NCBI GenBank assembly: GCA_030692565.1
Contig: JAUYAO010000058.1
Coordinates: 124,001-188,000, forward strand
DNA length: 64,000 nucleotides
DNA from: Nitrospira sp.
GTDB lineage: Bacteria > Nitrospirota > Nitrospiria > Nitrospirales > Nitrospiraceae
Reading direction: 5' to 3'
The notes beneath the pieces are model-generated. The model had not been told where the DNA came from, did not search any database, and was given only the letters and a program-made list of their open reading frames with translations. Below, one piece after another: positions 1 through 64,000 of this stretch. Both the position numbers and the translations under genes were made by a program. The first letter of the stretch is position 1. Each line of letters opens with the position of its first letter.

Positions 1-16
1 GACTGATTGATGGGTA

Positions 17-658
17 TTATCGGGTCGGGGTCAACGAAGGAGGCCCAGGTTTCGGGTCGGCATGAGGGGACTGCGTCGCCTCCGTAGAGGGCTTGCTTGA
101 TCGGGCGGATTCCGTCACGTGCAGTGACGCGACAGAAGCCGAACTCCACGGGCTCCAGTAGCCCACCGCGACCAGAGAGATGACCGCACCGATCGCCGCC
201 AACGCGATGGTGGCTCCGATCCAACGGGCGTGCTGACGGACCTCCTGCTGCAAACCGAAGAGCACCCGCCTGAACTTCCGGCGCTTCACCATCGGGACCA
301 TCGCCGTCGATCGAACCAGCCTGGCACCGAAGGGGCCCGAGCCGTTAGCGGCTTCGGTGAGGTTCCAGGAAGCCAACCCGGCCACATTCCCTTCGCCGTC
401 GACCAGCGGAACCTGTCGTACCAGGCTCTGCGCCAGCACGTGCAATACCTGTTCATCGGACGCCTCAGCCGCCGCTGTCACCAACGGCGCGGTCATGATC
501 CGACCGAGCGTCGTCGACCGGGGGTCAAGGCCATTGGCCACGACCCGGGTCGTCAGATCCCGATCGGTGACGATTCCCACCGGTCGATGATGCCGCACCA
601 CGAGCACGACCCCGACCTTCCGCCAATGCATGATGCGCGCAGCATCGTAGACCGACAC
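17..658 (-). CDS. CBS-domain protein with C-terminal membrane anchor
   Basis: The first ~105 residues form a CBS pair: the VGIVTDRDLTTRVV segment (residues 27-40) is the typical end of a first CBS motif, and VRQVPLVDGEGNVAGLAS belongs to the second. CBS pairs usually bind adenine nucleotides and regulate an attached or partner domain. A basic stretch (KRRKFRR, 125-131) precedes one hydrophobic membrane span at about 147-168, followed by a Ser/Pro-rich tail, so the CBS part is probably cytoplasmic and tethered to the inner membrane. The only standard start in frame is the GTG used here, but the open frame continues upstream to a TGA near 750 and encodes TAPPEV just before the GTG. That is what a CBS motif normally starts with, so the N-terminus may be longer through a non-standard start. 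No partner domain or target is visible. Confidence 0.75.
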   Translation of the reverse strand: MSVYDAARIMHWRKVGVVLVVRHHRPVGIVTDRDLTTRVVANGLDPRSTTLGRIMTAPLVTAAAEASDEQVLHVLAQSLVRQVPLVDGEGNVAGLASWNLTEAANGSGPFGARLVRSTAMVPMVKRRKFRRVLFGLQQEVRQHARWIGATIALAAIGAVISLVAVGYWSPWSSASVASLHVTESARSSKPSTEATQSPHADPKPGPPSLTPTR

Positions 659-824
659 CTCCGGCGGCGCCGTATGGACGGCGGCGGAAAAGCCCGGGCT
701 CTGACTGAATGCAGGAGTATTCCTAAAAGAGATGCCGCCTGGCAGGTTGATTCACAAGGCCCGCATCTCCTTGTCGGAGACCTACAGGGAGAACTGAAGT
801 AAACCGGCGCGGAACGCCGACGGG

Positions 825-842
825 CCGGCCGCTGGCGGCCGG
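825..842. terminator. Hairpin downstream of mlaA
   Basis: A perfect inverted repeat (CCGGCCGC / GCGGCCGG) lies about 30 bp past the stop of the MlaA-type gene on the minus strand. There is no clear T-tract, so it may be a weak terminator or an mRNA 3'-end stabiliser. Confidence 0.35.
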
Positions 843-873
843 ACATGAAGCGGTTCGACGTCGTTCTTTGCGG

Positions 874-1752
874 TTACTCGCGGATCGCCCGCGCACGCTT
901 TTGGAGGTAGGCGTTGCGGACGGCGGCGTACAGATCCAGCGTGGCTTCTTCAACCCCCTGGAACTTTTCGAGGTTCAACGAACGGTCGTTCACAATTTCA
1001 AACACCCGGCCCCCGAGCTGCACTACCGTACTGGTGGCCCGATCCGTATGGCCGATCACCGAGGGAATTCCTTCGACTTCGATGATCGGCGCCACCAGCC
1101 AGTTGAACGGATTGAGCGCGATGTCGCCAGCAAATCCGATCAGGTCGCGAACATTAAACGGAGGCAGCAGCGGCAACACCACATACGGCCCCGGCTTGAC
1201 GCCATAGAACCCTAACGTTTGACCGGTATCTTCCTCGGGCGTGGTAATGTCCATGTCTTTCGCCACATCGTACAGACCTCCGAGTCCGAAAGTCGTGTTC
1301 AACATGAACCGTCCCATCTCTGTCGCAGCCCCCCGCACCTTGCCCTGAAACACATTATTGAGAAATCGGCTGGGAAACCGGAGATTGTAGAAGAGGTTGC
1401 TGATTCCGACTTGAACAGGGTTGGGTATGACGACGTTGTAACCCTGTGCCACCGGCTTGAGCACCCACCGGTCCACCTTCCGGTTAAACTCAAAGACCTT
1501 CGTATTCAGCGATTCCCACGGATCATATTCCTCAACACCTTCTTCGCCGGACTTCGCGAAGGGATCGAAGGGCTCGTCTGACGCTTGTTCCGTGACATCA
1601 GCGGCAGGAGTCGGCGTCACCGATGCATCGGCGAGCAGCACCGGCGGCGTGGGAGGTTCGAGCATAGCTGTTGGCACGGCGGGCGCGCCGGTCCGGCCGG
1701 CACAGCCCGGCAGCCATAGCAACGCCAGCAAAATGAGAACGCCAAATCGCAT
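874..1752 (-). CDS. mlaA: MlaA (VacJ) family outer-membrane lipoprotein
   Basis: MlaA sits in the outer membrane and removes mislocalised phospholipids from the outer leaflet, passing them to MlaC and the MlaFEDB ABC transporter. The start used here gives a lipoprotein signal with lipobox LPGC (Cys17). After an Ala/Pro/Thr-rich linker comes the family signature DPWESLNTKVFEFNRKVDRW, followed by PVAQGY and the conserved GLYDVAKDM and GQTLGFYGVKPGPYVVLPL blocks. The 292-residue length is slightly above usual because of the N-terminal linker. Upstream in-frame ATGs at 1794 and 1887 also exist; the 1752 start is preferred because it places the signal peptide at the N-terminus. No other mla gene is in the window. 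Confidence 0.9.
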   Translation of the reverse strand: MRFGVLILLALLWLPGCAGRTGAPAVPTAMLEPPTPPVLLADASVTPTPAADVTEQASDEPFDPFAKSGEEGVEEYDPWESLNTKVFEFNRKVDRWVLKPVAQGYNVVIPNPVQVGISNLFYNLRFPSRFLNNVFQGKVRGAATEMGRFMLNTTFGLGGLYDVAKDMDITTPEEDTGQTLGFYGVKPGPYVVLPLLPPFNVRDLIGFAGDIALNPFNWLVAPIIEVEGIPSVIGHTDRATSTVVQLGGRVFEIVNDRSLNLEKFQGVEEATLDLYAAVRNAYLQKRARAIRE

Positions 1753-1913
1753 AGCTCTCTGATCGGTCGTTACGTCTTCTCTCTTGATCGTCATTCCGTC
1801 ATGCCTCGTTTCAACTGCCCCGGACTGGGATGCGCGCGCGATGCCCGGCGCACTGTACCAAATGTGGCGACCAATCACCAAATGCATAATTCATGGACGC
1901 GCGCACTGTTCGG

Positions 1914-2585
1914 CTAAGCTGCAATCGCGGTTCGAACGAAATCAGCAAACCGGCGAAAGTACACGCTCCCGCCCACTTGATAGGTATTGTTGTGATCCGC
2001 GCCGGCTATCGCATACCACCATTTCGGCGGCTTGGCGGCCTCGAAAACCTGGCGGCCGAACTCGATAGGAATGATGTCGTCCCGATCGCCGTGGATCACG
2101 AGCGTGGGAAGGGACAGCTGCGGAAGGCGATCGATGAGATTGAATTCCGCCCCGAGCAGCCAATGCACCGGCATGCCGCCGTAGTGATGTTTTGCGATCG
2201 CGGCAATCGACGGGAACGGCGACTCCAAAATCAATCCTGCCGCCGGCTTCTGGGAGACAAGATCGGTCGCGACGGCAGCGCCCAGCGACCGGCCGAACAC
2301 GACAATCCGTTCCGAGCGAATCAGCCGCACCCGGGTAAGATAGTCGTAGGCGCCGATCGCGTCTTGGTAGAGCCCGTCTTCCGACGGCTTGCCCTGGCTT
2401 CGACCATATCCTCGATAGTCGAAGATGAAAATCGACAATCCCAGCCGATAGAGCTCGCGCAGGTTTTCAAGCCGGTGAATGACGCTCCCGGCGTTGCCAT
2501 GACACCAGAGCAGCACGCCGGCATCCGCGCGTGCTTCGACATACCAGCCGAAAAGTTTGGTGCCGTCCGCCGATTGAAACCACAC
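1914..2585 (-). CDS. Alpha/beta hydrolase, BEM46/YfhR-like
   Basis: A serine hydrolase of the alpha/beta fold. Counting from the GTG used here, the oxyanion strand motif is HGNAG (29-33), the nucleophile elbow is GRSLG with Ser100, the acid is probably Asp169 in HGDRDD, and the catalytic His is His198 in GADHNN. Proteins of this type are esterases or acyl hydrolases with unknown natural substrates. The frame stays open and coding-like upstream of the GTG, encoding FVYRPEPWEDRDW and GLPLEDVWF, which look like the normal N-terminus of the family. It reaches the TAG stop of the beta-barrel gene (2709) without ATG, GTG or TTG. The real start is therefore probably near 2700 and non-canonical; the coordinates given are the conservative call. 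Confidence 0.8.
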   Translation of the reverse strand: MWFQSADGTKLFGWYVEARADAGVLLWCHGNAGSVIHRLENLRELYRLGLSIFIFDYRGYGRSQGKPSEDGLYQDAIGAYDYLTRVRLIRSERIVVFGRSLGAAVATDLVSQKPAAGLILESPFPSIAAIAKHHYGGMPVHWLLGAEFNLIDRLPQLSLPTLVIHGDRDDIIPIEFGRQVFEAAKPPKWWYAIAGADHNNTYQVGGSVYFRRFADFVRTAIAA

Positions 2586-2708
2586 ATCTTCCAGCGGAAG
2601 GCCGCTCGCGCCTCTCCAGTCGCGGTCTTCCCATGGTTCAGGACGGTAGACAAAGAATTGGTCGAGGATGCTGATAGGGGCCTCGATCGAACGATATTCG
2701 TTCTGTAA

Positions 2709-3413
2709 CTAAAACGACCAGCCGACACCACCCGACACGATCTGAGTCTGAAAGTCGAGCTTCACTTTGGAGTTGCCGGCCCCTTCACTGTCAAAACTAT
2801 ACTTCGTTCCAAAATATTTGTACTCGCCGAATACAAACAACCGCTTTGTCACGAACGCTTTGATGCCGCCCAAGAACTGATAGGCGAAGGCCATATCGCC
2901 GGAAGTTCCCGTGAGCGCCAGATTGCCGTGTTGGATCGACGCATCGTAGAGCACTCCCATCGAGGTGCCTCCGCCGACCCCGATATACGGCTGCACCATC
3001 TCGCCCGGATACCGCAGCATGACGTTGTACATCGTATTCACGGCGATCAGGTTCCCTTGCGCCTGAGTAGTCCCTGATCCGGACGTGATGCGCGGAGCCC
3101 GCACGCTGCCCCCAAGGCCGAACGCTTCAATTTCTCCGCCAAGAATCTTATTGGTAAACCACGGATAGGCTTCGAACTTTATGCCGGCGCCGAAAGTGCC
3201 GCGGATATCGGTCCGCGGGACACTTGCCCCGCCAACCGTGAGATTGTTGTCCTGCGGGAAAAATCCCATCGCATGGCCGCTCAGATAGAGATCGACCTTA
3301 CTTTCAATCTTTGGGGGCGGCACAGGATCTCCGGTCTCCTGGGCAAACCCTACCCCGAATCCGGCAGTGAGAGTCCAATCAATGAGGAGGATACGGACCA
3401 GCAGGCTCAGCAT
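2709..3413 (-). CDS. Outer-membrane beta-barrel protein (OmpA/OmpW-like small porin fold)
   Basis: A signal peptide (MLSLLVRILLIDWTLTAGFG) ends near a FAQ site. The mature part has alternating amphipathic strands and ends in a terminal aromatic residue (VGWSF), the usual BAM recognition end of a beta-barrel. The motif GEYKYFGTKYSF near the C-terminus recurs as EYKYFSATY in the protein at 18829, and the one at 62111 is similar, so this is a small paralogous family. An in-frame ATG at 3467 is an alternative start but would bury the signal peptide. Its exact role is unknown; such eight-stranded barrels serve as adhesins, stabilisers or narrow pores. Confidence 0.7.
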   Translation of the reverse strand: MLSLLVRILLIDWTLTAGFGVGFAQETGDPVPPPKIESKVDLYLSGHAMGFFPQDNNLTVGGASVPRTDIRGTFGAGIKFEAYPWFTNKILGGEIEAFGLGGSVRAPRITSGSGTTQAQGNLIAVNTMYNVMLRYPGEMVQPYIGVGGGTSMGVLYDASIQHGNLALTGTSGDMAFAYQFLGGIKAFVTKRLFVFGEYKYFGTKYSFDSEGAGNSKVKLDFQTQIVSGGVGWSF

Positions 3414-3721
3414 GATTGCGGATCGTTCATTGTGTCTTAGGAGGGGAGACAGAGCGACTCCAAGCATAAAGCGCTTGCCCGGTTCGGACGATGTGTGCCC
3501 GGCAAATGGACGCAACGCTCTCCTCAGAACGGTACTCCCTATATTAGGAATACTGTTCCTCCGGGCGGCAAGAAGTACCATGCGTCTGAAGCTCGGTCAA
3601 GCTGTGAAGAGCCTACGCCCTTGTCGACGAAGTTGGAACATTCATGCACCTCACAACTAGCCATGGCTGAACCGCTTGGGTATACTCCGCGCGACATCTC
3701 TGTCACCGAAGGAGTTCTCCC
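3414..3721. other. Intergenic region between divergent genes
   Basis: This 308-bp region should hold the promoters of the beta-barrel gene (minus) and the pigment-type plus-strand arm. A short dyad (AGGAA, 5-bp spacer, TTCCT at 3546-3560) is visible. An AAGGAG ribosome binding site at 3708-3713 decides the TTG start at 3722. No other gene was recognised. Confidence 0.5.
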
Positions 3722-5086
3722 TTGGGTCACTCAATTGCCGGTGAATCAGCTCAAGCACTCGTGACCTGTGATGTGCTGGTCGTCGGCGGCGGGCCGGCCG
3801 GATCCACAATCTCCGCTCTGTTGGCCGAACAGGGCTGGAACGTGCACATTCTCGAAAAAGACCCCCACCCGCGATTTCACATCGGGGAGTCGCTCCTGCC
3901 TCAATCGCTCCCCATCTTGAAGCAACTGGGGGTGCTCGCGGAAGTCGAACAAATTGGCCTTATCAAGTACGGCGCCGAGATGGTCTCCCATCGTTACGGC
4001 CGGTCGCAGATGTTCTACTTTGCCAAAGCCTTCGATGAATCCCAACCCTACGCGTTTGAAGTGAAGCGGTCCGAGTTCGATGCCATTCTCTTGAAGAAGG
4101 CAATCTCTAAAGGCGTGAAGGTCTACGAAGGAGTCAAAGCCCAGCGCGTCGAATTCCGCCCCGGTCAGAGTTCCCTGATCCACACGGAAGATCGCGAAGG
4201 CCGGCCGCAAACCTGGGACGCGAAGTTTGTCGTCGACGCCAGCGGCCGCGACACCTTTCTCTCGAACCAGCTCGGCGGCAAGCGCCGAAGCCAGCAACAT
4301 AGCAGCGCGGCGATCTTCGGCCACTTCGAGGGGGTCGGACGGCTCCCCGGCAAGGACGAAGGCAATATCACCGCCGGGTGGCTGAACGACGGCTGGTGCT
4401 GGCTGATTCCTTTCAAGGACGGCACCACCAGCGTGGGGGTCGTCTGCCATCCGGACTATATTAAGTCGCGAACGGTCCCACTCGATCAATTTCTCCTGGA
4501 TACACTGCGACAGTCCCCTCCGATTGCCCAACGCATGGAACGGGCCAAGCCCCTGACACAGACCTATGCCGCCGCAAATTTTTCCTATCGGCGAGACACG
4601 ATGTCCGGCGACGGCTATCTGATGGTCGGCGACGCGTTCGCCTTCATCGACCCGGTCTTCTCCAGCGGGGTCCACCTGGCCCTCAATAGCGGCACACGAG
4701 GAGCCAAAGTCGTCGACGCCTATCTTCGGAAGTCGCCTGAATATGCCGCGCACCTTCAAGAATTCGAACGCATGGTCCGCCGCGGCATCAAGACCTTTTC
4801 CTGGTTCATCCATCGATTCAATCAGCCGGCCTTTCAGTCGCTGTTCGTCTCAACCAATCGGCCTCCAAAAATCGAACGGGCGGTGCTGTCCTTGTTGGCC
4901 GGGGATGTGTTCGCTCAATCCCAAGCGCGCATCCCTCTTTTCTGTTTTAAAGTTGTGTACTACATCGTTTTCGTATTGAATTGGAAAGAGAATTGGGCCG
5001 GGGCCCGCCGCCGCAAACAGGGCACGAGAACGACCGTGACCGAAGTCAAAGATTACGCCGTAACCCAAGCCAACGCGCCAAGTTAG
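3722..5086 (+). CDS. FAD-dependent oxidoreductase, flavin halogenase-like
   Basis: The N-terminus has the Rossmann FAD motif VVGGGPAGS (20-28) and the GESLLP box (55-60) shared by flavin-dependent halogenases and geranylgeranyl reductase-type enzymes. Two features favour a halogenase: WCWLIP at 225-230 fits the WxWxIP halogenase motif, and Lys82 in IKYGAEM lies where phenol halogenases place their catalytic lysine. GDAFAFIDPVFSSGVHLA is the second FAD contact. The TTG start is supported by AAGGAG eight bases upstream. It opens a plus-strand arm with a chorismatase. Xanthomonadin pigments are brominated, so halogenation of an aryl polyene ring is a reasonable inference. Ring hydroxylation or saturation of a polyene are alternatives. 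Confidence 0.8.
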   Translation: MGHSIAGESAQALVTCDVLVVGGGPAGSTISALLAEQGWNVHILEKDPHPRFHIGESLLPQSLPILKQLGVLAEVEQIGLIKYGAEMVSHRYGRSQMFYFAKAFDESQPYAFEVKRSEFDAILLKKAISKGVKVYEGVKAQRVEFRPGQSSLIHTEDREGRPQTWDAKFVVDASGRDTFLSNQLGGKRRSQQHSSAAIFGHFEGVGRLPGKDEGNITAGWLNDGWCWLIPFKDGTTSVGVVCHPDYIKSRTVPLDQFLLDTLRQSPPIAQRMERAKPLTQTYAAANFSYRRDTMSGDGYLMVGDAFAFIDPVFSSGVHLALNSGTRGAKVVDAYLRKSPEYAAHLQEFERMVRRGIKTFSWFIHRFNQPAFQSLFVSTNRPPKIERAVLSLLAGDVFAQSQARIPLFCFKVVYYIVFVLNWKENWAGARRRKQGTRTTVTEVKDYAVTQANAPS

Positions 5087-5102
5087 CCATCAGGGAATAG
5101 AT

Positions 5103-6149
5103 ATGGGACAGCGCGCCATACCGCGACCTCTGAGAGCGCATCAGCCGTTGCTCGAAGTCGTCCCCCATCTGCGGATGGACTACGTCGAATCCGCCAATCT
5201 GGCTCATATGCTCGCCACATCCGCCACCCTGCCCATGGCCATTGTGTCTTTTGGCGCGCCGGTTTCATCCGCAGTTTCCTGCCCGGTCATCACGCTGGAC
5301 CTTCCGCAATTGGACGGCCGCCCGCTTCTGGAAGTGTGGACGAGCGACCAACCGGTTGCCGTTCACCGGATGAACGAGTTCTCCGCCGCTACGAGCGGCG
5401 AGATCCTGGCGGGCACGCTTCAACTAGAAGAAGAACCCGGCGCGGGACTGCAGCTAACGACAGAGCGGGCGTACCGGCGCCTGCTCCGTCACGTCCAGGA
5501 ATTGGGATTCCCTTACCTCTGGCGAATCTGGAATTTCTTTCCCGGCATCAACGAAGACGAGCACGGGCTCGAACGCTATCGCCAGTTTTGCGTCGGACGC
5601 TATCAGGCGCTCGCCGGGACGCTTCAAGGCTTCCCCGGGTCACTTCCGGCCGGAACAGCCGTCGGGACGCGGTCAGGTCCTCTCCAGCTCTATGTGCTTG
5701 CGGGCACTCATCCGGCCACCCATCTGGGCAATCCCCGCCAAGTCCATGCCTATGAATACCCGGAACATTACGGTCCCTGCAGCCCGTCGTTTGCGCGCGC
5801 CACGCTCCTCCAATCGGATCTTCATACCCAACTGTTCATCTCCGGCACAGCCAGCGTGGTGGGACACGAGAGCCGCCACATGGGCCTCCCTGAAACCCAG
5901 ACGCGTGAAACCGTCGACAACCTGCGCGCCCTGATTGCCCATCCCGAGGAACTATCGGGAACAACGCGCCGCCATCAGCCATCACGCGGTCGGTATAAGG
6001 TCTACGTCCGTCAGCCCGATCATCTCGAAGCCATCCAACAAGCCCTCAGCATTCCGCTGTTTGCGTCGAGCCAGATCGTCTATCTCCAGGGGGATCTCTG
6101 CCGCAGGGAACTGCTGGTTGAGATCGAAGGGGTCGTCACCACAGACTGA
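5103..6149 (+). CDS. Chorismatase (FkbO/Hyg5/XanB2 family), hydroxybenzoate-forming
   Basis: The protein has the family's characteristic blocks: RIWNFFPGINEDEHGLERYR (141-160), a QVHAYEYPEHYGP block (213-225), LFISGTASVVGHE (244-256) and DLCRRELLVEIEG near the C-terminus. Chorismatases hydrolyse chorismate, losing pyruvate, to give a dihydroxycyclohexadiene acid or directly 3- or 4-hydroxybenzoate; they share the RidA/YjgF trimeric fold. In Xanthomonas, XanB2 supplies hydroxybenzoate for the aryl polyene xanthomonadin. The location 16 bp after the halogenase-like gene, facing a complete aryl polyene operon, argues for starter supply here too. I cannot decide which product isomer is made. The length of 348 residues is normal for the family. 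Confidence 0.88.
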   Translation: MGQRAIPRPLRAHQPLLEVVPHLRMDYVESANLAHMLATSATLPMAIVSFGAPVSSAVSCPVITLDLPQLDGRPLLEVWTSDQPVAVHRMNEFSAATSGEILAGTLQLEEEPGAGLQLTTERAYRRLLRHVQELGFPYLWRIWNFFPGINEDEHGLERYRQFCVGRYQALAGTLQGFPGSLPAGTAVGTRSGPLQLYVLAGTHPATHLGNPRQVHAYEYPEHYGPCSPSFARATLLQSDLHTQLFISGTASVVGHESRHMGLPETQTRETVDNLRALIAHPEELSGTTRRHQPSRGRYKVYVRQPDHLEAIQQALSIPLFASSQIVYLQGDLCRRELLVEIEGVVTTD

Positions 6150-6222
6150 GTCACGCCATGTCTCCATGCCAATCCTCACAGCCTGACATCCGCGCGCTCA
6201 CCACACCCAGGGCGGGTCTGTA

Positions 6223-7173
6223 ATGGGCTGGACGGAACCATCCCGGCGAGCCGCCCTGCCGATCAACGGACAGGAGGCCGGACGGACCGCAAAACCGGGC
6301 AAGCAGTTTTACTTCACCATCGATTGCGACTGGGTCCCCGGTTCGCATGTCGGGCTGGCGGCACTCCTGGACTGTTGCGACCGCTTCCGCATCAAAGCGA
6401 CGATCTTCTTTGCCGGCCGATTTGCCGAAGCCTATCCGGAGCTCGTCCGCGAATGCCTCCACCGCGGGCACCAGCTCGGCACCCACGGCTGGGCGCACGG
6501 GGGGCTGGAAGAGGATGAGGACTTCCGTATCGCGTCCTACGAGCAACAGCGGCAATGGATCCGGCGGGCAACGGATGCCGTGGAGAAAGCGGCCGGCGTC
6601 AGGCCGGTCGTGTTCCGGGCGCCGAATCTGTGGATCGGCGAAACCACGCTCCGGGTCCTCGAGGAAGAAGGCTATCACTACGACTCATCCGTTCCCGCCA
6701 GGCGATTCGACATGGGACTCGGCCGTGTCCACTATCTCAAATACTTCAGCGCGCCCAGGGACCCTTACCGCCCGTCACGCAGCAATCTGAATCATCCCGG
6801 CGACAGCAGCATCGTGGAAATGCCGCCATCGTCTTGTCTGTTTCCGGTCAATCTGGCCACCCTGCGCACGGTCGGCCTCAGCAAGTTCCAGCGCATGCTC
6901 CGATGGATCGGAGCACGCTCGCGCCACCTCGTCTTTTACTGCCACCCGGGCGAATTCGTGCTGGCCACCGAACAAGCTTTTCCCCGCTCCATGTCCAAAT
7001 GGAATCAGAACCGGATGCGGCCGGAGAACTTGGTTCTGGTGAACCAGTTACTCGATCATATCCTTGAGATCGGATATACGCCGGCCCGCATGACCGATAC
7101 CGCAACGCGACACCTTGACGTGAGGACCAGTGGGGGAAGAAGAGCAGGAAGATTTCAACCAGAGCAGTTCTAA
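6223..7173 (+). CDS. NodB-type polysaccharide deacetylase
   Basis: A metal-dependent carbohydrate esterase 4 domain. Motif 1 is FTIDCDW with Asp34 (base) and Asp36 (metal); motif 2 is THGWAH with metal ligands His88 and His92; RAP in VVFRAPNLW is motif 3; FYCHPGEF is the C-terminal His motif. There is no signal peptide, so it should act in the cytoplasm on a soluble or inner-leaflet sugar substrate. Similar enzymes deacetylate GlcNAc in exopolysaccharide and lipid-linked sugar pathways. It sits inside the pigment-type locus between the chorismatase and a lipoprotein and could modify a sugar added by the GT2 encoded at 7658; this is inferred from position only. Confidence 0.85.
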   Translation: MGWTEPSRRAALPINGQEAGRTAKPGKQFYFTIDCDWVPGSHVGLAALLDCCDRFRIKATIFFAGRFAEAYPELVRECLHRGHQLGTHGWAHGGLEEDEDFRIASYEQQRQWIRRATDAVEKAAGVRPVVFRAPNLWIGETTLRVLEEEGYHYDSSVPARRFDMGLGRVHYLKYFSAPRDPYRPSRSNLNHPGDSSIVEMPPSSCLFPVNLATLRTVGLSKFQRMLRWIGARSRHLVFYCHPGEFVLATEQAFPRSMSKWNQNRMRPENLVLVNQLLDHILEIGYTPARMTDTATRHLDVRTSGGRRAGRFQPEQF

Positions 7174-7191
7174 TCAATAGGAGGGGGAGCG

Positions 7192-7602
7192 ATGAAAAGA
7201 CTGCGATCCGGAGTTGTGGTGGTTTGCTTAGCCATGGTCGTTGCAGTGGGTTGCCGAGGCGGCGGTCAGGTCTATGAGGTCAAAGAAGCTGCCGTACAAA
7301 CAGCCACGGGGAAAGACGCATCGCAAGACCAGGTCCAGAAAGCGATCATCGAAGCCGGCGTGAAGCTTGGGTGGGTGATGGCCGTAGCCAAGCCGGGAGA
7401 GATCGTCGGGACGCTCAACGTGAGAAGCCATACGGTAATCGTGACGATTCCCTTCTCATCGAAGAACTACAGCATTCTGTATAAAGACAGCACCAATCTG
7501 AAGTACAACGCCGACAAGCACACCATCCATGAAAACTACACGGGCTGGATTCAGCGGTTGGATAACGAAATCCGGGTACGCTTGACCGCAGTCGGTATGT
7601 AA
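7192..7602 (+). CDS. Small conserved lipoprotein of unknown function
   Basis: A 136-residue protein with a lipoprotein signal (MKRLRSGVVVVCLAMVVAVGC, lipobox VAVGC, Cys21) and a strong ribosome binding site, AGGAGGGGG. The mature domain has GWVMAVAKPGEIVGTL, RSHTVIVTIPF and a YSILYKDSTNLKYN block, a pattern of short beta strands. It probably sits in the outer membrane or periplasm. It ends the plus-strand arm of the pigment-type locus, 18 bp after the deacetylase, and is followed by a strong hairpin. I do not recognise a function. Confidence 0.7.
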   Translation: MKRLRSGVVVVCLAMVVAVGCRGGGQVYEVKEAAVQTATGKDASQDQVQKAIIEAGVKLGWVMAVAKPGEIVGTLNVRSHTVIVTIPFSSKNYSILYKDSTNLKYNADKHTIHENYTGWIQRLDNEIRVRLTAVGM

Positions 7603-7610
7603 GATCGTTC

Positions 7611-7642
7611 CGTCCTCTGCCGAAGAAATACGGCAGAGGACG
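7611..7642. terminator. Bidirectional hairpin between convergent arms
   Basis: A perfect 12-bp stem (CGTCCTCTGCCG / CGGCAGAGGACG) with an 8-base A-rich loop lies directly after the lipoprotein stop and before the stop of the convergent GT2. This is a good terminator candidate for both arms, although no long T-tract follows. Confidence 0.65.
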
Positions 7643-7657
7643 CCTCGACCGAAGTCC

Positions 7658-8500
7658 TCACCTACGTTCCGTCTTCTGCTCATGAGGCGCCCGCAAGACT
7701 CGATGCGGATCCGAAAGCGGCTCGGCCCGCCTCAACACGCGCCACAAGCCACTCGGATTGAAACCGGCTGACAATATTCTCCAGGCCACCATCCGAGTAA
7801 TACCGGCGATGTCATCCAGCGGACGGAAATGGCTTGGACGAGGTCCCGAGCGGGACAAGACCGTCACTGGCACCGACCGGCAAGAGAATCCTCTTTGGAC
7901 GGCCTCGATCACAATCTCACTCTCAAACACGAAACTCCGCGCACGATCGTAGGGAACCGCAACCCCTTGAAGCACCACCGTGGGATAGAGCCGAAACCCT
8001 GACTGACTATCCTCGACCGGGAATCCAGCCGCCCATCCGATCCAGAAATCAGCCACTCGATTGGCAAAATACCGCCAGAACCATGCTCTTCGCTGATCCC
8101 GCCGCCTGGCACCGAGCAAGAACAGGCTCGAGTCCTGAGCCGCGGCCGCTAGAAACAACGGAATTTCTTCGGGAGCATGTTGCCCGTCGGCATCCAGCGT
8201 GATGACGCCGGCCGCTCCCTGCGCGAGAGCGTGTTGAAATCCTTTCCAGAGACTGCCGGCTTTCCCGAGATTCTCTTCGTTGCGTAGAACCGTAACGTCC
8301 AGCCCCGTAAGCGCCTTATCAGTCCCATCAGTCGAACCGTCATCCACCACAATCACATTGGCGCACTGCTGTCTGGCACGCAGGGCCACATCACGAACCG
8401 TCGCCGCTTCGTTGTAGGCCGGAATCACGACCCAGTAGGATTGAGCACTATCGTATAGCTCAGAATGCTGCTCAGTCACCGAGAGATGTCCTACCATCAT
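7658..8500 (-). CDS. Family 2 glycosyltransferase, DPM synthase-like
   Basis: A GT-A fold glycosyltransferase: VVIPAYNE at the start of the domain, VVDDGSTDGT for nucleotide binding, and TLDADGQH carrying the metal-binding DxD. The overall form resembles polyprenyl-phosphate mannose synthase or glucosyltransferases, but without C-terminal membrane spans. Glycosyltransferases of this type are regular members of aryl polyene clusters. It is the last gene of the minus arm but is separated from the ketoreductase by a repeat element, so it may have its own promoter. ATG at 8500 is used; GTG at 8512 and ATG at 8497 are alternatives. Confidence 0.85.
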   Translation of the reverse strand: MMVGHLSVTEQHSELYDSAQSYWVVIPAYNEAATVRDVALRARQQCANVIVVDDGSTDGTDKALTGLDVTVLRNEENLGKAGSLWKGFQHALAQGAAGVITLDADGQHAPEEIPLFLAAAAQDSSLFLLGARRRDQRRAWFWRYFANRVADFWIGWAAGFPVEDSQSGFRLYPTVVLQGVAVPYDRARSFVFESEIVIEAVQRGFSCRSVPVTVLSRSGPRPSHFRPLDDIAGITRMVAWRILSAGFNPSGLWRVLRRAEPLSDPHRVLRAPHEQKTERR

Positions 8501-8539
8501 TGTGCCTATCACAAGCGTAGTTGCCTAACTGGTCTTGTT

Positions 8540-8709
8540 GCAGGATGGTCAAAAAGGTCACTGTCTCACCCGCCCAACCCCGGCGCGCCGAGACGCGCCG
8601 TTCCGCAGGCAAGGCCGCAGCAAGTGAGGGGCCGAGGCGTACCCTCTGGGGTACGTTGAGGGTCTGAACGACGCGAGAACGAAGCCGGAGGCCTTTTTCA
8701 ACATCCTGC
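8540..8709. repeat. Short element with terminal inverted repeats, copy 1
   Basis: The ends 8540-8557 and 8692-8709 are inverted repeats of each other, matching at 16 of 18 positions (GCAGGATGGTCAAAAAGG against CCTTTTTCAACATCCTGC). Inside are a hairpin CGTACCC-TCTG-GGGTACG and a GC-rich hairpin near 8580. A related 124-bp copy lies at 24510-24633. The element stops 3 bp short of the FabG-like stop codon. It could be a MITE or REP-type element and may act as a terminator. Confidence 0.8.
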
Positions 8710-8712
8710 CTT

Positions 8713-9441
8713 TCACGCCATGCCTCCGTTGATGCCGATAACCTGACCGGTGATGTACCCCGCTTGTTCGGACACGAGGAACGAGACGAGCGCCGCGACT
8801 TCTTCCGGCGTCCCCACTCGCTTCATCGGCACCATCGCATCGACCTGCTCTGGCTTGAATGACTGTCTCGTCGCCGACGACTCGATCAAGCCTGGCGCAA
8901 CGACATTCACAGTGATCCCTCTGGACGCCAGCTCGATCGCCAGCGACTTGCTGGCTCCGTGGAGACCGGCCTTCGCCGCCGCATAATTCGTCTGTCCGCG
9001 ATTGCCGGTTACTCCGGCCAGTGACGAGATCGAGACGATCCTCCCCCAGCGGGTGCCGATCATCGGCAGCAACAACGGTTGAGTGACGTGGAAGAATCCG
9101 TTCAACGACAGATCGACAACCTTCCTCCACTGCGCTTCCGTCATCCCGGCCATCGGAGCATCGTCATGAATGCCTGCGTTATTGACGATCACCTGGATCG
9201 GCCCGTCGGCAAGCAGGACCTGCAGCGCCTGTCCTGTGGCTGCACCATCGACAATGTCAAAGGTCGCCACCGTCGCCGACCCTCCTCCGGCCGTGATCTT
9301 CTCTGCCACCTGCTTCGCCGATGCGCTGTGCCGATACGCATGCACGATGACCGCATAACCGTCCGCGGCGAGCCTCTCGCAGATCGCGGCGCCGATCTCA
9401 CCGCTGCCGCCCGTCACCAATGCGCGTTTCTTTGTCATCAT
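8713..9441 (-). CDS. 3-oxoacyl-ACP reductase (FabG-like SDR)
   Basis: A short-chain dehydrogenase: TGGSGEIG (10-17) binds NADPH, NNAG is at 87-90, and the catalytic residues are Ser140, Tyr153 and Lys157 (YAAAK). The closing IGINGGMA is typical of FabG. It reduces the beta-keto group of the growing ACP-bound chain. It overlaps the upstream dehydratase by 4 bp (ATGA), so it belongs to the aryl polyene-type operon rather than to primary fatty acid synthesis. Confidence 0.9.
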   Translation of the reverse strand: MMTKKRALVTGGSGEIGAAICERLAADGYAVIVHAYRHSASAKQVAEKITAGGGSATVATFDIVDGAATGQALQVLLADGPIQVIVNNAGIHDDAPMAGMTEAQWRKVVDLSLNGFFHVTQPLLLPMIGTRWGRIVSISSLAGVTGNRGQTNYAAAKAGLHGASKSLAIELASRGITVNVVAPGLIESSATRQSFKPEQVDAMVPMKRVGTPEEVAALVSFLVSEQAGYITGQVIGINGGMA

Positions 9442-9881
9442 GCCACCGCCTTGATAAAGATCGACGCGCGCCCCTCGATGACGGTTCGATCCCCGAGCGC
9501 GACGGTGAACCGATACATATAGCTCTGATCCCCTTCTACCAGGCGTGTGGCCTCCACCATGAGATCGGAATCCGTGTCATCGAGCTGATCGGCGGTAAAG
9601 ATGACATCCCGTACGCTGCCCACATAGCCTATACGGCCTTCCATCCGATGGTCCCGATCGAGCAATCCCGCATGCACACCCATCGCTTGGGCGGCATACT
9701 CCAGTCCGACCGACACCGAGAGGCGACCATGGTGACGGAGCGGATGGTTCGGGTCCCGGTGCGTGGCCGTCCGGCAGCGGATCGTCGTCTCATCCCACGC
9801 CTCCACCGTATCGAGCAAGCGCATGGACCCGCCATGCGGCAGCAATCGGCCGATCTCGTCTTTGGTCAGCGACGGCAGCAC
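9438..9881 (-). CDS. Hotdog-fold 3-hydroxyacyl-ACP dehydratase (ApeP-like)
   Basis: A 147-residue hotdog protein with the dehydratase start LLPHGGSMRLLD (His16 is the likely catalytic His) and an EYAAQAMGVHAGLL helix, as in the dehydratases of aryl polyene clusters. It should dehydrate the 3-hydroxyacyl-ACP to the trans-2-enoyl form, building the conjugated chain because no enoyl reductase is encoded nearby. It overlaps its neighbours on both sides (4 bp with the reductase, 16 bp with the chain-length factor), which indicates coupled translation. Confidence 0.85.
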   Translation of the reverse strand: MLPSLTKDEIGRLLPHGGSMRLLDTVEAWDETTIRCRTATHRDPNHPLRHHGRLSVSVGLEYAAQAMGVHAGLLDRDHRMEGRIGYVGSVRDVIFTADQLDDTDSDLMVEATRLVEGDQSYMYRFTVALGDRTVIEGRASIFIKAVA

Positions 9882-10669
9882 TCGACCTCGACGGTCAGGC
9901 GTTGATCATCCAACAGGTTCAGATTGATGGTGGCGCGACGCTCCATGGCCAGCGCCTGTAGTACCGGCAGCAATCGGGCAGCCGGATTATCGAGCCTGAG
10001 TTGTTCGAACTCCTGGCTGAATGCGTGGCTCACATCACGACCGGCAGCGGCTGTCAATGTCATATCGGCAGTCGCGAGAACCTGTTCGACTCGAGGCGCG
10101 AACACGAAGGCCGCGGCAAAGGCAGAGGCGATCGGCCGGGCGCCGTTGAGCGGCGCCGGCGCCGGCAGATCGTAGGCGACAAAGAGAACGGGGCGCTCTT
10201 CGACGCAGGCATAGGTGACGGCTTCCAAGAGCCCGGCTGCGCAGGAGTCGTCATAACAGGACAAGGCCGTCGAGGACTGCTGGCAACTCGTCGCAATGCC
10301 CCAATAGCCCGCCGCCGTATTGTGCACGGACTGATGAAACAGCGTCGGCGAGACCACCCGCTCGGTGGTTGCCAGCGCCCGGCATAGCTTATCCAGCACC
10401 TCCATCTCCCCGCCGGACGAGGCAAAGACGGTCGCAACCTCCTGAGGATCGAGCCCGGATTGCGCCATAGCTTCCTGCGCCACCTGCACGGCCCACCGGA
10501 CACAATCGCTGCTCCGCCTCCGCTCGTTTGCAGGCAGCCGCGAGGCATCCGGGGCCGGCAACGTACGTGGATCAAACGGCCGCTTACCGGCCAGCACCTC
10601 GCGCCCGGCCGCCCAGCCATCGAGGCCGGCCGCAAGCAGTCCTACGCCGAGAATTCCGACCTGCATCAC
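9866..10669 (-). CDS. Beta-ketoacyl synthase-like chain-length factor
   Basis: At 267 residues it is much shorter than a full ketosynthase. It retains N-terminal thiolase-fold elements (FASSGGEMEV, FHQSVHNTAAGYW) and then ends, like the Ketoacyl-synt_2 proteins found in aryl polyene clusters. The region equivalent to the active-site Cys reads TSCQQSSTALSCYDDS, and the two catalytic His motifs of a full KAS are missing, so it probably pairs with the adjacent ketosynthase as a non-catalytic partner. It overlaps that gene by 4 bp. Confidence 0.8.
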   Translation of the reverse strand: MMQVGILGVGLLAAGLDGWAAGREVLAGKRPFDPRTLPAPDASRLPANERRRSSDCVRWAVQVAQEAMAQSGLDPQEVATVFASSGGEMEVLDKLCRALATTERVVSPTLFHQSVHNTAAGYWGIATSCQQSSTALSCYDDSCAAGLLEAVTYACVEERPVLFVAYDLPAPAPLNGARPIASAFAAAFVFAPRVEQVLATADMTLTAAAGRDVSHAFSQEFEQLRLDNPAARLLPVLQALAMERRATINLNLLDDQRLTVEVECCRR

Positions 10670-11877
10670 AGCGCTCCCAACACGAGACTGCAGTTATTGC
10701 CCCCGAATCCAAAAATATTACTCACCACACGCCGGATCGGCCGATCCTCGTTCTCACGGAGAATGCGGCTGCGCAACGTCGGATCGACCCGTTCGCAATT
10801 GAGCGTACCGGGGATGAATCCCTGCTTCAGACACAGGGTCGCGATGACGGCCTCCGTGACTCCTGCCGCCCCTAACGTGTGTCCGGTCCAGCCCTTCGTC
10901 GAACTGCAGGCCGGCCCATCGGCAAAGACCGAATACACCGCCTTGTCCTCGACCGAATCGTTGGCTCGAGTCGCCGTTCCGTGCAGGTTGATATAGTCGA
11001 TGTCTGACGGCTGCAGGCCGGCCCGATCCAGCGATTGTCGAATCGCGCGAATCGCACCGGCGCCTTCCGGATGAGGATGCGACATGTGATACCCGTCGGT
11101 GCTTTCGCCGTACCCCAGCAATGCGATGGCTCCCTTCCGGCCCACCCGCTCGCTCGATTCGAGGAGCACATACCCCGCCGCTTCGCCCAGCGAGAGCCCG
11201 TCGCGATCTTCGTCGCAGGGCCGGCAGGGGCTCGTCGAGAGCAGTTGCAGAGCGGAAAAACCGTACAATGTCGTGTGGCACAGACTATCCACGCCTCCGA
11301 CAATGGCCGCATCGCAGAGACCGGCCTGCAAAAAGCGCGCAGCCGTCGCAAACACTTTGGCGCTCGACGAACAGGCCGTCGAGATGACCATCGCGGGCCC
11401 CCGCAAACCGGCGCAGGCTCGCACGAAATGGCCCAGCGAAAACATGTTATGGGTGTAGCGGTACCGGGAAGCATACCGCTGCGGCAGCGAACCGGTCTGG
11501 GGATCGCGATTCCGATAGGCTTGCTCGGTCTCGAGAATGCCCGAGGTGCTGGTGCCCATCACCACGGCGATCCGATCGGCGCCATACCGCTGTTTCGCTT
11601 CTGCCACCGCGACCATAAACCCGTCCTGCTGGAGCCCTAACCAGGCTAGTCGATTGTTCCGGCAATCGAAGGGCTCTAAGTCATGGCCGAGCGAAAACTC
11701 TTCAAGCCCCGCGACTCGCCCGATGTAGGTCTTGAGCAGCACGTCTTCGAAATCGCACGGCGTCAGCCCCGAACGGCGTGCGCGCAAGGCCTGAGACACG
11801 GCGCCCACTCCGCGCCCATTCGCCGTCACGAGCGTGTAGGCCGAGAGCGTCAACGGTGTCATCGGTCGTTTAGGCAT
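10666..11877 (-). CDS. Beta-ketoacyl-ACP synthase (FabF/KAS II-like)
   Basis: A complete condensing enzyme of 403 residues. The active-site Cys169 is in STACSSSAKVF, with His299 in NLHGTAT and His333 in GWTGHTLGAAGV, giving the Cys-His-His triad; FGFGGNN is the C-terminal glycine loop. It should extend the ACP-bound chain by two carbons with malonyl-ACP, working with the short KAS-like partner just downstream. The start is ATG at 11877, preceded by GAGGG. An odd feature is that the first 16 or so codons are duplicated 133 bp upstream in a short open frame (11870-12010), so the gene has a remnant of an older or second 5' end in front of it. Confidence 0.9.
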   Translation of the reverse strand: MPKRPMTPLTLSAYTLVTANGRGVGAVSQALRARRSGLTPCDFEDVLLKTYIGRVAGLEEFSLGHDLEPFDCRNNRLAWLGLQQDGFMVAVAEAKQRYGADRIAVVMGTSTSGILETEQAYRNRDPQTGSLPQRYASRYRYTHNMFSLGHFVRACAGLRGPAMVISTACSSSAKVFATAARFLQAGLCDAAIVGGVDSLCHTTLYGFSALQLLSTSPCRPCDEDRDGLSLGEAAGYVLLESSERVGRKGAIALLGYGESTDGYHMSHPHPEGAGAIRAIRQSLDRAGLQPSDIDYINLHGTATRANDSVEDKAVYSVFADGPACSSTKGWTGHTLGAAGVTEAVIATLCLKQGFIPGTLNCERVDPTLRSRILRENEDRPIRRVVSNIFGFGGNNCSLVLGAL

Positions 11878-12010
11878 TGGGTTGCCCTCGTTCGCCACAA
11901 CAATCCAGGCCGGCGGTAGCGACCACGTCGATCCTGCAACAAGCATTCGCCGTAACCAGCGTATAGGCCGAGAGCGTCAACGGTGTCATCGGTCGTTTAG
12001 GCCTCGGCAT
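11870..12010 (-). pseudogene. Duplicated 5' end of the ketosynthase gene (leader ORF)
   Basis: A 46-codon frame starts at ATG 12010, overlapping the MMPL stop, and encodes PKRPMTPLTLSAYTLVTAN, the same as the start of the ketosynthase. It then diverges and stops at TAA 11870-11872, overlapping the real ketosynthase ATG (11877). About 53 bp are shared (11950-12002 against 11822-11875), with synonymous differences (TATACGCTG against TACACGCTC). It looks like a tandem duplication or recombination scar that kept the stop-start overlap and may now act as a coupling leader peptide. Confidence 0.7.
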
Positions 12011-14318
12011 GAGCCCCCTCATCCGCCATCGTCCCGGCAAACAGCAGACAGCTGAACGATCCAATCGCGGCGGTCAGGCCGATCGCGTGCAGCACCGGAA
12101 TCGCCGAACAGGCCAGCACACCGAATACGAGGATGGTCGTGGCGCTGCAAACCAGTAAACCATACAGGGTACGTGCGCGCTCCTCGCCCGTGCCCTCCGG
12201 CCGGTTGAGAAACAGCGCGTAGTCGAGGCCGAGCCCGATGACGAGCAGAAACGTCGCGACGTGAAAAAGCGAGAGCGATTCGCCCGCCGCGTTCACCGCA
12301 GCGGCCACCACAACCAGCGCGCTCATCATGGGTAACAGGACCGGCCGCAGCACGCTGATCGACTTCAGTCCGATCGCCAGCACGACGGCAATCACCAGCA
12401 GCCCCCAGGCCACGATCGCAAGGGTTCGATCGCGATAGGCCGTCATCAACCGGTTGGACTCCTGCTTAAGATCCACGTAGGCCACTCCAGGAGCATGCCA
12501 GCCTGCCACGATTTCGGCCAGGCGCGCCCTGTCTGCCACTCCCCGTAGCGGCACCACGGCAGACCATTGGCCTTGTTGCTCAATCAACAATGACCCCAGC
12601 TTCATCCCCACAGCGGTACCTTGGAATGTGTCGCGGTCGATCATCGGTTGTGTCCGCGAGGAATCGATCGCGTCAAGAAACGGCGCAAAGAGTCCGGGTG
12701 CGAACGGCAGCCCCGAGAGCGCGGTCTGGAGGTTTTGTTCCAGCACGCTCCGCTCAGGAAGCGCCTGTTGCCTGGCCTGCTGACTGCGGCGGCTCGGCAG
12801 ATACGAGGCAACCAGATCGTAGCCCGCCACCATCTCGCCGGTTCGCAGTTGTTCCAGTTGCGCCATCACGGCTTCTCCGCGTTGGAGCACATCTTCAGCC
12901 GTCTGTCCCTCGATGACGAGCAGATCCCGGACATCCGGTGCGCCCAGGTCCTGACGGAGCTGCTGATCGAGCCGTTTCCTCGCGTCCGACACCGGACTCA
13001 GGCTCCCGAGATCCGTTTGCCACAGAGGCGTATCAGACCACAATAGTATGAATGTCGCAAGAACGACCGCCCCCGGCACCAGCCACTTGGCCCGGGTGAG
13101 TTGGGCCAACGCCGGCACGATCCCGCGCGGCACCTCCCGGGGAACAAACGCCGGCGGAACACAGACCGGCAGGACATACCGGGTGACCAGGGCTGCCGCG
13201 ACGAGCCCGACCACCGCGAAGAGGCCCAACTGCACCAAGGCAGGAAATCCGGACAGGAGCAGTGAGAAAAACCCGATCACGGTGGTGAGCACACCCAGGC
13301 GCATCGTGGGCCAGATGGCCCGGATCACAGCGGGAGCAGAGCCTCGCACACTCACATGGCTGAACAGGTGAATCGGATAATCATCGACAATCCCCAGCAG
13401 GGTGATACCGAAGCCGAGCGTGATGCCGTGAATAAAGCCGAACCAGCTATTGACGGCCAATACACCGGCCACAATGCCGGTCGACAGCGGAATCGCGCTC
13501 AGCAACACCAACGTCACCGACCGATAGCTCGCATAGAGAAAGAGCACGACGAGTATGGACGCGGCAGTTGAAAGCCACCAGACCTCCGCTTCGATGGTCT
13601 GTTTGATCTCCACGGCAAACACACCGGGACCGCTCATCACTACGCGAAGGGACGCAGAACGGCCCGGCAAGGCCTCGAACGTCTTGCGGATGTCCTGCTG
13701 AATCGTCGCCTGCGCATCAGCGTCAAACCCTGTCGCTCTCGTTTCCGCGACCAGCAAGGCCTTCGTATGATCCTCCGACATCCAGACCCCGCGATGTTTC
13801 GCCGGCCCCTCCTGCCCCGCCCAGTCTTTGAGGATCCCCAGAAAAGCTCCCGTCGGATCTCCTGGAATCGTCTCTTTAATCATGGATGCCAGGGGGGAAC
13901 GGAGGTCGTCAAGCCGTTGTTCCAGCGATTGACGCAAGGATTCCACCGAGAATGCCTCCGGAGTCACCTGCCGACTCAACAGATAGCGGGACCGGAACAG
14001 CAGCTCCTGATCCTGTTTCGACAGTGCCTGAGCGCCGTTCCCGATGACGTTGAAATGCCCGGTCGCCCGCAGTCGCGTGCCGAACTCTCGACTGGCCTGA
14101 GCCAGATCCTCCGGATCTCCACCTTCGATGGCCAAGAGCATCAGCCGGCCTGCCACGCCGGTGCGCACTTGCGTGAGGAGCAACCGTTGGGTCGCCGTCG
14201 TGCCTTCCGGCAACAGGTCGGCCAGCTCGCTATGCACGGACACCTGCGTCGCCGCCAGCCACAGTCCGCAGACCATCGCCAGAGTCCAGAGCCCCATCAC
14301 ACCGAACCGCCGGCTCAT
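11997..14318 (-). CDS. MMPL/RND-family exporter of the pigment locus
   Basis: A 773-residue membrane protein in two halves, each with one membrane span, a large periplasmic loop and then a block of five spans. TLGFGITLLGIVDDYPIHLF and LLVIGLGLDYALFLNRPEG are the paired membrane motifs typical of MMPL/HAE-like RND permeases, with the Asp residues thought to carry protons. Such permeases are constant members of aryl polyene and xanthomonadin clusters and are thought to move the product or its lipid form to the outer membrane with the LolA-like protein. The ATG at 14318 overlaps the LolA-like stop by 4 bp. The longer frame upstream is only open reading, not coding. Confidence 0.88.
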   Translation of the reverse strand: MSRRFGVMGLWTLAMVCGLWLAATQVSVHSELADLLPEGTTATQRLLLTQVRTGVAGRLMLLAIEGGDPEDLAQASREFGTRLRATGHFNVIGNGAQALSKQDQELLFRSRYLLSRQVTPEAFSVESLRQSLEQRLDDLRSPLASMIKETIPGDPTGAFLGILKDWAGQEGPAKHRGVWMSEDHTKALLVAETRATGFDADAQATIQQDIRKTFEALPGRSASLRVVMSGPGVFAVEIKQTIEAEVWWLSTAASILVVLFLYASYRSVTLVLLSAIPLSTGIVAGVLAVNSWFGFIHGITLGFGITLLGIVDDYPIHLFSHVSVRGSAPAVIRAIWPTMRLGVLTTVIGFFSLLLSGFPALVQLGLFAVVGLVAAALVTRYVLPVCVPPAFVPREVPRGIVPALAQLTRAKWLVPGAVVLATFILLWSDTPLWQTDLGSLSPVSDARKRLDQQLRQDLGAPDVRDLLVIEGQTAEDVLQRGEAVMAQLEQLRTGEMVAGYDLVASYLPSRRSQQARQQALPERSVLEQNLQTALSGLPFAPGLFAPFLDAIDSSRTQPMIDRDTFQGTAVGMKLGSLLIEQQGQWSAVVPLRGVADRARLAEIVAGWHAPGVAYVDLKQESNRLMTAYRDRTLAIVAWGLLVIAVVLAIGLKSISVLRPVLLPMMSALVVVAAAVNAAGESLSLFHVATFLLVIGLGLDYALFLNRPEGTGEERARTLYGLLVCSATTILVFGVLACSAIPVLHAIGLTAAIGSFSCLLFAGTMADEGAHAEA

Positions 14319-14929
14319 CGTGTGGATTCCCGCAGCACGGTCATGACCGATCGATCTCCGTCCGGCAAACGAATGGCAATGGTCGCCACCCGGCCCTCCG
14401 ATCCGGTGAAGAGGATGTAATCCACCATCGACTGGCCGGCCGCCTCGCGAGGGCGCAGCAAGAACGTCCATTGGCGACGGGTGCCCTCCAGCGTAACGTC
14501 ATACACTTTCTGCAGCCGAGCCGCGTCGCCGGTAAAACTCGCGCGGAAGGCGTCAACAAAGCTGCGGAGCGCGGGATAGTCTTCGAGCGAGATCGACCGC
14601 TTGATCCCTTTCCGTTCGCTCTCAAACAACACCCGGTCTCCGTCAATCACGTACCGCTCGCGAAACGGCTCGGTAATGGCTTTCTCCATCGTCGCCGGCG
14701 GAGTGAATCGCAGCACACCCTGGACCTTCAATGGTTCGGTCAACAGTGACGAGTAGGTCGCTTCTTCAAACCGCATGGAGGGCTCGCGCTGCTCCTTGAG
14801 GAGCGCCACCAGCCCGTCGATCGTCCACGGCGCAGTGGGGACATCGACCGCAGCCAGAGCCCCGCTGCCGAGCAGGAGCAAGAAAGAGATACCGGTGATG
14901 GCTTTACGAAGAGGCCTGCCAAAAATCAT
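14315..14929 (-). CDS. LolA-like periplasmic lipid carrier
   Basis: A signal peptide (FLLLLGSGALA) is followed by a 180-residue domain with LolA-type features: AAVDVPTAPWTIDGLVALL, GVLRFTPPATMEKAI, the VIDGDRVLFESERKG block and a C-terminal RVATIAIRLPDGDRSVMTV. LolA-fold proteins carry a hydrophobic ligand across the periplasm. This one lies next to an MMPL exporter, as in aryl polyene clusters, so the ligand is probably the polyene lipid rather than lipoproteins. It overlaps the acyltransferase by 26 bp and the exporter by 4 bp. Confidence 0.82.
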   Translation of the reverse strand: MIFGRPLRKAITGISFLLLLGSGALAAVDVPTAPWTIDGLVALLKEQREPSMRFEEATYSSLLTEPLKVQGVLRFTPPATMEKAITEPFRERYVIDGDRVLFESERKGIKRSISLEDYPALRSFVDAFRASFTGDAARLQKVYDVTLEGTRRQWTFLLRPREAAGQSMVDYILFTGSEGRVATIAIRLPDGDRSVMTVLRESTR

Positions 14930-15800
14930 AGAAATTGAACCAATTGTCCGGTGCTGCTCGACTGTAATGCGCCAGCCGCTCCGCATATGTCTGCGTCCAG
15001 CGCCGCACATCCTCTTGCCGATCGTCCGCATGCAGCCGAAGGGACTCACTCAATAATTCTAAATGAATGTCGTACCGGTTGCCTCCCCGGTAGAGTCCGA
15101 AAAACAGCACGACCGGCGCGCGCACGACATGCGCCAACCGCACGGATCCGGTCGGAAACGCCGCGGTCTCGCCGAGAAATTCACAGCGCACCGATTGATC
15201 TTCCGCCATCAGCCGATCGCCCATGATGCCGACCACGCCGCCGCGGGCCAGGCATTCTTGAACTTGCAGCATCGTATCCACCCCGCCGACTTGAATCACC
15301 GTCTCGGCGACAGCGGGATTCAATTCCTGTATCAAGGCTCGGATCAAGGGGGCATTCTGCTCGTCCATCAGCACTTTGACGGCTATCTGCTCCCGCGACA
15401 GCCCGACCGCCCTTACAATCTCGAAACTGCCAAGATGCGACCCCAGCAAGAGACAGCCGCGCCCCTGCGCCAACACCCCATCCAGCACTTCAAGCCCATG
15501 AACGCGGATATCGAACAGATCAAACCGGCCCCGCAAACAATACACCCGATCCAGAAGCGTCGAGGCAAACGAGTGATAGTGACGAAAAAGCGCCGGCCAG
15601 CTTGGGGCACGGCCCTGGAGATGCTCATAATACCGGCGAAGGGCCCGGTTCGCCTGCTGCGAGCCGCAGAGATAGTAGAGACAAATCGGATAGAGCAGCG
15701 CGCGGGCGAGCGGCCTCCCCAACGACTGCGCTACCCAGGCCATGAGACGTATTGCGACCGGACTGCCGCGCTCCGCTTGCTGTTTCCAGGCGACCGTCAT
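14904..15800 (-). CDS. LpxL/HtrB-like acyltransferase
   Basis: A lysophospholipid-type acyltransferase of 298 residues. LLLGSHLGSFEIVRA (118-131) gives the H-x4-E active site (His122, Glu127), and GVVGIMGDR and FLGETAAFPTG are the following conserved boxes. LpxL enzymes transfer acyl chains from ACP to a lipid A precursor. In aryl polyene clusters the relative probably moves the polyene or a fatty acyl chain from ACP onto a lipid anchor at the inner membrane. It overlaps the upstream small dehydratase by 4 bp. Confidence 0.85.
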   Translation of the reverse strand: MTVAWKQQAERGSPVAIRLMAWVAQSLGRPLARALLYPICLYYLCGSQQANRALRRYYEHLQGRAPSWPALFRHYHSFASTLLDRVYCLRGRFDLFDIRVHGLEVLDGVLAQGRGCLLLGSHLGSFEIVRAVGLSREQIAVKVLMDEQNAPLIRALIQELNPAVAETVIQVGGVDTMLQVQECLARGGVVGIMGDRLMAEDQSVRCEFLGETAAFPTGSVRLAHVVRAPVVLFFGLYRGGNRYDIHLELLSESLRLHADDRQEDVRRWTQTYAERLAHYSRAAPDNWFNFYDFWQASS

Positions 15801-16123
15801 GGCATTCTCGCCCGTCCGGCAGCCGGGAGTTGAACGCGCATCGAGCCGGCGGCCACGACCCGTTGATCAACTCGGCAGGTAAAGACCGCCGTGTCAGCCT
15901 CGTCCTGTTCGATCTCGATGGTCAGTGGCTGGCCCGGCAAGAGCGGAGAGGAGAGCTTCACCGAAGGCAGGCCGGTAACGACCAGCGCCTGCCCCGCTTG
16001 AAGACGTAGCGTCTCGATGACTTCGTCCAAGATCACCACGCCGGGTACGACCGGATGGCCGGGGAAGTGGCCGGACAGAGCCGGATGATCCGGGCTGATC
16101 GAGACGACACGTTCATGCTTCAT
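15797..16123 (-). CDS. Small hotdog dehydratase (FabA/FabZ-like, ApeI type)
   Basis: A 108-residue single hotdog domain with the diagnostic LSGHFPGHPVVPGVVILDEV segment, the FabZ/FabA active-site helix entry. It probably acts as a second 3-hydroxyacyl-ACP dehydratase with the ApeP-like protein, as aryl polyene clusters usually carry two. It overlaps the AMP-ligase by 11 bp and the acyltransferase by 4 bp. Confidence 0.83.
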   Translation of the reverse strand: MKHERVVSISPDHPALSGHFPGHPVVPGVVILDEVIETLRLQAGQALVVTGLPSVKLSSPLLPGQPLTIEIEQDEADTAVFTCRVDQRVVAAGSMRVQLPAAGRARMP

Positions 16124-17459
16124 GCGGCAACCCTCTGGCGTATTGCTTGGCGAACAGCAACAAGGCCTCGCGCGGCAATTTGCCCGTCCCGTTGCGCGGC
16201 AGTTGCGGCACGAGCAGGAGCGGACGGGGAAGAAACACGGGATCGATCCGCCGGCGCAACGCCTGCTGAATCTCTTCTACGGTTTTCCCCGGTGCCACCA
16301 CACAGGCGATCAGTCTGGTCACCAGATCGGCTCCCTCTTCGGGCAGGAAAAAGACTCCGTCTTGCACTCCCTCGATCTCCAGCAGTTTCTGGTTCAGATC
16401 GCCGAGCGAGACGCGATGGCCGGCGATATTGAGCTGATCGGCTTCCCGGCCATGCACCACGAACTGCCCTTCCGCATCGACGGTGATGCGGTCCGGCACC
16501 CGGACCGGAGTCGGCAGATAGTCGGCCTGCACTGTCCACACCGCCTGGTCCTGCGCGAGACGCACCCCGTCCAACGGTCGCCAGCGATCGCCCTCGATCG
16601 TTCGCCGTTCCGCCACGCTGCCCGCCTCGGCAAAACCGAATATTTCATGCACGTGGGTGTGAAAATGCCGTTCGGCTTCTTGCGCCAGACTTCGGGACAA
16701 CGGCGCGGTTGCAGAGAGGATCAATCCAAGAGGCGGCACGCGCACGCCTTCGGTCACGCAGGCGCGAAGATGCAACGGGGTTGTCACGAGAATGCGCTTC
16801 CCCGCCACCCCGGCCAAGGCGTCACGGATGTCGGCGGGAAAGAGCGGTCGCCCGGCATGCATGACCAACCCCTGCATGACCGGCAACATCACCGAGGCCT
16901 CCAGCCCGAACATATGCTGATGCGGCACGGTCGCCACCACCGCAGCTCGCTCGCCGACCTTCAGACCCAGTCGGGTTCCCGTCGCCTGGGCGACAGCCGT
17001 CAAGGCCCCCCAGGTTTTTTTGTTCGGCATCGGTTGGCCGGTGCTGCCCGAGGTAAACGCGATCGCCGCGACTTGATCGAGCGGGATATGCGGAATCCGC
17101 TTCGGCCATCCCGCGATACTTCTGTGCCGCTGCAGGACCACGGACTCAATCCCCTCGACCGGTTCATCCTGATTGGTCAGACAATAACTCTCTCGATAGT
17201 CGCCGGCGATCCGGCGCAATGTCTGAGGCGCCCGGCTCTGGGGCAGCAACGTCACCTGCCCCCGCAGCATCGCCGCCGCGAAGCCGACCAGAAACTCATA
17301 CCGGCTGGACAAGAGATTCAAGACCGCAGGACGATCAGGCAGAGAATCGGCAAGGCGGGTGACATCGGATAAGAACTGCCGGGCGGTGCGTGGGCCATCG
17401 CCCTCCCACGCCAACACGTCTTCCGGATTGTAGGGGCCAATCAGTGGAGCGTCGTGCAT
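16113..17459 (-). CDS. AMP-dependent ligase loading the aryl starter
   Basis: An adenylate-forming enzyme of 448 residues: the P-loop AFTSGSTGQP, the aromatic-stacking block HEIFGFAEAGS, a VPDRITVDAEGQF segment, the hinge region GREADQLNIAGHRVS and the C-terminal catalytic Lys in NGTGKLPREAL. It activates a carboxylic acid to an acyl-AMP and passes it to a carrier protein. Next to an ACP gene and opposite a chorismatase, the most likely acid is 3- or 4-hydroxybenzoate. The ATG at 17459 fits family length; the longer upstream frame overlaps ACP coding sequence and is rejected. Confidence 0.87.
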   Translation of the reverse strand: MHDAPLIGPYNPEDVLAWEGDGPRTARQFLSDVTRLADSLPDRPAVLNLLSSRYEFLVGFAAAMLRGQVTLLPQSRAPQTLRRIAGDYRESYCLTNQDEPVEGIESVVLQRHRSIAGWPKRIPHIPLDQVAAIAFTSGSTGQPMPNKKTWGALTAVAQATGTRLGLKVGERAAVVATVPHQHMFGLEASVMLPVMQGLVMHAGRPLFPADIRDALAGVAGKRILVTTPLHLRACVTEGVRVPPLGLILSATAPLSRSLAQEAERHFHTHVHEIFGFAEAGSVAERRTIEGDRWRPLDGVRLAQDQAVWTVQADYLPTPVRVPDRITVDAEGQFVVHGREADQLNIAGHRVSLGDLNQKLLEIEGVQDGVFFLPEEGADLVTRLIACVVAPGKTVEEIQQALRRRIDPVFLPRPLLLVPQLPRNGTGKLPREALLLFAKQYARGLPHEA

Positions 17460-17472
17460 GGCACCACATGAT

Positions 17473-17745
17473 TCACTTCGTACGGTTTTTCTCGATCGCG
17501 CCGGCCAGCGCCCGCAGGGAGGAAAAGATCGCTTTGATCTCCGGATCGCTCGATTTGAGTTGATAGCCGTATGTTTGGGAAATGGCGAGCGAGAGTTCCA
17601 AGGCATCGATGGAGTCGAGCCCGAGTCCCTCCCCGAACAGCGTCTGCGTCGGATCAATCGTGGCGGGATCGACCTTCAACTTGAGCGTCTGAACGATCAA
17701 GCCAGCCAGGTCCCGCTCCAAAGACGAGGTGAATGAATCTGTCAT
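17473..17745 (-). CDS. Acyl carrier protein
   Basis: A 90-residue carrier protein with the phosphopantetheine attachment site GLDSIDALEL (Ser45) and typical acidic helices. It is the only carrier protein found in the locus, whereas many aryl polyene clusters have two, so it probably carries both starter and chain. Its start overlaps the methyltransferase stop by 4 bp. No phosphopantetheinyl transferase is encoded nearby, so the host enzyme must activate it. Confidence 0.92.
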   Translation of the reverse strand: MTDSFTSSLERDLAGLIVQTLKLKVDPATIDPTQTLFGEGLGLDSIDALELSLAISQTYGYQLKSSDPEIKAIFSSLRALAGAIEKNRTK

Positions 17746-18545
17746 GTGGGCTGCTCGACTTTCACCGCCCGGTAGTCCCGCAGGAGTCCGTTGAAGAGTT
17801 CATGCAACGAGCAATCGGCAAACCCGATTTCTTTCAATGCCTCCAGAATCGTCTCCGACGGTACGCAAGACTCCGTGGTGTCCCACCAGTATTCCATCAG
17901 TGTTTTCATATCACGATTGCCGGTCGACGCAGCAAACACCATCCCCATCACCGTCTTAATATAGAACCGCGACAGCGACAGGAAAAGGGGCGACCGCGGG
18001 CGACAGATGTCCAGGAGCAGCACGATCCCTCCAGGCTTCAAGACCCGGCGATATTCTGAAAACGCGGTCTTGAGATCGAAAACGTGGCGGAGGGCGTATC
18101 CCATGCTCAGAAAGTCGAACGTCCGATCGGGAAACGGCAACTGCTCGCCGATGCCTCGTACAAAATTCTGACAAGGCCCCTTCTGCGCTTCCCGCAACAT
18201 GCCGATGCTGGGATCGAGCCCGACGACCGAACCGGACAGGCCGACGATTTCGCGCGCGCATTGCGAGACCAACCCCGGCCCGCAGGCGACATCCAGCACC
18301 TGCATACCGGGCTTGAGTCCGGCTTCACGCAACGCCTTGGCCCGATACCACATGCCGGATCCGAATCCGGTCGCTTTATCGATATTGCGGTACTGGTAGG
18401 CCGTGCGATCGAACAGCTCGTTCAAGAACACTTGCCGTTCGCCGCCTTCGGCATAATAGCGGCGCAATGGGGGATGCGGTGCCACCGGCACCATCGGGAC
18501 GTGGGCCACGGAGCGGTCGCCGGCTGGATCTGTGGAATAACTCAC
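17742..18545 (-). CDS. Class I SAM methyltransferase (UbiE-like)
   Basis: Motif I is VLDVACGPGLVSQCA, followed by a GLDPSIGMLREA acidic loop, a LPFPDRTFDFLSMGYALRH block as in UbiE/Coq5, and EYRRVLKPGGIVLLLDICRP. It transfers methyl from SAM, probably to the ring or a hydroxyl group of the aryl polyene head, as cluster methyltransferases do. The GTG start is fixed by AGGAGG seven bases upstream; an ATG frame extending to 18605 lacks a site. It is the first gene of the minus-strand operon, so its upstream region should hold the main promoter. Confidence 0.85.
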   Translation of the reverse strand: MSYSTDPAGDRSVAHVPMVPVAPHPPLRRYYAEGGERQVFLNELFDRTAYQYRNIDKATGFGSGMWYRAKALREAGLKPGMQVLDVACGPGLVSQCAREIVGLSGSVVGLDPSIGMLREAQKGPCQNFVRGIGEQLPFPDRTFDFLSMGYALRHVFDLKTAFSEYRRVLKPGGIVLLLDICRPRSPLFLSLSRFYIKTVMGMVFAASTGNRDMKTLMEYWWDTTESCVPSETILEALKEIGFADCSLHELFNGLLRDYRAVKVEQPT

Positions 18546-18625
18546 GATAGGCCTCCTGAAACGCCTGACGGCCACTCTTGTAGCAGGACTGTTTCGGACG
18601 GGCAAGGGGGCGATGCGCTATCGGC

Positions 18626-18646
18626 TCCTGATCCAACAGATCAGGA
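18626..18646. promoter_or_regulatory. Dyad upstream of the pigment-type operon
   Basis: A perfect 8-bp inverted repeat (TCCTGATC, 5-base spacer, GATCAGGA) lies about 80 bp upstream of the first gene of the minus operon. The position suits an operator or transcribed hairpin. The downstream side of the beta-barrel gene (stop 18829) is also close, so a terminator role is possible. Confidence 0.35.
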
Positions 18647-18828
18647 ATGGCGGCTCGGATATTGGATTCCTTACACGCACAAAGGTTCGGCCATCAGACA
18701 GTCTGACATCACACACCCTCCGTCGGCAATCCATGCCGTCAAGCCCAGTCGTGCGCTTGGCATCACCCAGCTGATAAACGGATCCTCTTCGAGGATGCGC
18801 ATCGTGCCTGACTTCGGAGCGCGACGAC

Positions 18829-19464
18829 TTAGAAACGCAGCCCGATGCCAAACACGGCATACTGAGAGCGAAAGTCCAGCGCGAGTTGCTTCCAATGATA
18901 GGTGGCCGAGAAGTATTTGTACTCGCTGAACAGAAACACCTGCTCACTCAGATTGCCTTGCACCCCGCCGAAAAATTGAGAGCCGAATGTCCAGGAACCT
19001 TCAAGATCCGGGTCCGACCGACCCGGTATGTTGGCATGGGTAAGCACTCCGTTCGAAAGACCGCCCCCGAGGCCAATGTACGGAACTACCGCCTTCCCGG
19101 GGTAGCGAAGAATCAGATTCACCATCGAATTAAAGACCCAGAGGTTCGTACTGGCTGAGGATCCCGCGCGCATCGGCGAAGAAAAGGTGATCTCGCTCCC
19201 GTGACCGGAGGACTCCAGTTCGATCCCGATGCTATTGCCCAAATTGCGCGGAAACACCGCGACCTTGATGCCGGCTCCAGCCCCGTTGGTAATTCTGGTG
19301 TCAGAAGGGTTGCTCCCTTGGGCAAAGAGGCCCTGATTTGAAGGAAATGCACCCAGAGTGTACAGGCTAAGAGCAACGTCCCCGGTCTCAGCGGCTGAAA
19401 CCGGGCCGACTCGCGTGAATACCATCAGGAGGGCAAGGGACAAAGGAAGGATAACTGCGAACAC
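18829..19464 (-). CDS. Outer-membrane beta-barrel protein
   Basis: A paralogue of the protein at 2709: a hydrophobic signal (VFAVILPLSLALLMVF) ending VSA, then amphipathic strands with GNSIGIELESSGHGSEI, YIGLGGGLSNGV and FSEYKYFSATYHW, and the terminal Phe of a barrel (GIGLRF). The start is uncertain: the GTG at 19464 fits the signal peptide but has no clear ribosome binding site, and the ATG at 19557 lies inside a terminator hairpin and is rejected. Function unknown. Confidence 0.65.
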   Translation of the reverse strand: MFAVILPLSLALLMVFTRVGPVSAAETGDVALSLYTLGAFPSNQGLFAQGSNPSDTRITNGAGAGIKVAVFPRNLGNSIGIELESSGHGSEITFSSPMRAGSSASTNLWVFNSMVNLILRYPGKAVVPYIGLGGGLSNGVLTHANIPGRSDPDLEGSWTFGSQFFGGVQGNLSEQVFLFSEYKYFSATYHWKQLALDFRSQYAVFGIGLRF

Positions 19465-19530
19465 CTGGGAGAGAAACCAGGTGTCGAGGATACCTCTCGC
19501 TCCATTGAGCCAGCAGCGCTGGCAAAAATA

Positions 19531-19566
19531 AAAGGGCCTCTGGGACTTGCGCCCCAAAGGCCCTTT
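19531..19566 (-). terminator. Intrinsic terminator of the TRL-like gene
   Basis: A 14-bp stem with one mismatch (AAAGGGCCT...TGGG paired with CCCA...AGGCCCTTT) and a loop of about 8 bases. On the minus strand it is followed by TTTTATTTTTG, a good T-tract. It ends transcription 20 bp after the TRL-like stop. Confidence 0.85.
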
Positions 19567-19586
19567 CGATTGCGGATAGTCGAGGA

Positions 19587-19913
19587 TCAGCTACCCTTGA
19601 CGATCGTGCAATAGTCACCAACGATGCCGAGGATCTGGTGGGCCGTGTGATCGACCGAGGCCACCGTGGAGATGCCGCCGGCTGCTTTCGCCGCCGCGAC
19701 GCTCGCATCACCGGTCGCAACCCATCCGAGGATTGAGGTCGCGCAGGCCTTGCCCTCTTTCGTTGCCGCGGTCGCCGTCGTCGCCACATCACCGTACTTC
19801 ACATCGGTGAAGATCCAGCCCGCCGCCGGAGTCGCAACGATCTGACAACCGGTCAAGCTCAGACCAGCCGCAACAATCAATCCAAGGGACAACACGTGAT
19901 ACGCATGCTTCAT
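19587..19913 (-). CDS. TRL-like small lipoprotein
   Basis: A 108-residue lipoprotein with a GAGGAGG site, signal MKHAYHVLSLGLIVAAGLS and lipobox LTGC. The mature part has the pattern CATSILGWVATGDASVAAAKAAGGI and VDHTAHQILGIVGDYCTIVKG, which fits the TRL domain family. Its biochemical role is not known. It is transcribed alone and ended by a strong terminator. Confidence 0.75.
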   Translation of the reverse strand: MKHAYHVLSLGLIVAAGLSLTGCQIVATPAAGWIFTDVKYGDVATTATAATKEGKACATSILGWVATGDASVAAAKAAGGISTVASVDHTAHQILGIVGDYCTIVKGS

Positions 19914-20129
19914 GATTCCTCCTCGTTTAATAAATTAGTGAGTTGTGAGTAAGTTGTGTGATTGACCCACCCGACCTTTCAGTAGGAATCACTTGGCGGG
20001 AGTATAGTGGTGGATATACCGTCTGTCAATTCGTGATAGGGGCGCATGTTTCGAGCTTGAGCTGAAGAAATGGCATCAATTTCACCTTACCGGACCATCG
20101 CAAGGAACCGCTCCGTCTAGCATATCTTG

Positions 20130-22082
20130 CTAAAAGAATGCCTGAACGCTCACCAGGACGTCGTTATCCCGATCCCGATGATTGTATTCCACCCGCAACG
20201 CCCAGTTCTGCGACAGGGTATAGCGGGACCCGGCAAACCAGCGGATATCCTCGGACTTGTCGCCTAGTGCATAACGAAGATATGATCCGGAGAGCATCAG
20301 CTTCCAGCGGTCCGTCAGGTCAGTCAACATCCCCACCGTGCCGCCTCCGCCGATACGGTGGCGCTCTTCATAGGCGCGGCTGTAGTTGGCTTCGGCCTCG
20401 GCAAACGCAAAATACACTTCTCGTTTGAACAGACTGGATTCCACGGCAGCCCCAATCCCACCGCTCGCCACGCCGTTGCTGCAGAGCTGGCAGCCGTTGT
20501 GCCGGATCGTGTTCATGCCGACATTGACCTTCCAAGAGGGAACAGATGAAAGCGCATGGATCGGCGCGAGAGACGTAATGTTGACCAAACCGAACCGTTC
20601 GACACGCGCCTGTGACTGATCGTGATAATGGCGAATCCCGACCGACACCAGCTCGATCTGCGCATCCGGAGTGTACCCAGTTTCCGGATCGAGCAGATCG
20701 TGGTACGCGCCACGGAAGCTCACTTCCTCAAATGCTCGCTGGTTTCTCCATCCGGCCCCGAGGCCAAGCCGGCTGGTCCCGTGACCAAGGTCAGGTTGTT
20801 TCACATAAGGCTCAATCAGTACCGCCGATGGGGTGACTTTGAGTTCACTTCTGGCTCTCAGAATGGTCCTGTTTTTCTCTCGATACGGAGCCCCGTCCTC
20901 CCCTGCTCCGGCACTGTGCTGGAGTAGATAATCCGAGGCCGTCTCCAAGACGAAGGCTTGCCTCTCACTGTGAAGCGCTCGAAATCCATCCTCTTTCAAC
21001 CCTTCAGGGTTCCTGATCAAGCGATCGAGCCACCCTTGCTCATCATCGGTCATCGACGTGCGCTTTCGACGCACGAGGGTACTGCGGGATGGTCGGGAAA
21101 TCACCTCTCCAACAAGCCCCGCTTCTCGCAGGAGCCGAACCGTGTCGACTGGAATCGTATAGGCAGGAAAGGCATCCAGCAGATGGGCGGATGGTTCAGC
21201 CGCCTCTATCAATGAAAGGATGTGGTAGGCGCAGTTTTCACCAAAAAAGTAATAGTCAAAATACGCATTCCCTAACTCCCAGGTGTGCATCAAGAGGCGA
21301 GTCACCTGTTGCTCGGTCAGCTTCAATCGGTATTCCCAGATATCTCGATTGTCGATATCCCGATACTCCTGCACCTTGAGATAGTACGGGATCGTGGAGA
21401 AGTACCCGGGGTACGCGCCGGCGAGCCCTTTAAAGGCATACTCGATGCCTGCATCAGGCGGGAGCTGAGCCGCATAGTTGATGGTGTAGGCCAGAATTCT
21501 CGTCTGCGGCGTCTGGTCCTTGCCGTCGACTCGCAGGAATGTATGACCGAACATGGATGAGGGATTGTTCATGAATCCCGTCGGGAAGATGAGACTGATC
21601 GCTTCGGCATTGAACTCATCGAACCATTGTCTGAACCGTTCACAAGGCAACGGCGGCAGACGGGTGTCATCGAACTGCAGGCGTTCTTTCAACCAGTGGT
21701 ATCGGGCCACGAATGCACATTGCGCAGGCTGCTTCGAGCGACCGACGACATCGTCGACAAAAAAATTGGTCAGTGTGGCGGCAAGCTCGGCCTCCGGATT
21801 GATTTTCCCTTGAGGGGCAAGAAAGAACCCCGGATCGTCCTGCATGCTCTCCACTCCACCGAGCCACGTCCGGCGGTAATGGAGCAGCACCTGCCACTCG
21901 CGCTCCTCCGCGAGGCGCAGGGTTGCAGCGCGATTGCGCAATTCGTTCAGATAAGATTGATCACCGAGCGGACTGCTGATTCCGTGGGACGGAACAAGGC
22001 ACGGGAGAAAGACGAGCAGAAAGGTGATCGGGAAGATTCTGAAGAAACCGTGGGGTCCCAGTAGTTGCAACCAGAACCCCAC
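20130..22082 (-). CDS. DUF4105-domain envelope protein
   Basis: A 650-residue secreted protein: N-terminal hydrophobic signal (ITFLLVFLPCLVPS), then a Lnb-type DUF4105 region with FPTGFMNNPSSMFGHTFLRV, ILAYTINYAA and the YFFGENCAYHIL motif containing the conserved Asn-Cys. The C-terminal ~250 residues look like outer-membrane beta strands and end LVSVQAFF. DUF4105 belongs to a Cys-containing papain/NlpC-like superfamily, so hydrolase activity is possible but untested. It lies 12 bp after a DUF3015 gene; these two often occur together. Confidence 0.8.
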   Translation of the reverse strand: MGFWLQLLGPHGFFRIFPITFLLVFLPCLVPSHGISSPLGDQSYLNELRNRAATLRLAEEREWQVLLHYRRTWLGGVESMQDDPGFFLAPQGKINPEAELAATLTNFFVDDVVGRSKQPAQCAFVARYHWLKERLQFDDTRLPPLPCERFRQWFDEFNAEAISLIFPTGFMNNPSSMFGHTFLRVDGKDQTPQTRILAYTINYAAQLPPDAGIEYAFKGLAGAYPGYFSTIPYYLKVQEYRDIDNRDIWEYRLKLTEQQVTRLLMHTWELGNAYFDYYFFGENCAYHILSLIEAAEPSAHLLDAFPAYTIPVDTVRLLREAGLVGEVISRPSRSTLVRRKRTSMTDDEQGWLDRLIRNPEGLKEDGFRALHSERQAFVLETASDYLLQHSAGAGEDGAPYREKNRTILRARSELKVTPSAVLIEPYVKQPDLGHGTSRLGLGAGWRNQRAFEEVSFRGAYHDLLDPETGYTPDAQIELVSVGIRHYHDQSQARVERFGLVNITSLAPIHALSSVPSWKVNVGMNTIRHNGCQLCSNGVASGGIGAAVESSLFKREVYFAFAEAEANYSRAYEERHRIGGGGTVGMLTDLTDRWKLMLSGSYLRYALGDKSEDIRWFAGSRYTLSQNWALRVEYNHRDRDNDVLVSVQAFF

Positions 22083-22093
22083 GGAGATAACAA

Positions 22094-22612
22094 CTAGTTG
22101 GCGGAAACCTTGGCCAGCATCGGATGCGTCGCCACCGCGTCATTCAACGCTTTCACGAGTGCAACCGGAGAGGTCTCGCCTGCCGACATGAGGGAGGCAT
22201 ACTTCTCCTGAGTCATCGCGAAGAACGCCGGCTGTTGCGCCGCAGGAATACCCATCAACGTCGCCAGGGAAGTCAGGTGTTCACCCTGCCCCTGAGCCAT
22301 GTCTTGCGCCAGGTTTTCAAAGTTCAGCGCGGCAAATACATTGACCTTCTCCTGCGCCCAGAACTTCCCATCATTGGTACAGCCGGAGGTCCCGCTGCTG
22401 ATCCCGAACGTCTGATTCCCCATGAGTCCATTGGTGGTCGCTTCCATAGTCTGGACACCGATGACCTTCTGGTGGGGGTAATTCTGCCAAGCCAGCTTAC
22501 CCAGGCCGCAACCCGGTCCAGTATCGGGATTGCCGGCGTTCGCCATCGCCAATCCAACCTGCATACCCATGAAGGCCACAGCCAACGATGCCAAGAGCAC
22601 TCTCTTCATCAT
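22094..22612 (-). CDS. DUF3015-domain periplasmic protein
   Basis: A signal peptide (LASLAVAFMGMQVGLAMA) precedes NAGNPDTGPGCGLGKLAWQ, the hallmark start of DUF3015, followed by ATTNGLMGNQTFGISSGTSG with paired cysteines. An AAGGAGG site precedes the ATG. Function unknown. It heads a two-gene operon with the DUF4105 protein. Confidence 0.8.
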   Translation of the reverse strand: MMKRVLLASLAVAFMGMQVGLAMANAGNPDTGPGCGLGKLAWQNYPHQKVIGVQTMEATTNGLMGNQTFGISSGTSGCTNDGKFWAQEKVNVFAALNFENLAQDMAQGQGEHLTSLATLMGIPAAQQPAFFAMTQEKYASLMSAGETSPVALVKALNDAVATHPMLAKVSAN

Positions 22613-22801
22613 AAGCCCTCCTTAGTGGATAAATTACCGACTCCCCGAATAAATCTATCGGGAAATTTTTGCAAGTATAGACCAATTCCGCGGCAAAATC
22701 TCAACCAATTATCTGCGACGCGCAGCCACAAAGAGATCGCTACGTATGAATTCTACAATGTCCACTGCGCGACGGTGAGAGTCAGCATTACCATTCCTGC
22801 T

Positions 22802-23332
22802 TCAGCGCGAGTGACGATCGTCTCGCTTTCCATCAGCCTTCCGCTGCAACGGGATGACTCTGGGCTCAATCCGCCCTCCAACAAAGGTCAGCATCCCGAC
22901 GCCGCGCGGCAGGGAAAACCGTTTCGGTCCGGCTGACCCGGGATTGAATAACAGGGTTGGGCCATAGCGCTCAATGGTCGGGCGATGACTGTGGCCGAAG
23001 ACGCAGACGTCGAGCTGTTCTTTGTCCAACCACGCTCTTGCGTCCACGGTCAGCTTCCCGCGCTCAAACAGGATGTGGCGGATTCCAATCGTCACCCCGT
23101 CACGGCGGATCACGCGCGACCTGGGGAATCCGCTATCTTCGAACTCATCGACGTTGCCCGACACGGCGATGACCGGGGCGATCCGCTGGAGCTGCCGAAT
23201 GACGTCAGGGTTGCCGATGTCGCCGGCATGGAGGATGGCTGCGACACCCGCGAAGTGCGCAATGATCGCCTGATCAAACAGGCCATGAGTATCGGCGATG
23301 ACGCCGATGTGCGTCTGGCCCTTGGCAATCAC
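22802..23332 (-). CDS. YfcE-like metallophosphoesterase
   Basis: A calcineurin-like phosphoesterase of 176 residues with all the small-class motifs: GVIADTHG, HAGDIG, AVSGNVDE and FGHSHRP, binding two metal ions. YfcE-type enzymes cleave phosphodiesters with little known specificity. Start GTG overlaps the stop of the M48 protease gene (GTGA), so the two are translationally coupled. Confidence 0.87.
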   Translation of the reverse strand: MIAKGQTHIGVIADTHGLFDQAIIAHFAGVAAILHAGDIGNPDVIRQLQRIAPVIAVSGNVDEFEDSGFPRSRVIRRDGVTIGIRHILFERGKLTVDARAWLDKEQLDVCVFGHSHRPTIERYGPTLLFNPGSAGPKRFSLPRGVGMLTFVGGRIEPRVIPLQRKADGKRDDRHSR

Positions 23333-24471
23333 GGTGCCGCAACGGGTGAAACTCCGAGCGCACCCTGCACCTCACTCCACTGAAACGTGAAGGGCTCGGG
23401 AGAGCGCTTCGGAAGAGCCGCCAACTCAGCTTTCAGACGATCGGCTCTCGCGCTGCTCATCGGATGCGTGGAGAGCCACTCTATGCGCCCCTCGTCCTTC
23501 TCCGAAAGCTTCTGAAAGAACGTGATCATGCCTTTGGGATCGATCTTCGCGCGATAGACCAACTGCAACCCGGTGAGATCGGCTTCCATTTCTTGCGCCC
23601 GGTCGAACTTGAGTGTCAGCAGTTCGACGCCGACTTGCCGCATCAATCCGATAAGCCCCTGCTGATCGCCGACAATGATCGCAACCGCCGCCATGATGCC
23701 CAGGTTCTTCACAATCCGTTCGAGCCCGTGCCGTTGCAACACATGGTTGAGCTCGTGCCCCAACACCCCCGCGACTTCTTCTCCGCTGTCCGCTTTTTTC
23801 ATCAAGCCGGTAAACACGACCACGTAGCCGCCCGGTAGCGCAAACGCATTGACGACGTCGCTCTTCACCACGGTGACTTGAAACTTGTACGGACTGTTCG
23901 GAATCTGCGCGGCCAGACGCTGCGTCATCTCTTCGACCGCCTTCACGGCAGGGCCCTCTTTCATCACGTCTTGATGACTGAGAAAGTCTTTATAGGCGGC
24001 TTCGCCGAGCTTCTGCTCCCACTCGACTGGGATTCGACTGACCGCCACCTCCACGAACAGATCGGCCCCGAACCAGAGCCCCAGCGCCACAGCCATGATC
24101 GAACCAGCAACCGTCCCCCACATGACACGATGCCGGTGGCGCACCTGCCGCACTCGCTCGGCGGCCTGCTCAAACGGCTGACTCAAGTGATCCGGCGCCG
24201 CTTCACGGAAGGCCCGGATAAGATCGGGATGTTTGAGGTACAACGTGCGTGCCTGCAGCCCCTCCCCCCATTTCACAACCAGATGATCATGATCCAGCCC
24301 ACCGGCGGACACCGCCAGCCCTGTAAAGAGCACTCGCTCAGATGGAGCCGTCGATCCTGCCGGCTCATAAGCGATCGCGAGCCCATCGCCTTCAATCTGG
24401 ACGAGACAGGGCGCGCCACTGGCCGGAAACTCCTCACCGAAACAAAGGGCGTTGGGGGAAAAGTTGGTCAT
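23329..24471 (-). CDS. M48 family metallopeptidase (membrane-anchored)
   Basis: A zinc peptidase with HELNH at 239-243 and the third ligand region EMEAD (294-298), one hydrophobic segment at about 118-138, and an N-terminal cytoplasmic-looking domain of 110 residues. The HExxH catalytic block is in the same layout as in the Oma1/BepA-like M48 group, with the active site outside the inner membrane after the single span. Such enzymes take part in envelope protein quality control. The ATG at 24471 gives normal length. The repeat element at 24510-24633 lies directly upstream, so its promoter must be inside or very near that element. Confidence 0.87.
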   Translation of the reverse strand: MTNFSPNALCFGEEFPASGAPCLVQIEGDGLAIAYEPAGSTAPSERVLFTGLAVSAGGLDHDHLVVKWGEGLQARTLYLKHPDLIRAFREAAPDHLSQPFEQAAERVRQVRHRHRVMWGTVAGSIMAVALGLWFGADLFVEVAVSRIPVEWEQKLGEAAYKDFLSHQDVMKEGPAVKAVEEMTQRLAAQIPNSPYKFQVTVVKSDVVNAFALPGGYVVVFTGLMKKADSGEEVAGVLGHELNHVLQRHGLERIVKNLGIMAAVAIIVGDQQGLIGLMRQVGVELLTLKFDRAQEMEADLTGLQLVYRAKIDPKGMITFFQKLSEKDEGRIEWLSTHPMSSARADRLKAELAALPKRSPEPFTFQWSEVQGALGVSPVAAP

Positions 24472-24509
24472 CCTAGGATCAATTGACCTATGAAAGGCAG
24501 GGGTCTTAT

Positions 24510-24633
24510 GCGGATGCTCAAAACGCCAGCCAACAAGGCCGCAGGCGAGAGACAACCACAGGCGTATCCTTTGGGGTACGTTGAGGATTGGATCGAGCCG
24601 AGAACGCAGTTCGCTGTCGTTTTCAGCATCCGC
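24510..24633. repeat. Short element with terminal inverted repeats, copy 2
   Basis: Ends 24510-24525 and 24618-24633 are inverted repeats matching at 15 of 16 positions (GCGGATGCTCAAAACG against CGTTTTCAGCATCCGC). The core shares AAGGCCGCAG, GGGGTACGTTGAGG and GAGAAC blocks with copy 1. The central hairpin is CGTATCC-TTTG-GGGTACG, where a T-G pair replaces the C-G of copy 1. It abuts the stop codon of the AIM24-like gene. Confidence 0.8.
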
Positions 24634-25316
24634 TACTCTGAGACCGGGATGAACTGTCTGATCCACGCCCCGAAGCTGCCGGGATTGCGGCTCTGGATAT
24701 ACACAATCCCCGGCCCGCGGAACCGGCAAACCAGCCCTTCTCCGGACGTGAAGCTGGCGACCCAACCGGAGGCGGCTTTCTCGATGTTGTACGAGGTCGT
24801 CGCAGACCAGGCCACGAGGTGGCTGTTGTCCACAATGTATTCCTGATCCGGCCTGAGTTCGATCTTATGAATGGCGCCGAAGCTATTCACCGCCAGCATC
24901 CCCTTGCCGCCGATCTTCAGAATGAAAAATCCTTCGCCACCCAGGAGTCCGCGGCTCAAACTCTGCATTTTGCTTTCGATCGTGATGGAGTCCGCCCCGG
25001 CCAGGAATCCATCCTTCTGCACCATGTATTCGTTCACGCCGTCGAGTTCCAGAATGACGATTTCGCCCGGCACCGTCGGCGCCAGCAACACCTCGCCCGG
25101 CCCGCGACTGGCCCGCAGCGTCTGGAAGAAGAATTTTTCCCCCGTCAACAGTTTGCGCGAGAGCGCTCCGAGAAAACCGCCTTCCATCTTACTTTCAACA
25201 TCCACCGTCGGAGAGGAACCCACCATCGCACCCGATTCGGCTTTGATATGCTCCCCGGACGCCAACTCAACCCGCACCATCGGAAACGCCCCCGGATAGA
25301 GAATTTCGCTTTTCAT
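24633..25316 (-). CDS. AIM24/TIGR00266 family protein
   Basis: A 227-residue beta-rich protein with GAFPMVRVELASGEHIKAES, AGMVGSS-like and GPGEVLLAPTVPGEI segments, and the glycine-rich LLGGEGFFILKIGGKGMLAVNSFG typical of AIM24-like proteins. The family has a double-stranded beta-helix fold of unknown activity; the yeast member is mitochondrial. The ATG at 25316 follows AGGAG by eight bases. Its stop lies at the border of the repeat element. Confidence 0.85.
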   Translation of the reverse strand: MKSEILYPGAFPMVRVELASGEHIKAESGAMVGSSPTVDVESKMEGGFLGALSRKLLTGEKFFFQTLRASRGPGEVLLAPTVPGEIVILELDGVNEYMVQKDGFLAGADSITIESKMQSLSRGLLGGEGFFILKIGGKGMLAVNSFGAIHKIELRPDQEYIVDNSHLVAWSATTSYNIEKAASGWVASFTSGEGLVCRFRGPGIVYIQSRNPGSFGAWIRQFIPVSE

Positions 25317-25429
25317 CGGTTGATCTCCTGAAATAACCGCGCCATCTGGAAGTGTTCCAGACACAAGACTCATACGCGGGTGATTCTGTGGAATGCGCGC
25401 GACACTGTCAAGCACGCATCAGGAGTCGA

Positions 25430-25960
25430 TCAGCGGTTCGGACGGAAAGGCCGGTCGCGGTGCGGGAACTGATTCGACGGTGGAGCAGACCCGTCGCCGC
25501 CGAAGTTCTTTTTGAACTGCCGGCGAAGCGTGCGCCGTTCGTCGGGCGTCATATTCTTCCAGCGTTGGCGCATCTCATGGCGCTCTTCAGGCGGCAAGGA
25601 CCGAAACCACTGCCGCGCATTGCGAATGGCCTCGCGCTTTTCAGGCGGCAACTCGCGAAAGCGCTGGAACCCGTCCCGCAGTCGCTGTTGATCGTCCGGG
25701 GACATCTGTCGCCACTCCTGGAACCGCTGGCGCGCCTCAGTCCGTTCATCAGGATTCATGCTCGACCACTGTCGCGCGCCATTGCGCAAACGTTCCTGAC
25801 GATCCGCCGGCAACTGATCCCAGTCCTGATTGAATTTCTGCAAGAGCTGTTGCTCCTGCTGATTCAGTTGGCTCCACGGCACACCTTGGGCCTCAGCCTG
25901 GGCCCAGGCTGCGAGGCTCCATCCACACAGCAGAATAATATTGAGCACAAGTCCCATCAT
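25430..25960 (-). CDS. DUF3106-domain secreted protein
   Basis: A signal peptide ending AWA precedes a long charged, repetitive helical part with recurring LPPEKRE, MSPDDQQRLRDGF, MNPDERTEARQRF and MTPDERRTLRR units of about 18-20 residues. This is the pattern of DUF3106, helical periplasmic proteins of unknown function that usually lie beside an ECF sigma factor gene, as here. It overlaps the upstream small gene by 4 bp. Confidence 0.83.
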   Translation of the reverse strand: MMGLVLNIILLCGWSLAAWAQAEAQGVPWSQLNQQEQQLLQKFNQDWDQLPADRQERLRNGARQWSSMNPDERTEARQRFQEWRQMSPDDQQRLRDGFQRFRELPPEKREAIRNARQWFRSLPPEERHEMRQRWKNMTPDERRTLRRQFKKNFGGDGSAPPSNQFPHRDRPFRPNR

Positions 25961-26295
25961 CGCTTCATCTCTCGCATGGGATCGATTGGACGAGTCCCCT
26001 GCTGATCAGACTCTTCACGGCTCTCCCGTCGATTTGTTCGCGGCGTTTCCTGCGTTGGCCCGGCTCGCTGGTCCTTCTGAAAAGGCGCCGCCCCGGCACC
26101 CGACAATTCAGCAGCATGAAAGGGATCGACCCATCGGCCATCGCCCGTGTGCCAGTTTCCTAAAAATTCAAGGAAGTCGGCATCCGGAACCTGCGTGGCC
26201 TCAGGCGATGCGGCCGCCGCCGACACCGCCGTCCCCAGCAGAACGCCGCACATCCAGCCGAGGCACGTATACCCTCTACCCTGCCTGGTCATCAT
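25957..26295 (-). CDS. Small secreted protein in the sigma factor operon
   Basis: A 112-residue protein with a signal sequence (LGWMCGVLLGTAVSAAAA) and a short conserved-looking stretch DADFLEFLGNWHTGDGRWVD, followed by a polar, Arg/Glu-rich tail. It overlaps both neighbours (4 bp downstream, 20 bp upstream), so it belongs to the sigma factor operon. I do not recognise a family by name. Confidence 0.65.
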   Translation of the reverse strand: MMTRQGRGYTCLGWMCGVLLGTAVSAAAASPEATQVPDADFLEFLGNWHTGDGRWVDPFHAAELSGAGAAPFQKDQRAGPTQETPRTNRRESREESDQQGTRPIDPMREMKR

Positions 26296-26635
26296 CGGCC
26301 AGCCAGTGAAAAAATTCGAGATCTTCGGCTAGCTCGACATTCTCGACTGACGTGACGAGCTCGAAATCATCCAACGACACGGCCGCATGCTGAAGAGGCG
26401 CCGCCGGTTGCATCCAAAGCAGCACGGCCAGCGCCGCAAGCGAGGCTACTGCCAGGCCGGAAGCCCAAGTACGCCAAGAGGACCGGCGCGCGCGGGCATC
26501 TAACGCGGCAAGCCGTCCCTGCTGCAGCCGGAGGGCCGTCGCATGATCCACCTCGCCGACGGCACGATCCAACACCACCTTGGCCTGGCCGACAAACTCA
26601 TGATCGCTGTGATGCAGCTCCTGACTCATGGCCAA
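26276..26635 (-). CDS. DUF3619-like membrane protein, candidate anti-sigma factor
   Basis: 119 residues: a cytoplasmic N-terminal helix region (VGQAKVVLDRAVGEVDHATALRLQQGRLAAL), one membrane span (WASGLAVASLAALAVLLW) and a short acidic periplasmic tail. Size, topology and location directly after an ECF sigma gene match DUF3619 proteins, which are believed to be anti-sigma factors. Anti-sigma function is inferred from gene order. Confidence 0.7.
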   Translation of the reverse strand: MAMSQELHHSDHEFVGQAKVVLDRAVGEVDHATALRLQQGRLAALDARARRSSWRTWASGLAVASLAALAVLLWMQPAAPLQHAAVSLDDFELVTSVENVELAEDLEFFHWLADDDQAG

Positions 26636-27237
26636 TGATTTCCTAAACGCGTTCGAAGCGTGTGAATGGCACGAAAATAGTGCGTCTTCACACTCCCCTC
26701 AGAGCAACCCATCGCCGCCGCTGTTTGCGCCACATCGAGTTCTTCCCAGGCCCGCAGTAAGAACGCTTGCTGCTGTCGGAGAGGCAGCGTTCGCAATGCC
26801 GCATCAAGCGCCGCCGAGGCCTCCTTGATCTTCAGTTGGTGGTCTGCCGCCGGGGTCGTCGTATCAGCGATCGCGTCCAATGGATCGCCAGCTTCCTCGC
26901 CGTCCTCGTCGCGGCCCAACCAGAGACGCCAGCGAGACCGGACTTTTGTCCGCCGATACCAATCGCGAATCTTGGATTGCAAGATCCGATGAAACAGCGG
27001 CCCCCATTCCGCTTCGTCGCGCGTGCCATACCGTTCGACCAGCTTGAGCATGGCCTCCTGCACAAGATCCAGCGCCTCGTCATCGTGTCCCGTGGCGATC
27101 TGTGCCATCCGAAACGCGCGGCGTTCGACTCCGGCTAAAAATCGATCCAGCGCCCGTGTCTCCTCCAGAGTCGAAATCCTCCCACCCAGATAACATTGAC
27201 GACTGTGGGCCGGTGTCAGACTACGAGCGAGTGCCAT
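26626..27237 (-). CDS. ECF-type RNA polymerase sigma factor
   Basis: Region 2 is seen in GHDDEALDLVQEAMLKLVERY and region 4 in LPLRQQQAFLLRAWEELDVAQTAAAMGCSEGSVKTHYFRAIHTLR, a helix-turn-helix for the -35 element. The linker between them is long and acidic (GRDEDGEEAGDPLDAIAD). AGGAG six bases before the ATG fixes the start. It heads an operon with a candidate anti-sigma factor, a small secreted protein and DUF3106. The target regulon is not visible. Confidence 0.9.
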   Translation of the reverse strand: MALARSLTPAHSRQCYLGGRISTLEETRALDRFLAGVERRAFRMAQIATGHDDEALDLVQEAMLKLVERYGTRDEAEWGPLFHRILQSKIRDWYRRTKVRSRWRLWLGRDEDGEEAGDPLDAIADTTTPAADHQLKIKEASAALDAALRTLPLRQQQAFLLRAWEELDVAQTAAAMGCSEGSVKTHYFRAIHTLRTRLGNHWP

Positions 27238-27465
27238 TCCCGCTCCTCACCTCGGTGCTGACAGAACACGATCCTGCGCCGTGCAACTGATTGTCATGCG
27301 ATCTGCCCTCCAGGTCAAGACGTGCGTTCCACGCGACTCCCAGTCGGAGAGAGCCGCCTGTTCATCTGAACGTCTTGAGGGGCCGTGGGTTGACATCGAC
27401 TGGCCACGTGACCGTGGCAGTCAACAGCGTCTCGACTGGACAGGGACATGGGGATACCGGTGAGA

Positions 27466-30400
27466 CTACCTCGACTTCGGAGCAGGCTTGGCTATAGCTG
27501 CCGCAGGTTGATTGAGGGGAGCAGGTTGATTAAGAGGAATGGAGACGACGACGTCCTGCTGCGGATCCGCATCTTGGTCCTTACCATCGTGGCCCACGCT
27601 ATACATGACCCCTCTCCTGAGATTGACCAACATCGGAAGGCCCGTATAGGGATCATAAAAGCGTTGACCGGCTTTAGCGATCCGCGCCAGCAAATCGGCA
27701 TCCTGCGGACCACGTCGTAGCCAGGCTTGCAGGCTCGCCAGGCGGAGATGCGCATCGGTGTCGACAACCAAGCCATTGTAGTGATCCCATGCCGGAAGCG
27801 GATCAATGCCGATGATGTTTTCAATCGGATTCGTCACATAGTCCATGACGCTGGTCGCCGGATGCTTGATATACGTGGAGCGCTTTGGCATGGCGCCATA
27901 CCGACCTTCTCCGGCGGCCTTATATGACGCTTCATAGTATTCAGCGTAGTCGTTGAATCGTCGTTGTTTCGGCAGCGGAAGCATGCTGGCCACGCTGACA
28001 TGGAGCGGCACGTCCTCACCCCGGTCAGCATCGAGTTGTGCCCCGTACGACTTGGTCGCCAAGACCAACTGACTCTGCATCGGCCATCGCATCGACGACT
28101 CAACCGGATCGAGCGGGCGAAGCATCTTCGTGATCCGAGGAAGCGCCTTGCCATCGAAGTCCGGCTTGACCAGCAGCCCGGAGGCAACCGCAATATCATC
28201 GTTGATCGCCTGGAGCGCCATCATCTTGACCGGAAGGGTCTTCGCCTGGCTGAGCGTGGTCCGCCAGGCTTCCATGTCACCTTCCAGCCGCTCAACTCCA
28301 GCCTCGGGAATAGCCCCTTGGCTAAAACCTTCCGCCACATGCAGCCGATGCGCAAAGAGGATCGCCGCACAGGGCGGTGTCACCGCCTGACCATGCCCCC
28401 AATCCTCAAACGGCATCTTGAGCCATTGCCGGTAACGGCCGAGGGACACCGTCGCCTGACTCGTCCAGCCTTTCAGGCTGTCCGATTGGACCTTGAACTG
28501 CCCGGCTGGATCTGCCGACCTGTACCAACCCTGCGCCACACTCGCAGACGCGTTTTTCTGATTGGCTCCGGCCATGCCCTCATTTTCACCATGGCAGACC
28601 GCGGCCATCCCTCCATCCTTGGCATCCGGTTTTCGCTCGTACCCTGCCTGAACCGGATCCGCCGTGGCATCCGCCTCGAATCCGAGCAGGAGCAGGTATC
28701 CGTTTTTGCCGGAATCCATCATGGCGCGTTGAGGTGACGTCGTCAGACTTTGAAATGCCGGGCTCGGTTTTTCTTCCATCACCAACCAGGTCAGACCCAC
28801 GGCCCCAATGGCCATTGCCACGATCGCCACAGACAATACCGCCAGACCTACTATCGACGTCACGAGCGCACGCGTCGTCGAGAAGCAGGAACCGATGAAC
28901 ACCGACAGGCCAATACGAACGCGTGCCAGCTTCGCGCTCAACCGTGGACGTAGTTTAAGAGCAGCCGTTCGCTCAGTCGCCTCAGTTCGCGTATGACGGC
29001 CCGATGACTGGAAGAGCACATCGACGGCCGACGCAGCCGTAGACGGGACAGAGACCGTCGGCCATTCGTCATGCGACGCAGAAGGAGGTGGCGGCATCAG
29101 GTGAACGGGCTCGGCGACAACCGGATCGATGAACCGAATGGCCTCACCGGTTCGGACCCACTCCTCTTTTTCCTGAGCGGCTGGAGGAGCCGGCACCGCC
29201 ATTTCGACGACCGTCGACGCCAGATGGGGGACCGAATCAGCGGGGACTGCCGGTGATTCGTCGGCTGGAGGTATGACGGCCGGGGCCTCGGAGGCTGGCT
29301 CGATCGAATGTTTTCGCTTCTTGGCTGAAGGGCGATGAGTGTGAACCGCCACATCGCCGGTCTTCCACTGCGACGGGGGGCCCTCTTCAGTCGGAGGCAT
29401 CTGCGCTGAGGAGGGATTCGCCGCAAGCTCCGCCGAACTTGGCGCCTTTGATGGCTCTCGTAAGGATGCGGCCTCTGGAACGACCTCCTGGTCGCGCGAA
29501 ACAAGCTCAGAGGATTTCGTCTCTGCAGAGATCGCAGGAATGGTTTTAGTCACCACCGACAGTTGGTCAACCAACGTCTGTAGTACCGGTAACAACTCGT
29601 GCGGCAACACTGGCGGAACCGATTCCGGAGAGGGCGCGGTTGCAAGAGCCGGCGCTGCACTCGAAACCGGCGCGTCCGGCTTGACCGACTCTTGAACCAG
29701 GGGCGACGGTTCTGCCGGTGAGACGATTCGAAACTCCTCGGAATGAACCGGTAAACGGTCATCGGCCAGTGACGAGCTCGCAGCTGGTTGTGAGTCGATC
29801 AGCTTTTCATCTGGTAACGCCTGAGGTTGTGCCTGGAGACTCTCACTGACTGCCGTCGGCTCCGCGCCGGCGCGAGTGGAATCCTTGAAGCGAAACGCAA
29901 CCTCTGCCGACTCAACTTGCGCAACCTCGAGAGACCGAGGTTCCTCGACCACAACAGCTGTCGATACTGCCGGCGCTTCGACCGGAGCAATGACTTGCGG
30001 AGCATCGTGAGCGGCTGCGTCGTCAAGAATGCTAATGGACTCAACCGGCATCGCTGGTGACTCCACCAGCGGCTCCACGGCTAAACCCATGGCACTGTCA
30101 ACGGATGAGATCGGAGCAGGTGTATCCTCGGCCTGATCCCAAGGCATGGACGAGACCGCCGGCTCTGCCAGGCTGGCAGATGCTGGCATGGCTTCTGACG
30201 TCTCCTCAGAGGCGACCACATCCGTTTGTTCATCCTGAATGACCGGAACCACCGCTGGTACTTCCAGAGCGACTACTTCTTCGGAAAGCTCGACGGGCGC
30301 AGCAATACACTCCTCCAGAGACTCCCCTGATGTGCTCAGGGCACTATCAGCGAACGGGATCGCAATCGGCGCATCCTGAATCTGATCCCCAGGCATCGGC

Positions 30401-32415
30401 ATCGATTCCGACATCGCACCCGGGGAGACAGCCGGCGTCTGTTCCTCGTGCAGGACAGGAGTACCCACGGCCTCTTGGGATATGGCCGATTCTGCAACCT
30501 CAGGCGGTTCAACCGGCGAAGAATGCTGGAGGGAGTCGTGCGGGGCCGGAGACGACGAGCCAAACTTCCAAGCACTATTGAAAATTGAGGCCCACGAAAA
30601 CTCACCGATCTTCGTCTTCGGGCTCGGCTCGGAAGCAGCGAGACTCTCCGGCGAAGACAGCACATCGTCCGGCAGGAAGGACGCGTGGCGCGACTCCAGA
30701 CCGCCAGGCTCGGGAGAACTCGCGATAGCCGCAGATATAACCTGATCGCCGACTACAGAAGGAACGGCTTCCTGGAGTTGAGTCGAGAGTGGATCCGGTG
30801 TCGCTCCGGTCAGAGCGATGGACTCCTGAGTGAATCCTTCAATACTGACCGGCGATTCCTGTATCTGTTCCCATGGCATGGGCAAAGGCACAGATTCAGT
30901 CAGCACATCTGACTGCGGTTCCCCCGAGGCAGAGATCGTCTGCGATGGCTCTGGTGAAGGCGAATAAGAACTCGGCGGCTCAGTAGCCACCACATCCGGT
31001 GCCGACCAAGCCACATCCGGTGAGCATTCTTCTGTTGTGGCTAACGAGAGGGTTGTCCCCGTCCCAGCCAGTAGTGAAGACTCTTCTTTTTGCTTCTCGC
31101 CTGACTCATCAGAAGACCCGACCTCGATTGGTGCGATTTCCGGTGAGACCGAGGAGGCGGACTCTACGCCCTGGAAACCCGCCGAGAGAGATTCCCCGTC
31201 CGGTTGAGAAATCGCAACCGTGGCTTCCTGAACCTGCTCCCAGGGCAAAGGAGCGGGAAAAGCATCCGAGGTAGGACTCGGCAACGTAATGGACACATCC
31301 GATTGAGGAGGCTGCACCACATCAGCCACGCTCGTTGCCTCATTCGAATCCGTGTTCCAAGAAGCTTGCGATATCGGGAGAGAAGCCGCACCCCACTCCG
31401 AACCCGGCGACGCAATAGTCGTAGCAGGCATCTCCTCATGCGTTAGCGAAAATCCGGTGGACGCTGCGCCTTGATGGGTAATCGGGGCTGAGCTCTCACT
31501 GCTCGAACCTTGGGAAGATGGACTGACGCTCAGCTCTGCCGGAACCTGATCAATGGAACCGTCCCGCAGAGCGAATGACTCGTCCGCAAGTGGAGAAGCC
31601 TCCGATGCTGCGGGCAACTCAGCTGTCGATGAAGCGACCTGATCTGGGCTCTCAGGCTGGAAGCTCTGGGCTGGCAATACCGAAGTACCCGCTGGGAGAT
31701 CATCCCACGGCATGACGCCGGAAACCGGATCAGACATCGCGGTCGATAGATTCGATGTCGTGGACTCCGATGGTTCCATCGCCACAGGCGGCGCTAGCAT
31801 CTCCTCCGGATTCGAGCTCGGCGCAACCGCCGCGCGGGCAATTAACTCTCCTGTCTGCGCGTCGAAGAGTGATGCGAGACGGAATGCAGGAGAACTAGCC
31901 GGGGCTAGCTCCCGAATCTTGGCATACAGCTCAGTGGGTAAGGCAGGACGGTCAGGGTCAGGATCTTCGATAAGAATGTCGATGGCCTTGGCAAACTCTT
32001 CGGACGCGGCGAGCGCATCGCCCTTTTCCTGGTATACCGACCCCAGGTTTTCAATGAATGGCACACACCGGGGACCGGCTGCGAGATACTCGCGGAGTAA
32101 CGATTCAGCAAGCCAGTAGTCTTGCCGTTCAAGCGCCTCGTTCGCCAGTGATTCGAAGGCCTGCCTCGCCGGGAGCAGGCTCCCCAATCGAAGATGAAGC
32201 GTGGCGAACAGCCGGCGCGCCTCCATATTCGCAGGATCGAGCGCCAGCAATTCTTTCAGCGCGGCTGACGACCGCCCATACTTCCCCGCATTCATTTGGG
32301 TAATGGCGTCTTCGAGAAGAGCGGACTTCTTGCTATACCCGATCACGCCCCGCTTGTGACTACGGGACGCAATCTTCTTGTCGGCTTTGAGTGGAGTTTT
32401 CTTATCAGCACGCAC
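27466..32415 (-). CDS. 1649-residue TPR / low-complexity / single-span protein
   Basis: Residues ~33-150 form TPR-like helices (SALLEDAITQMNAGKYGRSS, ARQAFESLANEALERQDYW). Residues ~200-1120 are Ser/Pro/Glu/Ala-rich and probably disordered, with a recurring MPWEQIQEAPVSI-like motif at about 235, 390, 513, 673 and 758. A membrane span lies at ~1185-1213. The last ~400 residues form a folded domain, from GYLLLLGFEADA to YDPYTGLPMLVNL...YSVGHDGKDQDADPQQDVVVSIPL; the last part resembles the C-terminal metal-site region of pseudopilin-like or DPxTG-type proteins. The layout recalls FimV-like envelope organisers, with an N-terminal cytoplasmic and C-terminal periplasmic part. The GTG start is weakly supported. 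Function unknown. Confidence 0.75.
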   Translation of the reverse strand: MRADKKTPLKADKKIASRSHKRGVIGYSKKSALLEDAITQMNAGKYGRSSAALKELLALDPANMEARRLFATLHLRLGSLLPARQAFESLANEALERQDYWLAESLLREYLAAGPRCVPFIENLGSVYQEKGDALAASEEFAKAIDILIEDPDPDRPALPTELYAKIRELAPASSPAFRLASLFDAQTGELIARAAVAPSSNPEEMLAPPVAMEPSESTTSNLSTAMSDPVSGVMPWDDLPAGTSVLPAQSFQPESPDQVASSTAELPAASEASPLADESFALRDGSIDQVPAELSVSPSSQGSSSESSAPITHQGAASTGFSLTHEEMPATTIASPGSEWGAASLPISQASWNTDSNEATSVADVVQPPQSDVSITLPSPTSDAFPAPLPWEQVQEATVAISQPDGESLSAGFQGVESASSVSPEIAPIEVGSSDESGEKQKEESSLLAGTGTTLSLATTEECSPDVAWSAPDVVATEPPSSYSPSPEPSQTISASGEPQSDVLTESVPLPMPWEQIQESPVSIEGFTQESIALTGATPDPLSTQLQEAVPSVVGDQVISAAIASSPEPGGLESRHASFLPDDVLSSPESLAASEPSPKTKIGEFSWASIFNSAWKFGSSSPAPHDSLQHSSPVEPPEVAESAISQEAVGTPVLHEEQTPAVSPGAMSESMPMPGDQIQDAPIAIPFADSALSTSGESLEECIAAPVELSEEVVALEVPAVVPVIQDEQTDVVASEETSEAMPASASLAEPAVSSMPWDQAEDTPAPISSVDSAMGLAVEPLVESPAMPVESISILDDAAAHDAPQVIAPVEAPAVSTAVVVEEPRSLEVAQVESAEVAFRFKDSTRAGAEPTAVSESLQAQPQALPDEKLIDSQPAASSSLADDRLPVHSEEFRIVSPAEPSPLVQESVKPDAPVSSAAPALATAPSPESVPPVLPHELLPVLQTLVDQLSVVTKTIPAISAETKSSELVSRDQEVVPEAASLREPSKAPSSAELAANPSSAQMPPTEEGPPSQWKTGDVAVHTHRPSAKKRKHSIEPASEAPAVIPPADESPAVPADSVPHLASTVVEMAVPAPPAAQEKEEWVRTGEAIRFIDPVVAEPVHLMPPPPSASHDEWPTVSVPSTAASAVDVLFQSSGRHTRTEATERTAALKLRPRLSAKLARVRIGLSVFIGSCFSTTRALVTSIVGLAVLSVAIVAMAIGAVGLTWLVMEEKPSPAFQSLTTSPQRAMMDSGKNGYLLLLGFEADATADPVQAGYERKPDAKDGGMAAVCHGENEGMAGANQKNASASVAQGWYRSADPAGQFKVQSDSLKGWTSQATVSLGRYRQWLKMPFEDWGHGQAVTPPCAAILFAHRLHVAEGFSQGAIPEAGVERLEGDMEAWRTTLSQAKTLPVKMMALQAINDDIAVASGLLVKPDFDGKALPRITKMLRPLDPVESSMRWPMQSQLVLATKSYGAQLDADRGEDVPLHVSVASMLPLPKQRRFNDYAEYYEASYKAAGEGRYGAMPKRSTYIKHPATSVMDYVTNPIENIIGIDPLPAWDHYNGLVVDTDAHLRLASLQAWLRRGPQDADLLARIAKAGQRFYDPYTGLPMLVNLRRGVMYSVGHDGKDQDADPQQDVVVSIPLNQPAPLNQPAAAIAKPAPKSR

Positions 32416-32909
32416 GATAGTAACTCTAGCAGATCACAACAGGGTTATAAGCCGCACCGATGGCTGATTTGTACCAATCGTAGATACTCGGTGATCATTC
32501 CGCATATGAAGGTCAAACCGCTCACGAGACTGCAAGCTAGGTGCCCTCTCTACGCCCTAAGGCCCTATGTGCAACCCGTTGAATTACTGACAATTTGCCA
32601 AACCTCTCCCTCGACGGCTCTCGATCGATTCGTCATTTTTGAACGGAACAGCAGAATTCGGCTAAGACTGGTCACTATGACTCATCCGCACGTGCTCGAT
32701 CATCGAATCACGCGCTGAGTGCCATCCTCACGTCGTTCCCCAGAAGCCTTGAAGCGTCAATAGAACGGAAGCAGCGCAAACCTTCAGAAATGGAGCAAAA
32801 GATCCGATATGAGAGGCACGGAGCGGATGTGTCTCGCTCCTCTCTCTTGCTTCCTTGCCCTGGGAGGACAGGAGTGAATTGACGACGCCGGGACGCGGAG
32901 AGTCTTCTG
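32416..32909. other. Intergenic region between divergent genes
   Basis: 494 bp without a convincing gene. It must carry the promoters of the giant minus-strand gene and of the c-di-GMP trio on the plus strand. No clear operator or hairpin was seen. Confidence 0.5.
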
Positions 32910-33245
32910 ATGAAACGAGTGATACTGACCGAATTGTTGCCGGGAATGGTCCTCGCGAAGCCGATCACCAACTCAGCCGGATTACCTGTGGTTGCTGAAG
33001 GGGCTATCCTGGATGAGGTGATGATCGCACGGTTCAAGAAGCTGGACCTCCCATCCGTTTTTATTGAGGGCGAGGCTGGCTCGGCCGGGGGCAAAACGCT
33101 GGCGGAGCTGGAAGTCGAGCTGGAGCATCGATTTCGACACGTATGCCAGGATCCGCTTCAACAGACCATTCTCTCGGCTCTGCGTGAGCATCTTCACAGT
33201 ACTCATGGAACCGCCGATCTCGAGAAAGGGGCGCCTGCGTCATGA
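32910..33245 (+). CDS. HD-GYP-associated N-terminal-type protein
   Basis: 111 residues beginning MKRVILTELLPGMVLAKPI, followed by GLPVVAEGAILDEVMIARFKKLDLPSVFI. This is the beta-rich module usually found in front of HD-GYP phosphodiesterase domains, here as a free-standing protein with a short helical tail (LAELEVELEHRFRHV). It overlaps the HDOD gene by 4 bp, so it probably forms a complex with the HDOD and GGDEF proteins that follow. No catalytic residues are visible. Confidence 0.75.
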   Translation: MKRVILTELLPGMVLAKPITNSAGLPVVAEGAILDEVMIARFKKLDLPSVFIEGEAGSAGGKTLAELEVELEHRFRHVCQDPLQQTILSALREHLHSTHGTADLEKGAPAS

Positions 33246-34078
33246 GTCCATCAGCGGCGACCGACTTTCGAAACCGCATTGAGCAACTTGGGGACTTGCC
33301 GACTTTGCCGCACGTGGTGCAAAAGCTCGCCTCCATGATCGGACGGCCGAACGTGTCCGCAGAAGAGATCGGCTCCTTGATCGAGAAAGATCAGGTCCTC
33401 GCGGCAAAGGTGTTGCGACTAGCCAATTCACCCTTTTACGGATTCCCATCACGCATCGCGTCGGTCCCCCACGCCGTCGTCGTGTTGGGACTCAACGTGG
33501 TCAAAGGGTTGACCCTCTGCGCGACTGCGCACGACATCATGAAAGATGCCGGACTTGGTCAGCTCTGGCGGCATTCATTGGGTGTCGCGATTACCGCGCA
33601 ACTCCTGGGTAAACGGTTGGAAATGAAAAATGTCGAAGAAGTCTTTGTCGCGGGATTGCTTCATGACATCGGCAAAGTCATTCTGTATGTGAAATGGCCG
33701 GATGTGGGGAAAAAGATTAGGGCCGCCAATCCATCCGGCGATCGCCCGATGATGCACGTCGAACAGGATCTGTACGAGGTCTCTCACGCCGATGTCGGCG
33801 GCTGGCTGGCCAACGCATGGCACCTGCCGGCCACGCTCCGAGAACCGATTCTCTTCCACCACCAACCGGGAGCGGCACAGGATGCCCAGCTGCAAACAGC
33901 CGTCGTGCACGTCGCGGATGTACTTGTCAAAGGCATGGCCTGCGGAAACCCCGGCGACGAATGGGTTCCGCCCCTCTCCAGGCAGGCCTGGGATTTGGTT
34001 GGGCTCGATCCGGAATCGCTGGCAGGGTGCGTCTCCAGAGCCTCAGAAGAATTCCTTGCGATCGACGACTATCTATGA
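33242..34078 (+). CDS. HDOD-domain signalling protein
   Basis: A 278-residue HDOD protein: LPTLPHVVQKLASMIGRPNVSAEEIGSLI, then QVLAAKVLRLANSPFYG, and FVAGLLHDIGKVIL, which keeps the HD-like motif. HDOD domains are related to HD phosphohydrolases and usually act as protein-protein signalling modules for c-di-GMP, motility or stress pathways. It is the middle gene of a three-gene overlapping set and is translationally coupled on both sides. Confidence 0.88.
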   Translation: MSPSAATDFRNRIEQLGDLPTLPHVVQKLASMIGRPNVSAEEIGSLIEKDQVLAAKVLRLANSPFYGFPSRIASVPHAVVVLGLNVVKGLTLCATAHDIMKDAGLGQLWRHSLGVAITAQLLGKRLEMKNVEEVFVAGLLHDIGKVILYVKWPDVGKKIRAANPSGDRPMMHVEQDLYEVSHADVGGWLANAWHLPATLREPILFHHQPGAAQDAQLQTAVVHVADVLVKGMACGNPGDEWVPPLSRQAWDLVGLDPESLAGCVSRASEEFLAIDDYL

Positions 34079-35043
34079 CGAAGTCTACTGCCGCCCAGCG
34101 CGTCCTGATTCTTCACAACGATCCTGGCGAAATTGCCATCCTTTCCGGCCTCCTCACGAAAGCCGGCTTTCAGGTGGTTGGCGGAGATCTGACTACCATC
34201 GCGTTGCACGAGCTTGTCCACAATCCCCCCCATGTCATCCTGGCAGCTGAAGGAACGAGCGGCCGGTCGGTAGAATCTCTCACCAGGCATCTGAAGAACG
34301 ATCCCTTTCTCGGACGACTGCCGTTGATCGTGCTGATTCGCGACATCCGCCTCAATGATGTCGACTGGGGCAGCGTCGACGTCGATGACTATATCTGCCT
34401 CCCCTATCGCCCGGACGAAATCGTCCATCGGGTGCGCCTCTGCTTGAGCCGGCTGACCCGGTCACTGGACGCCAATCCGCTCACCCGGCTTCCCGGCAAC
34501 ACCAGCATCCTGTTCGAAACGACCGCCCGCATTGAGAGCGGGAATCCCTTCGCATTGGCGTACCTTGATGTCGACAATTTCAAGTCGTTCAATGACCGGT
34601 ATGGATACGGCCGTGGTGATGAGGTGCTGGTAGTGGCCTGTCGCATTCTCACGACGGTCGTCGGTGAGCTCGCCGGAGTAGAAGGGTTCGTCGGCCATGT
34701 GGGCGGTGATGACTTTGTCTTTATGAGCCACCCCGATCATATCGACGCGATTTGCGAAACCGTGATTAAACGGTTTGACCTGGTGATTCCTGATTTTTAC
34801 GATCGCGACGACCGGCTGCAAGGCTACATCGATTCCGTCGACCGGAAAGGGAATCACGAACAATTTCCCATGATGAGCTTATCGATTGCGGTCGTGACGA
34901 ACAGCCACCGCGCGATCGATCATCCCGGCGATGTCAGCAAGATTGCCTCCGAGCTGAAAAAGCTCGCGAAAGCCCACAAGGGAAGCGTGTTTGTAAAGGA
35001 CCAGCGTGGAGCCGAACCCAACGCGAAGGATGAGGCGGCCTAA
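34075..35043 (+). CDS. GGDEF diguanylate cyclase with degenerate receiver domain
   Basis: The N-terminal ~125 residues have receiver topology (RVLILHNDPGEIAILSGLL, LPLIVLIRD, YICLPYRPDEIVHRVRL), but the phosphoacceptor strand reads HVILAAEG where an Asp is expected, so phosphorylation is unlikely. The C-terminal domain is a GGDEF with LAYLDVDNFKSFND for GTP/metal binding and the signature VGGDDF, an active-type variant, so it should make c-di-GMP. The ATG overlaps the HDOD stop by 4 bp. Confidence 0.87.
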   Translation: MTKSTAAQRVLILHNDPGEIAILSGLLTKAGFQVVGGDLTTIALHELVHNPPHVILAAEGTSGRSVESLTRHLKNDPFLGRLPLIVLIRDIRLNDVDWGSVDVDDYICLPYRPDEIVHRVRLCLSRLTRSLDANPLTRLPGNTSILFETTARIESGNPFALAYLDVDNFKSFNDRYGYGRGDEVLVVACRILTTVVGELAGVEGFVGHVGGDDFVFMSHPDHIDAICETVIKRFDLVIPDFYDRDDRLQGYIDSVDRKGNHEQFPMMSLSIAVVTNSHRAIDHPGDVSKIASELKKLAKAHKGSVFVKDQRGAEPNAKDEAA

Positions 35044-35126
35044 CCCAAGTCTGGCAGGACGGCATCCGACCTTCCTACAATATCGGCAGGGTCGTGGCAA
35101 TGGTGAGGGGCGGGTAACTCTACGCC

Positions 35127-35516
35127 TTACTGGCAGGGCTCGAAATCGTCACAATCCTCTGTGGTAAAGCGCGGACCTACCTCATAGACGTATCCGGACG
35201 GATAGGTCGTCCCGCCTTCTTGATCCGTTGTGCTCTTACACAATACTTTTCCGCAACGCAGACAGTGCTGAACGCCTTCCCAGGATGGAGGTCCGGCAAG
35301 GTGCTGAACCGGCTGACCGACTTCGGAAAAGTCTTGAGGAAGGAGAACCTTACGAACTTCCGCAACCAGCCGATGGGCATGATCTGCCGACTCAAGCTCA
35401 GAATCTTCCAGCACTAGGACCAAAAGTCCGAGCGCTCGAACAGGGTCGCCATTGGCTTCCTCAAGAAGCCGATGGGCAAACGCCTGAACTTTTGTTTGAA
35501 GCCGCTGAGAGTCCAT
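35127..35516 (-). CDS. Hypothetical small protein with CxxC motif
   Basis: A 129-residue soluble protein: an N-terminal helical half (QTKVQAFAHRLLEEANGDPVRALGLLVLVLE) and a C-terminal half with CLRCGKVLC, which could bind zinc or be redox-active, and a final DCDDFEPC. It converges with the GGDEF gene. Not recognised; supported by its coding character and a plausible start. Confidence 0.5.
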   Translation of the reverse strand: MDSQRLQTKVQAFAHRLLEEANGDPVRALGLLVLVLEDSELESADHAHRLVAEVRKVLLPQDFSEVGQPVQHLAGPPSWEGVQHCLRCGKVLCKSTTDQEGGTTYPSGYVYEVGPRFTTEDCDDFEPCQ

Positions 35517-36148
35517 GATTTATGCCTTCGTATTTCCCACGTTCCTCTATCTATCGGGTGATTCCAGACATTCCATGAGCGCATTCCATCGACGCACGCC
35601 ATCTGGTCATGAGTTTTCTTGCGAGCACGAGATCGCAGGTTTCGTGCCACTCGTTCGTGGAGGTTTACCCTGATTGCCCGAATGACCCCTCTCACTCATT
35701 CACCTCCCCTACTGAACGTCTTAGGCGCTCTCTCCTGAAACGAGAACGAACTCCTATCCGCTCCAAACTCGATGCATTTCATATCTAGGGTCGTTTGGGA
35801 ATGCACGATAGAGCCATAATAATCAAAGAGATGTATTGACTGGCCGGCGCATATAGACAATGATGGCTCGGCTTCATATGGATAGTCGTGTGCACTTCAC
35901 CTTCACATGGCACACATGCATGTCTGATCGCTCCAACAGATTGAGTCACTCAGCCGATTGGCTCAATCTCCCATTTGATCCCTCCGTTGTTCTTATTCGG
36001 ACACTTGGTTCGCAATTCTTGGCTCTTCGGCACGACTATGATCAGGTAATCCCGTCAGTCCGCGCTGGTACGCGTGGACTCCGACATGAGGAATGCCGAA
36101 CAGCGCAGCGTCTTACCTGATTGACCATTTACCCGAGGGAGGATGTCC
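35517..36148. other. Intergenic region, no gene recognised
   Basis: 632 bp with lower GC than its surroundings, including AT-rich stretches near 35790-35850. Only short frames with unlikely protein composition are present. It should contain the promoter of the 36149 gene. An unannotated sRNA cannot be excluded. Confidence 0.45.
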
Positions 36149-36889
36149 ATGGACACATCACACACTGATCTCCTGCAGGATTTTTCTCTCGTCACAAAAA
36201 ACTTTGAGCAACTGGGGCAACGGCTCTCGGAAGTGGCCGAGCAAGTCAGGACCACCGGCGTGCTCCCGTCCGAGAGTTTAATCGAAGAGATCACCGCCTC
36301 TCGCCGGAACTTCACCGACCTCAGGGCCCGGGCAATCGAACTCGTCGGACTGATGTCGGAAACCCCGAACGCCGCCGCGGAAGAAATCGGGTCGATGAAG
36401 GAGCTTGAGGCCCTGCTGCAAGTGGCCGCAGAAGCCCAACGCAAACGCGCGCAACAGGAGAAGGCGCGCATGCGAGCGTTGACCGTACTCGATCGACTGC
36501 TCTCACTCGTGCATCGCGACCAACCGGATTTCGCGCCCCTCAGCGAATGCCAAGCAAAATCACGCGCCTTGCGTGAAGCTATTCACGACCACGCCGGCCC
36601 TGAACTCCACCCCGATGTCACCACACTGGCTCAAGGCCGCCATCCCTTAGCTGAACTCCTTACGCTCATCGAAGGATACAACGACCTCGATGATGATCTC
36701 TGGCTCTTGCTCAAACATGCCGTGGCTGAAAATTTCGGGAAATCGTTGGCCATGAGCGCGGCACGCGGGAAACTCTGCCCCTCACCCACAAGGATGAACC
36801 CTGAACACCAGCCGGATGAGTTTCGCAATGGAATGAAAGCCCCTGTGGTGCCGGCCACCTTTACCGACGGAGAAAGCGGGCCTCACTGA
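36149..36889 (+). CDS. Coiled-coil protein of unknown function
   Basis: 246 residues, helical and charged: LQDFSLVTKNFEQLGQRLSEVAEQV and ELEALLQVAAEAQRKRAQQEKARMRAL are likely coiled coils, followed by a globular helical part with HPLAELLTLIEGYNDLDDDLWLLLK. No signal or membrane span. The ATG at 36149 is chosen because GGGAGG lies seven bases upstream; the ATG at 36143 is too close to that site. It precedes a secretin gene, but a functional link is not shown. Confidence 0.65.
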   Translation: MDTSHTDLLQDFSLVTKNFEQLGQRLSEVAEQVRTTGVLPSESLIEEITASRRNFTDLRARAIELVGLMSETPNAAAEEIGSMKELEALLQVAAEAQRKRAQQEKARMRALTVLDRLLSLVHRDQPDFAPLSECQAKSRALREAIHDHAGPELHPDVTTLAQGRHPLAELLTLIEGYNDLDDDLWLLLKHAVAENFGKSLAMSAARGKLCPSPTRMNPEHQPDEFRNGMKAPVVPATFTDGESGPH

Positions 36890-37088
36890 GGTTTGCGCTC
36901 CTCACATCACGAGCCGCACAAGAGATTCCCTCGCAGGGCCAGAGATCATTGCACTATCCAACCCTCATTTTTACCGAGGGGCTCGCCTCTCAAAACACCC
37001 GCTCCGGTTGTCTCACCCGCCTTCGTGTGATAGCTTGCATGTCAAAGGGATCCTCCCTTCTATCGACTCACTATCTTATTGAGGCTGC

Positions 37089-38648
37089 GTGCTGACCGAC
37101 CGATTGCCGAATGCGCGCCGGCGCATTCCCTCAACATATGCCTGGCTTGTGGTGGCAGTGGCCCTCGCTGCTTGGCCGCTTCCCCCGGTAAGCCATGCGG
37201 AAACCGCCGCATCTGCTTCCAATAAAATCACCCTCGACTTCAACGAAGTCGAGATTCCTGTATTTGTTCGCTTCATCAGTGAATTGACCGGCAAGAATTT
37301 CGTCCTCGATGAGGCGATCAAGAAGCTGGGCGGAAAGATCTCCGTGTTCTCGCCCACCAAAGTCACGCCGGACCAGGCCTACAGCATGTTTGTGGCCGCA
37401 CTGGAAGTCAGCCGGATTGCCGTCGTTCCCAAAGGCAGCGTCTATCAGATTGTGCCGATGGGAGAACTCCCTCCTGAGCGGGGTGTGTATGTGTACAAAC
37501 TCAAACATGCGAATGCGACCGACCTGGCGGCGGTCCTGACCAACCTCGTCGCTCGCTCCCAAACGGTCGCGCAAACAGCCCCCGGTGCCAGGCCACCCCT
37601 GCGTCCCCTGACAGAATTCGAAGCTCCCGTGCAAGTATTTGCCGACAAAGCCACCAATTCCATCGTAGTCAGTGCCACAAAATCGGCCTATAGCCGGATC
37701 CAATCGGTCATTCGCGATTTGGACACCCGCAGGAAACAAGTCTTTGTTGAGGCCGTGATCCTGGAAGTGCAGGTCGATCGCCTCCGGCAGATCGGCACCG
37801 ATCCGCTCCAGGTTCTTGGATCGGGAAAAGCCGGAGCCTTGCAGGGCATAGGAGGATTGAACCGCGCTCCGGAAGATCTGGCGGCCATCGCCCAAACCAT
37901 CAGCGGCGTGGCCTCAGGAGGTTCCGTTACCGTTCTCAACACCGTCAACATCCGGGCGTTTCTGAATCTCCTGATGAGCCTCACCGACACGAACATTCTT
38001 TCGACGCCTCAGGTCTTAGCCGCCGATAACCAGAAAGCCAAAATCGTTGTCGGTGAAAATCGTCCTTTCCCGACCGGACAGGCTCAGGGCATCACCGGGG
38101 GTACGTTGGTGACCATCGAACGCAAAGACGTCGGCGTCACGCTGGAACTGACCCCGCAAGTGCTGGAAGACGATCTGATCCGCCTGGAGCTCAAGCAGGA
38201 AATCACCGCCATTGCCGAGAACGTGGCCCAGACAATCGGGTCAGGCACCGCATCCATCCCGGTCGGCCCTACCACCACCAAGCGCTCGATGGAAACCACC
38301 ACCATCGCGAGAGACAACCAAACCATCGTGGTGGGAGGACTCGTTCGAGACAACATCACCCTCAGTGAACGCAAGGTGCCGTTCTTCGGAGACATTCCGT
38401 GGCTAGGTTGGCTCTTCCGGTTTCAGAGTAAGCAAACCGAGAAACTCAATCTCCTTGTCTTCCTTACCCCGCACCTGATCCGCGACGAAAGCGATATCGC
38501 CGAGTTGAGCCAACGGAAAGCGAAAGAACTCACGATCATTCAACGCGATAACCGGATCGAAGAACCCACGCGATTAAAGCAAGACGTCATCGAGCGTCTC
38601 GAGCAACCTGCGCCCAACCCTGTCGAGCCTGCTCACAAGACCCCCTAA
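37089..38648 (+). CDS. Secretin (GspD/PilQ family)
   Basis: A 519-residue outer-membrane secretin: signal peptide (LVVAVALAAWPLPPVSHA), an N0-like module (ITLDFNEVEIPVFVRFISELTGKNFV), an N1 module (VYVYKLKHANATDLAAVLTNLV and ADKATNSIVVSATKSAYSRI), then the secretin core with NILSTPQVLAADNQKAKIVVGENRPF, DVGVTLELTPQVLEDDLIRLEL and PFFGDIPWLGWLFRF. It is shorter than a full GspD and has fewer N modules. No other secretion or pilus gene is in the window, so it is an orphan here. Start GTG, weakly supported. Confidence 0.88.
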   Translation: MLTDRLPNARRRIPSTYAWLVVAVALAAWPLPPVSHAETAASASNKITLDFNEVEIPVFVRFISELTGKNFVLDEAIKKLGGKISVFSPTKVTPDQAYSMFVAALEVSRIAVVPKGSVYQIVPMGELPPERGVYVYKLKHANATDLAAVLTNLVARSQTVAQTAPGARPPLRPLTEFEAPVQVFADKATNSIVVSATKSAYSRIQSVIRDLDTRRKQVFVEAVILEVQVDRLRQIGTDPLQVLGSGKAGALQGIGGLNRAPEDLAAIAQTISGVASGGSVTVLNTVNIRAFLNLLMSLTDTNILSTPQVLAADNQKAKIVVGENRPFPTGQAQGITGGTLVTIERKDVGVTLELTPQVLEDDLIRLELKQEITAIAENVAQTIGSGTASIPVGPTTTKRSMETTTIARDNQTIVVGGLVRDNITLSERKVPFFGDIPWLGWLFRFQSKQTEKLNLLVFLTPHLIRDESDIAELSQRKAKELTIIQRDNRIEEPTRLKQDVIERLEQPAPNPVEPAHKTP

Positions 38649-38739
38649 CCGGCAGCGCGCGCTCCCTGGCCCCTCCTCTGAGGGGTAGTACTCCAATGCA
38701 TCAACCAGCTACCCTGTCGTGGATCACACAGGGCAGCAC

Positions 38740-39087
38740 ATGGCTCACGTTCTCCAGACCCGCTCCACCGATCGCTTTCCCGTCACCTACCCCGTCGTAT
38801 TTGGCGGGGCTCCTTTTGTAGGCGAAGGCATGTTGACGGACCTGTCCGCCTCCGGTTGCGCGATCTCGTGCGATCGCACCGTCCTCTCCGGCAGCTATGT
38901 GCGGCTCAATGTCTTGATGCCTGATCAGTCACCCTCTCTGGCGATTGATCTCGCGAAGATTCGCTGGGTGAGGGGCTATGTGTTCGGCGTTGAATTTATC
39001 CGCCTTCCCATACGCGCCCATCAGCAACTCGACCAGGTCATCTGGACCCGCTTCCTCCGCTCCCTTGGCCGTCCCGCGCTCTCCTGA
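38740..39087 (+). CDS. PilZ-domain protein
   Basis: A 115-residue protein with the PilZ pattern: RSTDRFPVTYPVVF near the N-terminus, then LTDLSASGCAISC, matching the D/NxSxxG box. The first Arg motif is close to RxxxR, so c-di-GMP binding is plausible. It follows the secretin gene by 91 bp and may link c-di-GMP made by the GGDEF protein (34075) to envelope functions. A GTG at 38719 would add seven residues. Confidence 0.75.
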   Translation: MAHVLQTRSTDRFPVTYPVVFGGAPFVGEGMLTDLSASGCAISCDRTVLSGSYVRLNVLMPDQSPSLAIDLAKIRWVRGYVFGVEFIRLPIRAHQQLDQVIWTRFLRSLGRPALS

Positions 39088-39465
39088 GACCTTCTCATCA
39101 TCTCCCTGGATGGGCGATGGCACTGAGCCTGACGACACTCCCGTTGGCGCTATGAAAGCTGGCAACCCGCCGTCGTATATGACTTCAGATGAGGCTGCCG
39201 CACGCTCGGCGCCGCCGGGAAATCCGTCGTTATCCTGATCGCGATTGACTCCGACTGGCACTCGGTCTAGCCTGCCGTAAGACTTGATCAATTCGGCCGA
39301 CTCTAGTGGACTGTAACAGTTAATTTGAGAGTAATTTGCCGCTGTGATGCCGCTGTATTCACTCTCATTTGCGCCACATCATCACGCTTTTCATGGTTAC
39401 GGTGATACTGCCGATCTAATCGTTACAGTCCACTAGTTCCATACCGTTTCGACCGAAGGAGTCGT
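39088..39465. other. Intergenic region containing a MITE
   Basis: 378 bp between the PilZ gene and the GH63-like gene. It holds the 134-bp inverted-repeat element at 39303-39436 and, next to it, the ribosome binding site AAGGAG for the GH63-like gene. The rest has no recognisable gene. Confidence 0.5.
39303..39436. mobile_element. Mariner/IS630-type MITE
   Basis: Perfect 15-bp inverted repeats at 39303-39317 (CTAGTGGACTGTAAC) and 39422-39436 (GTTACAGTCCACTAG). Read as TA plus GTGGACTGTAAC, the ends carry a TA duplication, the target of IS630/Tc1-mariner transposases. The interior has a direct GCCGCTGT repeat and an outer GAGAGT/ACTCTC dyad, but no transposase frame. Confidence 0.75.
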
Positions 39466-42144
39466 ATGGCCTCTCCTCGTCAGTCTCCGCCTATCCCCCC
39501 CCCGCTCCTCGCTGAGCAGCAGCGCCTTGATGAAGACGCCCAGCGTCAACGCCATTGGAAACGCTGGGGCCCGTATTTGAGTGAACGGGCCTGGGGCACC
39601 GTACGCGAAGACTACAGTCCGCACGGCACCGCGTGGGAGGCCTTCCCGCACGATCAGGCCAGATCACGGGCGTACCGCTGGAACGAGGACGGGCTCGCCG
39701 GTATCTGCGATCGTCACCAGATGATCTGCTTTGCCGTCGCCCTCTGGAACGGACACGATCCCATTTTGAAGGAACGCCTCTTCGGCCTCACCGGCAATGA
39801 AGGCAACCACGGTGAAGATGTCAAAGAGTACTACTTCTATCTCGATTCCACGCCGACGCATTCCTACATGAAATATCTCTACAAGTATCCGCAGGCAGCC
39901 TTTCCCTATGCCCGGCTCGTGGAAGAGAATCGCCGGAGAAAACGCCAGGACCCCGAATTTGAGTTGGTCGATAGCGGGGTTTTTGACGACAACCGCTACT
40001 TCGACGTATTCGTGGAATATGCCAAGGCGACCTCGGAAGATCTCTGCATCAGGATCCAGGTCGTCAATCGAGGCCCTGAGGCGGCAGAACTCACCGTGCT
40101 GCCGACGATGTGGTTTCGCAACACCTGGTCTTGGGGGTCCGATATCCGGCGCCCGCGGCTGAAACAGGGCGAGCCGGGCACTCACATGAGCGTCATCGAG
40201 ACGAATCACGACCACTATGGCAAACGACGATTACTCTGTGAGGGGCAGCCAACGCTCCTCTTCACGGAGAACGACACGAATACCCGGCGGCTCTATGGCG
40301 ACCAAGATGGCGCCAAGTACGTGAAAGACGGCTTCCACGACTATGTGGTGGCGGGAGAAAAAGATGCGGTCAATCCGGATCAGGTCGGCACGAAGGCCGC
40401 CGCCCACTATGCGTGTAGGCTGGAACCCGGTACGACCAAAACGATCCGCTTGCGATTCACGAATGAAGAACGGATTCCGGAATTCTCCGCGCAAGAATTC
40501 GATGCGGTGTTTACCGCACGCCTTCGAGAAGCCAATGAGTTCTACGACAGCCTCGCGCCGGCCACGCTCTCAGAAGATGCTCGCCAGGTGCAGCGCCAGG
40601 CGTTCGCCGGTCTGCTCTGGAGTAAACAGTTCTATCATTATGAGGTCAATCGTTGGCTCAAAGGCGACCCCGGTATGCCAGAACCTCCCCGCGCGCGTCT
40701 CGGGGGCCGCAACGCCGACTGGACACATCTCTACAACGCCGACGTGATCTCGATGCCGGACAAGTGGGAGTATCCCTGGTATGCCGCGTGGGATCTGGCC
40801 TTCCATTGCATCCCGCTCGCGCTCGTCGACCCGACCTTTGCCAAAGAACAACTCGTGCTGATGCTGCGTGAATGGTACATGCATCCCAACGGACAGATTC
40901 CGGCCTACGAGTGGGCCCTGGGCGACGTGAATCCACCGGTTCATGCCTGGGCTGCCTGGCGGGTCTACAAAATCGACAAGAAACGCCACGGCGTCGGCGA
41001 CCGGCGTTTCTTGGAGCGCTGCTTTCACAAGCTGCTGCTGAACTTCACCTGGTGGGTCAATCGCAAAGATGCCGACGGGAAGAACATCTTCCAAGGCGGG
41101 TTCCTGGGGCTCGACAATATCGGCGTATTCGATCGCAGCGCCCCGCTGCCGACCGGCGGCCATATCGAGCAATCGGATGCCACCAGCTGGATGGGCATGT
41201 ATTGCCTGAACATGCTGACCATGGCCTTGGAGCTCGCCCGGGACAACCGCGCCTACGAAGACGTGGCCAGCAAATTCTTCGAACACTTTGTCTATATCTG
41301 CCGGGCCATGAACAACATCGGCGGGGAAAAGATCGAACTCTGGGATCGTGAAGACGGATTCTTTTACGACGTGCTGCATCTGCCGAACGGTGAGACGAGA
41401 CACATGAAGGTCCGTTCCATGGTCGGGCTGATTCCGCTCTTCGCAGTCGAGACGCTCGACTCGGAATTGATCGACAGCCTCCCGCGCTTCAAACACCGGA
41501 TGCAGTGGTTCATCGAGAACCGGCCGGATTTTTCGCAACATCTGGAGACGCAGTCCCATGATGGGGGCGTCCGGCGCTTTCTTTCACTGGTGAACCGCGA
41601 CCGGTTGCGTTCCGTGCTCGGCTACATGCTCGACGAACAGGAATTTCTCTCGCCCTACGGCATCCGCGCCCTCTCGCGCTATCACAAGGACCACCCCTAC
41701 ATTCTCAACGTGATGGGCCAGGAGCATCGGGTGGACTACGAACCGGCAGAGTCGAGCATTGGACTCTTTGGTGGCAATTCCAACTGGCGCGGACCGATCT
41801 GGTTCCCCGTCAACTACCTCCTGATCGAATCCCTGCAGAAGTTTCATTACTTCCTCGGCGACCAGTACAAGGTGGAGTACCCGACCGGTTCCGGCCATCA
41901 GGCCACACTCTGGCAAGTGGCGGAAGAAGTGTCCCGACGACTCATCCACATTTTTCTGAAAGATGCCTCCGGGAAAAGGCCGGTGCTCGGCGGAACATCG
42001 CGATTCAACGACGACCCGCACTGGAAGAATCACGTGCCCTTCTATGAATATTTTCATGGCGACAACGGCGCCGGCATCGGCGCAAGCCACCAGACGGGAT
42101 GGACGGGATTGGTCGCGAAATTGATCCAGCAGTCGGGAGAATGA
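39466..42144 (+). CDS. GH63/MGH1-like glycoside hydrolase
   Basis: An 892-residue cytoplasmic (alpha/alpha)6-type glucosidase. Blocks include [75 protein letters not shown] and [17 protein letters not shown], the pattern of MGH1-like and GH63 C-terminal domains with acidic catalytic residues in the Asp-rich segments. Substrates of this clade are probably alpha-glucosides such as mannosylglycerate- or glucosylglycerate-type solutes or glycogen ends; I cannot tell which. It overlaps the debranching-type gene by 4 bp. AAGGAG precedes the ATG. Confidence 0.85.
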
Positions 42145-44252
42145 AGAAGCTGAGCGCTGACAACGAGGAGCCTGATGTGAAAATCAGCGCCCAAGATTGC
42201 CAGAACCTGGACCGCGCACTCAGTCTCGAATGGCTCGAGACGAACGGGCGTGGCGGATTCTCGTCCGGCACCGTCGCCGGTGCCAACACTCGCCGGTATC
42301 ACGCCCTCTTACTGACTGCGCGCAAGCCGCCGAGCGACCGGTTCGTGCTGGTGAATCAGGTAGAAGAATGGCTCGATCTCGATGGGCAATCCTTCCCGCT
42401 CTCCACCAATTGCTATTCTGATACTGTCCATCCGTCCGGCTATCAGTTCTGTACAGGGTTTACTGCCGATCCCTGGCCAACCTGGACATTCGAGTGCCGC
42501 AACACAACCGTCCAACGTGAGATCTTCACGGTCCATGGACGTGATCTCGTCATCGTTCGATGGAGATTGCTTGGCAAGAAGAAGCAGCGAGCGATTCTCC
42601 GCGTAAGGCCGAAGCTCAGCGGGCGCGACTACCACGCGACGCATCACGAGAATGGAAGGCTATCGACGGAATCTTCGATCGAAGCAGGGACCGTCACCTG
42701 GCAGCCCTATACCGATCTCCCTCCTATACGAGCGCTTCATTCCGGCGAGTATCGCCATGCCCCCGAGTGGTATCGACAAGTCGAATTCTCCGTCGAGCAA
42801 CAACGCGGACTCGACCATAGGGAAGATTGGTGGTCGCCGGGAGAGTTCACGTTCAGCCCCACACCGGGATCAACCGAGACCTTGGCCTTCACCAGCGAGG
42901 TCTTCGACGGGCTCGATGTCCCTGCCCTTACCAAGCGTGAGCGAGCGCGTCGGACCCGGCTCATGCAAGCTGCCCCGACCGCCGATCCTCTGGCCGGCAC
43001 ACTCTGGCGTGCCACGGACGCCTATCTGTCCGAACGAGGCGATCGGCAGACAGTGATCGCCGGCTATCCCTGGTTCACTGATTGGGGGCGGGATACCTTC
43101 ATCTCGTTGCCGGGGCTCTGTCTCGTGACCGGTCGATTGGAGGTCGCCTGGCAGATCATCGCGGCGTTTGCCGGCCACGTCTCAGAAGGCATGATCCCGA
43201 ATCGCTTTCCCGACGCCGGCGAGCAGCCGGAGTACAACACGATCGACGCGGCACTCTGGTTCATCCATGCCATTGATCGCTACTTCGCTGCGTCCCAGGA
43301 TAACTCTCGTATTCGCGGCACGGCCTGGCCGGCCATCAAACAGATTCTCGATGGCTATCGGCGCGGCACACGTTACGGAATTCGAATGGATGACGACGGC
43401 TTGATCACCGGGGGAATTCCCGGTGCCCAGTTGACCTGGATGGATGCCAAAATCGGTGACTGGGTCGTCACGCCGCGGCATGGGAAACCGGTAGAGATTC
43501 AAGCCTTATGGGTGCACGCCTTGGGTGTCGGAGAAACCCTCGCCCGTCTGTTCGGCGAGGCATCGTACGCCGATCAATGCCACGCTGACCGGCAACGAGC
43601 CGTAGCCACATTCCAACAGCGCTTCTGGTACGAACAAGGCGGCTACCTGTATGACGTCATCGACGGACCGGAAGGCAACGACACCTCCTTGAGGCCCAAT
43701 CAGCTCTACGCCATCTCCCTGGGGAACGCCCTGGTCCCGCGCGATCGTGCGCAACACATCCTCCGGCTCGTGAAGAAACAGCTCGTCACTCCGGTCGGAC
43801 TTCGCACGTTGTCACCGGACGATCCGCGCTATCGTCCCCGTTATGAAGGAGGCGTGCTGGAACGAGACAGCGCCTATCATCGAGGCACGGTCTGGCCGTT
43901 CCTCCTGGGCCCGCTGGTGACGGCCTGGATCAAGAGTTTCGGACGGAATGCCAAATCGCGATCAGAAGCAAGAGGATTTTTGAATGGCCTCGAAGCTCAT
44001 CTCGGCGAGGGCTGCCTCGGACAAGTCTCCGAGATTTTTGATGCAGAGGCTCCGCATCATCCACGCGGGTGTTTTGCCCAGGCCTGGTCGGTTGCGGAGC
44101 CGTTGCGCGCACTGATCGAAGATTTCGGAACCCCGAACACCATCCGGCAACGACACGTTTCGCCCCCACCCGTCACTCCGCAGACAAACCGTTCGACCAA
44201 AGCACTGAAGAAGCCGGGCACAAAAGCCCGATCAACCCGCCAGGCTAAGTAA
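42141..44252 (+). CDS. Amylo-alpha-1,6-glucosidase / glycogen debranching-type enzyme
   Basis: A 703-residue protein: the N-terminal GDE_N part begins [19 protein letters not shown] and [10 protein letters not shown], and the C-terminal (alpha/alpha)6 domain contains [20 protein letters not shown] and [26 protein letters not shown], with the catalytic acids of the GH133-type family. It hydrolyses alpha-1,6 branches of glycogen-like glucan. The ATG at 42141 overlaps the GH63-like stop, so the two enzymes are made together and probably act on one substrate pathway. Confidence 0.9.
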
Positions 44253-44410
44253 GCTCACCACCAACGCTTGCTACGCGTAGCTTTCATTGAGTCTACAGTT
44301 TCGCATGGCACATGCTGACAGCCCGCTATTTCAGCTTGCCTACGGCGGCACCTGTCATGCGCTACGGTCAGGATCAGAGTGTGAGGGAAGGGGAGCGACC
44401 TGCGGGGTCC

Positions 44411-44450
44411 TGTCGTAAGACAACGCGCCTGCCCGCGCCGCCTTACGACA
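44411..44450. terminator. Hairpin between convergent genes
   Basis: A 9-bp perfect outer stem (TGTCGTAAG / CTTACGACA) with a partly paired GC-rich interior, located between the debranching-type gene and the convergent small lipoprotein gene. A bidirectional terminator is likely. Confidence 0.55.
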
Positions 44451-44460
44451 ACACAAAGCG

Positions 44461-44748
44461 CTAGCGGCGATTGGCTTGATCGCGACGGCAGCTTTCCTCC
44501 GCCAACATCCGCTGACCGGCGGATGCGTCTTTGGGAATGCGCGCCATACAGGCGTTCAGATTGTCTTCGACCGCGCCTGCAGCGACACGCTCGATATTCT
44601 TCGTCGTGCCGAACGTTGCACCGCTGCCGGAAGACGACCCGCCCCCGGATGTTCCCGATGTTCCCATTGAGCCATCGCTCGCACAGCCTCCAAACAGCAG
44701 TCCCACCAATGCGATCACAGCGCACAGGCCCAGTGAACGATCTGACAT
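44461..44748 (-). CDS. Small Gly/Ser-rich lipoprotein
   Basis: 95 residues with signal LCAVIALVGLLFGGC (lipobox FGGC), a Gly/Ser/Thr linker (SGTSGGGSSSGSG), and a short helical C-terminus with NLNACMARIPKDASAGQRMLAE and two Cys. A GAGGAGG site precedes the ATG. Function unknown. Confidence 0.6.
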   Translation of the reverse strand: MSDRSLGLCAVIALVGLLFGGCASDGSMGTSGTSGGGSSSGSGATFGTTKNIERVAAGAVEDNLNACMARIPKDASAGQRMLAEESCRRDQANRR

Positions 44749-44950
44749 AGCAATACCTCCTCAACATAGATAGAACACGACGAAATAGCCGCGTCATCCT
44801 ACTGCGACGACGAGGGAAGAACAAGCCGGTTTTTTCAGAAGAAAACCATTCAGACCGGTTCGATCGAAGAGATCCACATGTCAGTGGCCGAACCGGGATG
44901 GCGCACCACCCGCAGTCCGGCCACGCTGGGTCACGCTTCGTCCGTCTCAG

Positions 44951-45316
44951 TTATTGCGGCGAGGCATTGACCTTGGTCCCCTCCTTTACCGGTGGTTCAA
45001 TCTTAATGCTCGGTCCCTGCACTTTGGGCAACACTCCCGCGCCGGGCTTCTCCAAGATCCGCAGGTTATCGTGATTGATCGATAGGCTCTGCTTGGAGTG
45101 GCTATCATCGAACGCAGCTGCGTTCACGAGCGACCCTTCCCCCGTCGCATTGGTCTGACCGGGGTCGTTCGCGAGGGATTGTCCTCTGACCGGATCGATC
45201 GCTTTGCCCATCGGATACCCCGGATGCTTCGGCAGCATATCGGGATTGGCGAAAGCCGGCGAGACGGCCAGCAGCAAGACCGCGGATGCGGCCACAACAA
45301 TTCGTGAGGTCTTCAT
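44951..45316 (-). CDS. Small secreted protein, unknown
   Basis: 121 residues with a clear signal peptide (IVVAASAVLLLAVSPAFA) and a polar, proline-containing mature part (NPDMLPKHPGYPMGKAIDP). AAGGAGG lies upstream of the ATG. I recognise no domain. Confidence 0.6.
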   Translation of the reverse strand: MKTSRIVVAASAVLLLAVSPAFANPDMLPKHPGYPMGKAIDPVRGQSLANDPGQTNATGEGSLVNAAAFDDSHSKQSLSINHDNLRILEKPGAGVLPKVQGPSIKIEPPVKEGTKVNASPQ

Positions 45317-45512
45317 GGTGCAACCTCCTTGATAGTGGTGGGAGATACAAGAACGCCCTCGAGGGTATGAAACCAGCAGGGCGCATGGAAGCGGACAAGA
45401 AGAAGGGATACGTGAACAGCGGTGAGAAGGCTACCCCGGTCTCATACGACACCTCCGGGACACCTTCAGTATCGCTCCCCGAAAAGACGGAGTCAAGCAG
45501 GCACAAACCGGC

Positions 45513-46064
45513 TCACAGTGGGCGCTTGGCGAGAATCAGGTTTGATACGGGAAAGCCAAGCTGCCTGGCCCGTTCGACCAACCGTTGGTACGTCGCATCA
45601 TCTATGTGAGGCGTCCGCGAGAGAATCCAGAGAAAACGCCGATCCGGCGTGCCCACCACGGAGGTGCGATAGTCGGGATCGAGATCGATAATCCAATAGT
45701 TCTCTTCGCGGGATGAGCCGAACAATCGCGCAAAGAAGTCGTCAAAGACCACCGTCAACCGCGCGTTGGTCTTCGGATCGACCACCGTCGCCACACCGTC
45801 GATCTGGTCGAGCCCGCCGCTCTCAGTCACACATTCGTTGTGAACCCCGACCGCGCCGTCAGAGCGACTCGTGTAGATCGCTTTGGAATCGACGCAATGC
45901 CGTTGAAACCACATCGGCAGCCGCGCAATCTCGTACCACGTTCCAGCATAGCGGGCGAGATCCACAGACGACGCCGTCGGAAGCGGCGCTATAGACTTCA
46001 TGCCGGCGCAGGCCGACAACACCATGTAGATGGCAGTCATGCCCGCGAGTGCGAAAGATTTCAC
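45513..46064 (-). CDS. Outer-membrane lipocalin (Blc-like)
   Basis: 183 residues with a lipobox LSAC (signal MTAIYMVLSAC) and the lipocalin signature YAGTWYEIARLPMWFQ, then VHNECVTESGG, VVDPKTNARLTVVF and ENYWIIDLDPDYRTSVVG with the conserved final FLWILSRTP. Blc binds lysophospholipids or fatty acids at the outer membrane, often under stress. The GTG start follows CAGGAG by six bases. Confidence 0.87.
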   Translation of the reverse strand: MKSFALAGMTAIYMVLSACAGMKSIAPLPTASSVDLARYAGTWYEIARLPMWFQRHCVDSKAIYTSRSDGAVGVHNECVTESGGLDQIDGVATVVDPKTNARLTVVFDDFFARLFGSSREENYWIIDLDPDYRTSVVGTPDRRFLWILSRTPHIDDATYQRLVERARQLGFPVSNLILAKRPL

Positions 46065-46133
46065 AGCTGGCTCCTGTTTAGACTTCTCAGTGAGAGCACC
46101 CCCACAACTCCTGGACCATTGCCGAGAACAGTC

Positions 46134-46679
46134 TCACTCCGGAAGCGTACTATTTCGCAGGAGTGTCCGCATCTCCCAGAACGAGGGAGTCGGCTCGTTG
46201 ACATCCGGATGTTCCAAGTCGATCTGAATATTATGAAGCGGCGGCTGGCTGCTGAGCGACTGAGTGACCGGGTACCAACAATCATACTTGAGTCCCCACC
46301 GATCCCGATAACTTAATCGAAGATAGCCATGGTTCTGCGGTTTCACCCGTAGCGGAGTATCCGGCCCCAACACGAGCGAAGCCGCGTGCTTCTGGTAGCG
46401 CGGGCCCTGGGGATAGACTTTCTTCACCGAAAAGCTGCCCTCCCACCCACCGAGATGCAATACACAATCGTAGGCCACCCCGCGCCCCACGTTCTCAAGC
46501 TGTGGAATGAGAGTGAGTACATTCCCGGCATGCATCGCAGACAAGTTGGTCACCCGCAGCGTGGGCTGTTGCGCACGGAAGTCGTCCCGCGTGTGCGCCG
46601 CAATCACCTGCCATACATAGAACGCAGCCCCACTGGCCGCGAACAGCACAAGGAACCCGATCAACCAGAACCAATCCAT
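46134..46679 (-). CDS. Single-span membrane protein, unknown
   Basis: 181 residues: an N-terminal membrane anchor (WFWLIGFLVLFAASGAAFYVW), then an immunoglobulin-like beta domain outside the membrane with LTLIPQLENVGRGVAYDCVL, LVLGPDTPLRVKPQNHGYLRL and RDRWGLKYDCWYPV. The ATG at 46679 is preferred to the GTG six bases upstream. Function unknown. Confidence 0.6.
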   Translation of the reverse strand: MDWFWLIGFLVLFAASGAAFYVWQVIAAHTRDDFRAQQPTLRVTNLSAMHAGNVLTLIPQLENVGRGVAYDCVLHLGGWEGSFSVKKVYPQGPRYQKHAASLVLGPDTPLRVKPQNHGYLRLSYRDRWGLKYDCWYPVTQSLSSQPPLHNIQIDLEHPDVNEPTPSFWEMRTLLRNSTLPE

Positions 46680-46797
46680 GACCACTCTCTGTCCCGTGAA
46701 TAAACTGAATGTGCTGAATCGGGGAGAAGCTACGTTCTGGCGAGAAAAGAGTCAACCGAAGAAGGGCCGGGAATATCAGGAATGGGCGCGCGTACCA

Positions 46798-46823
46798 GGG
46801 CCTCTTTGAGAAGAGGCCCTGGC
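46798..46823 (-). terminator. Hairpin terminator of the 46851 gene
   Basis: A perfect 10-bp stem (AGGGCCTCTT, loop TGAG, AAGAGGCCCT) lies about 28 bp past the stop of the small secreted protein on the minus strand. Confidence 0.7.
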
Positions 46824-46850
46824 GGCCGGTGAGGTTGACTGGCTGTCGTG

Positions 46851-47204
46851 TTACTGCACGTCGACGGTGATGGTCTGAGTGGCGGAGACTAGCTTGTGAT
46901 CCTTGTTCGCACCGGTTACGGTGATCTGGTGCTTGCCTTTGGTCAGACCCTTGAACGATCCGGGAAAGCCCTTCTGGTATTGAGTATCCAAGTACACGTG
47001 GGCATGTGCCGCCTCGGAGCCCTTGGTCAACTCATATTTCAGCTCGAAGCTATCGCTGACCTTATCCCCGTCCTTCGGAGATGTGATCATGATCTTCGAT
47101 CCGTCTTCGATTGGTTTGTCTTCTGCGAAGACCGGCGCTCCCGTGAGCGCACTCACCAACGCAATGCCGAGCCCTATGAATCCGATACGTCCAAACACTT
47201 GCAT
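46851..47204 (-). CDS. Small periplasmic Ig-like protein
   Basis: 117 residues: signal peptide (FIGLGIALVSALTGAPVFA), then one beta-sandwich-like domain with MITSPKDGDKVSDSFELKYEL, AHAHVYLDTQYQKGF and KGKHQITVTGANKDHKLV. The pattern resembles DUF4399 or CopC-like Ig folds, but the His motif for metal binding is not conserved clearly. AGGAGG five bases before ATG 47204 decides this start over 47231. Confidence 0.7.
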   Translation of the reverse strand: MQVFGRIGFIGLGIALVSALTGAPVFAEDKPIEDGSKIMITSPKDGDKVSDSFELKYELTKGSEAAHAHVYLDTQYQKGFPGSFKGLTKGKHQITVTGANKDHKLVSATQTITVDVQ

Positions 47205-47859
47205 CACGACCTCCTTGTTTAAACCATTCAACCATCAGGGCACCCTATCACCCCCTACGGAGTAATAGCTCGCCTGGATTCCTCTCATTGACCGAGGTCT
47301 GATCGAAGAGGCTGTAACGGTACACCCTCTTCGATCTCCCTGAGTCTTGCGCCAAGAGAGCGAGATTGAGTGGGCGCTACGAGAGAGAAAATATCATGTA
47401 CAAGATGCGACCCATTTTTCTCCGCCACGGGGCCCAGCACAGCGCGACCGAGGCGCTCTTCACCATCCACTGGGCCGCGACGTGATGACCCAGCAGGTAG
47501 CAACGGGCCGGGAGTCGGCCTTTCACTTGGCCAAGCCATATGATTGCAATCAGCCGCCACACTGTTGGAGGATTTCGTGTCCGAACAGGGTCAGGAAATG
47601 CTGCGGGTCGGTCTCGTCATGAAAGATCGTGTGTTGTTCGTTGCTACCGGCCGTGACGTGATAGAGGGGGAGCATTCGGGGCAAAGCTGCCGGGCCAGGG
47701 GCGCGGAATGTAGGGGGAGGGAGGTGCAAAGTCAAGCAATGACCCCATCTCTGTCCCGCGTCGGCAGGGTCTCCCCTTCTCGCCCGAGCGCTCTGTTTGC
47801 TGAGCTGCCACGCACCACTTGACCGGCAATAAAGACAAGGCTACAGTGCCCTCAGACTT
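47205..47859. other. Intergenic region with transposase remnant
   Basis: 655 bp without an intact gene. It contains a fragment of an IS200-like transposase (about 47550-47675, minus strand); the remainder shows only short frames of no coding character. Confidence 0.5.
47550..47675 (-). pseudogene. Fragment of a REP-associated tyrosine transposase
   Basis: The frame encodes MLPLYHVTAGSNEQHTIF and DETDPQHFLTLFGHEILQQ before a stop. This matches the N-terminus of Y1-type (IS200/IS605-like) REP-associated transposases, typically LYHVTSRGNxxxxIFxDDxDRxxFLxxL. The following HxH catalytic motif and the tyrosine are missing in all frames, so the copy is dead and truncated. Confidence 0.55.
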
Positions 47860-48579
47860 ATGAAACCAAAGGCGGCAGCGTTCACCAAACACTTTGATGC
47901 CCGAGAAGTGCCATCCTACGGCGTCATGGAAGCCGCGCATTATTTGCGGATTCCACGCACGACCATCCGGGACTGGGTCTCAGGCCGACATTACCGCAGC
48001 ATCAGCGGCGTGCGATTCTCCAAACCGATCATTCAGGTTCCTGACCCAGCCGTGAAGTTGCTTTCCTTTATGAACCTGGTGGAAATCCACGTCCTGGATG
48101 CCATTTGCCGCAAGCATGACATTCCGCTGGAAAAAGTCAGAACCGCGATGAATTACCTCTCGAAGCAATTTCCGTCGAGACATCCCTTGGCCGATCAAGA
48201 ATTTGTCACCGATGGACTGAATCTCTTCATCAAGAAATTCAGCCAATTAATCAACATCTCGCAGGAAGGACAATTGGCCATCCAGGAAGTCCTCCAGGCA
48301 CATCTCCATCGCATTGAACGGGACCTCAAGGGTATCCCGGTCAGACTCTATCCCTTCACGCGGAAACGGGACCTCCAAGAAGAACCCAGGGCCGTCGTCA
48401 TTGACCCACTCGTCTCCTTTGGCCGGCCAGTGCTGGCAGGCACCGGCATTCCCACAGCAGTGATCGCAGAACGCTATAAGGCCGGCGAGTCGATGGACGA
48501 CTTAGCAGAGGACTATGGACGGCGGCGGCTCGAAATCGAAGAAGCCATCAGGTGCGAACTCTCCGTCGAAGCGGCCTGA
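47860..48579 (+). CDS. DUF433-type antitoxin with N-terminal HTH
   Basis: 239 residues. The N-terminus is a helix-turn-helix-like domain (VMEAAHYLRIPRTTIRDWVSG), as in MerR/excisionase DNA-binding modules. The C-terminal part VIDPLVSFGRPVLAGTGIPTAVIAERYKAGESMDDLAEDYG is a DUF433 motif, common in antitoxins paired with PIN-like toxins. It overlaps the downstream PIN-like gene by 65 bp. It should bind and neutralise that protein and repress its own operon; this is inferred from the family. Confidence 0.8.
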   Translation: MKPKAAAFTKHFDAREVPSYGVMEAAHYLRIPRTTIRDWVSGRHYRSISGVRFSKPIIQVPDPAVKLLSFMNLVEIHVLDAICRKHDIPLEKVRTAMNYLSKQFPSRHPLADQEFVTDGLNLFIKKFSQLINISQEGQLAIQEVLQAHLHRIERDLKGIPVRLYPFTRKRDLQEEPRAVVIDPLVSFGRPVLAGTGIPTAVIAERYKAGESMDDLAEDYGRRRLEIEEAIRCELSVEAA

Positions 48580-48964
48580 CGAACCGGTCTTCTTCCTCGA
48601 TCGGTCTCTGGGGAAGCACCGTGTCGCCACGGCGCTCCGTCAGGCCGGAGCCACACTCCACATCCACGACGATCACTTCCCCCCCGACGCCAAGGACGAA
48701 CACTGGCTCACCGAGGCCGGTCAGCGCGGCTGGATTGTTCTCACCAAAGACCATCGCATCCGGTATCGACATGTTGAACGGCTGGCGCTCATGAAGGCAG
48801 GCGTCGCGGCCTTTATTCTGACGTCAGGCGATCTGCAAGGTGACGAAATGGCACAGATCTTCGTAAAGGCACTCCCCCGCATCACCCGCTTTTTGAAGAG
48901 CCACGCGAAACCGTTCATCGCGAAGATCGCAAAGGATGGCTCGGTCTCACCGCTCTTTCAATAA
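48515..48964 (+). CDS. PIN-like toxin (DUF5615-type)
   Basis: 149 residues with VFFLDRSLGKHRVATALRQAG, DDHFPPDAKDEHWLTEAGQRGWIVLTKDHRIRYRHVE and the final FILTSGD segment: the conserved Asp residues (LDRS, DAKDE, TKD) fit the acidic centre of PIN-like RNases. With the DUF433 gene upstream it forms a type II toxin-antitoxin pair. The long overlap depends on the ATG at 48515, since the basic N-terminal tail is plausible but not certain. Confidence 0.75.
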   Translation: MDGGGSKSKKPSGANSPSKRPDEPVFFLDRSLGKHRVATALRQAGATLHIHDDHFPPDAKDEHWLTEAGQRGWIVLTKDHRIRYRHVERLALMKAGVAAFILTSGDLQGDEMAQIFVKALPRITRFLKSHAKPFIAKIAKDGSVSPLFQ

Positions 48965-49143
48965 GTCAACGCTCTCGTCTTGCGATCGAGGCGCAATTCC
49001 CCGTCGAACATGCGGGGGAAGAGTGACTGAAAGAGGTCGGCAAGACGGGCATGGCAAGGGTAACCATACGTAGATCTTCGATAGCGGTGACTGGATTAGC
49101 CCCGCACTGCTTGATCGCATTACCTCAGCTCACGGTTAGATCT

Positions 49144-50196
49144 TTATTGTCGGGATTGTTGCAGCGAGAAACTTCTGGACTCGTGAGGTGTTTGTGAACC
49201 GCTCGCGGGCAGAGTCGCTTCTGGAGAACAGGTTGTGGGTGCGTTGCGGTAGAGGGTATCAAGCAGGTGCTTTGGGCTTCGCACACCGGCTGTCTCGCGC
49301 CGCTCAATAAAAGCTCTGCGCAGACGGTTGTACGTGCGACGGTACGGTGTCAGAGTCAGGGCGTGGCGCCACGCCCTGTGCCCTTGTACAATTGCGGAAA
49401 TCCGCTCGCAATTGCCAGGGATCGTGGCTCCTTGAGGAGCTACGGGGTGTGATTGGCTTCTTGTGAAAAGCATCGTGAGGTTTCCGCCGTCACTCGACAA
49501 GGCGCGGGAGGCCTCCTCGAACCCGCAGATTCTGGCGAGCCTGCCCAGCGTCGCCATGTTGAAATTGTACAGATGCGCTTCATGAAACGTGCTCTTCGGT
49601 GACTGGCACGTCGCCTCCGCATTGGGAACTTCCACGATCAGTGCGCCGTCCGGTTTCAGCCAAGAGCGGACTCGACCCAAGACGGCACGTGGATCCTCCA
49701 GATGTTCTAATACATGCCACATGGTGATGACATCGAAAGTGTCCGGCGGGAGCACGCTGTCCTGGACCAGGCCGATATGGGCCGTCAACCCATAGTGAGC
49801 GACGGAATATTCCGCATATCCCTGATTCGGCTCAATGCCGCTCACGCGATGGCCCATCGATGCGAGCAAGTAGGCGAATTCGCCTCCTCCGCTCCCCACA
49901 TCGAGCACGGCCTTCGGGCTGGACAGGAGAGACCGGATCTTCTCCAGGCGCGACAACGCCACTTTGCCGGCGCGCAGGACGTGTTTCATGCGAGGCCTAT
50001 AAGCGTTCTTATAGGCGACGCGATAGTTCTCTCGATAGAATTGTCCCGCATCATGAGGGCGAGGATCGGTCCACACAAGGCCACAGGCCACACAGATCAC
50101 GGTGCGCAGCGGCTTTCCGGTCCGGCTTTTCTCCGAAAGCGGCGCAACGTCTCTACCGCCGCAAAGATTACAAGGGATGGAGCAGGATATAGACAT
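49144..50196 (-). CDS. Class I SAM methyltransferase with zinc-binding N-terminus
   Basis: 350 residues: CNLCGG and CVACGLV at the N-terminus form a four-Cys zinc site as in methyltransferases that act on nucleotide-linked sugars. Motif I is VLDVGSGGGEFAYLLASMG, followed by SGIEPNQGYAEYSVA, DVITMWHVLEHLEDP and LKPDGALIVEVPN. GGAGACGCC precedes the ATG. Last gene of a minus-strand run with DksA-like, XRE-cupin and GT4 genes, suggesting surface polysaccharide modification. Confidence 0.85.
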   Translation of the reverse strand: MSISCSIPCNLCGGRDVAPLSEKSRTGKPLRTVICVACGLVWTDPRPHDAGQFYRENYRVAYKNAYRPRMKHVLRAGKVALSRLEKIRSLLSSPKAVLDVGSGGGEFAYLLASMGHRVSGIEPNQGYAEYSVAHYGLTAHIGLVQDSVLPPDTFDVITMWHVLEHLEDPRAVLGRVRSWLKPDGALIVEVPNAEATCQSPKSTFHEAHLYNFNMATLGRLARICGFEEASRALSSDGGNLTMLFTRSQSHPVAPQGATIPGNCERISAIVQGHRAWRHALTLTPYRRTYNRLRRAFIERRETAGVRSPKHLLDTLYRNAPTTCSPEATLPASGSQTPHESRSFSLQQSRQ

Positions 50197-50225
50197 GGCG
50201 TCTCCGTTCGGTGAAGCGTTTCTTG

Positions 50226-50489
50226 CTAGGAATATTTCCGGGACTCCACGTCACCCTGGCAGCCGTAGCACCGTGGCGTCGTCGGGCGGATGAGCAGACA
50301 CTCGTAAGAAATCGGCTCCTGGCATCGCAGGCAGACCCCATACCGCTGCCTGTCAAGCCGCTTGATCGCGGCCAGCATTTGCTGGAGTTCCAGGTCGAGT
50401 CGGCGCTGCTCCAATTCCAAGCGGTGACCATCCTGAACGCAGCGTAGTTCAGCTCGCTGAGGGTCGGTCAGTGCGTCCGATTCTGTCAT
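50226..50489 (-). CDS. DksA/TraR-type zinc finger protein
   Basis: 87 residues with a helical hairpin region (LELEQRRLDLELQQMLAAIKRL) and a C4 zinc finger: CLRC at 53-56 and CYGC at 74-77. It is shorter than DksA and lacks the two acidic tip Asp residues, so it is more TraR-like. GAGGG precedes the ATG. It may modulate RNA polymerase; a role in the surface gene run is suggested by position. Confidence 0.75.
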   Translation of the reverse strand: MTESDALTDPQRAELRCVQDGHRLELEQRRLDLELQQMLAAIKRLDRQRYGVCLRCQEPISYECLLIRPTTPRCYGCQGDVESRKYS

Positions 50490-50628
50490 GATTCCCTCGC
50501 CCTTCCGTTCGGGTCTCCTCCCACGTGACGCTGGTCCGAGGCGAATAAAGGGGAGCCGAGGCATACCTACCGGTACCCTCCATCTCTGTGACGTGAAGGT
50601 CCGTCGCCCCTCTCCCTCTCCTCGATCG

Positions 50629-51252
50629 CTAGGAGTGCCCGCGAGGGACAATCTTGAGCAATTGTGCAGGCTTGGGTTCGGTGTTCTCCCAGCGATGAAG
50701 CGTGTGAGCTGGAATCGTAATGGCGTCGCCTCGGTGGAGCACATGAGAGGTGTTCCCCACCTGCAGCCGAACTGTACCGGCGAAAACGATCGCGAGGAGT
50801 TCTGTCTCGCGCAGATGCAGCCGACCGCCACTACTTCCTCCGAGCCTCAAGGTGATAAGGAGCGCCTCCAGTTTGCTGTTGACGCTCGGATGGCTCAATG
50901 ATTCAATCTGTGCCCGAGACCACTCGCTCTGAAGCATGGGGCGGTGGGACGCCTTAATAGGGGCTGGCGCCGAGGGAGCGGCCGTGACAAATAATTGACC
51001 AAGCGTCGTGCCCAACCCTGCGGCAATGCGTTCCAGGGAAGACAGCGATGGGGAGGCCTGGTTCAGCTCGACTTGTGAAATGAAACTGGCGGAAAATCCG
51101 CAGTTGCTGGCCAGCGCCCGCACAGAAAGGCGCTGACTGTCTCGAAGCCGGCGAATCGCCTCCCCGAGGGACTGTTCGATCTGTCCACTCTGCTTCTGCG
51201 TCTTTCGCCTGGACTTGCCAGGTGAACCTCCGCCTCGTACAGCTTTCGCCAT
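50629..51252 (-). CDS. XRE-family regulator with C-terminal cupin domain
   Basis: 207 residues. The helix-turn-helix is SLGEAIRRLRDSQRLSVRAL...CGFSASFISQVELNQASPSLSSLERIAAGLG. The C-terminal cupin has LHLRETELLAIVFAGTVRL, DAITIPAHTLHRWEN. Such regulators sense a small ligand bound in the cupin and repress nearby genes. It lies 53 bp after the GT4 stop and is a candidate to bind the dyad at 52511-52545. Confidence 0.88.
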   Translation of the reverse strand: MAKAVRGGGSPGKSRRKTQKQSGQIEQSLGEAIRRLRDSQRLSVRALASNCGFSASFISQVELNQASPSLSSLERIAAGLGTTLGQLFVTAAPSAPAPIKASHRPMLQSEWSRAQIESLSHPSVNSKLEALLITLRLGGSSGGRLHLRETELLAIVFAGTVRLQVGNTSHVLHRGDAITIPAHTLHRWENTEPKPAQLLKIVPRGHS

Positions 51253-51304
51253 CAGTCCGGTTCCTCTCTTTTCGGTGCTCGCTCGGATCTCTTCGGCCTC
51301 TCCT

Positions 51305-52411
51305 TCACCGTGACCGAAGCACTCGCTGATACACGGTTTCGAGTCGCGTGAGCATCCTGTCCAAGGAATAGTGGTCTTCAATGAGACGCCGGCCATTCAT
51401 CCCTAGCCGTGCTCGGAGCGCATCGTCCTGAAGCATGACCACGATCTGCTCCGCTAAGGACGTGGCATCTCGTGGCACAGCCAACAGGCCCGTCTCTCCA
51501 TGTTTGACGACGTCTGGAATCGAGCCAAAAGAGGTAGACACCACCGGCAGTCCAACTGCTAAGGCCTGCATGAGCGCTTGCGGGATGGTGTCCGCTTCCA
51601 CCGACGGCAGCACGAACACGTCGAGTGACCGCATGGCCTCGACCTGGTCCTCGCGATACCCCAACAACAACACCCGGTCCGTCAATCCCAACTCTGCAAT
51701 CTGTGTCCGGAGATTGAGTTCTTCCGGTCCTTCTCCAATGATCACAAACGTCGCATTCTTGATCCGCGAAAGGACCTGAGCCGCCGCCTCGACAAAGTAT
51801 CGATGTCCTTTGTATGCGCGAAGATAGGAGACGATTCCAATCAGGCGATGGTCGCTCGGGATGCCCAATTCCTCTTTCAGGTCTCGCGCGGGTCGGCCTG
51901 GCCGAAAATGAGCGGTGTCGATGCCGATGGGAAAGCCGTCCACGCAATCGGGATCGAGTCCGTCCCGCTCAATCAAGGCCTGTCGATTGAGTGCTCCACC
52001 GGTCACAATCACAAAGTCGAAGAGTGTCCGATAGAGCAGGCGCGTGAGCAGGTTTCTGTTCAGTGGCACGGAGATATGGCGGCTGCGCACAACCTTCGGC
52101 CTTGGCCGAACCAGGCGCGCGGCCAGTGACGCGATCCAGCTGTCGCGAGAGCTGTTCACATGCAGGATGTCAGGCTTGTGCCGACGCAGGAGGCCATGGA
52201 TAGCGAAAAGTGCGGAGACAAAACTCCCTCGGCGCATTGGGACGGTAAGGGCGGAGATCTTTCGTTCCACAGCCATTCTACGAATCGGGGCGTCCGGCTG
52301 GACCACTAAATCGAGTTCGTGTCCACGCGCGCGCAAACCTTCTGCGTACAATAAGACCGCCAATTCCTGGCCGCCTACGGAGCCCGCTGCTTCTGTCATC
52401 ACAATCTTCAT
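51305..52411 (-). CDS. GT4-family glycosyltransferase
   Basis: 368 residues with two Rossmann halves. The N-terminal half has TEAAGSVGGQELAVLLYAEGL and DILHVNSSRDSW; the C-terminal half has IGIVSYLRAYKGHRYFVEAA, FVIIGEGPEELNL and the GT4 ExxxxxxxE-type motif in PSVEADTIPQALMQALAVGLPVV. It transfers a sugar from a nucleotide donor, probably to a surface glycan. ATG 52411 chosen; the frame upstream covers the operator region and is not coding. Confidence 0.88.
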   Translation of the reverse strand: MKIVMTEAAGSVGGQELAVLLYAEGLRARGHELDLVVQPDAPIRRMAVERKISALTVPMRRGSFVSALFAIHGLLRRHKPDILHVNSSRDSWIASLAARLVRPRPKVVRSRHISVPLNRNLLTRLLYRTLFDFVIVTGGALNRQALIERDGLDPDCVDGFPIGIDTAHFRPGRPARDLKEELGIPSDHRLIGIVSYLRAYKGHRYFVEAAAQVLSRIKNATFVIIGEGPEELNLRTQIAELGLTDRVLLLGYREDQVEAMRSLDVFVLPSVEADTIPQALMQALAVGLPVVSTSFGSIPDVVKHGETGLLAVPRDATSLAEQIVVMLQDDALRARLGMNGRRLIEDHYSLDRMLTRLETVYQRVLRSR

Positions 52412-52982
52412 GCGAACGTTGATCCCGCGGTCGCGTCCGGAAGGATCGTAGGTGCCGACTGCTCTCTCCGCGACGCTGGACCAGGATATATCTTCGTTAC
52501 ATTCTGGATGTGGACATATGTACAGTAGTACTGGACATATGTCTAGTATGGGAAATGTTGCCGTAACATACACGCTGGTCAGTAGCAGCCTATGGACATG
52601 CAGGCACTCACACGATTGCCCCTGACAATTGAGGTGGCCGGGCAAGTACTCAGCGCAGACCTGACGGGGAGAGGACTATCGGATAGTTGCGGCGAATAGT
52701 GCGCATCATTGCGGGATCACAGCAATTCAGATAGAATTCACCCATTCTCATGAACGACACAGGACATTGATCGGAGCCTCCTCCCTTGTAACCTTCATCA
52801 GAAGCCTCATCCTCAGGCGAGTCCGCTGCACCCGTCAGTCGCTCGCACGAGATTTCACGCTGATCACATGCATCTCCCATGGCCCGGACTGTCCGGGTCT
52901 CGTTGTTTATTCCGCTGGTCGGGAAGATCGGTCTGCGTTCGCAGGAGTCCCCAGCTGACGCCGACCTGGCTAGCACAAAGAA
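52412..52982. other. Intergenic region between divergent GT4 and SulP genes
   Basis: 571 bp with no convincing gene. It contains the 35-bp dyad at 52511-52545 and should hold the promoters of both divergent runs. A frame on the minus strand at 52650-52976 is open but has low-complexity composition and no start site. Confidence 0.5.
52511..52545. promoter_or_regulatory. 35-bp near-perfect dyad (candidate operator)
   Basis: Left arm TGGACATATGTACAGTA, central G, right arm TACTGGACATATGTCTA; 15 of 17 positions match. TGGACATATGT is also repeated directly with a 21-bp period, two helical turns. About 100 bp upstream of the GT4 start, it is placed like an operator for the XRE-cupin regulator of the same run. 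Confidence 0.7.
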
Positions 52983-54470
52983 ATGGAGAAGTCAGTGACA
53001 TCCCTGTACCAGGACTGGTGTTCCAACCTCCGAAACGATCTGCTCGCGGGACTTGTGGTGGCGCTGGCGCTGATCCCCGAGGCCATTGCCTTCTCGATCA
53101 TTGCAGGGGTGGACCCCAAGGTGGGTCTGTACGCCTCGTTCAGTATCGCCGCCATCACCGCCTTCGCCGGAGGCCGGCCCGGCATGATCTCAGCCGCCAC
53201 GGGCGCCATGGCACTGCTGATGGTCACGCTGGTCAAGGAACATGGTCTGCAGTATCTGCTGGCCGCCACCGTGCTGACCGGAGTGCTGCAAATCCTCGCA
53301 GGCTGGCTGCGCCTGGGTTCATTGATGCGCTTCGTGTCGCGATCCGTCATCACCGGTTTCGTGAATGCGCTGGCCATCCTGATCTTCATGGCACAATTGC
53401 CGGAACTGACCGGCGTGAGCTGGAACGTCTATGCGATGGTCGCCGGTGGCTTGGCCATCATCTATCTCTTCCCGTACCTCACGAAAGCCGTCCCCTCACC
53501 GCTGGTGACGATCGTCGTGCTGACGGCCGTGTCCATCGGCCTCGGTCTGGATATCCGGACTGTGGGGGACATGGGCCAGCTCCCTCACAGCCTGCCGGTG
53601 TTCCTGCTCCCGGATGTGGCCCTGAATTGGGAGACGCTGACGATCCTCTTCCCAGTGTCTGCCACCCTCGCCGTGGTGGGACTTCTGGAATCCATGATGA
53701 CGGCCTCCATCATCGATGACCTGACGGACTCGCCGAGCAACAAGAACCGTGAATGTGTGGGGCAGGGCCTCGCCAACATCGCAACGGGCTTCCTCGGCGG
53801 CATGGCGGGCTGCGCCATGATCGGCCAATCGGTTATCAACGTGAAATCCGGGGGGCGTGGGCGGCTCTCCACTCTCGCGGCCGGAGTGTTCCTACTGCTA
53901 ATGGTGGTGTTCATCGGGGACTGGGTGGCCCGTATCCCGATGGCCGCGCTGGTCGCCGTGATGATCATGGTGTCCATCGGCACGTTCAACTGGGCCTCCA
54001 TCCGCAACCTGCGGGAGCATCCGAAAAGCTCCAGCGTCGTGATGATGGCCACGGTGGTGGTGGTCGTCGCCACCCATGATCTGGCCAAGGGGGTACTCGT
54101 GGGCGTGCTGTTGTCCGGGTTCTTCTTCGCCCACAAGATCGGGCGGATCCTGCATGTCGGCTCGAAAGCGGAGGACGAAGGCCGTCTCCGCATCTATGTC
54201 GTCACCGGACAGGTGTTCTTTGCCTCGGCGGAGCGCTTCCTCAACGCCTTCGATTTCAAGGAAGTGATCGAGAAAGTACGTATCGACGTGAGCCGGGCCC
54301 ACTTCTGGGACATTACTGCCGTGAGTGCGTTGGACAAAGTCGTCATCAAGTTCCGCCGCGAGGGCACGGACGTCGAAGTCATCGGGCTCAACCAGGCCAG
54401 CGCCACGATGGTGGATCGCTTTGCGGTCCATGACAAACCTGATGCCGTGGAAGAACTGATGGGTCACTGA
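52983..54470 (+). CDS. SulP-family anion transporter with STAS domain
   Basis: 495 residues. The membrane part begins [32 protein letters not shown], the SulP signature, with about 10-12 spans; the STAS domain (about 400-490) has [13 protein letters not shown] and [17 protein letters not shown]. Substrate may be sulfate or bicarbonate. Followed by a UspA gene 14 bp downstream. Codons are strongly CTG/GTG-rich, perhaps unlike the neighbours; transfer is possible. Confidence 0.9.
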
Positions 54471-54484
54471 GAGGAGCAGACCTC

Positions 54485-55348
54485 ATGAAGCACGAACTGA
54501 AGGTGCTGGCCTGCGTCGATCACTCGCACTTTGCCGACTACGTGGCCGAGTATGCGGCGTGGGCCGCGCGCCGCCTGCAGGCCCCACTGGAACTCCTGCA
54601 CGTCATTGATCGGCATCCCGAAATCGCGAGTGGAAATGACCACAGCGGGGCCATTGGCATGGATGCACAGGAAACCCTGTTGACCGAACTGTCCAATCAC
54701 GACGAGTCCCGCAGCAAGGCGGCACGCGAGCGCGGCCGCATCATGCTCAACCGCCTGCGGGAGCGCGCCATTGAGGCGGGGGTGGAGGCTCCCGACGTGC
54801 GCCAGCGCTACGGTGCGCTGGAAGAGACGCTGGTCGAGCAGGAAGAAGGCGTGCGCCTGTTCGTGCTCGGTCGGCGCGGTGAATCGGCTGAAGCCACACA
54901 ACGTGACTTGGGGCGGAACGTCGAGCATGTGGTGCGCGCGCTGCACAAACCGATTCTCACAGTGACCGAAGGATTTACGGAACCGCGCCGGGTCATGATC
55001 GCCTTCGATGGCAGCGCCGTGACGCGCAGGGGTATTGAAATGGTGGCGGCCAGCCCCCTCTTTCGGGGCCTGCCGATCCATCTGGTGATGTCCGGCAAGG
55101 AAAGCCTGAGTGCGCCCAAGCAGCTGGCCTGGTCCAAGACGACGCTGGAATCGGCAGGATTTGAAGTCCTGGCGTTACTGATCCCCGGCGACGCGGAGAA
55201 CATAATCGCCAAGGCCGTCCGCGCGCAGGAGATTGATATGCTGATCATGGGCGCCTACAGCCATTCCCCCCTGCGCACCCTCTTATTCGGCAGCAAGACT
55301 TCGGACCTGTTGCGTGCAGCCACAATTCCGACGCTGCTGCTGCGTTAG
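54485..55348 (+). CDS. Tandem universal stress protein (UspA)
   Basis: 287 residues with two Usp domains. The second carries the ATP-binding pattern LIMGAYSHSPLRTLLFGSKTSDLL; the first is less conserved (FVLGRRGESAEATQRDLGRNVEHVV). GAGAGGAGC precedes the ATG. With the SulP gene it probably forms a transporter-stress operon. Confidence 0.88.
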   Translation: MKHELKVLACVDHSHFADYVAEYAAWAARRLQAPLELLHVIDRHPEIASGNDHSGAIGMDAQETLLTELSNHDESRSKAARERGRIMLNRLRERAIEAGVEAPDVRQRYGALEETLVEQEEGVRLFVLGRRGESAEATQRDLGRNVEHVVRALHKPILTVTEGFTEPRRVMIAFDGSAVTRRGIEMVAASPLFRGLPIHLVMSGKESLSAPKQLAWSKTTLESAGFEVLALLIPGDAENIIAKAVRAQEIDMLIMGAYSHSPLRTLLFGSKTSDLLRAATIPTLLLR

Positions 55349-55565
55349 GCCCTTGTCCCTCGGCTCAGGCCAGAGAACAGGAACCATAGCCCTAAACATT
55401 TCGCGGCGTGTGACGGACGTGTACCCAAGGTGGCTGATCAAATGTCTCCGCAACGGCTCGCCGCGCGCCGACCTCGAATTCCGTAAAGGAGCACTGGGCT
55501 TGTATCCAACAGCACAAGAGGGTTGGGATCTTCTAGAGGACCAGAGTAGGATAAGGACCAGCATA

Positions 55566-55907
55566 ATGAATATAGAAGACCTTGAGCAGTTCCGCGCGAA
55601 GCTGATCGCAATGCAGGGCGAAATCCTCGCCATCAGTGAATCTGCGGCCCAGGATCTCAAGCCGGTGGCCCTCGATCAAACCAGCGTCGGCCGGGTCTCG
55701 CGCGTCGACGCGATGCAGTTGCAGCAGATGTCGCAGGAAACCGCGCGCCGGCGCCAACAGCTTCTACTCAAAATTGAAGGGGCCTTGCGCCGCATCGAAT
55801 CAGGGCGATTTGGCCAGTGCTTTCTGTGCGAGGCGGAGATCGACCTGCGGCGCCTGAGCGCGGACCAGACGATTACCCGATGCCGCGAGTGCGTCGAGAG
55901 TGCGTAA
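55566..55907 (+). CDS. DksA/TraR-type zinc finger protein
   Basis: 113 residues: coiled-coil half (LEQFRAKLIAMQGEILAISES and QMSQETARRRQQLLLKIEGAL) and C4 finger with CFLC (85-88) and CREC (106-109). The hairpin tip SVGRVSRVDAMQ has an Asp as in DksA. AAGGA precedes the ATG. It probably binds RNA polymerase. Confidence 0.83.
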   Translation: MNIEDLEQFRAKLIAMQGEILAISESAAQDLKPVALDQTSVGRVSRVDAMQLQQMSQETARRRQQLLLKIEGALRRIESGRFGQCFLCEAEIDLRRLSADQTITRCRECVESA

Positions 55908-56455
55908 CGGATTGGGTATCGGGTCGTCTGCCTGGCTACTGGCAGGTGTTGATACCCGGCAACTCCCTCTGCCCGGAGAGACGCTGCCGTGAGCGCCCCA
56001 GTCGCTGCGTGAAGTAAGACCTCAAATTACCCCCAGGAATCTCTGCTTTCCGTCCTGCCTGCGAAGATACCTTCTGAAGGCCTCGTCCGATCACAAGCAT
56101 GACTGATCCTTTGTTCGTTCTTTTCAGGCTTGGCTTTCAATTTCATTCAGAGATAGCTTTTCCAGCAAGGAAGGGAGGTCAAGTCCTGCTGTCTTTCACA
56201 TTAAGTAAGTCTACGAGACCGGCGAAAATACGGCGACGGCGAAATCGTGTGAAAGCGCGAGGGGCGAGTATTGGAAGCCTCCTATCCTAAGTCTTATCCA
56301 AGCTGTGCTGAATTTGTGCCAGGAGAACGATTAACGGAGAGAAGCAAAAGAACGACCAGAAATAATATAACGTAGCTCGCCGACGGTAAGCGATGAAGCC
56401 AAAGGCTTTATGGGGAGACCAGACCTTTGATCATCGACTTCAGAAACTAACGAGA
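55908..56455. other. Intergenic region with hairpin
   Basis: 548 bp without a convincing gene, between the DksA-like gene and tRNA-His. A nested hairpin lies at 55914-55957; the rest includes an AT-rich stretch before the tRNA. Confidence 0.45.
55914..55957 (+). terminator. Nested hairpin after the DksA-like gene
   Basis: Outer arms GGGTATC and GATACCC with an inner CTGCC/GGCAG stem, seven bases after the stop codon. A likely transcript end, though no T-tract follows. Confidence 0.5.
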
Positions 56456-56533
56456 TGGGGTGAGTGACGGGTTTCGAACCCGCGACCTCCGGATCCACAA
56501 TCCAGCGCTCTAACCAACTGAGCTACACCCACC
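56456..56533 (-). tRNA. tRNA-His (GTG anticodon)
   Basis: Cloverleaf with acceptor GTGGGTG/CACTCAC, D-arm GCTCAGTTGGTTAGAGC, anticodon loop TTGTGGA (anticodon GTG), T-arm GGGTTCGAAACCC, an extra G at -1 facing C73 as in tRNA-His, and an encoded CCA end. Confidence 0.95.
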
Positions 56534-56614
56534 ATCCGGAAGGAATTGAATCTGCACGCAGCGAGAGGATCTTAGCAAAGAGCAGTGATGCGCCGCAACT
56601 CAGCCCTGCCCGGC

Positions 56615-57328
56615 CTATGGGCGAGCATCGAACGCCGCTTGCATCTCGTTCACGATCTCAGTCACCGTCGCTACCGGATCCGCGGCGTCCCGAATCGGCC
56701 GGCCGATGACGAGATAGTCGGCTCCCGCTGCGATCGTCTGGGTGGGCGTCGTCGCCCGCGCATGGTCGTCCACTCCCTTTCCTGCAGGGCGCACCCCGGG
56801 CGTGACAATCAGAAACCGGGGCCCGACCTTCTGCCGGATGGCCGCTGGCTCTTCTCCCGACGCGACGACCCCGTCGCAGCCGACTTCTGACGCCAGGAGA
56901 GCGCGCGCGGTCACAAGATCCTGCACACTTCGCTGAATCCCCATATCGCGGAGATCGTGGCTGTCGAAATTCGTCAGGACGGTGACCGCCAACAATTTCA
57001 AGGCTGACCCTTCACGCCCCTGCACCGCCGCCGCCAGGGCCTTGCGATTCGCATGGATCGTGAGAAAGTCGACGCCCATGGCTGCAACCTTGGCAGTCGC
57101 CCGGCGAACGGTTTCTTCGATATCGAGAAACTTCAGGTCGAGAAACACCCGCATTTTTCGATCGAGCACCCGCTTGATCATGTCCGGACCGGCGGCGGTA
57201 TAGAGCTCTAGTCCGACCTTCACGAAGGAGATATGCCCTTGGAGCCGATCCAGAAGGCGCTCGGCTTCGACGACCGACGGAACGTCGAGAGCGAATATCA
57301 ACCGGTCACGCGCAATGATCTTTGCCAT
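56615..57328 (-). CDS. pyrF: Orotidine-5'-phosphate decarboxylase
   Basis: 237 residues. LIFALDVPS at the N-terminus and the catalytic DLKFLDIEETV (DxKxxD) are diagnostic, followed by DFLTIHANRKAL and VTPGVRPAG, the phosphate-binding loop. It makes UMP from OMP. The ATG at 57328 is the standard start, since upstream in-frame sequence is not conserved-looking. Confidence 0.95.
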   Translation of the reverse strand: MAKIIARDRLIFALDVPSVVEAERLLDRLQGHISFVKVGLELYTAAGPDMIKRVLDRKMRVFLDLKFLDIEETVRRATAKVAAMGVDFLTIHANRKALAAAVQGREGSALKLLAVTVLTNFDSHDLRDMGIQRSVQDLVTARALLASEVGCDGVVASGEEPAAIRQKVGPRFLIVTPGVRPAGKGVDDHARATTPTQTIAAGADYLVIGRPIRDAADPVATVTEIVNEMQAAFDARP

Positions 57329-57416
57329 AGGATTCCTTTTGAAGGGGTCGGCCGATTGTTGACGGCTCACTATCCCTTATGTTACATAGTTTGCTCTTTT
57401 TTTGGAGGAATAGACA

Positions 57417-57695
57417 ATGCCTGTAATCCACAAGTCCACCCTTCGCAGTGCCCGTCAGGCCGAACGCCGCCGCGATCGGAACAAAGCCACGTTGAGTGCG
57501 GTCAAAACTCTGGTCAAGAAAGTCCAGTCGGCCGTGGCCGACAAGAAGACGGATGACGCTAAGACTGCCTTGCGCGCGGCCACCTCGGCCCTCAGCAAAG
57601 CCGTGACCAAGGGCGCCCTGAAGCCCAACACCGCGTCCCGCCGTATCTCCCGCTTGACCCAACACGTCAACGGCCTGTCCGGTTCCCGCTCGTAA
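57417..57695 (+). CDS. rpsT: 30S ribosomal protein S20
   Basis: 92 residues, Lys/Arg/Ala-rich helical: KSTLRSARQAERRRDRNKA, TLVKKVQSAV, ALSKAVTKGALKPNTASRRISRL. GGAGG is upstream of the ATG. Its 3' end overlaps the convergent holA gene by 29 bp. Confidence 0.95.
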   Translation: MPVIHKSTLRSARQAERRRDRNKATLSAVKTLVKKVQSAVADKKTDDAKTALRAATSALSKAVTKGALKPNTASRRISRLTQHVNGLSGSRS

Positions 57696-58776
57696 TCGTT
57701 CTGACATTCGAAACCACTCGCGCCGAGCCCCGCCCTGCCGGGGCCGGTGGTCGGTGGGGGGCGGTTGCGTGCGCCTGCGCGACAGACTGACAGAGCCGCA
57801 ACAGTACCCGCTCCATGGTCATCTTGGGCTGGCCACTACTGCCTCCCTTGAGCTGGCTGTCGGCTTCCCAAAACCATCGCAGCGCATCCCGCACGTGCCC
57901 ATCTGACAGACGGCCCAGGAACGTCTTGACCTGCATCGGATCCATGCGCAAGGTCCTCGCGGCCTCCCCCTCACGCCCCCCCTCACGAAGCAGCTCCTTC
58001 ATTTTCCAAATCCGGCGATACTGCCAGGCCAAGGAACCGAGAATGCGCAACGGCGCCTCGCCAGCCTCAAGATTTCTGGCAAGAATCGACAGCACTCGCC
58101 CACGTTGGCCCTCCGCAATCGCCAGTGTCAAATCAAACACCGACGCACCAGGTTCAACTCCCCGCAGCTGATAGACATCGGCGGCGGTCGCCAAGCGGTC
58201 GGTCGTGATATAGGACGCGAGCTTTTCGAGTTCACGCCGGACGGCGTACAACGATCCGCCGGACGTCTCCTTGAGCACCTCCACGGCCTTCTCGTCCAAC
58301 CGCAATCCAAGCCGTTGCGCATCCCGATTTATCCACGGCCCTAAGTGCATATCCCGTAACGGTGAACAGTCGACCGTCACGGCGGCGCGGGCGAGCGCCT
58401 GGGAAAACTTCAGCCGCCCGTCCAGCTTAGCGCTGACAAAAATCACCGCGGTCGCCTGCACCGGAGCGGCGAGGTACGGCAGCAGCACTTCGGCCTCACG
58501 GGCAGAGATTTTTTCAGCGCCTTTCACCAGGACCACCCGGCATTCAGCAAACACCGGCACTTCCAACGCACAGGTCAGGATGTCGGTCCCGGCCGCCTCG
58601 TCGCCATAGAACACATCAAAATTAAAATCCCCGCCTTCTCCGAGCAACGCGGCCTTGAGTGTGGCCACGGCCTCATCGCGCAGGAGATCCTCATCCCCCA
58701 CCACGAGATACACGGGCGCAGGAGGTTGCTGCCGCAAGGCGGCGTGGAGTTGCAATGAACTGAGTGCGGTTCCCAT
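57667..58776 (-). CDS. holA: DNA polymerase III delta subunit
   Basis: 369 residues. YLVVGDEDLLRDEAVATLKAAL is the N-terminal delta motif, followed by a RVVLVKGAEKI block, ETSGGSLYAVRRELEKLASY and a C-terminal collar domain (ILGSLAWQYRRIWKMKELL). Loads the beta clamp. Directly followed upstream by lptE 18 bp away, the usual leuS-lptE-holA order. Confidence 0.93.
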   Translation of the reverse strand: MGTALSSLQLHAALRQQPPAPVYLVVGDEDLLRDEAVATLKAALLGEGGDFNFDVFYGDEAAGTDILTCALEVPVFAECRVVLVKGAEKISAREAEVLLPYLAAPVQATAVIFVSAKLDGRLKFSQALARAAVTVDCSPLRDMHLGPWINRDAQRLGLRLDEKAVEVLKETSGGSLYAVRRELEKLASYITTDRLATAADVYQLRGVEPGASVFDLTLAIAEGQRGRVLSILARNLEAGEAPLRILGSLAWQYRRIWKMKELLREGGREGEAARTLRMDPMQVKTFLGRLSDGHVRDALRWFWEADSQLKGGSSGQPKMTMERVLLRLCQSVAQAHATAPHRPPAPAGRGSARVVSNVRTITSGNRTGR

Positions 58777-58794
58777 AACGTCCTCGAAAATACT

Positions 58795-59421
58795 CTACTT
58801 GGCGGCTGGCACCGTGGTGGAAGCCTCCCCCGCAGGCTTGTCCCCCCCGCCAGATTCCAGGTGCAGGAGAAACCGTGACGCAAGATCTTCTGCCGCGAAC
58901 CGGCCGGCCTGCTCCAATGCGCGGGTTTGCAAGACACGGTTAAATTGCAGATCGGGGGTGATATAGAACTCTGATGAGCCCTTGGCGACCTGCGTCCAGA
59001 CCAGCTTCTTCGTCCGCGTTTCTTCGATTTTCACCACGACCGTCACTTCTGCCCGGCTCTCCAACGTCGTGGCCGATCCCGCCTGATTCCCAGGCGTCGG
59101 CGTCAGACTGAAGCTTAAGGTCGGCACGCTGACCGACAAGATCTGTCCGGTCAGAACGAGATCCGCCGCCTCGCTGTCCGGAACGACCTGGGTCCCGCTG
59201 CCGGACGAGAATTCCCGCCGCAGATAGTTCGTGTAGCGGGTCTCCAGATTCGGCTCGAAACTCTTATTCTCCAGCGTGCGAATGACCAATCTCGGGGTCG
59301 GTTGATCCGAGACCCGTGCAGGCGCTCCGCCGATCGTCGGCCCGGCTCCCTCTACACGGAACTGATAGCCGCAACCGGCCAACAACACCAGCGCGAGACA
59401 CCCGGGAATTGCGCGAAACAT
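58795..59421 (-). CDS. lptE: LPS-assembly lipoprotein LptE
   Basis: 208 residues with lipobox LLAGC followed by GYQFRVEG. The core has RLVIRTLENKSFEPNLETRYTNYLRREF, typical of LptE. It plugs LptD in the outer membrane. ATG 59421 is chosen, since the longer frame starts inside the leuS gap. Confidence 0.9.
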   Translation of the reverse strand: MFRAIPGCLALVLLAGCGYQFRVEGAGPTIGGAPARVSDQPTPRLVIRTLENKSFEPNLETRYTNYLRREFSSGSGTQVVPDSEAADLVLTGQILSVSVPTLSFSLTPTPGNQAGSATTLESRAEVTVVVKIEETRTKKLVWTQVAKGSSEFYITPDLQFNRVLQTRALEQAGRFAAEDLASRFLLHLESGGGDKPAGEASTTVPAAK

Positions 59422-59548
59422 GCGCCCGACAAAACGGCCCCTGCCCCAATCAGATGCAGCCGCATAATGAGTCTGCGCACAGCACAGCTCCGGTATTTCC
59501 CGCAGCTTACAATTCACGCTTGTCTCGCCTATCCCGCTCATCGCGCTA

Positions 59549-61984
59549 TCACACCACGAAATTCACGAGTTTCTTCTCGACATAGATCACTTTCTTCGGC
59601 TCACCGCCTTGCAGCCACTCCGCCACAATCTCACGTGCGGCGCGCTCCACCACGTCACGCGCGGTATCCGCCGCCACCTCGATCTTGCCGCGAAGCTTGC
59701 CGTTCACCTGGACCGGGATGGTGAGCCGGTCACTGACCGTCAACGCCGGGTCAAACTGCGGCCAGGGTTGCTGAGACACGCTCGGCGCATGACCGAGAAT
59801 AGCCCAGAGCTCCTCCGCCACATGCGGCGCAAAGGGCGAGAGCAGCAAGACGAACGGCTCGAGCAGGGCCCGTGGGCGCTGTTCGGCCTTGGTCATTTCA
59901 TTGGTGAACACCATCATTTGAGCAATGGCGGTGTTGAAACGGAGTTCGTCGATATCCTCCGAGACCTTCTTGATGGTCTGATGCAACAGCCGTTGTTGCT
60001 CAAGACTGGGCGATGCCGACACCACAGACGCAGACAGCCCGCCCTCTTCTGTGACGATCAATCGCCATGCCCGCTCTAAAAAACGGGTCACCCCTTCAAC
60101 CCCGCGCGTACTCCAGGGCTTCATCGCCTCCAGCGGCCCCATAAACATTTCATAGAGCCGCACCGCATCGGCGCCGAACTGATCCATCATATCGTCGGGA
60201 TTCACCACGTTCCCGCGCGACTTGGACATCTTCTGATTGTCCTCGCCCAGTACGATACCTTGATGCACCAGCTTCTTAAACGGTTCCGGTGTGCTCACCA
60301 CCCCGATATCGAACAGTACCTTGTGCCAGAAGCGGGAATAGAGCAGATGCAGCACGGCATGTTCGCTGCCTCCGACGTAGAGATCGACCGGCAGCCAATA
60401 CCGCTCCATCGCCGGGTCCACCAGCTGCTTCGCGTTCTTTGGATCGGCGAAGCGGAGATAGTACCAGCAGGAACCGGCCCACTGCGGCATCGTATTCGTT
60501 TCGCGCCGGGCCGGCTTCCCTGTCGCAGGATCGGTGGTCACCAGCCATTCTTCCAAATTCGCCAGCGGACTTTCTCCACTGCCGGATGGCTTAAAGTTGT
60601 GGGTCTCCGGCAAGATCAACGGAAGCTGTTCCTCGGGCAGCGGGTGTGACTCGCCCTCGACCCACACAATCGGGAACGGCTCCCCCCAGTAGCGCTGCCG
60701 GGCAAAAAGCCAGTCGCGCAGCTTATAGTTGATCGCCTTCTTTCCCTTGCCCTTCTGCTCGAGCCAGGCCGTGATCGCCGGAATCGCCTCAGCCGGTTTC
60801 ATCCCATTCAGAGACAAGGACCCGTCCCGCATGACCGAGTTCACGACCGTGCCGCGATCGGTCGCGACGAATGCCGCCTCTTGAACCTGCCCCCCCTGAA
60901 TCACTTCTCGAATCGGCAACTGATAGGTCTTGGCAAACGTCCAGTCCCGCTCGTCGTGCGCCGGAACCGCCATGATCGCGCCGGTGCCGTAGCTCATGAG
61001 GACGTAGTCCGCCAGCCACACCGGCAGCCGCTCGCCGTTCACCGGGTTGATCGCGTAGCCGCCCGTGAACACGCCGGTCTTTTCCTTATCCAGTTCCTGT
61101 CGCTGCAGATCGCTCTTTCTGGCGGCCGCATCGCGATAGGCCACGACGGCGGCTTTTTGAGCGACGCTGGTCACGATATCCACCAGCGGGTGCTCGGGCG
61201 CCAATACCATGTATGTCGCGCCAAAGAGCGTGTCGGGCCTGGTGGTAAACACCCGGACGGTGCCCCGGGTATCGGCCAGAGCAAAATCCACTTCCGCACC
61301 GATCGACCGGCCGATCCAATTCTTTTGCATCTCCAGCGTACTGGCAGGCCACTCCACCAGCTTCAAGTCTTCGAGCAGCCGGTCGGCATAGGCGGTAATC
61401 TTTAACACCCACTGGCGCATGGGCTTGCGAATGACATCGAACCCGCCGACCTCGCTCTTGCCGTCGACGATTTCTTCGTTCGCCAGCACCGTCCCGAGCG
61501 CCGGGCACCAATTGACCGGAACCTCGGCGACATACGCCAGCCCGCGTTTATAGAGTTGGAGAAAGATCCACTGCGTCCAGCGATAGTAATCGGGATCGGT
61601 GGTGCTGAGTTCCCGCTCCCAATCGTAGGACAATCCCACCCGCTTCATCTGCCGTTTGAATGTCGCGATGTTTTGCGCCGTGGTTTGGGCGGGATGCACA
61701 CCGGTCTTGACCGCATATTGCTCGGCCGGCAGGCCGAACGCATCCCAGCCCATCGGATGGAGGACATTGAAGCCCCGCATGCGCTTGGTCCGGGAGACAA
61801 TATCCGTGGCGGTATAACCTTCCAGATGCCCGACATGGAGCCCGGACCCGGACGGATAGGGGAACATATCGAGGCAATAAAACTTCGGCTTAGCGGTATC
61901 CTGCAAGGCGCGGAAGGGGCGATGTTCTTCCCAATAGGCCTGCCACTTCACTTCCAGCGCGTGATGATCGTACCCTTTTGCCAT
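59549..61984 (-). CDS. leuS: Leucyl-tRNA synthetase
   Basis: 811 residues. [10 protein letters not shown] is the HIGH motif and [10 protein letters not shown] the KMSKS motif; [21 protein letters not shown] is the CP1 editing domain. It heads the leuS-lptE-holA set. The ATG at 61984 is the standard start. Confidence 0.96.
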
Positions 61985-62068
61985 GACTCTCCGGGGGATT
62001 AAAAAATCGTGGAACTCTAACACAGACCAGCAGAGGCAACAACAATGAGGAGGGGAGCGTGGAGCGGG

Positions 62069-62100
62069 TGGGGGCCGGCCGGACCCGATTGGCCGGCCCC
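62069..62100 (-). terminator. Hairpin after the beta-barrel gene
   Basis: A perfect 11-bp GC stem (GGGGGCCGGCC / GGCCGGCCCCC) with a 10-base loop lies just past the stop of the 62111 gene. No clear T-tract. Confidence 0.6.
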
Positions 62101-62110
62101 CGAAGAAACG

Positions 62111-62803
62111 CTAGAAGTGATACGCAACACCGAACACAAAATGATGGAGTGTCGCAATCGCATTGATGCCGAAATGGTTGACGTCGGCCTGGCCGGGAAG
62201 GTTCAGACGTGCGTAGTTGAATTTCCATTCTCCGAACATTGAGACATGGTCGGTCAATCGATAACGCAGTCCAACCTGTGTATTGAGACCGATCCCTGTG
62301 TAGGACTGAGAATAGGCCGTTCCGCTCGCCGCCGACGTCAGCTGTTTCTGATGCAGCATAAATAGACCAGGCCCCACACCGACATAAGGCTCGAAGGCCC
62401 CGGCTTGGTAGCGCGCCAACAGAACAGGCGACACCACAATAAATCGGTTCGTCGCGCCTCCCTCCTCCAGGGTGACATTGCCGCTTCCTGGGACCCCAAG
62501 GGTCAATCGTTGCTGAGGGCGATGAGGTGTCGTGACAAACCCTTCGAGTTCCACGCCGAGCCACGGGACTGACCCGAAATAGTGCCCTACTTTCATGCCA
62601 TACATGATTGAGTTGTTTAAACCGACATTGGAGATCGACGTCCCGGTCGGGAAGCCGGAATACGTGGGGTCATTCACCCGGCCGCGAGTGGTATCCTGGG
62701 CCAGAGTAAAGCCGACCTGCCCGGCAATATAGGTCTCTGCATGACCGGCGGATGCGGACAGAATCATCAACACACATGTTCCGATCATGAACCAACGGGA
62801 CAC
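62111..62803 (-). CDS. Outer-membrane beta-barrel protein
   Basis: 230 residues with signal FMIGTCVLMILSASAGHA, strands such as VGHYFGSVPWLGVELEGF and MFGEWKFNYARLNL, and a terminal Phe (FGVAYHF). Third small barrel of the window. GTG 62803 has GGGAG six bases upstream, so it is preferred to the ATG at 62836. Confidence 0.7.
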   Translation of the reverse strand: MSRWFMIGTCVLMILSASAGHAETYIAGQVGFTLAQDTTRGRVNDPTYSGFPTGTSISNVGLNNSIMYGMKVGHYFGSVPWLGVELEGFVTTPHRPQQRLTLGVPGSGNVTLEEGGATNRFIVVSPVLLARYQAGAFEPYVGVGPGLFMLHQKQLTSAASGTAYSQSYTGIGLNTQVGLRYRLTDHVSMFGEWKFNYARLNLPGQADVNHFGINAIATLHHFVFGVAYHF

Positions 62804-62992
62804 GTCTGCTCCCTTCCCCTGATGATGCGTGTTCATATCCTTACCCCCACGCTATTTCGCTAAATCCCCGATGTGACAACCGCTCTGTCCGGTTGCGTTG
62901 ATAGAGTAAGGATACGGTATGCTTGGCGATGTGACTATCGTACAGAGGGGGGACCAGGCTCCCACAAAAGAGCTACCCGGAGAGACTGTTCC

Positions 62993-63649
62993 ATGGGACT
63001 CTACGCGAAACACATCTTCCCCCGCCTCATGGATCGAGTCATGAGGGGAAAAGAATTCCAGCGATTACGGAAGGATTTGCTCAAAAGCGCCGAAGGCGAA
63101 GTCCTTGAAATCGGGCTAGGCACCGGGCTTAATCTGGCGTATTACCCGCCACGCGTCTTACGCCTCCATGCCGTCGATCCGGCCCCGCTGCTCCCGGATC
63201 GCGTAGCGAAACGACGTGCGGCCGTGCACTTTCCTGTTGAAATCACACACCTTAGTGCGGAACGGCTCCCCTATGACAACCACTCCTTCGATTGCGCGGT
63301 CAGCACCTGGACCCTCTGCACCATCCCTGACCCAGTACGGGCCTTACAAGAAGTACGGCGCGTGCTGAAGCCAACGGGACGATTCCTGTTTCTCGAGCAT
63401 GGCCGGAGCGACGAGACCACCATCGCGACGTGGCAGGATCGACTGAACCCGATTCAGAACGTGATCGGCTGTGGCTGCAACCTGAACCGGCGGATCGATC
63501 GGCTCATCAGCGAGGCGGGGCTACACATCGTGCAACTCGATCGCTTCGTGATGGAGGGAGTGCCACGGATCGGGGGAGAACTGTACCGCGGAGTCGCCAC
63601 GCCAAACCGGATAAACGTCAGCGCCCTGTCGGAAACGGATGGCCGTTGA
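62993..63649 (+). CDS. Class I SAM methyltransferase (Methyltransf_11 type)
   Basis: 218 residues. Motif I is VLEIGLGTGLNLAYYP; LPYDNHSFDCAVSTWTLCTIPDP and ALQEVRRVLKPTGRFLFLEHGRSDE follow. It resembles phospholipid or small-molecule methyltransferases; substrate unknown. GGAGAG precedes the ATG at 62993. Its 3' end overlaps the convergent HAD gene by 32 bp. Confidence 0.85.
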   Translation: MGLYAKHIFPRLMDRVMRGKEFQRLRKDLLKSAEGEVLEIGLGTGLNLAYYPPRVLRLHAVDPAPLLPDRVAKRRAAVHFPVEITHLSAERLPYDNHSFDCAVSTWTLCTIPDPVRALQEVRRVLKPTGRFLFLEHGRSDETTIATWQDRLNPIQNVIGCGCNLNRRIDRLISEAGLHIVQLDRFVMEGVPRIGGELYRGVATPNRINVSALSETDGR

Positions 63650-64000
63650 GCAGCGCCGTCATCTGCTCAATTGAGGTGAACGTGCTCGACGCCTCGGCAG
63701 GGAGTTGAGAGCTGGACTTAGCGCTGTGGATAATCTGAGTCAGGCCGAACCGTTGCGCCGCATGAAGGCAGGCCTCATCATCGTCCACAAACAACGCGCG
63801 CGCCGGATCGAACCCGACCAGCCGCTGGCAGGTCGGCCAATATTCCTGGCGCATCTTAAGATAGCCCACCTCAAACGCGTCGACGATCCGATCCACATAG
63901 CGATCCAGGCCGGTCTTGGCTGTCTTGACCTTGACGCCTGAGGCATGCGCGTTGGTGAGGATCGTGATCCGCTTTCCACGACGACGAACCTCCGTGAGGA
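63618..64000 (-). CDS. HAD-superfamily hydrolase, partial (GMP/IMP nucleotidase-like)
   Basis: The C-terminal part of a HAD protein running off the window edge: GKRITILTNAHASGVKVKTAKTG contains the motif II threonine, QEYWPTCQRL precedes motif III, and ARALFVDDDEACLHAA is motif IV. The motif I Asp lies outside the window. The layout resembles YrfG-type nucleotidases. Confidence 0.8.
   Translation of the reverse strand, partial: LTEVRRRGKRITILTNAHASGVKVKTAKTGLDRYVDRIVDAFEVGYLKMRQEYWPTCQRLVGFDPARALFVDDDEACLHAAQRFGLTQIIHSAKSSSQLPAEASSTFTSIEQMTALLNGHPFPTGR

Follow-up and report, generated by a model that had tools for sequence, protein, structure and literature searches.

The window analysed here is the whole stretch of 64,000 nucleotides from Nitrospira sp. 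Two of its genes lie on the minus strand with an element between them. The upstream one encodes a short-chain dehydrogenase (8713-9441; PF13561/PF00106), the downstream one a family 2 glycosyl transferase (7658-8512; PF00535). The element follows the stop codon of the dehydrogenase gene. It is bounded by CAGGATGGTCAAAAAG and CTTTTTCAACATCCTG at 8541-8708, is 168 bp long, and is read on the + strand, which is the strand with the predicted fold. An initial annotation had proposed an interspersed element at 8540-8709; it is real, and the proposed coordinates are right to within one base (8541-8708).

The element is built as an outer stem around several inner parts. The left arm of this stem (8541-8556) carries at 8550 the C of a conserved C.C mismatch, and the right arm (8693-8708) is also the right end of the element, 4 bp away from the stop codon of the dehydrogenase gene. 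Inside lie a conserved internal loop with a left strand at 8611-8620 (AAGGCCGCAG) and a right strand at 8674-8681 (CGAGAACG), and a central hairpin at 8638-8655, CGTACCC-TCTG-GGGTACG. Nested next to the left arm is a GC-rich module (8560-8608) with its own 7-bp hairpin, CGGCGCG / CGCGCCG. Judged by eye against 124-bp and orthologous copies, this module replaces some 5 nt of the basic form.

That basic form, 124 bp long, is found in a second copy at 24510-24633, also on the + strand. Its ends have changed yet still pair (GCGGATG / CATCCGC), and its right-hand 72 nt match the first copy at 76%. The two diverged copies with a common layout that had been described earlier are thus both present, as is the reported change of a C-G pair to T-G in the central hairpin (CGTACCC/GGGTACG against CGTATCC/GGGTACG).

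The evidence from the window alone is weaker, and it is the comparison of copies that reveals the structure. The end motif occurs 4 times in the window with up to 3 mismatches, a number reached by 3 of 100 shuffles. For the single window copy, folding has a z of -1.89, and 11 of 200 shuffles fold equally well. A pattern scan of 8400-8900 matched nothing terminator-like or promoter-like. An Rfam scan of the window gave no family over its gathering score except a tRNA, and for L121, a locus with a core copy, it gave three matches at E≤1, all far under their cut-offs.

The window holds other repeats as well. A 64-nt direct repeat (11817-11880 and 11944-12007, 92% identical) spans the start of a gene named by eye as beta-ketoacyl-synthase-like, as if the gene start had been duplicated. 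There is also an inverted repeat, CTAGTGGACTGTAACAGTTAAT..., at 39303-39333 and 39406-39436. It is 134 bp across with CTAG at both outer ends, and may be another small element.

In the 4.17-Mb source genome, BLAST found at least 44 matches at E≤0.01; of 93 candidates, 40 were scored. With up to 2 mismatches allowed, the end motif was counted 115 times and its reversed-pattern control 4 times. Curation of the window and other stretches of the genome yields 62 copies with both ends. The underlying scan tolerates at most 7 mismatches over both ends, so older copies are missed, and six overlapping or false entries were left out, four of them about 200 bp long (L045, L046, L078, L080). A covariance model, R1, gives 89 rows at E≤0.1 in the same genome, of which at least six are the same place on the opposite strand.

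Copy lengths peak at 121-126 bp, and the 36 copies of this size make up alignment A1. Longer copies of 155-174, 191-193 and 226-238 bp have extra inner modules, and there are short forms of 41, 84, 111 and 117 bp.

The inner modules show some behaviour of their own. The GC-rich one, of the form TCTCACCC-CCCAACCCC-hairpin, is seen at varied positions and in both orientations (8560-8608 in the window; L054 2546-2713; L073 3619-3787), for which reason it may be a separate mobile hairpin. At orthologous site S1 in genome G039 its stem is altered with pairing kept. Another hairpin of about 33 nt, CCTGCCTGCGCGAAGCGCTTCGGCGAAGGCAGG, sits within the CGAGAACG loop (L059 2488-2643 and 3522-3747; L219 at site S5).

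A hairpin of 43 pairs was drawn on the 36 short copies. In it 87.9% of cells are paired, a figure that leans towards the fold because the same sequences were used to draw it; slid versions of the fold reach 34.6-42.8%. As many as 32 of the 43 pairs are altered on both sides, and none of 500 shuffles equals the fold on any of five measures. The compensatory change in these sequences supports the view that the core fold has been selected. Selection on structure had been suggested before from a single changed pair; the case is now far stronger. Unpaired parts are conserved as well. The outer-stem mismatch has C in both columns in 36 of 36 copies, and in the internal loop 10 of 18 columns are invariant.

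Wobble pairs favour the + strand as the one that folds. In A1 there are 75 GT against 44 AC, excluding two near-constant positions which themselves show GT 54 and AC 0. A second set of 41 copies has GT 90 against AC 26. This set was hand-chosen from 107 matches and omits some weaker full-length ones (for example L226, L257, L263 and one in L283), and its constant positions are not independent, since the records were chosen by an exact pattern that fixes some core bases. The + fold is the more stable one for 31 of the 36 A1 copies and for 40 of the 41 in the second set. This also holds for 76 of 108 shuffled sequences of equal composition, and for 24 of the 36 once the central hairpin is excluded, so much of the strand asymmetry is in the central part.

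The 124-bp core is not the whole element. Complete units are some 200 bp long and consist of a variable left module, mostly 74-78 bp, followed by the core. They start with CAGGCTGCGGAAAAAC or, in a minority, with CAGG-TGTTGACAAAC, and end with CAGCATCCTG or similar. Terminal inverted repeats are found at both true ends of such units; the window copy has the arms of the core only. The initial annotation had neither the left module nor the abutment of right ends on stop codons described below.

Complete units often carry a 4-bp target duplication. Among 43 units with left module and core, from the own genome and from related genomes that are only partly independent, the outer 4-mers are identical in 24 and one base off in 11 more. 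Shuffling the partners of these 43 units gave a mean of 10.3 identical pairs and a maximum of 21 in 1000 shuffles. All but two of the 24 identical flanks (22) are YTAR, that is CTAG, TTAG, CTAA or TTAA; the others are TCGA and CGAA. An overlapping scan of the same loci recorded 30 end pairs with identical 4-mers (CTAG 17, CTAA 5, TTAG 4), 21 of them 196-202 bp long. It recorded identical 4-mers alone and therefore gives no rate.

Within the own genome, 7 of the 62 copies have a left module and matching 4-mers, and in 2 more the 4-mers are one base off. L046, L078 and L080 were confirmed as complete units. A supposed left-module copy at L050 (CCGG) is a weak chance match and was left uncounted. 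In the other 53 of the 62 no left module can be recognised, and they consist in essence of the hairpin core. Among these, YTAR stands on the right in 13 and on the left in 5, being the same on both sides in 2; its background frequency is 0.24%. The window copy belongs here. It lacks both a left module and a target duplication, its right flank being CCTT with no equal 4-mer on the left. There is little homology between the left flanks of the own copies (3 pairs) and none between the right flanks.

IS5-group insertion sequences prefer YTAR targets, and the own genome has five matches to the transposase family PF01609. One of these belongs to a 1,369-bp insertion sequence on contig C13 (L378 1320-2688), which reads CTAG|CAGGGTGTTGACAAAC...GTTTGTCAACAGCCTG|CTAG. 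Its terminal repeat is CAGG-TGTTGACAAAC. It encodes a protein of 356 aa with DUF772 and DDE_Tnp_1 domains, for which the nearest NCBIfam models are IS1182 (206 against a cut-off of 270) and IS5_4 (130 against 140). It is called IS1182/IS5-like here because it scores below the IS1182 family cut-off. As far as examined, the window itself indeed holds no known mobiliser, as had been stated earlier; with L378 the genome does have a candidate.

The CAGG-TGTTGACAAAC repeat of L378 is shared with complete units L155, L299 and L344 in relatives. The differences are that L378 encodes a transposase, and that no hairpin core is seen at its ends. Within the own genome the match is partial, because L378 has the TGTTGACAAAC end and the best own left modules have CAGGCTGCGGAAAAAC. 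Of 76 genus genomes, 31 have related transposases (E≤1e-10), and most of the insertion sequences in question have TGTTGACAAAC-type ends. By our own reading 18 of their loci have plausible end pairs, 12 of these with identical 4-mers (CTAG 11, CTAT 1). Three of the relatives, L393, L394 and L399, have at both ends CAGGCTGCGGAAAAAC, the commonest left end of complete units; identical flanks are seen in L399 only. No transposase of the L378 group was found in several element-rich genomes, such as G003, G014, G040 and G065.

A span of 1,609 bp with matching CTAG (L278) was considered as an autonomous element and rejected. By eye, it is two adjacent copies around an ordinary dehydrogenase-like gene.

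The element had also been called REP-like. Canonical REPs, according to PMC6006769, measure 21-65 nt, have GT[AG]G as their 5' foot and lie near a RAYT. If the element were a REP/BIME-type palindrome, a Y1 (RAYT) transposase would move it as single-stranded DNA. There is a real resemblance: an interspersed imperfect palindrome in many copies, with a conserved mismatch, often near stop codons, and with one strand that folds better. Y1_Tnp matches number 5 in the own genome and occur in 61 of 76 genus genomes, and the closest copy lies about 1.7 kb from a Y1 gene on contig C34. However, the 5 Y1 genes have no copy within 1.5 kb to either side, with one of them, at a contig end, partly covered. 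At E≤1e-3, Y1_Tnp has no match in the element-rich genomes G003, G014, G024, G041 and G065, and conversely G038, G047 and G050 have Y1_Tnp yet no elements. Of 62 copies, 5 have GTAG as the 5' foot on the - strand, and none has GT[AG]G at the + foot. The 124-nt core exceeds the REP lengths quoted above, and there are 4-bp duplications. Searched with PF01797 in the own genome and the genus, dependence on a RAYT is unlikely given this lack of linkage and the abundance of elements in genomes with no Y1_Tnp match, and a REP/BIME origin as a whole is very improbable. What stands of the earlier description is the resemblance.

At L104 (about 1410-2140) a Y1_Tnp (RAYT-like) gene lies between GGGGACAGGCTAC-type inverted sequences, apparently its own REP. 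In G019, at site S5, the central hairpin of one element is replaced by a sequence resembling the GGGGACAGGCTAC type.

For the window site, 24 loci were compared, and 21 of them were read by eye. The core is present in 5, remnants in 2, overlapping genes with nothing in between in 4, and other spacers without the core in 10. In empty alleles the two genes directly adjoin, or the glycosyl transferase start overlaps the stop of the gene before it. The first 66 or so bases of the window's glycosyl transferase gene (7658-8512) match nothing in these empty alleles, and the insertion seems to have given this gene a new N-terminus and leader.

The five core-bearing loci have very similar flanks and differ inside. 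The own genome has the core plus the GC module; G068 has the same with its central hairpin deleted; G051 has a different module; G023 is the plain 124 bp; and G040 has both modules. Read along the genes, the first 58 bases are identical to the window copy at 58, 58, 58 and 55 positions in the four relatives, and the last 21 bases at 21, 19, 19 and 21. In the gene next to the element, identity at third codon positions is 0.885, 0.856, 0.753 and 0.679. The low divergence of the element could reflect constraint, or homogenisation by recombination between copies.

Besides the window site, five others in L053 show, by eye, empty, occupied and replaced states. Among 9 genomes, site S1 is empty in 4, has the core in 4 and other sequence in 1, and by eye there are paired changes between its orthologous copies. 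The element at site S4 is 96, 93 and 90% identical to that in three relatives. The core is kept in place while inner modules come and go, to which recombination could contribute. With 62 copies, 4-bp duplications in complete units and empty orthologous sites, the earlier suggestion of a MITE spread through the genome holds.

Copies are placed in a particular way relative to genes. In 32 of 62 copies the right end is no more than 3 bp from a stop codon that faces it, and in 22 of these the distance is 0; for left ends the count is 3 of 62. Stops adjoining an end are TAG 22 times, TAA 5 and TGA 5; in the loci as a whole the numbers are TGA 140, TAG 114 and TAA 80. The gene layout is usable for 59 copies: 32 are in tandem with the right-side gene, 10 in tandem the other way, 10 convergent and 7 divergent. 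Distances and layouts rest on our own simple gene caller. Copies are not confined to coding sequence: an overlap of more than 30 bp with a called ORF was seen in 10 of the 59.

The flush position would follow from target choice. Since YTAR contains TAG or TAA, its duplication on insertion at a stop codon would restore the stop, leaving ends that abut stops. The orientation bias, 32 against 10 tandem copies, is beyond what the choice of YTAR targets alone explains.

Another explanation would be convergence, with the copies being nothing but ordinary intrinsic terminators of similar appearance. They do have AAAAAG...CTTTTT around a GC-rich stem, and copies sit at gene ends. Against this stand homology over 124 bp in tens of copies, the target duplications and the conserved unpaired loops, which together refute convergence as sole explanation. 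In addition, the scan for terminators is negative at the window copy, and at site S1 the T-run has shrunk to TTT. The chance that convergent terminators account for the family is close to nil.

R1 matches occur in 73 of 79 genus genomes at E≤0.01, with up to 44 candidates scored per genome. The six with no match (G038, G044, G045, G047, G048 and G050) may be an element-free clade. In the phylum, 182 of 395 genomes and 59 of 169 genera have matches at E≤0.001, with up to 8 candidates scored per genome. The exact core pattern was found in at least 120 stretches of named genome contigs. Among the 80 stretches listed, 4 are deltaproteobacterial, from Desulfosarcina widdelii, D. alkanivorans, the Olavius algarvensis Delta 4 symbiont and another deltaproteobacterium; the rest are named Nitrospira, Nitrospiraceae, Nitrospirae or Nitrospirota, with one Nitrosospira among them. 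The cultured species N. moscoviensis is one of the carriers. One exact pattern run against viral contigs found no element, nor did blastn against plasmids and phages with one core copy as query.

R1 confirms the four deltaproteobacterial loci with best E-values of 2e-10 to 9e-15. Their cores have the same internal loop and quite unlike outer stems. By eye, the paired stem begins within about 3 nt behind a stop codon, in the same orientation and with no YTAR. The preceding genes, by Pfam, are an acyl-CoA dehydrogenase, a nitronate monooxygenase, a ribonucleotide reductase and MlaA. In the Olavius symbiont, two full cores and one partial one are in tandem behind the MlaA-like gene (L266 285-712).

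These loci bear on a different reading, in which the core would primarily be a structured RNA or DNA part at gene 3' ends that spreads by several routes, with the Nitrospira MITE as one carrier. Its support is the internal-loop core in two Desulfosarcina, the Olavius symbiont and the other deltaproteobacterium, directly behind stops of Pfam-confirmed genes in the same orientation, as well as a core conserved at fixed sites where inner modules vary. Then again, sites are empty in relatives, nothing terminator-like or promoter-like is matched around the window copy, and the strand that folds better runs antisense to the gene upstream. On these comparative data this reading is unlikely, though not negligible.

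In a related proposal, the core might be a structured element common to Nitrospirota and Desulfobacterota, carried by transposons and retained behind stops for an undescribed function at gene 3' ends. It draws on the compensatory change, the fixed orthologous sites, the one preferred orientation and the fold antisense to the gene. We consider this tentative, at somewhat less than even chances.

The best explanation is that the family is probably a MITE of an IS1182/IS5-like system whose core selection has kept for the fold that it forms at gene ends. The MITE part is the stronger one, the retention part the weaker. An IS1182/IS5-like transposase would move the element in trans, with insertion at YTAR as set out above. 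The left module would then decay or be deleted while the core is kept for a fold that may be useful near gene 3' ends, through an effect on the transcript end, a block to exonucleases or an effect on the end of translation. The window copy would be such a core-only copy plus an extra nested hairpin. Some observations speak against this explanation. The window copy lacks a left module and duplicated flanks, few own copies have both, and L378 has ends of the other type. Several element-rich genomes yielded no transposase of its group, and of the three insertion sequences with CAGGCTGCGGAAAAAC ends two have unequal flanks. The orientation bias goes beyond target choice, the fold favoured by wobbles on the antisense strand suits a role at mRNA 3' ends poorly, recombination between copies could account for low divergence at one site, and the Desulfobacterota copies follow stops with no YTAR.

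MITEs and REPs near stop codons are already known kinds. Like IS5/IS1182-type MITEs, the element is small, has terminal inverted repeats and a 4-bp duplication, and is matched by similar-ended insertion sequences in the genus. Unlike them, it has a large constrained hairpin core that recurs outside the phylum without these ends, and most own copies lack one end. BOX, NEMIS and ERIC-type palindromes are modular, with optional inner modules. The Nitrospira element resembles them in this build, as far as their general description goes. REPs within 15 nt of a stop codon have been discussed as translation regulators (PMC12306157). The Nitrospira family has no Rfam match over the gathering score in the window, and the titles and abstract beginnings of open-access work pairing Nitrospira with repeat, palindrome, MITE and transposase topics do not describe it.

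The relatives of this Nitrospira include nitrite oxidisers and comammox bacteria. Within the group, copies of this fold stand behind genes by the dozens, and a likely type of mobiliser can now be named. That YTAR includes TAG and TAA offers a simple and testable reason why a transposon can lie flush with stop codons and do no damage. Finally, there is a natural experiment here: at the same orthologous gene ends some relatives lack the element, some have the bare core and some have a core with further hairpin modules. Transcriptomes of related strains would therefore show how a mobile 3'-end hairpin affects gene expression.
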